Assembly: GCA_024803745.1 (NCBI GenBank)
Contig: JANJXV010000002.1
Location: 42,367,757-42,431,756, forward strand
DNA from: Megascapheus bottae
Lineage: Eukaryota; Chordata; Mammalia; Rodentia; Geomyidae
Reading direction: 5' to 3'
Length of the DNA: 64,000 nucleotides
Under the pieces are notes generated by a model that searched no databases, had not been told where the DNA came from, and saw only the letters and a list, made by a program, of their open reading frames with translations. Positions 1-64,000 of this stretch are shown piece by piece (the first letter of the stretch is position 1; the number at the start of each line of letters is the position of its first letter). The position numbers were made by a program, and so were the translations under genes.

Positions 1-148
1 TGCTAAGTAAAATGAACTTCTTCCCATTTTTGTGGAATGAAGACACTTAGTAAATAAAAGCTCTCCAAATACTCGTGTAATTTCAGCTCACATGAAGGAA
101 AATGGGTGGGACTGAATGAAGACAGCTATTAAGCCCTCTGCTACACTG

Positions 149-352
149 TTTTTGTTTTTGTTTTTTGCCAGTCCTGGGCTTGAGCTCAGGGCTTGAGCAC
201 TGTCCTTGGACTTTCTCAAGGCTAGAGCTCTACCACTTGAGCCTCAGCACCACTTCTGGCTTTTTTCTATGTATGTGGTACCAAGGAATCGAACTGGGGT
301 CTTCGTGCATGCTAGGCAAGCACTTTAACCACTAGGCCAAACTCCCAGCCCA
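149..352 (-). mobile_element. IDL-Geo SINE, antisense
   Basis: The complement shows the ID-like head (ggcctagtggttaaagtgctt-type A-box region) at the right and the Geo half with an A-rich tail at the left. It is flanked by an exact 11-bp target duplication, ctgctacactg, at 138-148 and 353-363. Confidence 0.93.
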
Positions 353-558
353 CTGCTACACTGCTGTACTGGTGAAAATTGTGTTGACATATAATTCAGT
401 CAAGCCAAATTAGAGTTACTAGGGTCTGAAAAGGATGCATCAAAATATAACCTTCCATCTGGACATATTTTAGAAATGGCAATTATTTTAGGACCAAGTC
501 CATTAAATGTTTACAATTCTCATAGTTTGATATATTATTCACTGTGTTATCAAGAAAT

Positions 559-745
559 ATTTTTTGCTTTTTTATTGATTCACACATTTAGGTTGTACAC
601 ATCTTCATAGTAGTAACATGACCTTAAACAAAAGCATACATTTCCCAAGTGCCTCCCCGGTCTCCTCTTCCCTGGCTTTGTTATAAGCCTCAATAACCAC
701 ATTTCTCAAGAACATACTTAACCCTACATAACTTAGTTTTTAAAA
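559..745 (-). repeat. Possible L1 3'-end fragment, antisense
   Basis: A T-rich start is followed by a C/T-rich stretch resembling the antisense of diverged rodent L1 3' UTR, similar in layout to 9862-10140. The assignment is weak. The rest of 360-1186 shows nothing recognisable. Confidence 0.35.
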
Positions 746-1186
746 GGGGTGAAAAGAAAAGTGAAACATACAAATCCAAGCATTTTAATGCATTTTATGT
801 ACTATTAATTCTACTCACAAAATATAAATCCATGTAGCCTGTGTACTTAGAAAAGATTAAAATTAAGAAACAGGGAATATTATCTTCTTTTACAGTAGGC
901 TAAAATTTATTCAGAACAGAACTTAAACATTGGTGGAATAAACCAAATCTTTAGCTACTATTTCCTAGCAATTGGGCTGAGCAGGAAGAACCATGTCATT
1001 TATTTCAGAAATACATCAAAATAGTTTGGTATTCTATGTCATTTGGATAGCCTTTAAAGGTAACTTACCTTGACATGATAAAGAAAAAAACCACATTTCT
1101 AGCAAACACTCAACTTCATAACCACAAAGTAAAATGGAATTACTCTAATGTGTATACACAGGGAGGTTGGATGGAAGAACACCTAC

Positions 1187-1308
1187 CTCATGTACCAGGG
1201 TAAGTGCCATCTGCTTGAAGCTTCGCCCTCTACTGGCCATCAGTCGATTCAATGGTTTACCATCCTTATTCTGGTACATGGCAATATCATAGCAAAATAA
1301 AATACCAC
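1187..1308 (-). CDS. FOCAD: FOCAD internal exon j (2 nt plus 40 codons)
   Basis: Acceptor ..tattaag, donor gtaggt, 122 nt. The first bases complete a glycine begun in exon i. Translation runs GILFCYDIAMYQNKDGKP to ..SFKQMALTLVHE, ending in phase 0. It is the most 3' exon in the window. The next focadhesin segment is not found at 1-1186, so it lies off the left edge. Confidence 0.96.
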
Positions 1309-1414
1309 CTTAATAAAAAAATACAAAAAATGTCTCTTATGAGAAAACATTAATTATATTTTTAGTAATCCATGATCAATCTAAAGAATTTTTAAATAAA
1401 AAGATAACGTTCTA

Positions 1415-1610
1415 GGCTGGGAGTGTGGCCTAGTGGTAGAGTGCTTGCCTAGCATGCATGAAGATCCAGGTTCGATTCCTCGGTACCATATACATAGAAA
1501 AAGCCGGAAGTGGTGCTGAGGCTCAAGTGGAAGAGTTCTAGTCTTGAGAAAGTCCAAGGCCAGTGCTCAGGCCTCTGAGCTTAAGCCCAGGATGGGCAAA
1601 AAAAAAAAAA
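1415..1610 (+). mobile_element. IDL-Geo SINE
   Basis: Full dimer: ID-like left half (ggctgggagtgtggcctagt), junction accatatacatagaaaaagc, Geo right half, A14 tail. The target duplication aagataaYgttcta (one mismatch) lies at 1401-1414 and 1611-1624. Confidence 0.95.
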
Positions 1611-1635
1611 AAGATAATGTTCTAAGCAAATTATT

Positions 1636-1846
1636 GTTTATTATTATTATTATATTATTATTATTTGGCCAGTCTTGGAACTCAGGGCCTAAGCACTATC
1701 CTTTGAATTTTCTCAAAGCTAACACTCTACACTTGAGCCACAGTACCACTTCTGGCTTTTTCTGTGTATATGGTACCAACGAATCAAACCCAGAGTTTCC
1801 TGCATGCTAGGCAAGCACTCTTCCACTAGCCCACACTCCTGGCCCA
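1636..1846 (-). mobile_element. IDL-Geo SINE, antisense, with (TTA)n tail
   Basis: The complement of the dimer is clear from ttggccagtcttggaactca to cccacactcctggccc. The A-tail has become a (TTA)n microsatellite at 1636-1663. It is inserted just after the previous SINE. Confidence 0.9.
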
Positions 1847-1909
1847 CAAAATACTATTTTTTTACTAGTGGTAATTAGAGAATATAAAAATAGTAATGAG
1901 ATACTGTTT

Positions 1910-2215
1910 AGGAAGTGGTAGAAATTTTTGGAGATGGGATCTACCTGGAGGAAATAAAGGACCATGAATGCACCTTTAAAGGTAATACCTGGTCCCTAAT
2001 CCTTTTCTTACTTTTTGCTTCCTGTCTGCCAAGAGGTAAAGAATCTACTCCACACACTCACACTGCCATGATTTTCTTCCCAAGCATATAAGCCAAGTGA
2101 CAATGGACTATACCCTCTGATATTGTGAGTCAAAATAAGCCCTTCCTCCTTTAAGTGGTTTATGTCAGACATTGTGGTCACAGCAACAAAAAGTATCTAA
2201 TACAAAGTAGGTTAG
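1910..2215 (+). mobile_element. MaLR-like LTR fragment
   Basis: The end matches the rodent MaLR-type LTR pattern: tgtgagtcaaaataagccct, a short pyrimidine run, ttatgtcag, then cacagcaacaaaaagtatct and aatac. The same family recurs at 20755 and 25440. Confidence 0.65.
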
Positions 2216-2824
2216 TCTTTATATAAAACCAGTGGGGGCAAGATATATGAGAATTTTTTAGACTTTTAGAAACTGACATGGTTCTTGTAGATATGTTACC
2301 AGTGAAGACAATTACAAAATGAAAAGTAAAGGAATAAATAGCCTCACATTAGGTTATATTTGAACATCAATAAGCTTGCTCTCAAACTTACGAAAAACTG
2401 TTTCAAAGCTTTTTGAATTTCAAAATAATGAGGGTTGTAGATTTATTTTTCAAGATCAAACAACTGAGAAACATTGGTTTCTCTTTCATTTGGTGGATTA
2501 GAACTCGGCCTAGGCTGAACCAGAACCTGTGACTTTCTTCCATGGGAGAGAAAACCATTTGAAATAGTAAACATACTCTGGAATTTTAACCCACCAGTTT
2601 GTATGTGCTTTTATAGTCCTCTAATATCTTTTGTGAACTGAGAGAGGAAGAATGAATAAATAGAGTCATAATCCTCAACGAACACATATAAAAGGAACCA
2701 GGTAACTTGAGAGGATGTATGAGATAGGGAAATGAGAAGAGTAACACTGATCAAGATGCATTGTATTTATGAATTTACATGATAAATTAAAAGCCCTTTG
2801 TACAACTGAAAATATAATCAAATG

Positions 2825-3003
2825 ATTTTTTTTTTTTTGCCAATCCTGGGGCTTGACCTTGGGTTTTTCTCAAGACTAGCACTCTACCACTTGAGCTAAA
2901 GCACCACTTCTGGCTTTTTCTGTATATGTGGTATGGAGGAATTGAACCCAGAGATTCTTGCATGCTAGAAAAGCATTCTACCACTAGGCCACACCAGCAG
3001 CCT
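2825..3003 (-). mobile_element. IDL-Geo SINE, antisense, internally deleted
   Basis: Poly-T, Geo half (shortened around the first 25 bp of its tail side) and ID-like head are recognisable. It lies about 160 bp from FOCAD exon i. Confidence 0.88.
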
Positions 3004-3160
3004 TAAATGCAATTTTTGTATATTTAGTTAGTTTACCAAGTTGTGTCTAGATGTCAGTGGTAGAAATGTCCTTCATGAAGTATTACATTGAACTTAGAAG
3101 TGAAAGTTCAATCTAATAATAAACACCTACAGTTTGGAATGATATACCACTCTTTCTTAC

Positions 3161-3346
3161 CTGCAAGGCCAGGTTTTAATCCTGGTTGCTTATTTGTTTC
3201 ATACATCTTCAATATAAAATTGGGAATTCCTGCTACTGTCTTTCCTTGATCTGAGCGGATGCCTCCTTTTAATGCAGTGTGATATATCCCACGGGGCATA
3301 TTTACCATTTCTTGCTTCACAAGTGACGTAAAAAATTCTTCTAAAG
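3161..3346 (-). CDS. FOCAD: FOCAD internal exon i (about 62 codons)
   Basis: The largest exon here, 186 nt in phase 1/1, between ..ctttcag and gtaaga. It encodes ALEEFFTSLVKQEMVNMP, then a conserved glycine-rich stretch GIYHTALKGGIRSDQGKT and ends ..KQPGLKPGLA plus G. An ORF start at an internal methionine is only a reading-frame artefact; the real start of the exon is the splice acceptor. Confidence 0.97.
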
Positions 3347-3424
3347 CTGAAAGTGGATAAAAGGAATTAAAAAGATATAGAAAAACTCTTCATAGTGGTA
3401 TATATTCCTAACAAGGAGGAGAGA

Positions 3425-3585
3425 GGAGAGTCCTAACGGGAACCAAAAAAATTAGTAAGGCCCTATCTCAAAAAAACAAGCCAAGCATATTACATACCTC
3501 TAATTCCAAGCTATTCAAGAGGCAGAATTAAGAAGACTATGTTTCAAAGCCATCTCTAAACAACAACAAAAAAAGCCCTATTTGA
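3425..3585 (+). repeat. Old B1-like fragment
   Basis: The pattern ctatctcaaaaaaacaagcc, then aattccaagctattcaagag gcagaatt and caaagcc, resembles diverged 7SL-derived monomers with an A-rich linker. It has no clear target duplication. Confidence 0.45.
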
Positions 3586-4153
3586 GAAATAAACACTGCC
3601 AGTGGATTTTCACAGTATGTAGGAAAAAACCCACAACTTCCGACCTTGATCAAGGGATTACAATAATGATGTTCCCTGAATTAAGCTCCTTGCCAGACTA
3701 AAGTCCCAATTCCAAATGACCTCTCTCTAGTCCTTAAATATACAAGCCTACATAGAGCCAGTAAAGTTGCTGCTTCTTCCAATGGGATCACAGTAGTTTC
3801 AGATATTTCATATCCGTCCTTCTTTCCTTTAGTTACTTGCAGAGAGGCCTTTCATGACAACCATCATTCTTCAGCAATAGTAGTACAATTATTTTTAAAT
3901 GAAATATTCCTTTATTATTTATTTCCTTATGTTCCTTCCAATTAAGTCCTAGATCTTTACCATTTGATGTTTAAATTATTACAAAATAAACACACAGAAA
4001 CAGGATCAGAAGTCAACAGAATGCCAAACTAAGTCATTGATAAAGCTTTATATTCTATGGCTTTACATTCTAATGTCATTTTCTGAAGGACCACTAGAGG
4101 TTGTCCAATACAGAAACAAATAAAAACTGAAATACTAAAGCTAAACAAATCAT

Positions 4154-4183
4154 ATGGGGAAGAAGAGAGAAAGAGAAAGAGAA

Positions 4184-4241
<58 letters not shown>

Positions 4242-4353
4242 GGGGAGAGAAAGAAAAAGGAAAGAAGGAAAGGAAGGAAGGAAAGGAAGGAAGGAAGGAA
4301 GGAAGGAAGGAAGGAAGGAAGGAAGGAAGGAAGGAAGGAAGGAAGGAAGGAAG
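4154..4353 (+). repeat. Purine microsatellite (GA)n-(GGAA)n
   Basis: An about 200-bp all-purine tract on the plus strand: GAAA-like units, then (GA)n at 4189-4240, then (GGAA)n at 4260-4353. Long ORFs through it in three frames are artefacts of the repeat. Confidence 0.97.
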
Positions 4354-4719
4354 AAGAATATGTCTATATAGGAACAAAGGCAAGGGTTTGCCTGACTATA
4401 TTGGAATTTCATGCCGAGTGTGTCTACCCAAATGTGTCCTTCAAAAGATCATGTCAATTAATGGTTCAAATGCTGGCTGGAAGTATCAAGTGACTTCCCA
4501 GTTCTGTCCTTCCCAACTGAAACTCTCTTACATGCAACCAAGCTTCTCCACACAAAGCTTAGGGAATACCTGTGTGGGATGGTTTTCATTTACTCCTCTA
4601 AATCTGTTCTCCATCCTTGGCAACTTTGCCTATATCCTCAATAATAACCAAATTCTGTAGTTTTTTGTTGGCCTCAACTAAAGAAAGGCGCTGGTAGTTC
4701 TGAGGGTGAGAACACAGTG

Positions 4720-4949
4720 CCAGGTGCAGTGGCTCGAGACTGCAAACCCAGCTACTCTGAAGGCTGAGCCTGGAGGATTGCTTGAGTCCAGGAGTTCTGG
4801 GCTGAGTGTGCTGTGCTAATCGGGTGTTGGCACTAAGTTCAGCATCAAATATGGTGACCTCCAGGGAGCAGGGGAACACAAGGTTGCCAAAGGAGGGATG
4901 AATCGGCCCAGGTTGGAAATGGAGCAGGTCAAAGAGAACATAGTGAGAT
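4720..4949 (+). pseudogene. 7SL RNA retropseudogene (RN7SL-like)
   Basis: The sequence follows 7SL RNA well beyond the Alu/B1 domain: gccaggtgcagtggc, ggaggattgcttgagtccag, gagttctgggctg, the S-domain text cactaagttcagcatcaaat and atggtgacctccagggagca, and ggagcaggtcaaa. About 50 nt of the 3' S-domain is then missing before the aacatagtgaga end. Many substitutions and the deletion make it a pseudogene of the signal recognition particle RNA. No A-tail or upstream Pol III promoter evidence was found. Confidence 0.92.
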
Positions 4950-5538
4950 GAGTGGGTTGCTAAATATTGTCTGCACCCTTGTTGTGAAGGCCCGGGCTCC
5001 ATGTAAGCAGCCCTATCTGTGAAGGAGATGCTTGTTTTCCTCCTCTTATCTCTTTCTCCATCTCCTAAGGCTTAAACTCACTTCTGGTGAACTTCCCTTA
5101 ACTTTGACAACATAATTTTATTAGCCTTTATTAACTACTTTTCAATTATTCCATTAAATGTGACTAACCCTCCTTTCTGCTTTGACCTTAACTAATAAAT
5201 ATAACATCTAGACCAAAAAATTAAATAATATCCAACTGCAGGCCAAATACTATAGTTCCTACATACTCAAGTACAGACATTTCAAAAGATATTTATGAGC
5301 CATTTGTTTATGAAAACAGTGGCACTAGAGGAAGAGAGTAATTTTCCTTATCATAGTAAGAGAGTAATTTCAAGCTTTCTCTGGAAAGATAGTATCACAG
5401 TAAGTGGGAGAAGAACACATGTCAGGGGAGAAGTACATGTCTACACATGGACTAGCCAAGCAATGGAAATTTGCCTGCTTGTCAACCTCTACAGCAAATT
5501 AGGGCCTCTCAAATAACATCAGACAGGATGGGGTGGGG

Positions 5539-5540
<2 letters not shown>

Positions 5541-5584
<44 letters not shown>

Positions 5585-5611
5585 GTATATATACATATGT
5601 ATATATATATA
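5541..5611. repeat. (AT)n microsatellite
   Basis: About 40 bp of pure (AT)n is followed by imperfect tatacatatgtat units; it can form a hairpin. It precedes an old antisense SINE. Confidence 0.95.
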
Positions 5612-5654
5612 ACTGGGATTTGCACTAAAGGCTTCTAAATGCCAAGCAGATACT

Positions 5655-5895
5655 CTAACCTTTTGTTGTTGTTATTTGTTGTTTGTTTCTGACAGGGTTT
5701 GCTGGTTTTGCCTGGGGCCAGCCTTGAATGATCATTTATGCATGCTCCCTTGCCTAACTGGGATTACAAACACACCCCTGGCTTATTTTTGTTGAAATGG
5801 ATGTCTTTACTAATTATTTGCCTGGGGCCTCAATCCTTCAACTCTCTGCCTCCTGAGTAGCTGGGAATATAGAGCTAAACCCAACCTAAAGAGCA
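5655..5895 (-). repeat. Old antisense 7SL-derived SINE (diverged)
   Basis: It contains cctggggccagccttgaatg and gcctcctgagtagctgggaa, the complement of B1-like monomers in a tandem (dimer-like) arrangement. A related, equally old copy is at 7625-7950. The family name is uncertain. Confidence 0.5.
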
Positions 5896-6218
5896 TTTTA
5901 AAAGGGGATAAAGATGTCTGGAGCCCGTACGGCTAATACACAGGGCACCCTTTCCCCTAGCAACTGGGCTATTTTTTTCCCATTGTTTTATCATCATATC
6001 CTTGCTTCTGTAAAATAACTAGAATTTGCAAAGAAGTTAAAAATTTGAAAGACAAAAACTTAAATGTAAATTTTTTTAAACAACTCAAGTATGCATTAGC
6101 AGGTGAGTTCACTTGGTGAAAAAGCAAGTCCTTCTGTTGAAAGTAAACTATAGTATACACACATTCCAAAAGATAAAGTCCACTAAAAATGGTAGCTTCT
6201 CTGCCACCGAGGAGTTAC

Positions 6219-6345
6219 CTGGCAAAGTTGAAGGAGCAGTGAGTGATAAGAGTTTAAGATAGCAAGGGCCTGGAATGGAAAGATCTACATCTTCCTCATC
6301 TTCCTCCTCATCTAACTCTTCAGAAGCAGGGATTTCTGGTCGGAT
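6219..6345 (-). CDS. FOCAD: FOCAD internal exon h (42 codons plus 1 nt), acidic loop
   Basis: Acceptor ..ccattttcag, donor gtaact, 127 nt starting in phase 0. It begins IRPEIPAS and then has an acidic run, EELDEEEDEEDVDLS, likely a disordered loop between helical repeats, then a hydrophobic tail LKLLSLTAPSTLP plus G. It ends in phase 1; the split alanine (G|CT) is completed by exon i. The acidic run is slightly more glutamate-rich than the human form as I remember it. Confidence 0.95.
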
Positions 6346-7620
6346 CTGAAAATGGAGGTGGTAAAATTTTAGACAAGATGATACTACAAATTATGTGAAA
6401 TTTTTTTTTTGCCCTCTGGGTATCACAAGTTAAAAATCATGTTTGAGTTCACTCTATAATATCTGAATGCTATCAAAACTAATATTAGTAAAAAAAACAT
6501 CTGTTCATGCTCTAGATTAAATAGTCACATTATTCAAAACAATTCCAAAGTCATGGGGGAGGGGGAAACACTATAAGATAGCATTTGCCATGATTAGTAT
6601 AGACAACAAATGAAATTTTACAGTATCTTATAATAAAATGCAAAATCTCACACATTTAGTATATTGAATTTCTACAACTAATAGTTAAATATTTGCTTTA
6701 TCCAATACTTTTACTTTTTATCTGTGATTCCAGCTATATTTCCATGACAAAGCATAAAATCCTTCAGAAGACATATAAAAGATGAGAGAATGACTAAAGT
6801 TTTATTTTTAGTTTGTTGCTGGGGAATTACAAAAACACTAAAATCTATAATTGGTTGCTAACTTTATTGTATGCAATTTGCATTTTGAAGGTCCTCTGGT
6901 TGCTCTGCGATTAGCTATGTTCATGTGAATCAAAAATTTAAAAATGTACAAAGATTTTCACTATCATAGCTCCTATATAATATAACTGGTAAGAAATTAA
7001 TTAAAATTTTAATACTTTCAATCACACGCCATCATAATACCCACATGTATATAATTAAGCATTGGGGGAGGAAATCAAAATATATAAAAGTGATTGGTAT
7101 AACCATAAAGTGCCAGAATCCAGTGATTACCATTAGCTGGTCTTTCAAAGTTATTTTTAAAAATAATGAACAATTCCTGCAGACTGCCTTCTTCATAGGT
7201 CCCCAAAGCCCTGTTTCATTTAGGAACTGCACTGAGTCAGGATTCTTGCACAGGGATAAAAAGAAACCAGAGAGGAAATGTTTCTCTTAAGTATAATAAT
7301 CTCAACTCCAGCAAAGCCTTTCAACCATAACTAGTATTCTTTTGGTTAGTGAAAGCAACTTGACCACCTGAGTACATAACAGGACACAATTCAATTTAGA
7401 TTAAATGTTGAGTACTTAATTCTCAGAATGCTTACAGATGGAACAATCGGGTACGTTCCAGGTAGGGTAAGACAGCATTTGTTAGAAACCACTGCATATC
7501 AGAGATAACCTGACACATTTGTGACTCACAAGAAAAGGCTTCCAACTGTGTCTTGTTGGTTATATTATTGGAAATTTCTAAGAGATGCTAAATAGTTGGA
7601 GTGATCTAAAACATTTGGCT
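6346..7620. other. FOCAD intron h-g (5' part), no recognisable element
   Basis: AT-rich single-copy-looking intron. The ORFs here (for example 7032-7290 on both strands) lack codon structure or family resemblance, and I saw no repeat. Confidence 0.6.
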
Positions 7621-7624
7621 GAAA

Positions 7625-7950
7625 GGGGGTGTTGCTTTTTTATTATTATTTGTTTTTTCATTTATTGGCAATACTGGTGCTTGAACTCAAGGCCTCCTCT
7701 CTGGTGGGTTGGCACTTTTCCACATACACGTCTCTCACCTCTTTATTGCCTTAATTATTTTGTATAGAGAGTTTCACTTTTGCCTGGAGCCAGCCTGAGA
7801 CCATATTTCCCAGGTAACTGTAATTACAAACAGACCATCTTGCCTGGTTTGTTTGCTGAAATGGAGTCTCACCTCAAGTTAACTTTGAATCATATTCTCT
7901 GATAAATGTTATATTACAGGCATGACCAGCCTGACTTTTTGTCACATCCA
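7625..7950 (-). repeat. Old antisense B1-like SINE
   Basis: Same layout as 5655-5895: cctggagccagcctgagacc, ctgtaattacaaacagacc, ttgctgaaatggagtctcac, attacaggcatgaccagcct. It looks like a tandem 7SL-type SINE predating the IDL-Geo and B1-Geo families. Confidence 0.5.
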
Positions 7951-8149
7951 ATACTTTTAGAAAACAGTGAAGTAATTGACAGGTACAGCTACTTCATTTT
8001 TGTGTATATACTCAACGCAGTGAAATGGGTAATCGTATAGAAACATGAACACAAATGATCAGAGCAATATATTCAAAATAGTGCCCAAATGGGAGCCAAT
8101 CCAAATATTTAACAACACGTGAGAGAGTAAACAAAATAGTAAACTGGAG

Positions 8150-9845
8150 GAGAAAAGGGGAATATCACAGTCAATACCACTAAGTCCAGAAGCTCATTAG
8201 AAAATATCTTGAAAACCTGCAACCTAATATACTAGAAAACAGAACAGATAAAATTCTAGATGCATAAATATACAAAAATTTAACCAAGAGGTACAAATCA
8301 CATAAACAGACTAAAATAAGCAGTGACCTTGAGGCAGAAACCCATTAATCTTACACCAAAGAAGACAGGTACAAAAAATAAATAAAATTGTAATCTCCTT
8401 GATGAAAATAGATGCACAATTGTGAATAAAATACTTGCAAGCCAAATTCATTTTTTCATATATTTTTACTGTAATTAATAGAAGGGTTACATTATATTCG
8501 CCAGATAGAAGGTGCATTACTTCACATACATTGATACCCTTTCTCATATCTTGGTCTCCATTTCCCTCGCCCCCACTCTCACCCGTCAACTTGTTTTCCT
8601 CCCTTCCCTATCCAATTTCAAATAACCAAATATGCATATATCTAATATATCAGATAACAAAGTGAGATACTGTAACAATATGAGATAACCAAGGGACAGC
8701 AAAAGAGATGAGAGATAACATAGTACATTAAGGACAACAGTCATTCATTGAAAACCAAATTTAACACACACTAAATGAAATAAATAGTATTTATGTTAAA
8801 CCAGTAACTGACAGTGCAATTAGTGGAGATAACTGAATATTTACTCTAGTGTGAAGAACAAGACAAGATTGTACATTCTCCACTCTTATCTGATGTAATG
8901 CTTGAATTTTTAGTCAAGGAAACAAAGTAAGAGCAAGAAAGAAATAAAGGGGTAACAAATAGGCAAAGAGGAGATAATATTTCCCATAATGACAGTCACT
9001 ATACTCCTATACTTGAAATACTTTAAAGAAACCATCAAAAAACACCTAGATATGACACTTTCAGCAGAATACAGAACCAACATAAAAAATAAAAATCAAT
9101 GGATATTTTATATACCAACATCATTTAGATTTAGGGAAACAATGTCATTCACAATAGCCTCAAAAAATTAAGTACATAAGAATAATCCTAATAAATGAAG
9201 TGAAAAATCATTATAATAAAATTCATAAAGCCTAAAGGGCAAAAATTTAAGGCACAAGAAATAGAATTGTATGTTCATTGATTAGCTAAATTAATATTGT
9301 GAAAATATCTGTAATAAACAAAGCAATTTACAGATTCACTGTAACCTCCAAGAAAATTCCAAAGTCATTTTTCATAGAAATAGGAAAATTAATCTTAAAA
9401 TTCATAGGATAGCACACAAAAATCTCAGCAATCCTGGAAATGCCTGCTGGTTGTCTGCATATCACATTATCTGACTTTAAATTACACTACAAAGCCATAG
9501 TACCAACATGGTACACCATGCAGACAAATGGAATAGAAGATTCAGAAATATGCCCACAAAGGTACAGACATCTGATTTTATACAAGAGTACCAAAGACAT
9601 TCATTGAAGGAAAGATATGCTCTTCAATAAATGCTTGATAAACTGGATGTCCACATATAAAAGATGGCAACTAGATCCTTATCATTTTTCTTAGACAAAA
9701 CTTCACTCAAAATGGGTAAAAACCTTCCTATGTATGGAAATACTACAACAAAGTGTCTTGGTAAAATTAATATATACTAGTTAAATGATTTTTAAAGGAA
9801 ATATTTAAGTTACCAGATTGAAGAAAATTGATTCACTTCTCAATG
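8150..9845 (+). mobile_element. Old LINE-1 ORF2 fragment, degenerate
   Basis: The plus strand follows the L1 ORF2 reverse-transcriptase to C-terminal region at nucleotide level: acttgcaagccaaattca, gaagaacaagacaagattgt, acattatctgacttt then actacaaagccatagtacca, and gaccaatgg-like text. All frames are broken. It is interrupted by a younger antisense L1 tail at 8449-8748. Flanking L1 text continues on both sides, so this is one old element. Confidence 0.85.
8449..8748 (-). mobile_element. Young L1 3'-UTR fragment, antisense, nested
   Basis: This is the complement of the 3' UTR seen at 15020-15330: poly-T-like start, actgtaattaatagaagggt, cgccagatagaaggtgcatt, then gagatgagagataacatagt. It lies inside the older L1 at 8150-9845 and is 5'-truncated. 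Confidence 0.9.
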
Positions 9846-9861
9846 ATAAATTGTCTGAATT

Positions 9862-10140
9862 CTTTTTTTCTCTTTTTTTCATTGTAAAGGTGATGTAGAG
9901 AGGGATTACACTTCTATAATAAGTAAATGAGTACAGTTCTTATCAAACATTGTTAACCCCCTTCATTTTTCCCTGCTATTCCTCCCACCTGAGTCCCCCA
10001 AGTTGTAAAGTTCAGTTCCAACACAATGTTATTAATGAATCTGTTATAGGCAGCATGTCTATATCTCACACATATATAACAGAAGATTATAAATGTGCTT
10101 AACATCAATATAGATGACATTGGTAATTATCAATATAGTC
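9862..10140 (-). repeat. Diverged L1 3'-UTR, antisense
   Basis: Starts with T-rich text, then cattgtaaaggtgatgtaga, gagggattacac, a C-rich polypyrimidine stretch (ttcatttttccctgctattc) and a long AT-rich end. It resembles an older rodent L1 3' UTR on the opposite strand. Confidence 0.55.
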
Positions 10141-10149
10141 GATAAAAGA

Positions 10150-10443
10150 TACATATTTACAATGGTAGCATTAATTGGTAGCAATAACTTGGTTCTACTG
10201 TGTTTCATGTTATGATTCTATTATTATTTTCTTATGATCTATTCAGATTCTCTTCTGCTTATTGCTTAAAGACGTATTTGATTCCACTTCCCTGTGCTAA
10301 CACTAATCTTTGCCCTTAGTTGTGAATGGAATAAGCTCAACATAATTTCAATTAAAGAAAATCAAGATAATTCATATCAAAAACTAAGTGTGGAAGTTAT
10401 AAAATTTTAGCAACTATTGCATTAAATGTTAAAGCACATATAC

Positions 10444-10492
<49 letters not shown>

Positions 10493-11525
10493 ACAGAGGC
10501 AACAGCAATAAAGCCCTTCCAATTATAACTAAGTTTTATTAAAAAGATCTTAAATGGAAAGCCAATTTTTTAAGTAAATGACAAATTATTTTTAAAATCT
10601 GCTTGAAATTGGATGCCAGAAAGCTTACGCCAGATAACCTTTCAACTACCTTTCTGTATGTATAACCTATGAAAATCCAAAAGGCTGTGCATAAATAGAG
10701 GATTTTAATTTGGAACAAGTCAAGTATCTGCATAAATTCAGTTAAAAAGAGAAACAGCTTCTGATGAATGCAGTGACATTCACTTAAATCAGAGCCAAAC
10801 GGGTTATGCCATATTTATACCTACCCTGAATGCATAATGAGTTCTTTTATATTACTTCTAAAATTAACTCCCGAAATCAGCAAAACAATCTATCTTAAGA
10901 TCTATATAATAAAAAGGATAATTTTTCAATAGCTGAATATTTAAATGAATTTAATGCAGAGAAGTAGAACAATGTCTCTTACCTAAATGTTTATCCACTA
11001 CTGATTCTTTTGTCAAATAAGCAATTCTATATAGCTTTTGTTAGTTGATTTTTTCCCCCTTTTTCTGAGGGGGTAAAACAAGTGCTAACAGAAGAGATAC
11101 AAACTAAAAGGGAAAAAGCATTCTCACCTATTTTTCAATATTAGATTGACATGATCCTCAAAAAAATATCCCCAAACTGTTAAACCAAATTAAGACTTGC
11201 ATTTTTAGAGATTAACAGAAAACATTACAAACTAATGAAACATTTGTATTCCTTCATATACTGATCTCATAAGATAGTCCTAAAGCTTAGTATACATCCA
11301 ATGAAACCAATTCAAGTGCTAAGTGGACATCACATTTTATTCCCACAGAAATTCCTGATACCAAGCCAGTAATAAGAAAGCTGACTTTAAAAAGGTGTTC
11401 GAGAAGTAATATACTCACTACCTTACGCATGAAACTGTAACCCCTATATACATCACCCTGACAATAAATTTTTTAAGTGTTCATATTCCTTCCTAAGGCT
11501 CTACTATCTAGTTTCCCTCAAGCCT
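10150..11525. other. FOCAD intron, single-copy-looking, with (CA)n at 10450-10487
   Basis: A (CA)19-type microsatellite lies at 10450-10487. Otherwise there is AT-rich intron without recognised elements. Confidence 0.7.
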
Positions 11526-11528
11526 ACA

Positions 11529-11744
11529 TTATTATTGTTGTTGCTGTTGTTGTTATTGCTGTGGGACTTAAACACTGGGCCTGAGCACTGTCCCTGAACT
11601 CTTCATCTCAAAGCTAGCAGTCCACCACTTGAGCGACAGTGCCACTTATGATTTTCCAGTGCCCTGACTGGCTTTGAACCATGATCCTCAGATCTCAGCC
11701 TCCTAAGTAGCTAGGATTACAGGCATTGAGACACTGGCACCAGG
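11529..11744 (-). mobile_element. B1-Geo composite SINE, antisense
   Basis: The complement shows Geo half (gagcgacagtgccact) then B1-like half (cagcctcctaagtagctagg attacaggc). The tail has become (TTG)n at 11534-11558. Confidence 0.87.
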
Positions 11745-12164
11745 TTCAACTCTACACTATCTTTGTCATACCTGCCTAACCCAGTTCTTAGTGCTTTTGT
11801 TTTGTATGTTAACTTTCAACAAGTTATAAATTGAGATGTCAATTATCAAAAAGTATTTCTTTTAATTTATATATTTCTATAAATTTGAAGTAGGACTTAT
11901 AAAAGTAGCTGGACTGTAATTGGCAAAGCTAGCCTGGCTTGTCAGAATACAACTATTTTGTTTCCTTTCTAAATTCCACTTGAAATTCTCAGTGGGTTCA
12001 TCAGTTTGCTTTCACAAGTTCCCACAAGTAGAAACAAAGTATGTGGATGTAATTTCACTAGAAAAGTACACAGTAATCTTAGATGTTATGAGTAAGCCAA
12101 TTGCCGGTGGTGCAGCATGAGTAATCTTTGACAACAAAAAGGACTCTTAAAATTTTACATTATA

Positions 12165-12359
12165 GGCCGGGAGTTTGGCCTAGTGGTAGAATGCTTCCCT
12201 AGCATGCACAAAGACCTGGGTTTGATTCCTTGGTACCACATACATAGAAAAAAGCTGGAAGTGGTACTGAGGCTCAAGTGGTAGAGCTCTAGACTTGAGA
12301 AAGTCCAAGGACAGTACTCAGGCCCTGAACTCAAGCCCAGGACTGGAAAAAAAAAAAAA
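12165..12359 (+). mobile_element. IDL-Geo SINE
   Basis: Complete dimer with A14 tail. Target duplication acattata at 12157-12164 is repeated immediately after the tail at 12360. Confidence 0.95.
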
Positions 12360-13216
12360 ACATTATAGAGGTCCTAGTATGGCAGGAACTTTGAAAACAC
12401 TGGGCAATGCACTTTTATTAAGAGTTTCTTTTTGTTGCCAACACCTACACAATAGAAGTAGAGCAATGATCTGGTGGTATCTTCAGCCTTTGTGGAATTA
12501 TGTGGGAAATGAACCAAGCCATTTAATGGGTCTTTAGTGTTTAGGTATTCAAAAAGCCAAAATGAAAACTGTGGTAAGAATAGATGCTGTAGTGTTGGAA
12601 ACAGTGATTCTCCAAGAGATAAATTCTCCATAAGGGCAGCCAGGTTTAGAGTCTGCACACCAAAATCACTTATTCATTTTCTCTCTTTGTTTTATAAAAA
12701 CACCATGGGTACTGGAGGCATCATAGTACAGCCTGAAGTCTCATTTGTTTCCATTCTATGTGTAGTCATTGCACAACAAGTGAGCCAATCTGACTTTGTG
12801 AGTCTTCAGTAGTACAGGAGATCTCACTCTATTTAGGATTTGTTTTCACAAGAATCCATCTTCAGATTCCTTTACATTCAATTTAGTAAATGTAAGTTTC
12901 TCTGATTCCTATTGATACCTAATCTCTCTAGAAACCTAATCTAGGACAAAAAAAGCCAAACTTATTTTCATGACAAAAAACATTTGACTCCAAGAAGTGG
13001 GCAATGTCTCACATGGCTTCATGCAAAACCACATCTGCCCTCTACCCTAAAAGCTCAACAAACATGTATATGTGCTTAAACTATTAGGTGCACTATGTGA
13101 GAAATCGGATATTGAACTTCTTAACATAATCTAATAGTGTAAAGATAGTTGCATAGGGTAGGTACTAGAAATGGTTGGATGTTTAGTTAAAAAACTAAAC
13201 AAAAAATTTATTTTTC

Positions 13217-13411
13217 GGGCCTGGAGTTTGGCTTAGTGGTTAAAGTGCTTGCCTAGCATGCACAAAGACCCGGGTTCGATTCCACGGTACCACATACATA
13301 GAAAAAAGCCGGAAGTGGTGCTGAGGCAAGTGGTAGAGCTCTAGCCTTGAGAGAGTCCAAGGACAGAGCTCAGGCCCTGAGCTCAAGCCCAGGACTGGCA
13401 AAAAAAAAAAA
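13217..13411 (+). mobile_element. IDL-Geo SINE
   Basis: Complete dimer with the near-consensus B-box gggttcgattcc. Target duplication ttatttttc lies on both sides (13208-13216 and after the A-tail). Confidence 0.95.
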
Positions 13412-13766
13412 ATTATTTTTCAAACTAAAGTAATGGTATATGATGCACTAACCCACAAAGGTAATGCTATGTTTTTAAAATTCCTGTATTACTTGCTGTT
13501 TATCACAAATAAAAACCTTTGGTTGCACAGGTGGTAGAAAATCTTGACTATCCTGGCTATATTTACAGTCCAAGATGATTTGATTTGCCAGCAAATGGGA
13601 CCTACAGTGGTGAAGGTCTTTCAGACCAAGCAAGCCATAAATTCAGTCAGCTTAAGACAACCTTGTTTTTAGCATAGCTGTCTTCTATCTATTTCAAAGA
13701 GATCTAAATTAATTATAACAATTAAGACTTATATACTTTTTTATTGATTAAATAAATAATAATTCT

Positions 13767-13974
13767 TTTTCTTTTTTTTTTTTTTTGCCAGTCCTGGGCT
13801 TGAGCTCAGGGCTTGAGCATTGTCCTTGGACTTTCTCAAGGCTAGCACTCTACCACTTGAGCCTCAGCACCACTTCCGGCTTTTTGCTATGTATGTGGGG
13901 TACCGAGGAATTGAACCTGGGTCTTCGTGCATGCTAGGCAAGCACTCTACCACTAGGCCAAACTCCCGGCCCCC
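13767..13974 (-). mobile_element. IDL-Geo SINE, antisense
   Basis: Near-consensus copy in complement. Perfect 16-bp target duplication aataaataataattct at 13751-13766 and 13975-13990. Confidence 0.97.
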
Positions 13975-14028
13975 AATAAATAATAATTCTTATGTTATAG
14001 GGTAAACCTAGTTAGAATTATATCTGTA

Positions 14029-14121
14029 GGGGCCGGGAATTTGGCCTAGTGGTAGCATGTTTGCCTAGCATGCACAAAGATTCGATTCGTCAGTACCACA
14101 TACATAGAAAAGCTAGAAGTG
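14029..14121 (+). mobile_element. IDL-Geo SINE, left part (split by L1)
   Basis: ID-like head, junction and the first bases of the Geo half, ending at agaaaagctagaagtg. The rest of the same SINE resumes at 15353 after the LINE-1. Outer target duplication attatatctRta flanks the whole composite (14018-14028 and about 15452). Confidence 0.95.
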
Positions 14122-15336
14122 AAAGGACATAGCTATTAAATTAGTTAGGAAGCCTACAGAGTGGGAGAAGATCTTCACCAACCATACAACGGACAAAGGC
14201 CTCATATCTAAAATACATCAACAGCTCAAAAAATTAAATCACTCCAAAACTAATCTACAAAGTAACAACCATCCCATTAAAAATGGGCCAAAGACTTAAA
14301 GAGAGCCTTCTCTGAAGAAGAAACAAAAATGGCCTATAGACACATGAAGAAATACTCAACATCTCTGGTCATAAAAGAAATGCAAATCAAAACAACTCTA
14401 AGATTCCACCTCACTCCAGTTAGAATGGCCAGGATCAGGAAAACGAATAATAACAGATGCTGGAGGGGATGTGGCCAGGAGGGATCACTACTACACTGTT
14501 GGTGGGAGTGCAAACTCATTCAACCACTATGGAAAGCAGTGTGGCAGTGCCTCAAAAGGCTAAACATAGAACTCCCCTTTGACCCAGCAATTCCACTACT
14601 TGGCATTTACCCAACCATCCAGAAACTAGGGTATACTAAATCCACTAGCACATCAATGTTCATTGCAGCATTATTCACCATAGCAAAGATATGGAACCAA
14701 CCTAGATATCCCTCAGTTGATGAATGGATCCACAAGATGTGGTATTTGTACACAATGGAATTCTATGCTGCTGTCAGAAAAAATGACATCACCCCATTTG
14801 TTAGGAAATGGAAAGACTTAGAAAAAATCATATTAAGTGAAGTAAGCCAGACTCAAAGGAACTTAGGCTCAATGGTTTCCCTCATTCATCATAACCAGTA
14901 GAAACCTTGGGCTCTAATAGCAAAGATTTGCAATAGAGCAAAAACTTGATACATAAGGCCATATAGTATGAAGCTAATTGAATGGACCTCTAGGATATTG
15001 AAACAAAAGCCATATAATGAATGATTGCTGTCCTTAAGGTGCTATGTTATCTCTCATCTCTTTTGCTGTTCCTTTGTTATCTCATATTGTCACAATATCT
15101 CACTTTGTTATCTGATCTATTGGATACATTTGTATTTGGTTACTTGAAATTGGACAGGGAAGGGGGGAAAACCAAGAGACAGGGAAGGGGGGAAAACCAA
15201 GAGGGGGGGTGGGGGGGAGGGAAATGGGTACCAAGACATGTGGAAGGGTATCAATGTATATGAATTAATGTACCTTCTATCTGGCAAATATCATGTAACC
15301 CTTTTATTAAATACAATAAAAAATATTTAAAAAAAA
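14122..15336 (+). mobile_element. LINE-1, 5'-truncated 3' end, nested in a SINE
   Basis: It carries the C-terminal part of ORF2 (stop at about 14899-14901), a 3' UTR and an A-rich end with aataaaaaatatttaaaaaa. The exact 16-bp target duplication agaaaagctagaagtg at 14106-14121 and 15337-15352 proves insertion into an existing IDL-Geo copy. At about 14283 an A-run one base short shifts the ORF2 frame; otherwise the frame from there to the stop is open. The 3' UTR has a G-rich polypurine tract at 15158-15230. Confidence 0.96.
14283..14901 (+). pseudogene. L1 ORF2 C-terminal fragment
   Basis: The open frame includes [18 protein letters not shown], the L1 C-terminal signature [18 protein letters not shown], and [12 protein letters not shown] then [15 protein letters not shown]. 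These mark the cysteine-containing C-terminal segment downstream of the reverse transcriptase. Endonuclease and RT domains are absent through 5' truncation, and the upstream frame (TEWEKIFTNHTTDKGL..., from about 14140) is out of phase, so it cannot act. It is the least decayed ORF2 stretch in the window. Confidence 0.93.
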
Positions 15337-15352
15337 AGAAAAGCTAGAAGTG

Positions 15353-15447
15353 GTATTGTAGCTCAGGTGGTAGATCTCTAGGCTTGAGGAAAGCCCAAGG
15401 ACAGCACTCCGGCCCTGAGTTCAGTCCTTAGGATTGGCAAAAAAAAA
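15353..15447 (+). mobile_element. IDL-Geo SINE, right part (split by L1)
   Basis: Resumes the Geo half after the L1 target duplication: gtattgtagctcaggtggta to ggattggcaaaaaaaa. The SINE is therefore older than the L1 at 14122-15336. Confidence 0.95.
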
Positions 15448-15549
15448 TAATAATTATATCTATATTTATCAGGCAAGGATCTCCAAGAGATCAAGTAACA
15501 AGCCCAAGAAAAATGAAAAAAACAATAGTGAAAAATCATTAGTGCATAC

Positions 15550-15633
15550 CTTTTCAGGAAGGTGAAGAATGGTGTGTTCTCCTGCACTGAAGTGGGACAG
15601 AGCTTTGTAGGCAGCATTGGCTGAAACTGGGTC
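15550..15633 (-). CDS. FOCAD: FOCAD internal exon g (28 codons)
   Basis: Acceptor ..atcctccag, donor gtatgc, 84 nt in phase 0/0. Translation DPVSANAAYKALSHFSAG then EHTILHLPEK matches focadhesin. It lies about 100 bp upstream (higher coordinate) of an IDL-Geo SINE that has itself been split by a LINE-1. The insertion pair sits close to the donor side without disturbing the gtatgc site. Confidence 0.96.
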
Positions 15634-16255
15634 CTGGAGGATAAAAGGAAACAAACAAAGTACATAATAAATATCAGAAAAATCTCCCCTCATTCCAAGA
15701 TTCTATAAACAGTGCTTGGAAATATTATTCAAGTCTTCTGAAACCAAACTTAGCAATTTCGAAGGAGAAATCAAATGTCCTATTTCACAAATAACAGTAT
15801 GGGAGGAAGAGTAAAACAAAACACATGCAAAAAAATTAATAAGGACAGCCGCAAAAAATTATTGACATCAAATATTTTTCTAGAGAATCTAAAATAAAAA
15901 AATGCAAAAACAAAAAGACCCATCATTAGGCAAAAGCACCAAAACACTATATTTTTATCCTAATCTGGATACAAAGTATAAGTAACAAAGAATTAACCAG
16001 GTGTCAATATAATAGTGTGGTGTAGTGGAAGAAATAAGGATTGAGAGGATGACAAGACTGAACTTCGATTCTTGCTCTCCACTTAATGACTTGGATTCTA
16101 TATTAATTCATATGAATGAAGTATAACATCACCAACATCCTATTCTCAATACCCCTTCACTAAAAATGACAGCTACAACTGGCATAGGGCTTCTTTGTTT
16201 GGTAGGGGTGTTAGCAAAGTAAAAAATGGAAGGACCATGTTAAAAATGACAGACA

Positions 16256-16488
16256 GCCAGGTTCTAGAGGCTCATGTCTATAATCTTAGCTACTCAGGAG
16301 GCTGAAATTTGAGGACTGAGGTTTGAAGCCATCCTGGAAAGACAAGTCTGTGCAAAACTTAGCTCCAAAAAAGCCATAAGTTGTGATGTGGCTTAAGGGG
16401 TAGAGCACTAGCCTTTAACACAAAGAGGCTTAGGGACAGGCCCTGAGTTCAAGCTTGACAACTAGCAAAAAAAAAAAAAAAAAAAAAA
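16256..16488 (+). mobile_element. B1-Geo composite SINE
   Basis: B1-like half (agctactcaggaggctgaaa, ggtttgaagcc) joined to a Geo half (gatgtggcttaaggggtaga, gagttcaagc) with a long A-tail. It lies within 310 bp of exon f. Confidence 0.9.
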
Positions 16489-16489
16489 G

Positions 16490-16786
16490 AGACAATGTTA
16501 TCAATCCCTCTTAATATCTGTTAAATTTTTTAAAATATTAAATTAAATACATATCTACATTCATTAAGCATTTACATCTCGGGGGTTTACATCACTCATG
16601 TAGATGATTCACATCATGTAGATTAATGGCATGAATTGAGTTTTAAGACGTAAACTTGCTAATAATCACACCTTCAAAATTAAGAAGCCATTGTTGCAAT
16701 CTACATTTAAAAAGAATTGTCTTATTTCATAATTCATTTCTCAGTTTCACAATTCACTGGCATACTCCAACCCTCAGGGAAAATAC
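16490..16786. other. FOCAD intron g-f, unannotated part
   Basis: AT-rich intron between the B1-Geo SINE and exon f; no element recognised. Confidence 0.6.
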
Positions 16787-16837
16787 CTTGCTCTGAGTGT
16801 GAGTCCAGAGGAAGCTGAGGACTTGAACTTTGAAATT
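16787..16837 (-). CDS. FOCAD: FOCAD internal exon f (17 codons)
   Basis: A small 51-nt exon in phase 0/0 between ..attttcag and gtattt. It encodes NFKVQVLSFLWTHTQSK, continuous with ..SEYE of exon e and DPVS.. of exon g. Its size makes it easy to miss with automatic callers, but the conserved peptide and both splice sites are clear. Confidence 0.95.
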
Positions 16838-18046
16838 CTGAAAATCCAAGAAACACAAAAGTGTTAGAAAAAAGATAAAGTTGAAGACAGTGAAAAATAA
16901 ACTATTTTTTAAAATTATAGCAACCAATAGTTGATTCAACTTGTATTTATCCATAACACATTAAATGAGAGAACTCAGAAAAGATTCATCATCAAAATAC
17001 ATGGATAATTGAAACACAGTGTGATTTTCCGAGGTTATTAAACCTAGAAAGTGAAATATTTTCTAATCCTTAAGTTCTGATGTCATTATTCTTAATCCAA
17101 TCCCCTATATAGAAGGCTACTTTTCTCCAAGCCCATGTGGTATACGGCACATTTACATCTGGTATGATGTAAACTTCACTAGGTTTGCATACTCCTTAGT
17201 TTTTTCTCTGTCAAAGACTTTGATCACAAAGCCCAGAATAGTTCCTTAAAAGGTAAAAATATTTATAAATAATTGCCCAAATCTAAAATCTATCCAATAC
17301 TCAATATTTATAACTTTTTAAATCATATAAGGCTTCCTATGCTTCTTTTGCTACCAATTCAACTTCAGTGGGAAGAAACATTATATGAATTGCTAAAGTT
17401 CCTGGTCTAACAATACCAATAAATAAGGTTTCCTTGTTTCCTCCCATAATGTTTGTCACTTTCTCTACCTCATTTTCATTGCCATTTGATTATCTGCACC
17501 CATCAAATGTTACCCTGTCATGATTTTAGTCTATCTCATTGAATATTTAGGTTTCTAGAAGACAGACACTGCCCCCACATAGTATAAAGGGAGAATTGGC
17601 CATGTAATAAGAATGTCCTGAGTACAGATACTAGCTATTACTTGGTAACTAATATGTCAGTTGGATGCTTGCCCTGATACATGGCAGTTAGTCTATAATA
17701 CTGGTCAGTAAGTAAATACAGCTTGCAAAAACCTCAGTAGATTCTTTGGCTATAAAATAAAAAGTAACACCGTCCTATTCCATTTTAGAAATAATGTAAT
17801 AATTAGGAGAATAACAATAGGAAAATGCCAGGAAATTAATTGGAATTCAAAAATAGTACCTGCTACTCTAGTATCCCTAAGGCCTGGTACATTAAATGCA
17901 CTCTAAGCCAATGAATATATATTCAATGCATTGTGCAAAGTAATTTTAAAAAAAAACAGTACAATTGAAGCATGGACTCCAATTTCAAAATGTTCATAAT
18001 CTACTAGGAGAAATAATTTCTGGGTATATATTCCTAATATAATATA
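16838..18046. other. FOCAD intron f-e, mostly single-copy-looking
   Basis: No element is clearly recognised. The 17540-17720 stretch faintly resembles an old L2/MIR 3' end, but I do not call it. Confidence 0.5.
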
Positions 18047-18060
18047 AAAATAAAGCTCTA

Positions 18061-18345
18061 GCCAAGCCCAGTGGCACCCACCTGTAATCCTAGCTACTCA
18101 GGAGGCTGAGATCTGGGGATTGCGGTTCAAAGCCAGCTTGGGCACTAAAGTCTGTGAGACTCTTATCTCAAATTAACCACTAAAAAACCCGAAGTAGTGC
18201 TGTGGCTCAAAGGGTAGGGTGGTAGCCTTGAGTTGAAGAATTCAAGGACAATTCCCAGGCCAAGGGTAGGACAGTAGCCTTGAGCTGAAGAAATGAGGAA
18301 CAGCACCCAGGCCCAGAGTTCAAGCCCCATGACTAACAAATAATA
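18061..18345 (+). mobile_element. B1-Geo composite SINE with internal duplication
   Basis: B1-like head ccaagcccagtggcacccac, then a Geo half. A segment of about 65 bp of the Geo half (gtagccttgagYtgaagaa...ccaggcc) is present twice. Target duplication aataaagctct flanks it. Confidence 0.92.
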
Positions 18346-18349
18346 AATA

Positions 18350-19090
18350 AAGCTCTTACAACAGCATAAAGGAATTTGGAAGCAATAGAGTCCTGCTTAC
18401 TAGAAGGCTACAACAAGTTAAAACAATTATTTCTTAAAACAATTTAAAATCAGAGATTAAAAAAAGAAGAAAAACTAGATAAAAGGAACCATTTTTTTTT
18501 TAACAAATGCAATACAGAAGTTTGCAAGCACATAGTTTCACTCTTCTGGACTGCTAGTACATGGCATCACAGAGAAGCTAAATTAAAAAAAAACTGATTT
18601 GGCATAAACAGGTTGAGCTTCATTTAAGGTGAGCACAAAACATTAAAATAACTAGAGATAGAAATGATTTAAGAAATCCTTTGAGAAAACGCATTGAACA
18701 AATTCCAAGAAATTTAAAAAAAATAGGAGAAGAGAGAAGGATGGTAAGAGAGACGAAAGTAAGGAAAAGAAACTGAAGAACCACTATCACAAAGCAGTTG
18801 ATTTGAGGAGTGGAAGAAACTTAATATTATACAACACTAAGATAAAGCAAAAATATCTAATCTAAAAGAAATACGGTATAGTCTGTGAGTTTAAAACACA
18901 TACACCATAAATTAACCTGTAATAAAATCTGAATTCAAATATAAGCAACATAAAGATCTAAGATTTTGACCATTGAAAACAAAAAATAAATAATTATATA
19001 CAATACAACCTTTTTCTTAGTCTTGCCTACAGTCCCACAGGCTATTTGACAGTATAAAACCTAGTACCCATAAATTATAACCATTAAAAA
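18350..19090. other. FOCAD intron f-e, unannotated part
   Basis: AT-rich sequence with A-runs; nothing recognised. Confidence 0.6.
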
Positions 19091-19100
19091 AAACTGTTGG

Positions 19101-19310
19101 AGCTAGGCACTGGTGGCTCATGCCTGTAATATTAACCACACAGGAAGCTGAGATCTGAGAATTGCGGTTCGAAGCTAGCCCAGGCATTAAAGTCTGTGAG
19201 ACTATTATCTCCAAATAGCCACCAGAAAACCAGAAATGGGGCTGTGGCTTCCTCAGGGACAGTCTCCAGGTTCAGAATTCAAGCCCCAGGACCAACCAAA
19301 ACAAACAAAA
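19101..19310 (+). mobile_element. B1-Geo composite SINE
   Basis: Left half agctaggcactggtggctca, right half shortened (ggggctgtggcttcctcagg). The tail is an A/C-rich (CAAA)n. Confidence 0.88.
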
Positions 19311-19330
19311 TGTACATTAATGTGCACTGT

Positions 19331-19552
19331 GTGCCAGTCCTGGGCTTGAACTCAAGGTCTGGGACCTATCCCTGAGTTTTTGTGTTGAAGCTAGCACTTT
19401 ACCATTTAAGCCCGAGCTCTACTTACAGCTTATTAATGGATAACTGGAGATAAAAATCGCTGGACTTTCCTGCCCAGGCTGGCTTAGAACCACAATCCTC
19501 AAATCTCAGTCTCCTGAGTAGCTAAGATTACAGGCATGAGCCACCAATGTCA
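19331..19552 (-). mobile_element. B1-Geo composite SINE, antisense
   Basis: The complement carries the Geo half then the B1-like half (ctcctgagtagctaagatta, caggcatgagcc). It forms an inverted pair with the SINE at 19101-19310, only 20 bp apart. Confidence 0.9.
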
Positions 19553-19575
19553 ATCTATATAAAAATCTTAGAAAC

Positions 19576-19750
19576 TGGGGTTTCATCTAGTGGTAGAGTG
19601 CTTGCCTAACATGTACAAAGACCTGGCTTGATTCCTCAGTACCACATATATAGAAAAGACGGAAGTGGTAGAGTGCTAGTCTTGAGAAAAAAGCCCAAGG
19701 ACAGTGCTCAGCCCCTGAGTTTAAACCCCAGAACAGGCAAAAAAAAAAAA
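19576..19750 (+). mobile_element. IDL-Geo SINE
   Basis: Complete dimer with slightly shortened Geo half and long A-tail. Perfect 14-bp target duplication aaaatcttagaaac at 19562-19575 and 19751-19764. Confidence 0.97.
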
Positions 19751-19998
19751 AAAATCTTAGAAACAAAGAATAACAAAGAATCTTCCACAATGTAATTGAA
19801 CTAATCATTTGTAAAACAGCAGAATGTATCCTGCTTTTATTAATGTCTTGGGTTTTGTCCATTGCTTATTTTCTAAATAAGACTTTTTACAAATTCTCAT
19901 AATATAAGTTTTATGTCCCTTATATAAATACTCTTGCCTCATCAAGAGGATAAAAGTTCAAGTTTAACCCTACCTAAATAGCCAGCAAGTTAAACCAC

Positions 19999-20011
19999 AT
20001 ACACACACGCA

Positions 20012-20043
<32 letters not shown>

Positions 20044-20062
20044 CCCCCACACACACACACTC
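19999..20062. repeat. (CA)n/(CATA)n microsatellite
   Basis: Imperfect (CA)n with (catac)n and a C-run, 230 bp from exon e on its donor side. Confidence 0.93.
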
Positions 20063-20291
20063 AAAAAATTGGGGTTTAGTGTTGAATGCTTAGAATACCA
20101 TTACTCAAGAGACTAAGGAAGGAGCATACAAGTTTACATCCATCCTGGGTTCAAACTGTCACAAGACAGAACCCAAGCAAGCTCAAGACCAATCTAGCCT
20201 ACAAAGCCAGACGCTTAAAAAAAAATCGTATATTCTCCCAAAGTAGTCACTGGTTCATATGACTTTCCAATGTGAGCTCCACAACACATAC

Positions 20292-20426
20292 CTCATACTC
20301 AGATGTATTGACTGTTAAAGAAGGAACCAGAGAGAACAGTTCACTCAGGGTCTTCAAAATGAGAGGTCTTGTGTCACAACTTAACTTTGGAGAGAGAGCG
20401 TTCCAAGTAGAGCGGATACAAACAAC
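20292..20426 (-). CDS. FOCAD: FOCAD internal exon e (45 codons)
   Basis: Acceptor ..gttcacag, donor gtatgt, 135 nt in phase 0/0. It encodes VVCIRSTWNALSPKLSCD and continues to ..LTVNTSEYE, a highly conserved focadhesin stretch. It is the first exon after the 32,471-bp intron. The residues line up directly after the CQAE end of exon d, so no exon is missing between them. Confidence 0.97.
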
Positions 20427-20754
20427 CTGTGAACACATTTCCAAAATCAATAGCCAGCAAAATTCTAACTCCTGTAGAAATATTAAATACTAATACACAT
20501 TATATTATGAAGAAACAAAAAAGAAAAAGATTCCCAGAAGTTTAGATTTAACAAGGAGCCACCCTACAAAGCAACATAAACCGCTTTTTCTTTGGTTACT
20601 CAAGGACAAAATTCTGTCTCTTTTTTTCTCTCCTTGCTCTCTTCTGGTATCTGTTACCATTTAAATATGAAGTATATGCCCATGACTCACCTTCTGATGG
20701 ACTTATTGAAAAGTGACCAACTCATAAGAGTATTCATTTCATCAATGGATTAAT

Positions 20755-21062
20755 TCATTAATAAGTTTATCCATAAATGGGCTATCAGAAGGTATGGCCT
20801 CAGTGAAGGAAGCAGGTCACTAGGGTATACCTTTAAAGGAGATAGCTTGTTTCCTCAATCTCTCTCTGTCTCAGTTTTTCTCTGTTTCTCTCTGTGTGTC
20901 TATCTCTCTGTCTCTATCTCTTTCTTTTACCTGAGTGCCAGGATGTTCTGCAATGAAGCTAGATAACATGGACTAAAACCTCGAAACGATGAACCAAAAA
21001 TAAAAATAATAAATCCTTTTCTTTAATTTCCTTTTTCTTAGGTATTTTTTCACACCAACAAA
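20755..21062 (+). mobile_element. MaLR-like LTR fragment with CT-rich insert
   Basis: Same family end as at 2215: aaaataataaatcc, a pyrimidine run, then aggtattttttcacaccaac aaaaa. A (CTCTCTGT)n-type expansion at 20857-20925 interrupts it. Confidence 0.55.
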
Positions 21063-21207
21063 AATCTCTCTCTTTATTCTCTTCTCTATTAATCTACCTA
21101 TCTGTCCCTCTTTCTCTCTCTCTCTAATATATAAACCCACACACACAAGCTTACATCCATATAAAACAAATTCTGGAATATGTATTCTAGAATGTGTGTG
21201 GAAATAT

Positions 21208-21222
21208 ATATAATATATATTA

Positions 21223-21264
<42 letters not shown>
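21208..21264. repeat. (TATC)n microsatellite
   Basis: Tract of tatc units (about 12) preceded by tatatataatatatat. CT-rich runs also lie at 21061-21125. Confidence 0.96.
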
Positions 21265-21507
21265 ACTAATAAGAACCACTCCCTGAAAGAAAACTGATAA
21301 GATAAATTTAGCACATTTCTAAAGCTAGGCATAGTTCTTGTAGTTTTTACTATTGTTGAGACTTGCTGCTACACACTAAGTTAGAGTGTTAACATATATA
21401 AATCAAACAACTCTCAATTCAAATCACCTTACAAGTTTTTAAAAGATGTTAGAGAAGAAATTTATTATTTAAAATAATAATTTAAGACTTTTAAATGTCA
21501 TTTTATA

Positions 21508-21842
21508 TGAATATTTTTATTGTTAGGATAATGTATAGCATTCATCTGGTAATGGGTACATTACTTCTTGAACCTTGATACCCCTTCTCATGTTTTTGTG
21601 CCCCTTTCCCTTTCCAGTTCCCTTCCCCATTTCAAATAAACATGTAAACATGTACACAATATACCAGGTAACAAAGTCAGATACAGTAACTATATGAGAT
21701 TAACCATAAGTGGAAAAAAAGAGGAAAGAAATAACTTCAAATAGTACATTAAGAACAACAATCACAAAGATAAACCTCTTGTTTCCATAACCTAGAGTTC
21801 ATTTCGTTCAGTCTCATCTTGTATGACTATATGTAAATAACT
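21508..21842 (-). mobile_element. L1 3'-UTR, antisense, older copy
   Basis: Complement of the L1 3' UTR with moderate divergence: catttcaaataaacatgtaa, taccaggtaacaaagtcaga, gtacattaagaacaacaatc. Confidence 0.85.
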
Positions 21843-21849
21843 TTTGAGA

Positions 21850-22970
21850 AAGAGGCTGTTAAATGTTACAAATGAATCTAAAGCAAAAATGTTATGGCCA
21901 CTTAAAACTTGACACAATTTCCTTAAACCCAGTATTCCTAATCATTTTAATATCCGGTTTCATAGATACTTAGATGACTGTCTTAAGTTCAATTCCAGCT
22001 ACAACAGGCAATTTCTTTTCACTGATGGATATTAAAATTTTAAAACTCAATAGGAAGAGTCATAATGTGGATCAATTAGATAGAGTTTAACCAGGATTAA
22101 TCTTTCTAAAACAATTCAATGTCTTCTCTTAAACTGCAATTAATATATATAATTTATCTCTATCTAGAAAAATAAACTATTTAGAAAAACTTCACGAAGT
22201 AGTAAGTGAAGAAGTGTCAAAGATAAATGAATTATACTTAAAGGATATAAATTAAAGAGAAGCCCAAAGGAAAGGGCAACAGAAAAATTTTTAATGAAGT
22301 TGGATCTAGTTTTTATTATAATTCCTGCTATCCATGAAATAGCAGGGGGAAAATGGGCTTGATCTAAAATCTACTACATTGTTTGAGTATCACTAACATT
22401 TACTAAGAATAGTGCTGTAAGCTAGGCATGACAATAGGCACATTTGTATGTAAAATAACTCTTACAACAAAATGGAGTTTCAATATTTTTAACCTATGAA
22501 AGCTAGCAATTCAACAATGAGTCACACAAAATAAAATCTGAAACACAGTCTGATCCTCCAAAGTATTTATCAATTTACAGGAAAGAAACAGAAATGTATG
22601 CACCTCTATATTATTAGATAACAAAAGAGTACATGATTGAAACTACTGACAAAATAAAATAGTACCGAGAGAGATGCATAGAAAAAAGAAACCTCAGTGC
22701 CTAGGATTCATCTTCAGAGAGGGTACCAAGAGATGGTAAGTCTTGACAATGGACCTGAAAAAGGTAGGACAGAAATCACACAGGAATACTTCAAGGATAG
22801 AGTACTCCCAAATCAATCCATCAATTAATCACACACACACACACCACCACCACCAACAACAAAAACAACAACACACCATGTTGTATCACAAAAGGCATGA
22901 ATAGATGGTAAGAATAGCAGAATAGCAGAGATTTGAGTTGAAAAAGACATGATACAAAAAAAAAATACCT
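21850..22970. other. Intron d-e, unannotated part
   Basis: AT-rich intron. Small (CA)n, (CCA)n and (CAA)n runs occur at 22831-22875. No element recognised. Confidence 0.6.
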
Positions 22971-22972
22971 AG

Positions 22973-23132
22973 AAGAGCACGAAGACCTGGGTTCAATTCC
23001 TCAGTACCACATACATAGAAAAAGGCCGGAAATGGTGCTGAGGCCCAAGTGGTAGAGCTCTAGCCTTGAGAAAGTCCAGGGACAGTGCTCAGGCCCTGAG
23101 CTCAAGCCCAGGACTGGCAACCCCCCCTCAAA
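22973..23132 (+). mobile_element. IDL-Geo SINE, 5'-truncated
   Basis: Begins inside the ID-like half (gcacgaagacctgggttcaa), continues through the Geo half and a C/A-rich tail. Confidence 0.9.
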
Positions 23133-23182
23133 AAAAAACAATGAGAATGAGTTGGAAAGTAACGTATTTGAAGCCATACAGA

Positions 23183-23183
<1 letters not shown>

Positions 23184-23252
<69 letters not shown>
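23184..23252. repeat. (CT)n microsatellite
   Basis: About 34 CT units, followed by (CA)n-like text to 23276. It abuts the 5' end of an L1 fragment. Confidence 0.97.
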
Positions 23253-23256
<4 letters not shown>

Positions 23257-23289
23257 ACACACAGGCACACACACAGTTATAAGATATGG

Positions 23290-24318
23290 GTGAGCCAAAG
23301 ATGGGCCAAAGACTTAAAGAGAGTCTCTCTGAAGAAGAAACAAAAATGGCCTATAGACACATGAAGAAATGCTCAACATTTCTGGTCATAAAAGAAATGC
23401 AAATCAAAACAACTCTAAGATTCCACCTCACTCCAGTTAGAATGGCCAGGATCAAGAAAACTAATAAAAACAGATGCTGAAGGGGATGTGGCTAGGAGGA
23501 ATCACTACTATACTGTTGGTGGGAGTGCAAACTCTTTCAACCACTATAGAAAGCAGTATGGCAGTTTCTCAAAAGACTAAACATAGAGCTCCCCTATGAC
23601 CCAGCAATTCCACTACTTGGCATTTACCCAATTGTCCAGAGACAAGGGCATACTAAATCCACTAGGACAACAATGTTCATTGCAGCACTATTTACCATAG
23701 CAAAGATATGGAACCAACCCAGATGCCCCTCAGTTGATGAGTGGATCACAAGATATGATATTTGTACACAATGGAATTCTATGCTGCTGTCAGAAAGAAT
23801 GACATCGCCCCATTTGTTAGGAAATGGAAAGACTTAGAAAAGATCATATTAAGTGAAGTAAGCCAGACTCAAAGGAACTTAGGCTCAATGGTTTCCCTCA
23901 CTTGTCATAATCAGTAGAAACCTTGGACTCTCATAGCCGAGATTTTCAATAGAGCAAAACCTAGATACAGAAGGCCATATATATATGACGTTAAATGAAA
24001 GGACCTCTAGGATATAGAAACAAAAGCCATATAATGAGTGATTATTGCCCTTAATGTACTATGTTATCTCTCATCTCTTTTGCTGTCTTTTGGTTATCTC
24101 ATATTGTTACAGTATCTCACTTTGTTATCTGATATATTGGATATATTTGTATTTGGTTATTTGAAGCTGGATAGGGAAAGGGGGAAAACAAGATGAGGGG
24201 GAGGGGACCAAGACATGAGAAAGGGTATCAATGTATTTGAATTAATGCGTCTTCTATCTGGCGAATATAATGTAACTCTTCTATTAATTACAATAAAAAT
24301 ATTTAAAAAAAAGAAAAG
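23290..24318 (+). mobile_element. LINE-1, 5'-truncated 3' end
   Basis: Same family as 14122-15336 and alignable throughout. ORF2 C-terminal text is present, but TGG is replaced by TGA at about 23477-23479 (just before the RGCG signature) and later frames are broken. The 3' UTR contains a G-rich tract at 24178-24206 and ends in an A-rich tail. A target duplication could not be read because the 5' side is microsatellite. Confidence 0.94.
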
Positions 24319-24601
24319 AAGACTACAATTCAGATACAAGATCGGTCCACAATACCTTTGCCATTTGAAAACTTCTGCATGTAAAGACAACACAAGGTAT
24401 GCCTCATGCTGCCAAAAGAAATTCAATGTATTTGGTGGAACAATTAAAAAAAAGACCTTTGGCCATCAATTACAGCAATACAAAGGAAATTCTGTTCTTC
24501 CCTGAGTGGGTAAAAGGACATATTCTCCAAGTCTTTATAAAGATTTAGCATTTTTTATTAAAAGATGTTGCATCTTTTTCCCAAAAACTGAAAACCAATG
24601 C

Positions 24602-24735
24602 CTAAAATGATACTCCTTAGTACCACAGATATAGAAAAAGCCAGAAATGGTGCTGTGGCTCAAGTGATAGAGTGCTAGCCCTGAGAAAGCCAAAGGACAG
24701 TGCTCAGGCCTTGAGTTCAAGCCACAGGACTGAAA
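24602..24735 (+). mobile_element. IDL-Geo SINE, 5'-truncated
   Basis: Retains the junction (cttagtaccacagatatagaaa) and the Geo half; the tail is the (TAA)n array that follows. Confidence 0.88.

Positions 24736-24783
<48 letters not shown>
24736..24783. repeat. (TAA)n microsatellite
   Basis: About 15 ATA/TAA units growing from the SINE tail. Confidence 0.97.
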
Positions 24784-24789
24784 CATAGT

Positions 24790-25140
24790 AATGAATGGAG
24801 AATACCTAGACTAATCTGGAAAGATACTCATAACATATTATTCCAAATTATTTGCACATTAAAATTAAAAAAAGTAAAAATGAAGGTATTATTTTTTTAA
24901 ATAAAAGGAGTGATACAGTTAAACATGCATGAGAATCAGCAACAAACAAAACAATAAGTGGGTTATGGACTCTAAGTTCTTTGGAAAAATAAAAATGAGC
25001 AAAAAGTAATACAAAAGTACTTAGGAGATTAGGGATATATAAGTTAAGTCATTTAATTACTATAAAAGTTGATATGATGGAAAATCAGTGGCAAATTAGA
25101 AACACAACTAAGAACTAGAATGTCTAAAATTAACAATATA
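24790..25140. other. Intron d-e, unannotated part
   Basis: AT-rich intron; nothing recognised. Confidence 0.6.
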
Positions 25141-25144
25141 TTCA

Positions 25145-25345
25145 GCTGGGCACTAGTGGGTCATACTTGTAATCCCACTCAGGAGGGCTAAGATCTCAGG
25201 ATCACTGTAAACAGCCTGGGCAAGAAAAGCCATGAGACACTTTTCTCCAATTAACCACCCAAACCCAGAAGTACAGATATGGCTCTGGTGGAAGAGCACT
25301 AGCCTTAAAAAGAAATCTTAGTTCAAGAACCAGAACCCGCATGCA
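25145..25345 (+). mobile_element. B1-Geo composite SINE, degraded
   Basis: B1-like head agctgggcactagtgggtca and a shortened Geo half ending agttcaagaaccag. Confidence 0.82.
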
Positions 25346-25434
25346 CACAAAACAAATCAGTTATGGAACTCATTATGCAACTGATTATAAACTGCCCTAA
25401 ACATAATCCAAAGAGATAATATACATAATACAAA

Positions 25435-26145
25435 AAAATCCAAATCATTGCTTTAGTTTGGATCTTAAATATCTCTCCATGGCTCATGTATCCAAGTGTC
25501 ACACTGTTGCTATTGACAGATGGTAGAAATTTTAAAAGATAAGGCCTAGTAGAAGATTTGGGGTCTTTTATGTTCTCAAAGCTTTTGTGACCTGTTCTCC
25601 TTGGCTTTTTTGCTTGCCTCCCATGAGAGAAACAGACTGAATCACCACACGGTCCCACCATGCTGTTGCTTACCAAAGGTCTAAAAGCAAAGGGACAAAA
25701 TGATCATGGAACCAGGTGGGGTGTCACGCCTATAATTCTAGCTACTCAGGAGGCTGAGGTCTGAGAATCAAGGTTCAAAGCCAGCCCGGGCACAAAAGGA
25801 TCTGAGACTCTTATCTCCAATCAACCCCTAGGAAACAGAAAGTGGAGCTTGGTAGAAGGATAACCCCTAGGAAACAGAAAGTGGAGCTTGGTAGAAGGAT
25901 AGGACGATAGCCTTGAGCTGTAGAACACAGGGACAAGGCCCAGGCCTAGGGCTAGGGTGGTATCCTTGAGCTGAAGAGCTCAGGGACAGCGTCCAGGCCA
26001 AGTTCAAACCCCATGACCTGCCCCCTCCCCCCTGTCCCCCAAAAAAGTCATGGGTTGAAACTTCTAAAACTGTGAGCCACAATAAACCATTTCTCTTTTT
26101 ATTTATGATATCTGTTATCGCAGGAAAAAGCCGACTAACATAGTC
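25435..26145 (+). mobile_element. MaLR-like LTR, interrupted by a SINE
   Basis: Start gctttagtttggatcttaaa and end tgtgagccacaataaaccat...ccgactaacatag match the rodent MaLR LTR pattern. The inserted B1-Geo at 25710-26046 splits it, so the SINE is younger. Confidence 0.75.
25710..26046 (+). mobile_element. B1-Geo composite SINE with a 41-bp tandem duplication
   Basis: B1-like head accaggtggggtgtcacgcc. A 41-bp stretch (aacccctaggaaacagaaag tggagcttggtagaaggat) is repeated in tandem at about 25824-25902, and the following Geo segment is also partly repeated. C-rich tail. Confidence 0.9.
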
Positions 26146-26149
26146 ATAT

Positions 26150-27090
26150 AGTGTTTAATGGCACAGCAAGAGAGAGCTGACTAGCATAGTCATATAGCAT
26201 TGAATGAGGTTATTGTCTTACATTTACAATGCTTTCCAAAAGGAGTTTAATTTTAGCTAATGCATACAGATGTGGCTGATTCCAAGACTGGAATAAGAAG
26301 AATCTAAGCTTGTATCTTGTTACTAGAAAGTAAGGAGACATTCATGAAAGGCTGATAGCATAATGAGAGAATGTAGTAGCCAATATGAAAAACTTCCCAA
26401 TGACCACCTTAAACAGTTTGAAAAATAAACATGACAATGATATTAAATACATGATCATTTATAACACAAAATAAATATCTGTGAGCAGTCCACACTGTGA
26501 TAAATATAATTGAATGAACAGACAGACAGTAAATTCCTTACCAAAGAATTCTAGTCAGTGAATATAGAAACAAGGAGAAAATTACCATTAAACAAGCACC
26601 ACAGAAGTCTTAGCTAGAGGACTAACAGGTACTATAATTAGTGGACCAAAGTTTAAAGACAAGCAAGAAAATTCCATGTACAGAGTCCCAAAGCATATCC
26701 ACAAGACATTTACTATATAAAAGAAAAAAAAAACAGTTCCTATGTTGAGGAAATCCTGTACAGATCACTTAAAACAGGGAATCAAATTTAACATAACACA
26801 TCAGCATCATGTTCCCCCTGAAAATGATCCACTAAGAAAGGGACATTACTCCTGAAATATCCTTGCTAAAAATGTGTTATGGTAACCTTACCATGAGAAG
26901 TCAACATTGTCAAAATAGAGCAGCATTTTACAAACTAACATTTTACAAAATAACCTATTAAGAGTACCAGGATCAAGAGTACCAGAGATGAAGGAACTGG
27001 CACAGGTTTGAACACAGGAAATATGACAACTAAATTGGATTTAGGATCCTGGAATAGATCTAGGGATATAAAAATTAAAATAGTCTAAAA
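26150..27090. other. Intron d-e, unannotated part
   Basis: AT-rich intron; no element recognised. Confidence 0.6.
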
Positions 27091-27097
27091 AGTGTGT

Positions 27098-27326
27098 GAG
27101 CCTTGTGCTAGTGGCTCCCATCTATAACCCTAGCTACTTAGAGGGCTGAGATACAAAAATCACAGTTCAAAGCCAGCTCAGGCAGGAAAGTCTGTGTGAC
27201 TCCTTATCTCCAAACCAGAAGTAGCGCTGTGGCTCAAAGTGGTAGAATCCTAGCCATAAGCACAAAAGCTCAGAGCCCAAGCTCTCAGTCCAAGCCCAAG
27301 ATTAAAAAATAAAAAAATAAATAAAC
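27098..27326 (+). mobile_element. B1-Geo composite SINE
   Basis: B1-like head ccttgtgctagtggctccca, Geo half gtagcgctgtggctcaaagt, A-rich (AAATA)n tail. Confidence 0.87.
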
Positions 27327-27479
27327 ACGAAAAATTGGGCAAAATCCACAGTTTAGTTAGTCGCCCCTACATTAAGTTGTTAGACAGCACTATTTATACA
27401 GCAAGAGACATCAGAAAGGCTAGATGGGAAAACGCACAAGAACTCTGCACTTACACTATTTTAATAAGAAACACAATTC

Positions 27480-27715
27480 ACTACCACACTATTCTGAAGT
27501 AAAATGTATTTTCAATGATTTTCAGTATACTCACCAATTGTTCAACTATCACAATGAATTTCATAATATTTCATCTGTCCTTGTTCCACACAACCTCATG
27601 TTCATTATTCATCATTTCCTCCCAGATTCTCTCTTAATCCTAGCAAATTCTGAAATGCTTTGGCTGAATAATATTCCATTATACATCTATAGCTTCCTGA
27701 ACTATTTTTAAAGCT
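27480..27715 (-). repeat. Old L1 3' end, antisense
   Basis: The plus strand carries ggctgaataatattccatta and ttgttc...catgttcattattcatc, the complement of the old L1 ORF2/3'-UTR end. Diverged. Confidence 0.55.
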
Positions 27716-27729
27716 TTTCTGTAAGCTTA

Positions 27730-28325
27730 AAATTATTTCAAAATAAAGTTAAGAGGAATAGAATAAAACAATAAAGAAATAATGACTAAGGATTACCAGA
27801 ATCAATAAAAGACATAAATGTCTAACTTGGAACTTAAATAAGATAAACTATGGGGTTTTTATTAAATGAATACAATATATAGTGATTTTTAAACACAGCA
27901 AACAAAAAGGCAATCTTCAAAGCTAAAAGGGAAAAAAAGATGTCAGAAAACAATTTGGAATTAACCACAAGCTTTTCAACATTAACAAAACCAGGAGATC
28001 ACATAATATCTTAAAAGTGCAGAGGAAACTGTCAGCTTACAAAACTAAATCTTCCATTCAATAGTAAAGTAAAAGTAAGAAAACAAATACATAAAATAGG
28101 AGGAGGCGTAATTTCTAAAACCTAGTACACATCACACAAAAGTATTTATGTATAACTGACTGAGTATCTTGCTTGGTGTTAGGAGAACTTCATCTCAACT
28201 TAAGTGCTTACATTATATATTTTGTTGCTAGGGAAGTATGATACTTTTTCCACATCATTCTTTCACAAGACTCTTAGCAACACTGAAGAGTACAGATTAA
28301 GGAGACCCTGAGCAGTGTGATATCC
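27730..28325. other. Intron d-e, unannotated part
   Basis: No element recognised. Confidence 0.6.
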
Positions 28326-28327
28326 TG

Positions 28328-28515
28328 AAAAAAAGCACATGACTGGAGTCAGAAACCCCAGGCTTTCCCATTCGTTAGCTGTAGGATGATAGCAAAGTCA
28401 TTAATCTCCCTCAGTCTGGTTCCCACCAGCTGCAAAATAGAAATAATACTAGTAACACGTGCTGTATATATAGCATGAGGTGAACAGTGAAAGCCACTTT
28501 GATACTATTGTATGC
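28328..28515 (+). mobile_element. MIR SINE
   Basis: Typical MIR order: actggagtcagaaaccccag, gttagctgtaggatgatagc, aatctccctcagtctggttc, gcaaaatagaaataatacta, then a degraded 3' part. Ancient mammalian tRNA-derived SINE, no target duplication expected. Confidence 0.82.
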
Positions 28516-28519
28516 ATCC

Positions 28520-30375
28520 ATGCTTTATATACTTTTGGTGCCTATTGCTGTAATAACAAACTAGAAAAATAAAGATTCCTGGGAGAGTCGGGCCTTTGCT
28601 TCTAATTCCAATGCTGCAAAAATGACTTCTTCCTTTGTAGAGGAGCAGATAGCTATCTCCTAATTTTACTTTCAAAAGCTATTTCTAGAAATTCCTGAGA
28701 ACAGCCTACTCTTTTTGTCCTGATTCTTCACTCCAACAGAGGGAAAGCTTTAAAAAAAAACATTTTTTTAAAGCCTTTAGGCTATGAAAACTGCCTTATG
28801 TGCCCTTTTCATAATGAAGGTAAAAGAAACTGCCTTCACAATTAAAAGACTCCAATCATCACATGAAGCCCTCTTCAGCTAATTCAGCTGAACAAGTCAT
28901 AAAACAGGATGCTTCTGTTACCAAAATACAATAACAGGGGATAAAAGGGAGTTTAAGAGACACAATCAATGGAGCAGAAACAATAGGGAAAATAAATATT
29001 CTTTCTTATCCTAATAACAATGGGACTAAAGATTACAAATATTTTTTAAAAAATGGCCAGCACAGGTTTATTTAAGCAATTTCACAGCCTTTTAATGATT
29101 GAGAATAGCTTATTATGAAGATAGTAAAAACAAGTAGGTGTTAATAGAGTGGCCTTTAAAAAAAATTCTTTTGTAATCTAAAGGACTATACTGAAGACTT
29201 TCCATTGCAGTTGCTTACATTTTCACATCAAAAAATCCTAAAAGCATTTATGGAAACTCCAAGCATGGGCTCAGTGAATCAAAATTATTTGTACTTGTAA
29301 TAATATTATTCTCATATTGGTAACTCCAGATATCAGTATCCCATTTCCAGAATTAGTCTGCATTAGTATTGGATATTTTGTCATATACAAGCATCCTAAT
29401 ATCTGGATAGAAAAAAGTGCAGATTTGTGTGACACAGATCAAAACAAGAGTTTATTGTACAGATTGATCTAGACTATGGCCACCACCTAGGGATTTCTTT
29501 TTCATTTCCCCTAGTGAGAAGTTACTGGTTCCCTGAGATACTTCCCTATGGGGAACCACATCTCCCAATGCAAACTCCATTGATTTCTCCACAGGAATAG
29601 AAAGAATGACACAAAGAGCTCCCTACAGGGGTATTCCCCTTTTCTGATTCACAGTTTCTGTCTGGACTATCTATTTCTTGAAGAGCACTCTTTTGATATG
29701 AACTAGCAAATTCAGAGTAAGGTATGTTCAAAAAAATATTCTTTATTGCTAAGTGCTTTATTCCCTTTCAAATAACCAGTGAGAATTTTAATAGCAACAA
29801 AAACATCAGTTCCTTCTTATTTTCCTTAAATGGAAGTTAGGCTCCAATGTAATAAAGGAAAATAATACAAATATAACTGATGACTCAAAAATACAAAACC
29901 GCTGGGACTTGTTCAGTAGATAACAAAATTAAAAACAAAGTAAACTGAGTAACTGTTAACAACAGGAATAAAATCCATCTATCTAAATTTTGGCATGGTA
30001 TGATATATGTATTATATACATATTCACTATATATTATATTCATATATACTGCGTATGTATATATGTACTATAGACATACCCATGAATTAAAGGGTTATTT
30101 CTGAAATTAACACTTTAGAAAATTTAACCTGCAATGATGACACTTTAAAACATCCATTCAGTTTCATCTACTTTAAATGAGTTTTCCAAGCACATTGTTA
30201 GGTAATTAATGTTGATAGTTACTACAACTCTTATTATATGGCCAATGAAAATTATTTTTCTGCCCCCAATGACCCAATCTAAGGATTATCAATAGACAAG
30301 ATGAGTTTTTCAGATCAGACTAGCTCATGGAGAGCAATACTTTCTTTCATAATAGGGAAAAAGAACCCAAACGTA
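28520..30375. other. Intron d-e, mostly single-copy-looking
   Basis: No gene. 29430-29650 has an LTR-like flavour (agtttattgtacagattgat) but could not be assigned. Imperfect (AT)n lies at 30000-30070. Confidence 0.5.
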
Positions 30376-30397
30376 CTTGATACTTATGGCTCCTTCT

Positions 30398-30930
30398 GTT
30401 AAGGGGAGCAGGGACTGGCACCATGAGAATGCCTAAGAGTTCCCCGCCTCATTATGGAAGGTCGACAATGGTACAGCCCAGCCACCTTTGCCCTTCTAGG
30501 GAGGGGAAACCTTGACCTTCTCCCCACCCCCCATGAGGAGGGATATCCACTTGGGTGGGGGGGGGGCTGCTTTGTGTGGAGATCTGCCAACTAAGGTGAT
30601 AGGTAAATTCAAACACTGGGCTGTAAACCCTATTGGCTACCTGCCTGTAGCCAGAGTTGGCTATTGTCCCTCTGTGTATGTAACTATCACATTGGCCACC
30701 TGTGTGGCCAGGTTCCACCTCAGGGGTTTTGCCCTTAAAAACCCAGCTTGAGAGCTGCTCAGGGTCACAGTGTCAGCTCCCGAGTCTGCACTCCCTGGCT
30801 GGTCAGTTCACCATCTACTTCCCCAATAAATTCACCTTTTTATGTGAGATTGTCTTTGTGTGTTGGACTCTGGTGGGACGTGGAATCTCCACCTGGAGCG
30901 ATGTGGAATCCTCTCCTCCCTTCCTATAGA
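30398..30930 (+). mobile_element. Class-I-like solo LTR (A)
   Basis: LTR-like promoter and poly(A) layout: inverted CCAAT boxes (attggc at 30634 and 30691), a TATA-like ttaaaaac at 30735, AATAAA at 30825, then GT-rich text. GC content is well above the surrounding intron. ORFs here are short and unlike gag, pol or env. Edges are approximate and I could not identify a target duplication. Confidence 0.6.
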
Positions 30931-31124
30931 AACAGACTCCTTAGGAATATTAAAACTGGGAATAAAAACATCATCTACATTCAAGAAAAAGGGGGAAAAA
31001 ATAGCAAGCTTTCTTTAGAAATTACTCTGTTCTTCACTGATACAAATCCAGGGACTATTGAACCAAGGATTTCTCAAAAAAAGAAAAAGGTCAATGAAGG
31101 ACCCCTTTCTTGACTTCCCAAAAT

Positions 31125-31618
31125 CCATCCACTCTAGGCATTTCCCATCTTTATGACAAAGGAGGACTTGACCTGAGGCAGGGGCTGCAGAATCTCTGAT
31201 AACAGCTCAGATTACAAGAGCAGCTAAACCAGGTGGAGTTACCAGAATTCCTCCCCACCCCCCCCCCTTGGCCTGCCAGGGAATTCCCTCCCTTTCCTTT
31301 GTCGTCAGAGCAGTGCACCAGAAGCCCACAGAAATAATAGGTCAGTTCAAACAGCAAAGGTGTCAGTGGTTGTCCCAGCCATCAATCATGTTGAATTCCA
31401 TTGGCCACCTGTGTATGGCCAGCCCAACCACATGGCTGGGGCCTATAAAAGTAGCCTGTAAGATCAGGCCGGGTCGCTCTCTCACTCACATCTTAGAGGC
31501 GGCCCTGACAGGTCAGTATGATTCTTGATGCTAGACGCGGAATAAAGCTCTAACTTAACTTCCAAATTCCGCTTTTGTGTCAGACTCGTTCCTTTGATCA
31601 TGGACCCTAACTGTCAAA
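31125..31618 (+). mobile_element. Class-I-like solo LTR (B)
   Basis: A clear TATA box (cctataaaag, 31441-31450), aataaa at 31541 and a GT-rich end (cttttgtgtcagactcgttc). It shares the motif ttggccacctgtgt with LTR A but is otherwise quite different. Ends are not certain. Confidence 0.65.
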
Positions 31619-31708
31619 GTAAGTATAAACAAGGGATATGCCACCCATGCAAATGCAGTAGCCAGCCCAGCATTTAGCATGGAAAGGCACTCTCAAAAAA
31701 CAAACTTA

Positions 31709-31900
31709 GGGGCTGGGAGTTTGGCCTAGTGGTAGAGTGCTTGCCTAGCATGCACGAAGACCCGGGTTCGATTACTCCGTACCACATACATAGAAAAAAA
31801 AAAAGCTGGAAGTGGTGCTAAGGCTCAAGTGGTAGAGCTCTAGCCTTGAGAAAGTCCAAGGACAGTGCTCCAAGCTCAAGACTGGCATGAAAAAGAAAAA
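31709..31900 (+). mobile_element. IDL-Geo SINE
   Basis: Near-consensus left half with cccgggttcgattac B-box; the Geo half lacks about 12 bp near its end (gtgctccaagctcaagactg). Confidence 0.94.
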
Positions 31901-31909
31901 AAATGGTGG

Positions 31910-33090
31910 ATAAATGAATGGTGCTAATTGACCCAACATCATCAAGTACAGAACTGAGAACTTTTTCTCTCAAGGAACTGAGAATATTTTATGCTTGAAA
32001 TACCACACAGTCTCTGTCATAACTATTGTACTCTAAGTAACATGTTAACCTAAAAGTTGTCATGTATAATATAAGTAAATGTATAAGTAAATGGGAATAT
32101 CTGTTTTCCAACAAAACTATTTATAAAAACAAGTAGTGAGCTAGATTGGGCCAGCCAGCTATATGTCACTAACCTCTAGAATCAGAACATGTGATTTTTA
32201 ACCAGACAGAATTTACTTGCAATTAAAATGCATGAATACTTTTTAAATTTTAGTGTGCAAATGAATATCCGTTGGGGAAAAGATCTTGTTATAATACAAA
32301 TTTTGATTCTGTAGTCTGGAGAAGTCTGTTTTTTTTTTTTAAATTTCTAACAAGCCCTCAGGTGACATAGAAGCTGCTGATTAAAAAAACCATACTGTGA
32401 GTACAAAATATTAAACATCATTAGCAAATCTGCCTTTGAATTTCAAAACAGGTAGAAACTAGAATCAAGACAAAAATAAGCCTAGATTTTACTGGAGTCA
32501 TTCCAGCAAACAGTTCTGATGCTTTGTTTCAAAAACTGTCGAATCAACAATGTTATCAAAATGTCAACCTTTCATTCTACTTAAAAGAGACAGAGATAAT
32601 ATTACAGGATTTATCTTGATATTTGTTTTTAGAATATGGTACAGCATAACATGTCTAATCCTTTTCTTTACAGATCAAGAGAGCAAAATTTTTTAATGTA
32701 TAATACCCAACTACAACTAAATAGAACCACCCAAATCTCACTGATAGTTTCTGAAGGTAAAAACTTCGGAAATTACTGATATACATGTAAGGATTGGAAA
32801 GTTGTCCTGGGATCAAATGAGATGATACTGAGAAGCAAAACAAGTTAAGGATATCGAACTTTCATAGGACTCGGAATTATTTATTAATTTTTCTTCAGTA
32901 TGGACTGAACAACTGCTTATAAACCAGATAATAAACTGGGCCTGTGAAGGACATGGGGGCAGGGAAGAATGCTAAAAATGCTTTTCATCTTCAATTAATT
33001 CTCTGAGCAATATTAGACACTGATAAAAATGTATATTTTTATAATTCCATAATGCATAAACATATATTATAAAACCTTATGTTGAGAGAA
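31910..33090. other. Intron d-e, unannotated part
   Basis: No element recognised. Confidence 0.6.
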
Positions 33091-33110
33091 ATTACAGAAG
33101 TTGTACATTA

Positions 33111-33306
33111 GGGACCAGAAGTTTCGCCTAGTGATAGAGTGCTTGCCTAGCCTGCACAAAGACCTAAGTTCAATTCCCCAGTACCACATACATAGAAAAA
33201 GCTGGAAGTGGTGCTGTGGCTCAAGTGGTCGGGTTCTATCCTTGAGAAAACCCAAGTGATCAGGCCCTGAGTTCAAGCCCCAGGCCTGGCAAAAAAAAAA
33301 AAAAAA
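33111..33306 (+). mobile_element. IDL-Geo SINE
   Basis: Complete dimer with A-tail. 15-bp target duplication agaagttgtRcatta at 33096-33110 and 33307-33321 with one mismatch. Confidence 0.96.
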
Positions 33307-33406
33307 AGAAGTTGTGCATTACATATAAGGAAGGGGAATTACCATGTTAAAGAAGAGCGAATGAGAAAGAAAGCTGTGGAGGAAACAATATTGAAGAGCA
33401 TGTATA

Positions 33407-33434
<28 letters not shown>
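33407..33434. repeat. (AT)n microsatellite
   Basis: About 13 AT units followed by gtatgcatgtac. Confidence 0.94.
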
Positions 33435-33437
<3 letters not shown>

Positions 33438-33922
33438 CATGTACCAGATACAATTAAATTGTTTAATTTCTAATTATACCAACTTAATCATATATGATAA
33501 AAGAAAGTCAGGTTCAAAGTACAATGTGAGGTAAATATGTTTTATGTGTAGTTCCTAAGAGTTTTGAAAATATCCTCCAACTTGGTATCTTAAATCATAA
33601 GTTTAGAGATTTCAGTACCTATTTTCTAGTAGAGAAAAAATACTGACAATTTAATATAAAACTGTTGAAACATATTAAGTTTGTACAATGGGGAAAATGC
33701 CATAGTAGTTTTATGCCCACTCTTTCATAAAATATACATAAAATATCTTCTTGCATAGTAAAAGCAATTATATAATTCTTTTTTTTTAAATTGCATTTTT
33801 ATTCTAGTTTTGCCACCATCTTATGCTAATGTTTTGATAATTGGTAAGTCTGTTATTGATCAACTGTGATGCTATACTTCTATAAAAATTACTATACAAT
33901 AATTTTTTTTTTAATTCTAAGA

Positions 33923-34200
33923 CCATAAAGTCAGGCACTGGTAGACCATAAAGTCAGGCACTGGTGGTGGCTCACGCCTCTAATCCTAGCTACTCAGGAA
34001 ACAGAGATCTGAGGATCGCTGTTCAAAGCCAGCCCGGGCATGAAAGTCCATGAGACTCTTATCTCCACCAGAAACCACCAGAAAACCGGAAGTGACACTG
34101 TGGCTCAAAGTGGTAGAGCAGCAGCTTTGAACTGAAGAGTGAAAAGCTCAGGAACAGCACTCAGGCCCGGAGTTCAAGCTCCACAAGAGACAAAAAAATT
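33923..34200 (+). mobile_element. B1-Geo composite SINE with 23-bp 5' duplication
   Basis: The sequence gaccataaagtcaggcactg appears twice in tandem at 33921 and 33944, covering the SINE head. B1-like half is followed by the Geo half ending gagttcaagctcc. Confidence 0.88.
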
Positions 34201-34238
34201 TTTAAAAAATAAGGCTGTCTTTAAAAATTGAGCAATAT

Positions 34239-34456
34239 GGCCATGCACGGTGGCTCACACCTGTAATCCTAGCTACTCAGGAGGCTGAGATCTGAGGATC
34301 ACGGTTCAAAGCCATCCTAGGCACTGAAGACCACTCTTATCTCCAATTGTCCCTGGGGTAGGGTGGTAGCCTTGAGCTGAAGAGCTCTTGAACAGCCCAG
34401 GGTTGAAGCCATACAACTAACAACAACAACGACAAGAACAACAACAACAAAAAAAA
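34239..34456 (+). mobile_element. B1-Geo composite SINE, shortened
   Basis: Head ggccatgcacggtggctcac; the Geo half has lost its first 45 bp (joins at cctggggtagggtggtagc). Tail is (CAA)n. Confidence 0.88.
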
Positions 34457-34550
34457 ACCCAAATTGGTAGAGCATTGGTTTTGAGTAAAAGAGCTCAAGA
34501 CAGCACCCAGATCTTGAGTTCAAGCCCCATTCCTGACAAATAAATAAGTT
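34457..34550 (+). repeat. Solitary Geo monomer fragment
   Basis: Only aaattggtagagcattggtt...gagttcaagcccc remains, directly after the preceding SINE tail. It is either an independent truncated copy or a third monomer of that SINE. Confidence 0.7.
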
Positions 34551-34559
34551 CAGCAAAGT

Positions 34560-36210
34560 AGTTATTATAATTATCATTAACATGTCAATATGAACATGTC
34601 ACAAGTACTTATACATAATCACTAATAGAATAAACAATCAAAAATGGCAATAGGACAATCATTTGGGTAGAATAGGAAGACCATAGCTTACTTGAAAAAT
34701 ATTAGGAAAATATGAATGAAATATATGAATATATGAAAATATCACAACCTTTCATACCAATTAATATTCAACCTTATACAACTAATATATGCTAATAAAA
34801 ATGTTTCTCCAGCATTGGTATATTGTACCCTCCCTTTACTCGCTACCCTAGAGGTTTTACCCATTATAATGGTAAACAACAAAGAATGCACAATGAAGAA
34901 AAATGCAGTTGTTAAAGGAGAAATAGTGTGATTTCAGGCATATAAACATTGCAGAAGAGTATACAATGAAATTAAAGATATAGAAATATTGTTATGTTAC
35001 TAACCCTGGCTACCTATCCCTCACAAAATCTTCTACTCTTTCCTACTCACTGGTTTGTAATCTTCTGTTTTAAGGAATATCATTGCTCCCCCCCAAAAAA
35101 AACAAGACTTTTCAGAGCACAGCAAATGCAAATCAATCCTAAACAAATACTAGAAAGTTCAAAATTAATATCCTATGTAAAAATTCCAAAAGTCTAAGTG
35201 AGCTATTAATGTCATTTTTAATTATTCTCAGAAGTTTACACTGTGCCTAATTTAGGAAGTTCCACAAAAAGATCTGTACTGCAGCAGTGATAATGGAACT
35301 CTCCAGAAAAACAAGCTGCACCTGCTGAGGAGAAAATTTAGACTGATGTCCATTAAATGTCTACCTGCCACTGTGTAGAACACAAAACTGATAAGGAAAT
35401 TAAGAGTAAGGAAATTAAGAGTGCCAAGGAGAAATGCTGACAAAGTAGAAAAACTAAGAAAGTAAGGGGCCAGGAGTCTAAGAGAGAAGGGAGACATTTA
35501 CAAGGAACACTTTGTGTCATAGCTCTTTTCACTTATGAAAGTATAAACAAAGTTCATTGCTTTACTATTTTTTCTACCTGCTTTTTAAAAATCTATTTTT
35601 TGTTCAGACCTCTTACTTATTGAAAAAAATGCATATTGAAACTAATGTTCCCTTTTTCCCCAAACATTTCCAAATCTCATTGTCCACTTTCATCAAAAAT
35701 GCAAAGTTAGCAAGTCATTTTCCTCTTCTATAAGATGAATATTTATACTAATCTCAGAAGATGACTGGGAAGAGGTATGTAAAAAGATTTAATATAGTTT
35801 TGGAAATGTTTGCTAGGACTTAAATATTTGCTCTTGGCACCAGTATCAAGATTATATTGTTTTCAGTTCTCTAACAATTTTCTAAAATAAACCAGAGCAC
35901 TTGTCTGGTTGTGCTTCATGAGAAATTCAACTTTGATAACTGGCCAGTAAGCTCCTATATCAATTAACACATTTTTCCAGAGCTTCAAGAGTCTTGACAG
36001 TTACTGTGCTCACTGGGTACCTGATTCATCTACTGTCAGTTTGATGTTAGCTATACTTAAAATGAAACTCTCACAGCACTGTTTGGGAAAAGCATGCAAG
36101 TAAAATTATACAGCCTATGAAAGCTCTCAGTTTTTCACTGTACTCTTTCATTCTTCTTGTTTTATGTTTGGACACATTTAGTTTCCAACTGAATCAACCT
36201 TAAAGCTTTA
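34560..36210. other. Intron d-e, unannotated part
   Basis: No element recognised. A 13-bp tandem repeat (aaggaaattaaga) lies at 35393-35422. Confidence 0.6.
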
Positions 36211-36225
36211 AGAAAGAGAAATAAA

Positions 36226-36482
36226 GTCGGGTGCAATGGCTTACACCTGTAATCCTAGGTACTCAGGAGGTTGAGATGTGGGGATCAAGGTTCAGGGCCA
36301 GCTTAGGCACTAAAGACCAAGAGACTCTTATCTCCAAGTAACCATTAAAAAAAACAGACGTGGGGCTGTGACTCAAGGGGTAGGGCAGTAATTTTGAGTT
36401 GAACAGCTCAGAGACAATGCTCAGGCCCAGGGTTCAAGCCTCATGATCAACAAGAAAAAAATAAAAAAGCAAGCAAACAAGT
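36226..36482 (+). mobile_element. B1-Geo composite SINE
   Basis: B1-like head gtcgggtgcaatggcttaca, Geo half ggggctgtgactcaaggggt. Target duplication aagagaaataa at 36215-36225 and 36483-36493. Confidence 0.93.
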
Positions 36483-36494
36483 AAGAGAAATAAT

Positions 36495-36690
36495 AGGGCG
36501 AGGGCATGGCCTACTGCTAGAGTGCTTGCCTAGCACACACTAAGCTCCGGGTTGGACTCCTCAGTACCACATACACAGAAAAAGCCGGAAGTGGTGCTGT
36601 GGCTCCAGTGGTACAGCACTAACCTTGAGAAAGCTCAAAGACAATCCCCAGGCCCTGAGTTCAAACCCAGGACTGGCAAAAAAAAAAAGA
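36495..36690 (+). mobile_element. IDL-Geo SINE with compound microsatellite tail
   Basis: Full dimer abutting the previous SINE's target duplication. Its A-tail leads straight into the 36691-36948 microsatellite. Confidence 0.94.
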
Positions 36691-36741
<51 letters not shown>

Positions 36742-36866
36742 AGACGGGAGGAAGGAAGGAAGGAAGGAAGGAAGGAAGGAAGGAAGGAAGGAAGGAGGGA
36801 GGGAGGGAGGGAGGGAGGGAGGGAGGGAGGGAGGGAGGGAGGGAGGGAGGGAGGGAGGGAGGGAAG

Positions 36867-36945
<79 letters not shown>

Positions 36946-36948
36946 AAA
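36691..36948 (+). repeat. Compound (GACA)-(GGAA)-(GGGA)-(GAAA) microsatellite
   Basis: Four consecutive tetranucleotide blocks: GACA/CAGA to 36741, GGAA to about 36794, GGGA to about 36863, GAAA to 36948. The last three form about 200 bp of pure purine. ORFs through it are artefacts. Confidence 0.98.
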
Positions 36949-37047
36949 GACTTGCAAGTTTTCTTTGACTATTCAGTATAATCTTCTGCCCCAGTTTTGT
37001 GCAGAATCTTCACCTAAGCCTAAAGAGCATATATATCTCTGCTGCAG

Positions 37048-37239
37048 ATTCTGAGTTTCATTCAACCTTTAGAATCCTAAAAAAATCTAATGAAGATAAG
37101 AGGGTACTATAGCCAATCTACACTATGGGAAAACCCACTCCCAATTCTGAGTTCCATTCAACCTTTAGAATCCTAAAAAAATCTAACGAAGATAAGAGGG
37201 TACTATAGCCGATCTATACTATGGGAAAACCCACTGCCA
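37048..37239. repeat. 96-bp tandem duplication
   Basis: Two 96-bp units (37048-37143 and 37144-37239) differ at about five positions. Unit text includes cctttagaatcctaaaaaaa and agggtactatagcc. Not an obvious part of any SINE or LINE. Confidence 0.96.
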
Positions 37240-37361
37240 TCTTCTTTCTGGGAAGGAAGTATCTTCCAGAATACTGTAAGAACTTGTGAGCCTCTGCTGC
37301 AAGTACAAGGAGGGAAAACACATGTTATATAAAAATATTACTAAGGTTCAATTTTTCTTTT

Positions 37362-37551
37362 CTTTTCTTTTTTTCTTTTGGCCAGTCCTGGGCTTGAACT
37401 CAAAGCCTGGGCACTGTCCTTGGACTTTCTCAAGGCTAGAACTCTACCATCTGAGCCTCACACCACTTCCAGCTTTTTTTTTTTTCTATATATGTGGTAC
37501 CGAGGAATCGAACCCTGGTCTTTGTGCATGCTAGGCCAAACTCTCGGCCCC
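37362..37551 (-). mobile_element. IDL-Geo SINE, antisense
   Basis: Target duplication caatttttctttt at 37349-37361 and 37552-37564. The ID-like half lacks about 15 bp (catgctaggccaaactctcg). Confidence 0.95.
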
Positions 37552-37569
37552 CAATTTTTCTTTTTTTAA

Positions 37570-40500
37570 AAGATAACTAAGAAATATCATAATATTTCCC
37601 CATGTGTAAGAAATACCATAACATTCCCCATGATACATTAATCATTTTAGCTTTTGGTAAAGAGCCAAGTCTTCACCACCAAACATCCAAAGTAAATAAA
37701 TAAATAAAAATAAGGAGGCTACACTTCCTCACTAGAAGCTGTGATTCTATAGCCTACGCTACCCCAAAACTTTTCAAGGTCCTACTCTATGCAATAAAAA
37801 TCATTGCTACTATTTTTCTATTAATTTCTATAATCTAGATAGAGTAGCTGGCATAAGCATGTAAAAGAGAAGGAAATTCACTCAAATTGAAATTACATTG
37901 AAGCAGAGTCAATGGACTCTTTTGTTTGATGTAATTCTACCACTTCAAATCAAAGCTATATGACCATGTCAGTTGTTTATGAAAGTAAATTGCTCAAATG
38001 ACAATTTATGTAAGTAGAGGGATACAGAAAAATGCATAGTGCCCCAGAGAACATTTTAGTCATTGCTGAATTTAAAATTTAAAATAAAACACAGCCTACC
38101 AAGCTATTTTAAAATTTTTTAATGAGACAAAAAGAAAAAGGAATGGGGGGAGGGGGCAAATGAAAACAAGCCTAAAAAGGAAACTAACAATACTTGGTCT
38201 ACACTCAAAACATCTCAACATGAAAACAGCTAGCTCTGGAATGGCACAAGTTAATGGTATGTTTCATAGTATAAGTTCACAGACTAAGAAATTCTTTTTC
38301 TGTTAACTATGAACATCCTTCCAAATTTATAAACACTTAACTTTAAAAGAAGATGCATAGTTTACTTTCTTTAAATCTACATCTGGATTTGCAAACCTGA
38401 GTGAAACAGGCTGAGAAAATCTATAATATGAAGACCTATTAGTGTCTTAAGAGGACTAACTTCCTTTCACTAATTACAACTATTATATTAGGCATTTAAT
38501 CAAAGTCAAGTTCAATCTGGAGTAAGCAATATTTGTAGAAATTAGTCTACTGATATTTTATTGAGGAAAAGAAGTAGTGATATACTCTGATTCTTTTGGA
38601 TGTATTTTCATAGCACAACACCTAAAAATCCATTTCTGATAAAATATGATGCTATGTCACTAGAGAGCCTATGGCAAATAAACTGCTTCTTTAAATAGAC
38701 CTATTAATTTTTCAGATAATATCAAAATAATGCTTTTACCCAGAAAATATCAAAATCGCAAATACATTCAAAACAGTAAGGTCATTTACTATACTAATCT
38801 CATTGCCTCTCTATATTCCACATCTTCGTTCTACCCAAATCCCCCAACTCAAAGAAAAATCTACTCTGGGCGTAAGTTTAAACCAATACATTTTATTCAG
38901 TGGAATAGCAGAATGGTACACAATTAGCATCATTTTAGTCATGTCATTATTTCCAGCTCAGTGGCATTTATTCAGATGAGCACAATTTGCAGCCACTGAG
39001 CCCAACTCCTCTGATGTTAACTGGCATCATTAAAACCCTCCCAGGGTCCTACTCCTTTGATCTTTTAAAGAATGCCTTGGGTTTGTGACTAAGAGCCGGA
39101 AACTCACGGCTGGACACCCTCAACAGCATTCATGTTAGGTCACAGAATGCTCACGTCAGCTAATAATCCTCAGCGACAATGATTCTGATTCAAAAGAGAA
39201 ATTTTTCTCCATTTTAAAATTATTTAAACAAAAATCAAAAAGTAGATTAAAATAACATATAGAGGGCAAACATATAGGAGGCCCTAAATATTCTAACTTC
39301 AAAAGCTGAAGTCATAAAGTTTTAAGAATAAAGTGGCCATAAAGATGTTAAGAAATCCAGGAATGGTAAATGGCAGGTGGCAGAGGACAGAGAATAAATG
39401 GATAGAAACAAAATTACAAAGTTATAAAGCTTCAAGACTTAAGTTTTAAATTTTCCTACTTGTATCTTTTGATAGAGCACTCAGTAATCCTATTATCACC
39501 AAATACTTCCTTTAAAAAACTAAACCAACCAATTAAATAGTAATGGAAACTTCATTTCTACTTTAAAAAAAAAAGCTAGTATTTCTATTTCCCCAAACAT
39601 TTCACAGATGGCTTCTGTGTGTTAATAGTACCAATTATATAAATGTAATACAGTCCATTAAAATTTTATTTCAAAGATGAAATAACATATTTAAAAATCT
39701 ATTTGCCAGGAGACAAAGTAAATGTTATAATACCTAAAAACACTTAATAAAAGGCAAGTTCCTGCTGTCCTTTTAAAGTTAAAAATAAGGACAAACTACA
39801 ACTTTGGATTGCAAAGAGTCATTGTATAGCATATAAAAAGCTCAGCATGGAAATAGATTCAACAAATGCACAAAAAGAGTTTTCATGTCCAGGAAGAACT
39901 AAAGACATCAAAAAAAAATAGGCCCCTGACTACAAATAACAGAGCCCAACTCTAAAAGACCAGCAAATTCATTCTCTAATGCATAGCAAATTAAATTTAA
40001 TCAACTCCTGTGCAAGGTTAGCAGGCATTCCACCTTTAAAAGTCTCCACAAACAAAACCATAAGAACAACAAAAGAGGTTCCAGAGTATAATAAATACCA
40101 AATCCACAGTAGGTGACAGAAGCCTTACTGTACACAGCTGAAAAAAAATCTGACACCAAAACAATGGATCACATTTCCATACTGAATTATATTTATCACA
40201 CTAAAAAATGCCTACACAAAATAGCAGCATTTCTATAGACCATTTTTATACCATCCTAAGTCCAGAAAACCTTCCAAACCTGCTGGGACCCATTGAGAAT
40301 TGCTCCCACCCCATAATGCTCCAAAACAGACTACTGCAGACAAAGGGCAAGAATGACAGGAGGGGGCAAAGACAACTCCCTTCCACCATAATTGCTGAAA
40401 ATAAATAAATAAAAGAGGATAGAAAAGCCAAAACATAACCCTGGCACAGGGTATTTCCGGGGAAATCACTGCTGTGACAAATGCCTGAAATGAACTCTTC

Positions 40501-41455
40501 CAGCGGTCAAGAATCCCCAGGAAAGGCCCCGCCCCTCCTTATCTATTGCTCAATTGTACAATACTCTGCTTTGAAAATATAACACCCTCATAGAGCTAGG
40601 CAAGATGAAAGAGCTTTTCTTCACGATTTTGCAATGCCTATTAATTTTTGCTACAACAGACTCACAACTGATTAAGAAAACACAGAGCTAGCTAGCCCTG
40701 CCAAACATTCTCATGTTAAAGCTTTAAGAGAGAAAATATTAAATGTGAATGAACCCTCTTTTTAAAAACAAATACAGTAATTTTATTTCTGCACAGACTA
40801 TATAGCTGTTTCTCCTCAATCTCTAAGCAATTTCTTTAAACCAAGAACTATCATCTACCTTTGAAATACCAATAGTGATGTTACTTGATTGCTGTGCTGT
40901 TACAGAATTAACTTTCAGAAATATTATGACTCATTCATTGCCACTCACAGCACCCACAGAGAATCAATGATTGAAGGAGGAAGCTTAAACTGTTCTCAAA
41001 GCATTCTCACACTTCATCAAAACTCATGAAGCAACATGAAGAACACAAAGTCCATCAAAGGAGTATTAAAATCTCCACATTACCCCATATTCCCATGGTT
41101 AAACTTTCGAACACGAGTAAATATTATCTATATGTCAAAGCTGTTATGAATTTTAACACAAAGCATAATGTACCAAATGGCATTGTAAAAAAAAGTGCCA
41201 AAGAAAATAGCTTTTATAGTTCTGTGTAATAACGTATTATAAAATGTACAGATCATTGAAATATGAAATTACAGATGAAATTACCATTGTAGTCAACATG
41301 GAGACTAAGGAAATATGAGACAATGTGTACTTATAAATTTTGTAGGAACCACAGAAATCAAATTATTTACACCAAACACTCTGACCACATTTCCACTAAT
41401 ATATCCAAAATACTACCATTTGATAGATAATCAGTTTTTAACATTTTGTCAATGA
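37570..41455. other. Intron d-e, about 3.9 kb without recognised repeats
   Basis: The longest repeat-poor stretch in the window. No exon-like ORF with splice sites was found on either strand. 39040-39180 and 40490-40560 are locally less AT-rich and could be conserved noncoding sequence; I cannot test that. Confidence 0.5.
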
Positions 41456-41457
41456 CA

Positions 41458-41610
41458 CAGTCATGTGTCCCTTAACAGGAAGATACATTCCAAGACGTGT
41501 GACTAATCAATATTGTCACTGTGCAAATAACAGTGTGCTTAAAGTAATTAAAATAGCATTATATGACTAGGCAATATTCTTGTAGGAACCTTGTTACATA
41601 TTCCATTGCT
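41458..41610 (+). repeat. Ancient interspersed repeat (class uncertain)
   Basis: The text cagtcatgtgtcccttaaca, gatacattccaaga and attgtcactgtgcaaataac resembles an old mammalian-wide element that begins with a CAGTCATG terminus. Family not named with confidence. Confidence 0.45.
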
Positions 41611-41789
41611 GACTAGCAACCCGTGGGTATACTAGACATACTGTGCTTTACACAAGTAATCCTTGGACATGTAGACAGTTTTGGATGGTGCAAATTTGAA
41701 TCACTACCTAAAACAATTTCCTCATAGTCCTTGCCAGTCTATCTCCTACCCTCACTCCTGATCTCTGATTAAGAGCTCTTATATCAGAT

Positions 41790-42320
41790 TTGCCTGTTCT
41801 TGAATTTAATTAAGTAGTAACCATAAATATAGGCAGACTCAATAACCAGCTATTTTCACTGAGCATGTTTTCAAGAGTCATCCACATTTGTTTATGTAGC
41901 AGGGATCTATTCCTTTTTCTTGCAGAATAGGGTTTCATGTTACAAATATACATTTTGTTTACTCCTTGGCCAGTTAATGGATGTCTGCATCACTTTCAAA
42001 CACATTGACATTAGTGACATCAATATTCTTACGTAAATCTTTTTGTTTTTATGGGTATGTTTTGATTGACCTAGGAAAAGTGGAATTGTGAGATCCAAGA
42101 TAGTTTTATAATATCTTTCTATAACAAATGTCCAAATACTTCACAGCAGTTGTTTCCTTTTACATTCTTGCCAGCATTATGTGGCATCCAGCTATTCCTT
42201 ATCTTCTCCAATATTTGGTATTGTTTTTCATTTCAGTATTTGCAGGGGTGTATATATTTCTCAAGACCAACAGTGTTGTCACAGTTTCATGTTTGTTGTC
42301 TACTCATATAACTTTGTTTC
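41790..42320 (-). mobile_element. Old L1 ORF2 3' end, antisense
   Basis: The plus strand reads the complement of the L1 ORF2 terminus: gagcatgttttcaagagtca tccacattt, cattttgtttactccttggc cagttaatggatg, then aaaagtggaattgtgagatc. Diverged and broken. Confidence 0.75.
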
Positions 42321-42434
42321 TTTGAAAATAAGAAGGTGAAAGTATTGTTACAAGAACAAACTGAGATGACATATAAATTACTTGTAATGCTGAAATAGGG
42401 ATATAATTCTAAAGACTAAAAGAGTCAAATAGTA

Positions 42435-42440
42435 GATGAT
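42435..42440 (+). repeat. 6-bp target-site duplication, left copy
   Basis: gatgat, matching 45372-45377 exactly. Six bases is the usual size for class II (ERVK-type) integrases. Confidence 0.9.
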
Positions 42441-42795
42441 TGCCGGGAGCCTAGTAACGCCATGTCAAATAACTTTCTGCTGAAACAAGACAAGAGGCAG
42501 GGCCCAAGACTTGATTACCATTGGTTACAAATGTGTTATGGCTTTATCACTCTCTGCTGAGTCCTAGAGTGAGGGTATATTAGCTGGAGGGACTTCCTCA
42601 GGAGGGGTTTTTTTGGGGGGGAGAGAGATTCCTGCCTTGACAAACCTGGCTGATGTGTCTGTTTGTCCTCTGGGGAAGGAGGGCTGGGTGCAGGTGGACA
42701 GTGAGTCTTCTCCTCACTTGGCTCGTCCTGGTCAGGGCGTGTTTTCCCTATCCCTCCTGCTGATGGAGAGGGACCAGGGAAGAAGGACCCTGACA
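42441..42795 (+). repeat. 5' LTR (355 bp)
   Basis: Begins TGCCGGGAGCC and ends CCCTGACA. It has a TATA-like tatatta (42577-42583). Where the related solo LTR at 61271 has cctcaataaa, this one reads cctcaggagg, so no AATAAA signal is visible. A G/T-run (42606-42620) replaces that region. Confidence 0.93.
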
Positions 42796-42798
42796 TTC

Positions 42799-42816
42799 TG
42801 GCGCCCAATGTGGGGC
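42799..42816 (+). promoter_or_regulatory. Primer binding site, tRNA-Lys type
   Basis: tggcgcccaatgtggggc, three bases after the LTR, matches the 3' end of tRNA-Lys1,2 with one mismatch (t for c at position 11). This site type is typical of betaretrovirus-like and ERVK elements. Confidence 0.93.
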
Positions 42817-42859
42817 ATGAAAGGGGCACGATGGCGAATTAAGCCAAGCGAGATACATG

Positions 42860-43650
42860 GAGGAGGGACTGAAGGCCCAGGGAAACCTGAAAGGAAAATA
42901 ATGCAAAGAAAATGGAAAAGGAGGGACTGAAGGGCCAGGGAAACCTGAAGGGAAAATGCTGACTGAAGTTGCTCACAGGGAAAAAGAAAAAGACAGCGAA
43001 GAAGACAAGGAGAAAGGGACAAAGAGAAAGACAAAGTGAAAGAGAAAAAGGAAAGGTGGTAAAGAGGAGAAAGGGAAGCTACCTGCAAAAGTCAAAGAAG
43101 AAAAACTCCTCAAAGACGAAAAACCAAAGAAACCTGAAAGGCACAAAGAAAAACAAAAAGGAGGGACTGAAGGGCCAGGGATACCTGAAGGGAAAATGCA
43201 GGCTGGAGTTGCTCACAGTGAAAAACAAGACAGAGAGGAAGAAAAAGGAAAAAGAGAGAGACAAAGAAAAAGAAATACCAGAAATGAAGAAAACACAAGA
43301 AAAGAAAGCTAGGCTAAAGAAAATACTAAAGAGAAGACTATGAAAGTGAAAGGTGGTAAACAGGAGAAAGGGAAGCAACTACATGCAAAAGTCAAAGAAG
43401 TAAGAAAAACTCAGACTGAAAAGCCAGAGAAAACTGAAAGGAAAATACAAACTAAAGTTGCTCACAAAGTAAAAGAAAAACCTATTTAATAAAAGAAAAA
43501 GAAAAACCCATAAAGAAAGCAACCCACAAGGAGAAAATTGAGAAAAAAGAAAAACCAAAAACTCCTCCCAAAGCTAAGGAGAAAGAAGACAAAGAAGGTG
43601 TAGCTGTGTCAAAGCAGAAAGGTGCTCTATGTTGGGCAAGACACAGATAG
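42860..43650 (+). pseudogene. Triadin (TRDN)-derived cDNA segment inside the LTR element
   Basis: Purine-rich region whose translation matches the lumenal KEKE-rich part of triadin in blocks. In one frame: 43340-43486 gives VKGGKQEKGKQ..AKVKEV then TEKPEKTERKIQTKVAHK. In another frame: 43492-43626 gives KEKPIKKATHKEKIEKKE, KPKTPPK and KEKEDKEGVAVSK. Earlier diverged copies of the TE..KPE.K..T.V.H.EKEK block start at 42868, 42926 and 43166, and a KGGK.EKGK..AKVKE block at 43052. Triadin is a junctional sarcoplasmic reticulum protein that binds calsequestrin and the ryanodine receptor. Blocks occur without introns, repeated and out of triadin order. Stops and frameshifts (for example TAA at 43487) prevent a product. 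The match rests on remembered triadin sequence and is an inference. Confidence 0.82.
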
Positions 43651-43802
43651 ACTCAAAGTAAAACAGATGAAAAAGGCCAAAATCAGACTACAAGTAAGCA
43701 TAAAAGACTTGCACAGACCATTCCCAGTCCGCCTCCGAAGCGCAGGTGACTTCAGCACAGTGGGGAAACACTGAGGAACCTCGCAGAAGTCTCTGGCCCA
43801 GA

Positions 43803-43811
43803 ACGGTAAGG
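43803..43811 (+). promoter_or_regulatory. Candidate leader splice donor
   Basis: aacggtaag matches a strong 5' splice site and lies between the TRDN-like segment and the possible gag remnant, where retroviral leaders usually carry the major donor. Function is not shown. Confidence 0.4.
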
Positions 43812-43823
43812 GCGAGGCAATGA

Positions 43824-44006
43824 GGGGTTCAAAAAAGAACCGGAATTAGGGGCTCCGAAAAAGAACCAGAATTAGGGGCTCAGAAAAAGAACCGGAATAA
43901 GGGGCTCAGAAAAGAACCAGAATAAGGGGTTCAGAAAAGAACCGGAATAAGGGGTTCAGAAGCTTCCAACAACCGGGAATAATGGGTTCAGAAGCTTCTA
44001 AGAACC
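43824..44006 (+). repeat. Degenerate tandem repeat (about 26-bp unit, about 7 copies)
   Basis: Repeated ggggYtcagaaaagaaccRg aataa units, with the last two enlarged by agcttcYaa. It lies just upstream of the possible gag remnant. Confidence 0.93.
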
Positions 44007-44009
44007 GAA

Positions 44010-44440
44010 TGGTTAGTTATAAAAGATTTACTTAAAGCTAATGGTATTGCAGTAAAAGAAACCATGGTTGAGGCTTAAAGCTTTGTTTTAAAACTTGGTT
44101 CTCACTTGCAAGAATAAGATTAATTTTGTGCACTTTAAGATCTTTAAGTATGAATGTATGAACGGGTGTGAGTGAACATGTTCAAGGTTAAGTTGTCAGC
44201 ATGCTATGTAAAATAATGGATGAATTTATACTTGAAACACGAAGGCAATTGGGTAAATCGCAGTCAACTATATGGCAACTCATACGGGAGGAAACAAATG
44301 GTTAAAGAACAGGTGGAAAGAAGCGCAGAGGTGCTTGGAGAAATACTTGAGAAAGAGGAAGAATTAAGTGGTAATGATTTAGAAAGCCTAAGCTCGGGTG
44401 CAGAATTGCAAGACAGAGAGCCACTGCCCATAGTTTAAAA
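44010..44440 (+). pseudogene. Possible gag matrix remnant, inactive
   Basis: A short frame from 44010 to a stop at 44076-44078 has the length and hydrophobic/basic pattern expected at the start of a betaretrovirus-like matrix domain. A second open stretch (44220-44438, 72 codons) is acidic. No zinc-knuckle, protease or RT motif is seen. The assignment is an inference from position and composition. Confidence 0.4.
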
Positions 44441-44999
44441 TAGGCTAAGCTTTTTAGGGTCCCTAGCTAAATATAGAGACAACACCCCTGAGTCAGCTTG
44501 AAGAAGTTATAGAAGATGAATCTTCGCCCATCAAGCCCCTTTAAAATGAAGGGACCAGAGTCATTTTTGGAAAGTGGATAGGATAAATTAGAGACATGGG
44601 AGACAGTAGTAACAGATGTGCAAGAAGGGCAAGGGAGAGTACAGTGTGCACATTAGACATTAGAGTTGTTGCTTTTGAAACAAGGGGGTGGGGGATTGGA
44701 AGACTCCCAAGGAAAATAATACAATGTCAACGTAGACAGTGAATGCTAATAGGACAGGCGTTTTCAGCCATGGAAAAAGGAACATCCCCTCAGGTCTGTC
44801 TTGCTTAAATGGACGGCTGGTAGTCAAAGATAGGCAAGTCCCAGCTATTAGCCTATCAACCTAAGACAGGAGCCAAGTAAAAAGGACTTGGTGATCACAT
44901 GACGGGTAAGAGAACTAATAAGCTTGGAGACACCTAAGACAGGCACAGTCGATCTGATATGATGGTAGCCCCACATATCTTAGGTTTTTTCTTTTTTCT
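44441..44999 (+). other. Internal 3' region of the LTR element, no coding recognised
   Basis: Broken in all frames. It contains no recognisable pol or env signature. Confidence 0.6.
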
Positions 45000-45014
45000 A
45001 AAAGACGGGGGAGA
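45000..45014 (+). promoter_or_regulatory. Polypurine tract
   Basis: aaaagacgggggaga sits directly before the TG of the 3' LTR, as required for plus-strand priming. Confidence 0.9.
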
Positions 45015-45371
45015 TGATGGGAGCCTAGTAACGCCATGTCTAATAACTTTCTGCTGAAACAAGACAAGACAAGAGGCAGGGCGCAAGACTTGATTACCAT
45101 TGGTTACAAATGTGTTATGGCTTTATCACTCTCTGCTGAGTCCTAGAGTGAGGGTATATTAGCTGGAGGGACTTCCTCAGGATGGTTTTTTGGGGGGAGA
45201 GAGATTCCTGCCTTGACAAACCTGGCTGACATGTCTGTTTGTCCTCTGGGGAAGGAGGGCTGGGTGCAGGTGGACAGTGAGCCTTCTCCTCACTTGGCTC
45301 GTCCTGGTCAGGCCGTGTTTTCCCTATCCCTCCTGCTGATGGAGAGGGACCACGGAAGAAGGACCCCAACA
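45015..45371 (+). repeat. 3' LTR (357 bp)
   Basis: Begins TGATGGGAGCC, ends CCCCAACA. Shares the cctcagga and T/G-run structure of the 5' LTR, so the loss of AATAAA predates this insertion. Carries an extra acaag unit in an (acaag)n run near 45060. Confidence 0.93.
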
Positions 45372-45377
45372 GATGAT
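45372..45377 (+). repeat. 6-bp target-site duplication, right copy
   Basis: gatgat, identical to 42435-42440. Confidence 0.9.
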
Positions 45378-45780
45378 ATAAATCTAAAAGCCAAGAGAAC
45401 TGTAGCAAAGTAAAGTATACCCCCACACACAATCACATATACATATATAAATCCATATATCAAGACAGTTTTGTCCAGACTGGCTCAAATTATCTGTATT
45501 TTTAATTTTAGGGTTAAAGCTTTACAAGCTCTATCAAGTGATACCTAATGCTTGCTGTGGCATTAGACAGGGAGGAGAGAGGTGAACCATCTCCTCTTTT
45601 CCTTTCCATACCTGCTCTCTTCACCTCTCTGCTCACCAGAAGGAAGATAAAGCATGTCTATTTGAACACTATTTTGAAAAAGGCAAGTCTTTATTATATA
45701 AATAGGACCCATTCACATTTACAAACATCTATATGTCTAAAGCAGAATACAGTAACAACTTTACTAAGGGGGAAAAAAAT

Positions 45781-46022
45781 GCCAGATGTGGTGGATCATG
45801 CCTGCAATTCTAGTTTCTAGCTACTCAGGACGTATAAAGACATAAGGATCCCAGTTCAAAGCCAGCCCGGACGCTAAAGTCTGGGAGACTCATCTCCAAT
45901 TAACATCCAGAAAACTAGAAGTGGTACTGTGGCTCAAGGAGTAAGGAGGAAGCCTTGAGCTGAAGAACTCAGGGACAACACCCAGGCCCAGAGTTCAAGT
46001 TCCACAACAAACAATAAAAAAG
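45781..46022 (+). mobile_element. B1-Geo composite SINE
   Basis: Head gccagatgtggtggatcatg; right half gtggtactgtggctcaagga; A-rich tail. Confidence 0.9.
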
Positions 46023-46243
46023 CCATTGGTATAGGGATTGAAATAGGAATTCTGGACAAAAGATAACTTTCAAAAAAGAATCCTTTCAAAATATCCACAG
46101 AAAAATATATAAAAAATAAAGTATTTCATTTTTACATCTTTTCAACATCTCTGAGATCAAAGACATATGCATATGTCTGCTGGTATCTATAATTCTTTAA
46201 ATTCCAAAATAGAGGCTTGAATGGGTCAAAATTTTTCTTTATT

Positions 46244-46282
46244 TGAAAATATTTTATTGTAATTAATAGAGGGGTTATATGC
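46244..46282 (-). repeat. Very short L1 3' end, antisense
   Basis: attttattgtaattaataga ggggttata matches the last bases of the L1 3' UTR in complement; only about 40 bp long. Confidence 0.6.
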
Positions 46283-46537
46283 TGAAACAAAAAAAAACAA
46301 TTTAGACTTCTCTTTTCTTTAGTAATAGTTTGGAATACTTGGATATGTAAGATTTTGGAATTCTGATAAGCCCAATGGCATACCAGAAACTCTGTGTAAT
46401 AGTAACACAAACTAACTGTTCTTACTAACAAATAATATTGCCAAAAACCTGAATACCAACATATTTTAGTCTCTTTATTAGATTAACATGGTAAGTTACT
46501 AAAAGTAACTAGTTAATAAGATCAGAAAATATCTTTT

Positions 46538-46750
46538 GCCTGGCTATACTGGCTCACACTTGTAATCCTAGCTACTTCAGAGGTGGAGCTTAGAAAGATT
46601 GTAGTTCAACCAAGGTGAAAAGCTAGCAAGACCCTATCTCAACAAATAAACTGGGTCTGGCAAATCATCCCTTTAATTCTAGCTATGCTTGAGTCATAGA
46701 TATGAGGATCATGGCCCAAAGATACCTTCAGCAAAAACTGTGAGATCATT
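46538..46750 (+). repeat. Old tandem B1-like SINE
   Basis: Two diverged 7SL-type monomers (ggctcacacttgtaatccta and caaatcatccctttaattct) with an A-rich linker; a counterpart lies at 49940 and 57418. Confidence 0.6.

Positions 46751-46751
<1 letters not shown>

Positions 46752-46820
<69 letters not shown>
46752..46820. repeat. (CT)n microsatellite
   Basis: About 34 CT units running directly into the antisense L1 poly-T end. Confidence 0.97.
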
Positions 46821-46821
<1 letters not shown>

Positions 46822-46825
<4 letters not shown>

Positions 46826-47095
46826 TTTCAATGTATAGAGGGGTTACAGTTATATTCGCCAGATAGAGGTTACACATATTGATACCCCTTATGTTTTGTC
46901 CCCATTTCCCTCCCCTCCCCCCTCCCCTCATTTTCCCCCTCCTATTTCAAATAAACAAGTGAACATCTATATAATATACCAGGTAACAAAGTGGGATACT
47001 GTAACAATATGAGATTAACCACAAGAGAAAAAAAAACATAATATATAAAGAATAACAGTCACATAATTAAGCTCTTATTTCCATGTCCTGGAAGA
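46822..47095 (-). mobile_element. L1 3'-UTR, antisense
   Basis: Complement of the L1 3' UTR: aatgtatagaggggttacag, C-rich complement of the G tract (46905-46940), taccaggtaacaaagtggga. Confidence 0.9.
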
Positions 47096-47099
47096 ACCA

Positions 47100-47550
47100 G
47101 CTAAGCCATTTCTGAAAAGTAATAAAACAAAAAAGGATTGGAGATAGAGCTCAGAGAGTATCCCAAACTACAAACTCCAGTGCAGCTCAGAAAGCCAAAA
47201 GAATCTTTAAAATTCCAAAAATATGTAGTATAAGAAAATCATCAAAAGGAAAGGAATTCTTTCACACATGAAATTACTTCTTAGACTGCTACTTTTAAAG
47301 AGAGAAAAATGGGAATTTGAAAAACCAATAAAAATGATTTGACTACTTAAGACATCTTCACTCCATGCAAAGTAATTAAACCATTATTATTTTTAGAAAC
47401 TTAAAGAAGTCAAAATATAAAGAAGGAAAATGAAAATTTTGTAAAATGCATGTGTGTAAAAAATAATGAAAATGAATCTGGAAAAATGAGAAACTTATGA
47501 TGTCTACTAAATTTTATTATCCAAGCAATATGATGCTATAAGAAAGTAAC
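47100..47550. other. Intron d-e, unannotated part
   Basis: No element recognised. Confidence 0.55.
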
Positions 47551-47556
47551 ACCTTA

Positions 47557-47805
47557 ACCAGGAGCAGGAAGCTCATACCTGAAATGCTAGCTACTCAGGA
47601 AGCTGAGATTGGATTTGAGGATCACAGTTCAAAGCCAGCCCAGACAAAAAGTCCATGACATACTTATATCCAATTAACCAATACAAAGCCAGAAGAGGAG
47701 CTGTGGCTCAAATAGTAGAGGTTTAGCCTTGAGCAAAAAAATTAAAAACAAAACAAAACAAAAAACAAAGAGGATAAAGAGCTCCTAAGTTCAAGCCCCA
47801 GAACA
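47557..47805 (+). mobile_element. B1-Geo composite SINE
   Basis: Head accaggagcaggaagctcat; Geo half gaggagctgtggctcaaata. Its tail grades into (CA)n/(CT)n. Confidence 0.88.
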
Positions 47806-47900
47806 CACACACACACTCTCTCTCTCCCCCCCTCTTGCTTTCTCTCTCTCTCTCTCTCTCACTCTCTCACTCTCTCTCTCACACACATACATACACACAT
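47806..47900. repeat. (CA)n-(CT)n-(CA)n microsatellite
   Basis: Compound dinucleotide array seeded at the SINE tail. Confidence 0.95.
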
Positions 47901-47904
47901 GAAT

Positions 47905-48260
47905 AATAACAAGTATGGGTGAAGATGTAAAGAAAATTGAAATCTTCATTATTGCTACAATAATCCCTTTAGTAAGTTCTTCTTTACAAGTCCTTCAAAT
48001 GGTTAAAATTTAGATTCTCCATACAACCAAGAAAATTCCAGTTCTAGGACTGAATTTCTAAAAGTAAAAGGGCACTTGAACAAAACCTAAACATAAATAT
48101 TCATAACATTATTGTTCAAAATGGCAAAAATAGAAGCAAATAGCCATCAATTGATGAATCACTAAATGGGTAGATACTATTCAACTGTGAAAAGAACCTA
48201 ACATATGTTATAACATGTACTCGATGGGCAATAAAATCATGTCACAAGAAACAGGATCCC
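47905..48260 (+). repeat. Old L1 ORF2 3' end, degenerate
   Basis: Reads like diverged L1: aatattcataacattattgt, then aaaatagaagcaaatagcca tcaattgatgaatc and gggtagatactattcaactg. No open frame. Confidence 0.7.
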
Positions 48261-48289
48261 ATGTTTTCTTGTATTTGTTCACATGAAGT

Positions 48290-49925
48290 ATCCAGAACCC
48301 CTGTTTTTGAGACAGAACAGACTGTTCTCTCTGTGGTATTGGCTGCATGATGATGTAAAACATGTAACTGTGAGCATTGAAAGGAAGACTTAAACATAAT
48401 GAATTCTGACTCAGTGTAGTTGCTATTTTAAAGAGAAAGTATTGCTTCTCAAAGCTATTACTCTGTATTTTAAGTCAGAGAGACCTAAGAAAGTAGGCAA
48501 ATGACGCAGGGTGGGACCAAAAGTGAAGAGAATCCTGGATGGAAAAGATAAGGAACACAGAATGCAGCGTATTTATTACTTTGCTTTGAAAATGACAACC
48601 CTTTGGCTTAAAGACAAATGAAATTACTTTCTTTCAATGCCCACATCTTTCAAAGGAAGGAAGCCTGGAAAAAAACAAAAAAGCAGGAGACTCAAGAGTC
48701 TTGGATCATATGACTTCAGGAAACTTAACTGAATGCCAGAGCCTCTGTTTCTTTACTAGGAAACAAAATTTTGCCATCCTTGTATCAGTGAATGCCAAAA
48801 TTTATTCCAGATACCCTTGAAATGCTAGTTGAATTTCTTTTTCGAGAAAGATATTTAGCCTTAAAAGAAACTAATGCAGTCCAAATCAATTTGGCAATAA
48901 TGTTAAGGAAAAAGTAAGTTGCTGTAATTCCAGACTTCTAAACTACATTCTCATCTTTATGGTCAATCAGGATGTCGAGAATCTTCTGTGATTTTCTGAG
49001 CAGAGAATCAAAAAGAATTTATATTAGAAATGAAAATCTGTATCATGATAAGGCTGGGCATTAGGTAGATGAGATCTTTATAAAAATCTCTTATTAATGT
49101 TCATGTTAATGAGTAAGCAGCAGTAACTATAAACTTAATCTGCCTCCATTAAAGATAACTTAATCTTTCAAATGGAATGACTTTCAAATGTAAGAGTTCA
49201 TTATCAACTTTAAGAGGGAAAAAGCAGTATCTACTACACAAAGGCAAGTTTGGAAAGGTCATGCAAATTCAATGGCAAATGATTTTCTGAGTGATACATT
49301 TTCTAAAAGCTGAGTTAATTCAGTTTTACTATTTTATCCTTATTGATTGATGTCATTGTTTTAGACATTTTTTTCTATATTCCTACTGATATTTGATAGT
49401 CAAAACTCTAAAAAGTAATAGAAAAGTCTCTGCATGATGCTGGAAAATGGGTATACCACACTGAATACATTTTTATTTTGTTTGGTACCACACCAATGCT
49501 TAGCACATGATACAAATTAGAAGACAGAAGACATAGCCTCATAGAACATGTACTGACTCGTGAGGACAGCATGAGAGCCAAAAACCAAAAGATTAGTCCT
49601 GGACTAGTTAATGTGCCTGGCAAGGACTGCTAAATTCAATGAATTTTACAACTTTAACACACATCACAGGATATGACAGCAGCAATGTCACAAATAATGA
49701 AAATAATCATAAGTACAGACTGACAGACAACTTGGAAAGCATTAAGTAAAACAGAAGGAGACACGAAGTCTCAAAATCTCATCAAGCGTACTATTTCTAC
49801 TTATTTAGATGAACATAAAGCTATTCACCAGCAACCATTAGAAAAGACTGTTTTTAGTGCCAAAACAAATAGCAAAACAGCTTCAACACACAGCATAGTT
49901 CAGGTTATCTGTAGTATCTATTTTT
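48290..49925. other. Intron d-e, mostly single-copy-looking
   Basis: 48690-48790 weakly resembles a MIR core (cctctgtttctttactagga). The rest holds nothing recognised. Confidence 0.5.
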
Positions 49926-49935
49926 TAAATAATAT

Positions 49936-50280
49936 GGTACTGCTAGGTGTGGCGGTATATTCCAACAATCCTAGCTACGCTAGAGGGAAAAAAATCAGAA
50001 AAGGTCAGAAAGGCCTCCTAGGGCAAAAAAAAAAAAAAGTTTGTGAAATCTCCATTTCAACAAGCAAGCCAGGCATGCTGGTACCTATGTACATATGGTA
50101 CCTTTGTAGCATGAGCTACAATGGAAATACAGGTAATGTAATTACAGTCAAAATGGAGGGAGGAAAGGGAGCAAAAGACACTACCTAAAAAATTCTAAAG
50201 CAAAAGATGCAGCAGGGCTATGGCTCCAGTAGAAAAGATCCTTACAAGTATGAGGTCCTGAGTTCAAACTACAGGAGAGA
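49936..50280 (+). repeat. Old composite SINE (two B1-like plus a tRNA/Geo-like unit)
   Basis: Contains tgctaggtgtggcggtatat, a second monomer ccaggcatgctggtacctat, and a 3' part gcagggctatggctccagta ...gtcctgagttcaaac. An older relative of the B1-Geo design. Confidence 0.55.
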
Positions 50281-50289
50281 CAAGTGGGG

Positions 50290-51335
50290 AGGGGAAGAAA
50301 CAGAGAAAATGGTCCAACAGAGAGAGTGGATGAGGGAGAATTTTCTGGAAGTACTTTATATGCATGAATACAATTTAGAACAATGAAGCCTGCTAAAACT
50401 GTTTTAGGAAGTAGGAGAATGGATGAAGGAGATGAAAGGATGAGTTTGACAGGAATATATTGTATTATTAAAAAATGACACTGAAACTCCTTATACAACT
50501 AATATATACTAATAAAATATCTTATAAAAAACACAGATAAAGAAATTCTTCCAAATAAAGTTCCCTGACTGGTGGTATTGCTGTTATTTATTATTAGTCA
50601 TCTTGTTATAAAGAAGATTTGTAATGGAGCTAACAACTATTGCGAGGTAGATAACAAGTCATATTTCATACATAATGTATCATTTGAGCTTTCTTAGAAG
50701 GATGTTTTGATGAAAATATAATATGGAAAATGTATTTCATAATGTCATTGGGGATGGGAAGTGGTGAGAGATGGCATGCATTTATCCAAGCAGAGAAGTA
50801 CTACAGAGGCACCAAACAAGAAGTAAGTTTCATTAGGTATATAGATATGACGCTTCAATTTCCAAAAGACAGAGAAGTATTAGAGACTTGTTTCAAAATA
50901 AGTCTTAGAATTGTCCTTTAGTCAGGTGGTATACTTGTTGAAATAACACTTCACAATTGAAGCAATAAGCAACAGGTCCTTGGTTAGGCACAGAGTTCTT
51001 TTACAGAAACTGTCTGTGAGCTTCGAGCAACTTGTCCCACTACCAGTGCCCAATCTGAAAGCCTTGTGCTTAATCTACATCCATTTCTTAACAGCAATGA
51101 CATTTCCCATGCTGCACATCAAAAGAACATGACTTTCTGCTCGTGTCAAGTTTCTGAATAAGTATCTAACTTGTCCATTATCTTCAATTATTAAATCTAT
51201 ATTCCACTATTGTAGAGGGATACACAGAAGCATTTAGTACAGGAACCTGATCCTATATACACAATTTGTATTACTGGGCATTCTTTTATTATGATCATTA
51301 TCAATCATACTTGGTCAAAATCTTAAGGTAAAAGA
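50290..51335. other. Intron d-e, unannotated part
   Basis: No element recognised. Confidence 0.55.
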
Positions 51336-51342
51336 ATTCCAA

Positions 51343-51550
51343 GGGCTGGAAATACAGCTTAGTGGTAGGATGCTTGCCTAGCATGCTCGAAGTCCAGGGT
51401 TCAGTTCTTCGGTACAAGGTACCACATACAGAGAAAAGCCAGAAGTGGTGCTGTGGCTCTAGCAGTAGAGCTCTAGCCTTAAGGAAATCTCAAGGACAGT
51501 GCTCAGGCCCTGAGTTCAGTCCCCAGTACTAGCAACAAACAAAAAAAAAA
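51343..51550 (+). mobile_element. IDL-Geo SINE
   Basis: Diverged left half (ggctggaaatacagcttagt), then Geo half gtggtgctgtggctctagca, A-tail. Confidence 0.92.
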
Positions 51551-51679
51551 ATTAAGAACAGTGAAAAAGAGTACATAAGGGGATGGGTGAGAATGTTGAA
51601 AGGGGTAACATTGTTCAAGGTATATTGTATTCATAAGGAAGGAAGGGGTGGGTTGAAAGGGGGTGAAATGAAGGGGTGA

Positions 51680-51800
51680 AGATAAGAGTCTCATGGACTT
51701 TCCTGCTCAAGGCTAGCTTCAAATCACGGTCCTCAGATGTTAGCCTCCTCAGTAACTTGCATTACAAGCATGAACTACCAGAACCCAGCTACAGTCGTAA
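51680..51800 (-). repeat. B1-like half, antisense
   Basis: Complement of the left half of B1-Geo: aagagtctcatggactttcc, cttcaaatcacggtcctcag, gcattacaagcatgaactac. Confidence 0.75.
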
Positions 51801-51888
51801 TAAGCCAATAAAGCCAATAATTTTTGCTGGTCATCAATGTACCATTGGCCAAGCCAATTTCCTCATCTCACCTGATTTTTTCATATAT

Positions 51889-52292
51889 TTTTTATTGTAA
51901 TTAATAGAAGGGCTACATTATATTCAGTAGATAGAAGGTGCATTACTTCACAAACACTGATACCCTTTCTCATGTCTTGGTCCCCATTTCCCTCCTCCCA
52001 TCCCACCCCTCATCTTGTTTTCCCCCCCTCCCCTATCCTATCTCAAATAACCAAATAAACATATATACAATATATCAGATAACAAGGTCAAATACTGTAA
52101 CAATATGAGATAACCAAGGGACAGCAAAAGAGATGAGAGATAACATAGTACATTAAGGACAACAATAACATATATGGCTTTTGTTTCTATATCCCGGAGG
52201 TCCTTTCATTTAGTGTCATCCTACATGGCCTTATGTATCTAGCTTTAGCTCTATTGTAAATCTCTGTAGGAGAGCCCAAGGTTTCTACTGAT
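51889..52292 (-). mobile_element. L1 3'-UTR plus ORF2 stop region, antisense
   Basis: Long antisense L1 tail, from ttattgtaattaatagaagg to gtttctactgattatgacaa (complement of the end of ORF2). Confidence 0.93.
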
Positions 52293-52430
52293 TATGACAA
52301 ATTACCTGACTCTTGAGGCTCTTTCATCACAAAATTAGGAAGTAATTATGCTTAAGTTCTATAAATATGACTTCTCAAAAGAGAAGTCATGAAAATTAGT
52401 AAGAACAAGAAGTACAAAAGGTTTGGTTTG

Positions 52431-52674
52431 ATGGGCACATGGTGGCTCATGTCTGTAATGCTCACTACTCAGGAGGCTGAGATCTGAGGATCTTGGTTCA
52501 AAGCCAACTCAGGCACTAAAGACTATGGGACTCTTATCTCCAATCTCCAATTAACCACTTGAAAACGGAAGTGGTGCTGAGGCTCAAGAGGTAGGGCAGT
52601 AACCTTAAGCTGAAGAACTCTGGGACAGCACCCAGGCTCAGAGTTCAAGCCCCACAACCAACAACGACAACAAA
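52431..52674 (+). mobile_element. B1-Geo composite SINE
   Basis: Head tgggcacatggtggctcatg; Geo half ggaagtggtgctgaggctca; 3' end (CAACAA)-type tail. Located 225 bp from exon d. Confidence 0.92.
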
Positions 52675-52897
52675 ATAGATTTGGTTTTCTGTATTCTGGA
52701 AAAGAATTTCTACATGAACAGATATTTTAAGACTCCCATCTACAATAAATTGGTAAAGCAGATGTTGTTTTCTTCTAAATAAATAGATTTGATATTTTGA
52801 CATTTAGTTATCTGAATCTGATCTTACATCATTGGAGGTTTTGTGTCTTGTAAAATATTTTCTTCAGAGTTTTCCAAAACAATTCTAAAGTACTTAC

Positions 52898-53024
52898 CTC
52901 TGCTTGGCAGAGTGCATGAAGACCTTGCAATACCAAGGCTGCTGGAGTAGCTTGGTCAGGCTTGGTACATTCATTGAGCACCTGAGAAATAGCAGCCAAC
53001 ATGTCTGCACCATGCTGATAGGGC
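52898..53024 (-). CDS. FOCAD: FOCAD internal exon d (1 nt plus 42 codons)
   Basis: Acceptor ..cttgtag, donor gtaagt, 127 nt. The first base completes the arginine begun in exon c, followed by PYQHGADMLAAISQVLNE and ending GLHALCQAE in phase 0. It lies about 3 kb from exon c and about 32.5 kb from the next exon, so it borders the giant intron that carries most of the retroelements in this window. Confidence 0.96.
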
Positions 53025-53096
53025 CTACAAGAAATGACAACTTAAATCAAAATCAGAGCCAAGCAGCTAGTAGATCTTTTGCCTAAACAAAAGATA

Positions 53097-53469
53097 TTCA
53101 GTTGTGGAGCTTGAATTCAGGCATAGGCTCTGTCGCTAAGCCTGTTCGTACTCAAGGGTAGTGTTCTACTTCCTTGAGTCACAGAACCACTTCTGGTTAT
53201 GGAGTAGTTAACTGGAGATAAACATCTCACAGAGGCTTTTCTGCCCAGGCTGACTTTAAACCATGATCTTCAGGGACTGCGAGTTTGGCCTTGTGGTAGA
53301 GTGCTTGCCTAGCATGCACGAAGACCTGGGTTTGATTCCTCGGTACCACATACATAGAAAAAAGCTGGAAGTGGTGCTCTGGCTCAAGTGGTAGAGCTCG
53401 AGCCTTGAGAAAAAGTCCAAGGACAATGCTCAGGCCCTGAGTTCAAGCCCCACAACTGGCGAAATAAAT

Positions 53470-53543
<74 letters not shown>

Positions 53544-53608
53544 CATGATCTTCAGATCTCAGCCTCCTGAGTACCTAGGATTATAGCCATGAGCCACTGG
53601 CATCCAGC
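53097..53608 (-). mobile_element. B1-Geo composite SINE, antisense, split by IDL-Geo
   Basis: Geo half at 53100-53210 and B1-like half at 53215-53273 plus 53556-53608. The two parts are separated by the IDL-Geo insertion at 53274-53543. It begins about 75 bp upstream of exon d, near the exon d acceptor. Confidence 0.93.
53274..53543 (+). mobile_element. IDL-Geo SINE with (CA)n(TA)n tail, nested
   Basis: Full dimer whose tail is (CA)22(TA)13. Perfect 12-bp target duplication catgatcttcag at 53262-53273 and 53544-53555 places it inside an older B1-Geo. Confidence 0.97.
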
Positions 53609-53842
53609 TATTAGTACTTTTCTTTACTCCTGTGCTACTAAATATTAACTCTCAAATACTATGACAATGTTTTTCTTTTTTAAAAATGCCTTATGATTAT
53701 TTCTGCTATACCTTAATGTTCATTTTTACATGGAATTATTTTACATGGAAGAAAGCTTTGAACAAATGTTACTCTCCTACATCACAAATTGTATTGTCTC
53801 AGTTGAGAACAATCAAATGTCTAATAGTGGTTTAAAAAAAAA

Positions 53843-53940
53843 AGGATAGGGAAATGGCACTGTGGCTCAAGTGGCAGAACAATAGCCTTGAACTCAGGGA
53901 CAGTACCTAGGCCCAAGTTCAAGCCCCACAACCAACAAAA
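53843..53940 (+). mobile_element. Geo monomer, 5'-truncated SINE
   Basis: Contains only the Geo half (gcactgtggctcaagtggca to gttcaagccccaca) and a tail that expands into the next microsatellite. Confidence 0.88.
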
Positions 53941-54175
53941 GAAAGAAAGAGAGAGAGGGGGAGGGGGGAGGGAGGGAGGGAGGGAGGAAAGAAAGGAAGA
54001 AAGAAAGGAAGGAAGAAAGAAAGAAAGAGAAACGAAGGAAGGAAGGAAGGAAGGAAGGAAGGAAGGAAGGAAGGAAGGAAGGAAGGAAGGAAGGAAGGAA
54101 GGAAGGAAGGAAGGAAGGAAGGAAGGAAGGAAAGAAGGAAAGAAGGAAAGAGAGAGAGGGAGAGGGAGGGAGGGA
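53941..54175 (+). repeat. Purine microsatellite (GAAA)/(GGGA)/(GGAA)n
   Basis: About 235 bp of almost pure purine, mainly (GGAA)n at 54034-54136. ORFs in it are artefacts. Confidence 0.98.
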
Positions 54176-54709
54176 AACTTATCCTATGGAAATTATCAGT
54201 ATAGAAAACTATTTCTTCCTGGTCCTTGTTCTGGTATCAGATACTGACTTCGAAAGCAGAGATCCCAGATCAGAAGATGACTTATGGTAGAAGTGATACT
54301 AAGTGGTTATACTTACCACAATAACAGCGATAAAAACAATACTACTAGAAATTTTACTAACTGAGCACCTATCTCATAACAGGTACCATGCTAGATTCAC
54401 TAATGCAACTTCTCAGAATACCTTTCACTACATAGTAACTTGGGTCCATCTCTGAATCCTTGTTATCTCAATTATATTATACTTTTCTTCCATAATAAAA
54501 TGTCAATTTATAAAATTGTCTGTAAAATGAAAATGACTTTCACTATCCCATAAATGAAAATGACTTTCCAAAATGAGAAAATCTGACAGATCTAGAGGTA
54601 GTAAGTGAAATGAACACTGAACAAGTTATTAATTTAATAGACCCTGACCTACTCTGATATCTAACCTCTCTTGTAGTTCAGCTTTAAGTAATATAAGAAT
54701 GTCAGAATG

Positions 54710-54958
54710 CAGGCACTGGTGGCTCATACCTGTAATCCTAGTTTCTCAAGAGGCAGAGATCTGAGGATCATAATTCAAAACCATCCTGGGTAGAGATGCC
54801 CCAATGAAACTCTTATCTCCAATTAACCCCTCAAAAACCAGAAGTGGAGCTTTTGCTCAAAGTGGCAAAGTAGTAGAGCACTAGCTTTGAGCAAAAGAGC
54901 CCAGTCCCTGAGTTCAAGCCCTACAATCAATAATAATAATAATAATAGTAATAATAAT
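54710..54958 (+). mobile_element. B1-Geo composite SINE with (AAT)n tail
   Basis: Head caggcactggtggctcatac, Geo half gaagtggagcttttgctcaa, tail (taa)n at 54929-54957. Confidence 0.92.
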
Positions 54959-54959
54959 T

Positions 54960-55590
54960 TCAGGTAACCACTGACATTCAAAAGCCTTTGAATTTTTTCG
55001 TTGCAATTCAATAATAAAATCCAAACTCCCAGATCTTGGATTATGTATGTATAACTTTTTTGTAACTTTTACTGAAATTATTTTTGTGCTGAAGAAAAGC
55101 AGAAGTTTAAAAAGGAAATAGGTCAGAAGGCCTGAATTCCTATATCTGACCCAATATTTGACTTACAATGGGAATCAACCATGTGTCAGCATCCAGGCTA
55201 ACCTACTAAACAGCTTCAGGAAGCATCATTCACACTATGGTCAGTAACAGACATGAGATATGCTCCCAGGAATTGTATAGTCCAGCAGCCTCATCAGCTG
55301 GGAAATTGCAGGATAACAAATGACTTCAAATGCAACAAATCTTATTTCCTCCGTAAATATTTTTACTTCACCCAAGCAACAAAATAGTCTAGGCAAGGTA
55401 GAGCTTTGCTGGTGGTATTTCAGTCTTATCACCTCTGGCCTATCAATTAATCCATAATTTAGAGCAGCAGAGTCTGCTTCCTAGTTTCATAGGTCACTAA
55501 AATCTTAGAGTACATTGGGAAATTCAACATCCTTTCCTTCTTTGTTATAATTCCTAGTGATTTCATAGAATTAGTTTCTAATCAGGCGTT
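54960..55590. other. FOCAD intron d-c, unannotated part
   Basis: No element recognised. Confidence 0.55.
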
Positions 55591-55599
55591 AAAAAGAAA

Positions 55600-55735
55600 A
55601 TCAGGTAAGTATAGTATAGTAGTAATGCATGTAGTCCAGCACTTAGGAGGCTGAAGTAATTGAGACTTGAAAGCCATCCTTAGCCATAGAGCAAGAACTC
55701 TCAAAAAATCAGAGGTGGCTGTGAAATAGGACAGA
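55600..55735 (+). repeat. Old B1-like fragment
   Basis: gcatgtagtccagcacttag gaggctgaag and gaaagccatccttagccata resemble a diverged B1 monomer. Confidence 0.6.
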
Positions 55736-56037
55736 TTTTAAATGTAATCTTTAGTTTTCAGTGATCTGAAGGCTGAGAACAGAAAAACAGAAAACACAGC
55801 ATCCTATATTGTACTGTAACATTAAAGCCCTAAGCATAGAAAGCACATAACATCACATAAAATGAAATATAAAGCTAGATCTCAAAGGGAACAACATATT
55901 TCACTCTCAGAATTAATGTCTAACAACTTCTATCAGCAAACATGAGTTGAAAGTAATTTATACTTCTATATGATAAAAGATGAAGTGAGGGGAAAAAATA
56001 CATGGTAATGTACATCCTGAGGAATTAACCACCTTAC

Positions 56038-56168
56038 CTTTGCTTGCATATATCTCGTATTGACGCTGCTTTGGCAATCAGTTTCTCCCACTGGAGCTCC
56101 TTGCCCACAGAGAGGGAAGGCATGTCAGACATGGCCATGAAACGCTGCAGTTCAGGATACACACGGTC
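56038..56168 (-). CDS. FOCAD: FOCAD internal exon c (43 codons plus 2 nt)
   Basis: Acceptor ..ttattag, donor gtaagg, 131 nt. It starts in phase 0 with DRVYPELQRFMAMSDMPS and ends DICKQ plus AG, leaving a split arginine codon (AG|G) completed by the first base of exon d. Residues match focadhesin closely with conservative changes. The phase-2 donor makes the join to exon d diagnostic: only the 52898-53024 exon completes it. Confidence 0.96.
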
Positions 56169-56694
56169 CTAATAATGCAAGTCCACAAAAAAAAAAAAAG
56201 TGACTTCCCAACTTAGTTGAGTAATCACTGTCCTTTTAAATGCAACCCGTTCATCTTCAAATCTCCCATTTGCATTGGAGATTATAATGTATTTCTGCTA
56301 ATCAGCAGAGAAGAATGCTGTTGTGATTACTGAGGATCTGTTACATACGCATATACTATTCACCTCATAAAAAGAAGTAGATAAATCTCATCTGAACTAC
56401 AAAGGCTCTAATCACTTACAAACGAATTTCGATAACTTGCTCACACAAATGGAGAGATAAATTCAAGAAATAAGGAAATAAGATTATTTTGGATTCTCTA
56501 TTTCTGAGAGTCAATCACAAATAACTGTAATAGAGATCAAATACATCACAATAAATCAAATTCTTAATGCAATCATTGATGCTACTCACTAATAATTCTA
56601 AATCAAAGTGCTCTCACATATAATTACATAATTATTTTTCTTCACTAAAAGGAATATGTTTAATAGTCATATAAACACTTGTCTGTGAGCTTAC

Positions 56695-56796
56695 CTGCTT
56701 TTCCCACAGAGATGTCAGCAGGCGTAAAGTGACAGCTCTCAGTTGTGGGGTGGTTCCAAGCAGTTGGATGACTCGCAGAATCTGTCCTGTGCATAC
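56695..56796 (-). CDS. FOCAD: FOCAD internal exon b (34 codons)
   Basis: Acceptor ..tttctag and donor gtaagc flank 102 nt in phase 0/0. The translation begins VCTGQILRVIQLLGTTPQ and ends LRLLTSLWEKQ, a leucine-rich amphipathic pattern fitting the HEAT/ARM-like helical repeats of focadhesin. It joins exon a across a 385-bp intron and exon c across a 526-bp intron. The three right-hand exons are clustered within 1.3 kb, unlike the rest of the locus. Confidence 0.95.
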
Positions 56797-57181
56797 CTAG
56801 AAAAACATTACATTTTGGCCTCATACATGTAAATGAAGACCAACTCAAGGTTTCTAGAAGCATTTTAAATGCCTCTTTTTAAAATAAAGGCTATAATGAA
56901 AATTTCCTGGACTATTATTCATCTCAGAAGATGAGAACTCGTTTTGGAGTGAGCTAGTAGGTAATTTTGGGAACAAAAGAACCAATCTCAGGGACTAAGG
57001 AATATGAAAACATGATTATTAAGTGATATTTAAAGAATTAATTCTTAAATATTATAGTAAATAATTTCATCTTTAGTAAAATTTCCTCCATAAGAACTTC
57101 ATAATGCCAAATAGAATTCAAGGTACTACTTGGGTTTCATTTTCTTTGTTCTTTCCTAAGTAAATGGGTTAATATACTAAC

Positions 57182-57286
57182 CTTGTGAACACCAAGTGTA
57201 GGTAATGTATACAATATGTCATTGTACAACACAGGTTCCAGAGGTCTTCCTAATTTGAACATTAAAACTGGAATCAGATTTGGTAC
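57182..57286 (-). CDS. FOCAD: FOCAD internal exon a (35 codons)
   Basis: The minus strand reads acceptor ..cttag, then 105 nt, then donor gttagt. Phase 0 at both ends. It encodes a peptide starting VPNLIPVLMFKLGRPLEP and ending TLPTLGVHK, which matches focadhesin. It is the most 5' exon of the gene seen here; the upstream intron runs off the right edge. It is symmetric (105 nt), so skipping it would keep the frame. Confidence 0.93.
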
Positions 57287-57289
57287 CTA

Positions 57290-57412
57290 AGATGAATTTA
57301 AAGAACATGTTATTATACCTTGCTCAAAAAAGAAAGAATCTATATGACAATGTTTTTTAACCTCTATTTTCAAAGGAATAATATGAGTGGGTGAATTAGA
57401 AGGCTTACCAAT
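57290..57412. other. Intron upstream of exon a (5' part)
   Basis: No element recognised. Confidence 0.5.
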
Positions 57413-57417
57413 GTCAG

Positions 57418-57735
57418 CTACAGCCAAGCACAGTGAGACACATATGTGATCTAAACTACTTGAAAGGTAGAGATACGGATGGTGGAGGGTCAAAACTAGC
57501 CCAGGAAATGGGGAATATCTCAAGAACTTTTTTCATATGCTAGCTGAGTAGGCTAGCATATGCCTACTATCTCAGCTAGATGGGAAAATGTAAGCAAAAG
57601 GACTAAAATCCAGGCTGGATCATACATAAACCTGAGACCATCTTTAAAATAACTAAAACAAAAAAGGCTAAGGTGCGGCACAAGTTGTAGACTCTGAGTT
57701 CAGATCCCCATACTACAAAAAAATAAACCCCTCTC
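57418..57735 (+). repeat. Old composite SINE (two B1-like plus Geo-like)
   Basis: Monomer 1 ccaagcacagtgagacacat, monomer 2 gctgagtaggctagcatatg, and a 3' part ggcacaagttgtagactctg agttcagatcccc. Same architecture as 49936-50280. Confidence 0.55.
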
Positions 57736-57739
57736 TCCC

Positions 57740-58570
57740 ACATAAAAAAATGTGAGCTGGCTATTTGCTATTAATAGGATTTTCATAATGCCAATAATAT
57801 ATTAATATTACACTTCTAACAAATGGTCAACACTTAAGCCATAAATATAATAGAACAACTCCAAGTAGTGAAATATTCAATTAAGGTACTCCAATGTGAA
57901 GTAAGTAAAATCAGTGTAGCACAAATAGAGTTGGTGTGTAAAAATTCTCCATATCCAAAGTTCTCATTTAAAGCTTTATGTACAACATAATAAAATGAAA
58001 AAAAAACAGTTTATATGTGGATCATAAGACTTAATATTGCTTAATATAGGAAGATTTTAATCACATTCAAAAACTCACCTCTCTTCTTTGGTAAAACTAA
58101 AAGCAATCACTCAATTTCTATATAGACATTCCAAAATTTTTATGTAAAAAACAAATGCTAATGAACCAAAACAATCTCAGATAGGCAAAACAAAGTTAAT
58201 GGACTCAAATTTCTCAAATCTAAATTACTCCAAAGTCACAAAAGGGTATGGTATTGGCATAGGAACAGCCTACCTCCATCACAGCCCACTACCAAGAGCT
58301 CTAGAATGATGGATCCCCTTCTTAGGATCCAATCACAAAAAACCATATGTTATATAGACTATACATGAAATACTTAGAATAGGAAAATGTACAGAGAAAC
58401 TATATGAGAATTATATATGACCATGGGGAAACAAAGGACATAGGTGAAGAAGAAAGAGGCTGACTTCTACTGCTAACAAAAACTCTTGCAGTGATATTTG
58501 TGCATTTCTGAATATACTAAAAGTTATTTAATTAGGTGAATAACAAGGTATGCACATTCAGCTTTAATAA
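57740..58570. other. Intron upstream of exon a, unannotated part
   Basis: 58200-58340 faintly resembles decayed L1. No exon consistent with the phase-0 acceptor of exon a was found. Confidence 0.5.
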
Positions 58571-58576
58571 GACTAC

Positions 58577-58579
<3 letters not shown>

Positions 58580-58638
<59 letters not shown>
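58580..58638. repeat. (TG)n microsatellite
   Basis: About 29 GT units; it is the complement of a SINE tail (the B1-Geo that follows in antisense). Confidence 0.97.
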
Positions 58639-58640
<2 letters not shown>

Positions 58641-59270
58641 CAGGCCTGTGGCTTGAACTTAAGGCCTGGCCACTATCCCTATACTTTTTTTTTTATTATA
58701 TAATGTATAGAGGGGTCACAGTTACATTTGCCAGACAGAGGGTACATCACTTCTCACACATTGACACCCCCTCTCATAGTTTTGTCCCCAATCTCTCCCC
58801 TCGCCCTCCCAATCATCTTGTTTTCCCCCCTTCCCTTTCCTATTTCAAATAAACATATATACAACATACCAGGTAACAAAGTCAGAAACAGTAATAATAT
58901 GAGATTAACCAAAGGGCAACAACAGAGAAGAGAAATAACAGTATATTAAGAACAACAACCACACAATATAAAGCTCTTGTTTCCATATCCTGGAGATCCT
59001 TTCATTTAGCCTCATGCTATATGGCCTTATGTATCTAAGTTTTGAGCTACCCTATACTTTTTTATTCCTCCTCCTCCTCCTTCTTTCTTTCTCTCCCTCT
59101 CTCTCTTTCCTAGTACTTTACTATTCCACAGCTCCACTTCTATGTGTGTGGGGAGTGGGAGGTGCGTTTAGTTGGAGATAAGAGTCTCACAGACTTTACT
59201 GCAGGCTGGCTTCAAGCTATAATCCTTAGATCTCAACCTCCAGAGTAGCAAGAATTACAGGCATGAATTT
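58639..59270 (-). mobile_element. B1-Geo composite SINE, antisense, split by L1
   Basis: Geo half at 58639-58690 and 59050-59150; B1-like half at 59165-59270. An antisense L1 at 58691-59049 interrupts it. A CCT/CTTT-rich expansion (59065-59110) follows the junction. Confidence 0.88.
58691..59049 (-). mobile_element. L1 3' end, antisense, nested
   Basis: Antisense L1 3' UTR with 14-bp target duplication ccctatactttttt at 58677-58690 and 59050-59063, inside the B1-Geo SINE. Confidence 0.95.
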
Positions 59271-59311
59271 GTAATTGCTCCAGGCAATAAGACTACTTTT
59301 AAAACTTCAAT

Positions 59312-59549
59312 GTATGCAACCACGCCTGTAATCCTAGCTATTGAGGAGGCTGAGATCTGAGGATCAAGGTTCAAAGCCAGCCTGGGCACAAAAGACCTTG
59401 AGATCTCCAATTAATCATTAAAAAATAGAAAGTGGGGCTGAGGCTCTAGGGATAGGGCAGTAGTCTTGAGCTGAAGAGCTCAGGGACAGTGGCCAGGTCC
59501 AGAGTTCAAGCCTTATGACTGCCCGCCCCCACCCCCAGAAAAAAAAAAA
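59312..59549 (+). mobile_element. B1-Geo composite SINE
   Basis: Head gtatgcaaccacgcctgtaa; Geo half gtggggctgaggctctaggg; A-tail. Target duplication aaaacttcaat at 59301-59311 and 59550-59560. Confidence 0.95.
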
Positions 59550-59973
59550 AAAACTTCAATACAAAATCATTTACTTAACCTGCTACAAGCAGAGCACCTA
59601 ACAGATAAAAATAAAGTGCCAAAGATGTTTTTTTCCATATGCTGTACACTAAAGTTGGTACTCTAATATTGTTAAGTCCTCTATCTGTTCTAGTCTTCAA
59701 AGGCCTGCTCCTTCTAAGCTTCAAAAACATCCACTTTACTTCAGTTTCAAGAAGAAAAAGTAGCCCTTCAACTCTAGCACCAAGAAAATAACAAGTAAAA
59801 AGAATTAATTCATTAATGAGCCTAATGACAAAATCAATTAGTATGTGGAACTATGCACAGACTGTCCAAGTCTAACAACAGATAGCCAGAATCTATGTTG
59901 TCTTGTCAACAAGTACCAGTACTTCACTGGAACAGAAATTTTAATACATTCACCTTGGACAAAAGAAGAGAAC

Positions 59974-60138
59974 GGGGGGGGAAAACCAAGGGGGGGTGGG
60001 GAGGAGGGGGGGAGGGTAAAGGGACCAAGACATGTGGAAGGGTATCAATGTATGTGAATTAATGCACCTTCTATCTGGTAAATATCATGTTACCCTTTTA
60101 TTAAATACAATAAAAAATTTAAAAAGTAAAAAAAAAAG
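59974..60138 (+). mobile_element. L1 3'-UTR, extremely 5'-truncated at the G tract
   Basis: Begins exactly in the G-rich polypurine tract (59974-60016) and runs to the A-rich end. Target duplication agaagagaac precedes the G tract (59964-59973) and follows the tail. About 165 bp. Confidence 0.94.
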
Positions 60139-60149
60139 AAGAAGAAGAG

Positions 60150-61030
60150 AACAAATTTTTGACTTGAATCCTTATTACCCATTTTAATTTAAAAAAAAAT
60201 GTTATCACAGTCAGCCTTGCACTGGTCTCAATGAATTATTCCCAGAGGAAAGATTTCTACTAAGACACTCTGACAGACTGTTAGTTCTGGGAAGGTTATC
60301 AGTACATTTTGTGGCATTTTATAAAATAGTGTATTTAGTCTTGTGGCTTTTAAACAAATGTTTTAATTATATTGTCAAAGAGAGAAATAAAGTACTGTAT
60401 TTATGTTTAAGAGCACAGTTGCTTTCAGAGTCTTGGCTCTGAAGAAGTATGCGTTTCTTTCTTTGGCCAGCTAAGAAATAAAGAAAGACTGTGGGAAATC
60501 TTCATAGTAAAAGAAAATCTGAGACTGAATATAGTCTTTGAGAAAGAACAGCTCAAATTAAGCTGAGGTTAATGAAAATAATAAAACAAATATTATACCA
60601 CTTAGAAAACATTGATACCAATTTACCTCTTTGGAAATATTTTTACATAAAGTTAAATATTTTCCTAATGAAATCATATACATGTGTCCTTATTTACTTG
60701 AGATGTCATTACAGCTCTTGAGTCTCTTGCTCTTCAACCTTCTATTCTACAAACAGAAAAAAAAAGAACTGAAAATAAGCTGGTAAGTACTGACAACTGA
60801 CTATCTTGAGATTCATAAAATCAATGCTTTCTTTTCAGATCCAGAGTTCAAGTCCTTGATAAATTTGTTTATAATCAACAGATTGTTACAGGTGTTCCCA
60901 TAAAACTCTTGGCACAATTCTCAGCAGAAATTTTGCGAATCAGAAGGGAGAAAGATGGTATTTTCAAACTGAAAAATGAAAATAATAATTGGCAATCAAA
61001 AGAAACATATCTGGCAAAACTGTTCTTCAA
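60150..61030. other. Intron upstream of exon a, unannotated part
   Basis: No element recognised; ORFs at 60875-61105 are short and unsupported. Confidence 0.55.
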
Positions 61031-61044
61031 AAATGAAGGAGAGG

Positions 61045-61242
61045 TGCCAGGAGTTTGGCCTAGTGGTACAGTGCTTGCTTTGCATGCATGAAGACCCAGG
61101 TTCAATTCCTCGGTACCACATACATAGAAAAAAGCCAGAAGTAGTGCTGAGGCTCAAGTGGTAGAGCTCTAGCCTTGAGAAAGTCCAAGGATAGTGCTAA
61201 GGCCTTGAGGTCAAGCCCAGGACTGGAAATTTATTTTTTTTT
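61045..61242 (+). mobile_element. IDL-Geo SINE
   Basis: Full dimer. Target duplication atgaaggaga before the head (61033-61042) and after the tail (61244-61253). Confidence 0.94.
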
Positions 61243-61270
61243 GATGAAGGAGAAATAAAATGATTCCCTC

Positions 61271-61719
61271 TGTTGGGAGCCAAGTGTAGGATCAGGCTGG
61301 CCAATGAATCTGCATCACTGAGTAAATGAGCTGTTGTATGATGCCATGCCCAACTTCGAGCTATATTGTTGGTATTGTGAATCACTTTCTGAGATTTGAT
61401 TACCATTGGGCACTAATGTGTTATTGCTTCATCACTCTCTGCTGAGACCTATAGTGAGCATAAACACATGAACCTCCCCCGCCCTGCCCACCTTTGTGTT
61501 GATAGGCTCCTGCACCCTATATTAGCTGAATGTACTTCCTCAATAAACGAGTTCCTGCCTTGACAGTCCTCCTTGATTTGTCTGATTGGCCTCGGCAAGG
61601 GAGGGCTGGGTGCAGGCTGTCAGTAGGCCCTCTCCTTTCTCAGCTTGTAGTGGTAGGGGTGTGTTCTCTCTCTATCCTCCTGCGGGTAGGGAGGGACCGA
61701 GGACTAAAAACCCCTGACA
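61271..61719 (+). mobile_element. Solo LTR (449 bp), related to the LTRs at 42441/45015
   Basis: Starts TGTTGGGAGCC, ends ACCCCTGACA. Perfect 6-bp target duplication tccctc at 61265-61270 and 61720-61725. Shares gatttgattaccattgg, catcactctctgctgag, tatattagctg and cctccttgatttgtctg-type text with the 42-45 kb LTRs. It keeps a TATA-like tatatta and AATAAA at 61542. Internal region lost by LTR-LTR recombination. Confidence 0.95.
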
Positions 61720-62867
61720 TCCCTCAAAATAAAAGCTCATGGGAATTCATCACTATTATATCTGTTTTACAAAAAGTAATAAAATAAATTCTACCAGTTG
61801 AAAAATAAGAACATTGAACAGCATCATAGAAGTATATGACACTAATTAATTTTGCTGGTAAATATATGGATAAATACAAAATCTGGTAAGGCTGCAATAT
61901 GGAACATATCTCATTGAATTCTAGTGTATCTGTTAGAAAATGTAAGTATAAGTAATTGTAACTATAAAATATACAAATGTATGACTATACATAGCTGTAA
62001 TTTGTGACATTAGTAACACAAAGGGGGAAAGCAAAGAATGATTGATGCTAATGTATAAAATTTATCAAGTTCAATATCATTATACCTATAAGGTATTTAT
62101 GTTAAGTATCATGACAACATAAGGAAAATAATCATACAATACACACAAAAGTAAATAAAAGCAATGTAGGCATAAGCAGAAATAATGGAACATAAAAGAA
62201 GACAACAAAGAGAGTAAAGAGAAATAAATATCAGCCAGACAGAGAAAAAGCAATAAACAAAATGGCAATTTCAAGTCTTTTCATACCAGTAATTTCCATA
62301 AATGTAAATGGATTAAAGCTCCCAAACTAAAAAAAAAAAAGTGATTCAATGAAATAAAATAAGATCTAAATATATGCTGCCTACAGAGGATTCATTATAA
62401 ATTGAAGGTCATAAGTAGATTGAAAGTTAAAGGGTATTCAATCTATAATAGACATTATAAAAGGGACTAAGGACATTAAGGAAAATAACATAATTATAAA
62501 TATCAGTAAACATCAGAGTACCAAACATATAAAGAAAACACTGCCTAAATCACAATACTTACATGACTTAAATAACTATACTGACCAAACTACAGTAACA
62601 ACTGTATGCAGAACAGTCTAACACAACTCAGTAGAAGACATGTTTTCCCTCACACATAGAACATTCTCTAGGATAGATCACATGTTAAGAGACAAAGTGA
62701 ATTTCAATAAATCTGAGAGACTGAGAATCCAAATATCCTTTATATGCATAATAAAACAGAAATGAAAATCAGTAAGGAAAATGTCATAAATTCATGGAAA
62801 TAAGTAACATCCTTGACCTAATGGGTCAGAGAAGAAATCAAAAAGGGATTTGAAAAACATTTCGAAA

Positions 62868-63092
62868 GCCAAGTGCTGGTCATGCTTATAATCCTAGCTA
62901 CTCAGGAGGCTGAAATCTGTGGCTCACCTTCAAAGCCAGCCTGGGCAGGAAAGTCTGTGGGACTCATCTCCAATTAACCACTAGAAAATCAGAAATGGTG
63001 CTGTGGCTCGAAGTAGTAGAGAGGTAGCCCTGACAGAAAAAGCTCAAGGACAGTATCCAGGCCCTGAATTTACCCAACAACAAGAAAAAAAA
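62868..63092 (+). mobile_element. B1-Geo composite SINE
   Basis: Head gccaagtgctggtcatgctt; Geo half aatggtgctgtggctcgaag; inside the old L1. Confidence 0.92.
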
Positions 63093-63390
63093 AATATTCA
63101 GACAAATGAAGGCACAATATTTCAAAACTAATAAAATGCAGAAAAAGTGAGATATTTTATAAAAGCAGGAGGATCAGAAGTTGAAAGCCAGACTTAGCTA
63201 TGTAGCAAGACCCTATCCTCCCCATTCCCCCCCCCACACACACACATAAAAAAAAAAATCTCAAATAAAAACTTCAAACGTGAAAAACTGGGGGAAAAAT
63301 AAAATATCAGCACAAGTAAGGAAAAAAAATTTTTTAAGATCAATAAAATTAACCAAATTAGTTTGACTGCAAAAAAAAAATCAACTCTTG

Positions 63391-63590
63391 CCAAGTGTGA
63401 TGGCTCAAGGTTTATAATCCTACCTACTCAAGAGGCTGAGATCTGAGGATCAAGGTTCAAAGTCAGCCCAGGCACAAAAGAGCCTGAGACTCTTATCTCC
63501 AATTAACCTCAAGAAAATGGGAAGTGAGGCTTGGCTCACGGACAACACCCAGGCAAAGTTCAAGCCCCATTACCATCCAAAAAAAAAAAA
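63391..63590 (+). mobile_element. B1-Geo composite SINE
   Basis: Head ccaagtgtgatggctcaagg; shortened Geo half (gtgaggcttggctcacggac). Target duplication aaatcaactcttg on both sides (63378-63390 and 63590-63602). Confidence 0.95.
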
Positions 63591-64000
63591 AATCAACTCT
63601 TGTACATAAGATCCTAAGACTATACAATGGGTATAAGACTATACAATGAAGAAACACAGTTTCTTCAACAAATAGGTAAGTTAAATGAGGGCTGGTACCA
63701 GCAAAAGAATAAAGCCCAACCATACCTAACATTACAAACAAAAATTTCAAAATACTTAAAAATAGACACGAAGTTACGAAACTGCTATAAGAAAACATGG
63801 GTGAAAAGCTTCATAACACTGGTCTTAGCAATGGTTTCTTGGACATGGCCAACAGACAACAAAAGCAAACATAAAGTGGATATCACCTACAAGTCTTTTC
63901 AGCAGCAGCATAACAAACAGTGTAAAAACTATATGATGCGAGAAAATATTTGCCAATCATATATCTGATAATTGCCCATCTATAAAAAGAATCTCTACAA

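Follow-up and report, generated by a model that had tools for sequence, protein, structure and literature searches.

The LTR element on the plus strand at 42441-45371 of the window (the whole 64,000-nt stretch of Megascapheus bottae DNA analysed here) carries in its leader a segment which, judged by DNA comparison, is shown to be a spliced retrocopy of part of the host triadin gene (TRDN), comprising exons 5-8 and up to about 125 nt past the exon-8 splice donor. Its carrier is a multicopy family of LTR elements, of which the window copy has no recognisable gag or pol. Taken as a whole, the data are best explained by capture of a spliced TRDN piece, for which leader splicing and template switching are the proposed route, followed by its spread as a passenger, a reading to which we give a probability of about 0.88.

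The window copy displays the defining architecture of an LTR retroelement, with paired LTRs, TG...CA termini, a primer site and a target-site duplication. The 5' LTR (42441..42795, plus strand, 355 nt) and the 3' LTR (45015..45371, plus strand), delimited by mutual alignment, both start with TG and end with CA, and 335 of their 351 aligned columns are identical (K2P 0.038, 13 differences over 352 sites). Direct reading revealed the 6-bp duplication GATGAT on each side of the element, at 42435..42440 and 45372..45377 (unstranded). A primer binding site that we take to be of the tRNA-Lys type begins 3 nt beyond the 5' LTR (42799..42816, plus strand), and the element leader that follows (42817..42849, plus strand) ends ...CCAAGCGAG and precedes the triadin junction. 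Beyond the triadin segment, the remainder of the internal region (43716..45014, plus strand) shares parts with other copies of the family and includes a 25-nt tandem repeat array of the element (43819..43961, plus strand), with similar repeats in several related copies.

Across the rest of the internal DNA of the window copy, stops interrupt all frames. Ten open pieces of the internal region matched no Pfam family above cut-off and pol was not found, leaving unconfirmed the possible gag remnant proposed in a preliminary description of this DNA. Support for the candidate class II (ERVK-like) assignment made there comes from the combination of a 6-bp duplication with a primer site presumed to be of the Lys type. 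No relative turned up among the viral contigs and phage records searched, and an Rfam scan of window positions 36000-50000 returned no family. A related but longer type of LTR (448 nt) occurs as a solo copy at window positions 61272-61719, where it is flanked by a separate 6-bp duplication, TCCCTC; over parts of its length it shows 73-88% identity to the LTR of the element.

Searched at protein level, the genome to which the window belongs (2.84 Gb) proved to contain TRDN on the plus strand of a single contig, C4, where triadin residues 8-81, 74-136 and 264-285 matched at 91%, 78% and 91%, respectively. The exons concerned all have AG/GT borders and lie on the plus strand at 29159837-29159896 (exon 5, 60 nt), 29168613-29168678 (exon 6, 66 nt), 29171953-29172009 (exon 7, 57 nt) and 29177471-29177653 (exon 8, 183 nt). 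The numbering allows for the exons that begin the match at 29117878 and at 29140098, for another of 33 nt at 29141308-29141340, and for an exon 1 whose position was not found.

Comparison of the window with this gene yielded matches with E values of 1.3e-47 and 2.0e-32, plus further exon-sized matches, which resolve into successive units on the plus strand. The first, partial unit (42850..42900) derives from exon 5 (blastn to C4 29159836-29159886, 80%, E 1.9e-7). The second (42917..43111) is exon 5/6-like and then contains part of the first half of exon 8, matching positions 9-108 (E 1.5e-15) and 217-306 (E 2.9e-18) of the spliced mRNA. In the third (43149..43412), a single alignment to mRNA positions 1-303 (72.6%, E 4e-48) covers exons 5-6-7 and the first half of exon 8, and in the fourth (43413..43562) exons 5-6-7 are joined at their splice borders (mRNA 16-169, 89.6%, E 1e-55). 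The second half of exon 8 follows at 43546..43715, together with DNA past the donor to intron nt 123 (C4 29177572-29177776, E 1.3e-47; mRNA 285-489, E 9e-50); extension nt 1-35 are absent from the window copy.

The element therefore reads 5-6-7-first half of 8, 5-6-7 again, second half of 8 plus extension, against 5-6-7-8 in TRDN; in the window and in certain other copies these are preceded by one more partial unit. The order is accounted for by a single additional set of exons 5-7 lodged within exon 8, for which two template jumps would suffice. The preliminary description had noted duplicated blocks that were out of order, correctly so, because the second set of exons 5-7 interrupts the middle of exon 8. 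The triadin-like peptide blocks that it listed are present as described. The extent given there, 42860-43650, does hold triadin homology, but at the DNA level the limits are 42850-43715; likewise, the shared frame that it describes is correct for those blocks that lie in 42908-43483, with stops, but the first block (about 42873) and the last (EKEKPIKKATHKEK...) lie in another frame.

To characterise the family, we scored 40 copies by their insert (L001-L020 and L023-L042, L001 being the window copy) out of 331 first-look candidates. LTR sequence lies just upstream of the insert in 39 of them, the exception being L006 with a 36-nt match to the LTR start, and in 37, window included, the insert is preceded by a primer site agreeing at 14-18 of 18 positions. 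An exact 6-bp duplication was absent from the flanks of copy L002. These 40 copies do not amount to 40 independent insertions, because six of them on one contig, C33 (L036, L037 and L039-L042), look like one segmental duplication cluster, sharing a match pattern at distances of about 67-193 kb.

Two further sets were picked without regard to the insert: four of the 40 places scored when the downstream part served as query (3559 candidates), and nine of the 40 scored with the LTR end plus leader (1155 candidates), a query that includes 3 nt of the insert. Both sets were hand-picked, not random, and neither overlaps the first 40 copies; the figures 331, 3559 and 1155 are candidate counts, not copy numbers. 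Triadin exons were present in 4/4 downstream-picked and 9/9 LTR/leader-picked copies, L065 missing the exon 5 start, and no element without the insert occurred among these 13. The insert is family-wide, and the capture belongs to the element family, not to a single copy. The host piece has been multiplied with the element (39/40, 4/4 and 9/9 copies), as in host-gene-transducing elements.

Exon-by-exon searches of the 40 copies at E<=1e-4 revealed exon 5 in 40, exon 6 in 34, exon 7 in 16, exon 8 in 40 and the first 130 nt after exon 8 in 32; the corresponding 50 dinucleotide shuffles reached at most 6, 10, 6, 1 and 0 copies. Spliced-junction probes with a score of at least 24, above every shuffle, spanned 5|6 in 14 copies, 6|7 in 17 and 7|8 in 9. 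Six unspliced TRDN probes, seven TRDN intron flanks of 150 nt each, and TRDN exon 3, exon 4 and the exon after 8 were each found in 0/40. The majority of copies no longer clearly show any one spliced junction; a looser score of 20 gives 32 (5|6), 27 (6|7) and 11 (7|8) of 40, but shuffles attain 20-22. Out of a possible 40, the window copy scores 35 at 5|6, 38 at 6|7 and 22 at 7|8, the last junction being eroded and its score within the shuffle range. The exon-8|extension probe spans in only 4/40 copies.

The preliminary description had proposed that nucleotide identity ending at TRDN exon borders would support capture of a spliced transcript. This pattern was found, with exons 5-6-7-8 joined and the intron flanks and unspliced probes absent from all 40 copies, and the splice-border joins support such a capture at the DNA level. 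The description of the segment as intronless holds for introns 5-7, but not beyond the exon-8 donor, past which the segment continues. Spliced host sequence thus lies between the LTRs, a hallmark of host-gene transduction.

The left edge is precise. In the window, the match to TRDN sets in no more than about 2 nt from the first base of exon 5, and a pattern search detected the left junction motif at the exon-5 start in 33/40 copies; the 150 nt upstream of TRDN exon 5 matched none of the 40. We had considered TRDN exon 4 or intron 4 as the source of the leader before exon 5, a candidate dropped given the lack of exon 4 in all 40 copies and a best leader match in the intron-4 region of 12/17. 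At the right edge, homology runs past the exon-8 donor, and the longest matches end 123-126 nt beyond it. The 30 copies that match at E 1e-6 differ in where their longest extension piece stops: intron nt 123-126 (11 copies), 102 (3), 61 (1) or 36-37 (15). Where the extension match is long, as in 15 copies, it starts at nt 36 in six. The next 270 nt of intron past the extension are found in 0/40 copies.

Read past the exon-8 donor, host TRDN encodes ten codons and then a stop. Mouse TRISK32, a cardiac isoform, has exon 8 as its last exon, together with its 3' UTR (PMC13401598). By its sequence, the captured RNA is likewise spliced upstream and unspliced at exon 8, like TRISK32, because introns 5-7 are absent and homology extends beyond the exon-8 donor; the extension that marks exon 8 as unspliced and terminal occurs in 32/40 copies. 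From this we infer an origin from cardiac-type expression.

The composition of the segment raises the question of whether K/E-rich low-complexity DNA might merely resemble triadin. Against a provisional human triadin sequence, the three window frames scored 193, 99 and 133, compared with 102 +/- 9.8 (maximum 142) for the best of three frames in 500 dinucleotide shuffles; among codon shuffles, the frame scoring 99 was reached in 89/500 and the other two in 0/500. In the best frame, the controls reached 143 with reversed triadin and 138 with the K/E-rich portion that comes later in the protein. With K, E, R and D zeroed, two frames (39 and 41) exceeded all 1000 full shuffles (maxima 33 and 27), and the third, at 16, was reached by 449/1000. 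Using the same protein, tblastn without SEG returned E values of 4.9e-6 and 0.001 under two composition corrections, and with SEG 0.004 under one and nothing under the other; across copies it matched 10/20 and missed 10/20. Four triadin-like pieces gave nothing above cut-off in Pfam. In the PDB, the provisional triadin had no match, and of two window pieces one reached at most 13.9 bits, to unrelated chains, and the other nothing. The protein-level resemblance taken by itself is good, not conclusive, because the triadin reference was provisional.

The host's own spliced exons provide a stricter comparison, matching the window at 201 bits against a maximum of 43.7 for 200 dinucleotide-shuffled mRNAs, and this answers the low-complexity control that the preliminary description had called for. 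A chance resemblance could draw on the purine-rich composition, on the one frame that is no better than shuffles and on the high score of reversed triadin, but it is contradicted by the 201-bit match and by an exon-8 extension matching at up to 96.8% over 124 nt, and we consider it extremely improbable. The matches at exon borders and across the extension refute low complexity, and on the exon-border evidence we likewise reject an unrelated retroviral leader as source of the segment.

As to how the piece was acquired, a route combining leader splicing with template switching appears to us somewhat more probable than the other capture routes. Under this proposal, a copy of the element lying in TRDN ahead of exon 5 would have driven a chimeric transcript in which a splice donor in the element leader was joined to the exon-5 acceptor and exons 5-8 were spliced, with transcription ending as in TRISK32 and the exon-8 donor unused. 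This chimeric RNA would have been co-packaged with element RNA, and reverse transcriptase would have returned to the element template within the exon-8 extension. Two more switches would have placed the second exon 5-7 copy into the middle of exon 8. The founder would then have spread with proteins supplied in trans, its triadin piece being a non-coding passenger leader that was later lengthened again by unit duplication.

No insert-free relative was found that would show a donor in the parental leader, so the left junction could also have arisen by template switch. Template switching at both ends onto a free packaged TRISK32-type mRNA, with no leader splicing, has a published counterpart in the model for LTR-mediated retrocopies, as excerpts of that work present it (PMC5408686), and the internal duplication already requires jumps between TRDN templates; the left edge within about 2 nt of the exon's first base, which random switching would rarely produce, makes this the less favoured option, if one of real weight. 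Much further down the scale is the insertion, into an LTR element, of a processed triadin pseudogene generated by a LINE. The piece is indeed a spliced retrocopy, and LINE-linked retrocopies predominate in mammals according to the same excerpts (PMC5408686), but the insert occupies the same place behind the LTR in 39/40, 4/4 and 9/9 copies, so that such an event would at best describe the founder. Moreover, the right edge in the window has no poly-A tract, and the edges of the window insert share no word longer than 5 nt and thus no target duplication of their own. A late pseudogene insertion is rejected on the exon-border evidence, and a LINE origin in general seems to us very improbable.

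Returning to captured spliced TRDN carried as a passenger, we compared codon positions among the best 20 copies (16-20 usable per block), which are not independent and whose blocks are short. Pairwise differences at positions 1/2/3 were 0.061/0.060/0.031 in block C, 0.186/0.110/0.124 in block A, 0.070/0.078/0.131 in block B and 0.078/0.073/0.059 in block D. Only block B, with its third-position excess, looks constrained. The triadin insert probably spread as a non-coding leader, because three of four blocks lack such an excess, and the pattern argues against a translated phase early on, without excluding it. As for the once continuous coding insert envisaged in the preliminary description, no evidence of coding use by the element was seen.

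A related possibility is that the triadin part was kept because it is useful to the element, in packaging, in RNA export or through a made peptide. Its presence in 13/13 copies picked without regard to the insert, the repeated unit duplication and the third-position excess in block B would agree with this, but every frame of the window copy is interrupted by stops, third-position excess is missing from blocks C, A and D, and persistence by itself would equally be predicted for a passenger of a young founder lineage; we therefore regard usefulness as unlikely. The more specific idea of a cardiac-isoform mRNA fragment acting as a functional leader, kept and repeatedly lengthened because its purine-rich RNA would help packaging or export, with copies that may feed triadin-matching small RNAs, strikes us as doubtful to the same degree.

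LTR divergence bears on age. The K2P distance of 0.038 in the window compares with 0.103 in L002 and 0.076 in L012, whose 3' end is cut. Rodent substitution rates are a few 1e-9 per site and year, which together with the LTR distance dates the window insertion to some millions of years ago. Median K2P divergence from the host gene is 0.061 for the extension (15 copies with at least 60 aligned nt) and 0.126 for exon 8 (40 copies); the lower value may simply reflect better preservation of those 15 copies.

Oncogene-transducing retroviruses are proposed to acquire host sequence through read-through or spliced chimeric RNA followed by a non-homologous right-hand switch. The route proposed here is alike, but it involves a muscle gene, no oncogene, and fossil defective copies. 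ETn-like non-autonomous rodent elements, an LTR family moved in trans, have internal regions made up mostly of foreign DNA; the present family resembles them in its foreign internal DNA and in the proposed trans mobilisation, with the difference that the source gene is identified.

Crocodilian ERVs that captured KIT-ligand and nectin3 similarly took host mRNA into an endogenous retroviral lineage and multiplied it along, as described in excerpts (PMC4299795). In those elements KIT-ligand is placed between pol and env, nectin3 takes the position of env, and the captured genes are open frames under purifying selection (PMC4299795), whereas the mammalian case reported here is a leader fragment, duplicated and mostly without sign of coding constraint. 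For maize Bs1 and LTR-mediated retrocopies, the available excerpts report host RNA joined to an LTR element and propose template switching (PMC5408686); here, in contrast, the left edge is an exon border and the right edge an isoform-specific terminal exon, in a mammalian family.

Host-gene capture by LTR elements is thus already known from crocodile ERVs and maize Bs1, and the triadin instance is apparently new, for which the lack of any triadin capture among the titles and abstract openings listed from an open-licence library, apart from passing mentions in two papers, is weak evidence; a search of that library for triadin peptides gave no paper either. The family preserves, in a mammal, a readable trace of non-oncogene transduction by an LTR element, and both edges of the captured piece can be placed on the source gene. 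It also indicates that host-gene pieces with no apparent coding function can be kept durably within an element family. If the TRISK32 interpretation is correct, retroelements had access to that RNA in germ-line cells. In species of this kind, repeat libraries could otherwise mislabel triadin exons as repetitive, or element copies as triadin.

Other repeats and coding remnants occur elsewhere in the window. An open frame of 190 aa at 14329-14901 is presumably the C-terminal part of a LINE-1 ORF2, and 13895-13966 on the minus strand is a tRNA-Ala(AGC) gene or a tRNA-derived repeat. Two mutually similar arrays of an 8-nt unit lie at 36653-36896 and 53944-54195, and 37048-37239 is a 96-nt tandem duplication whose copies are 95% identical.
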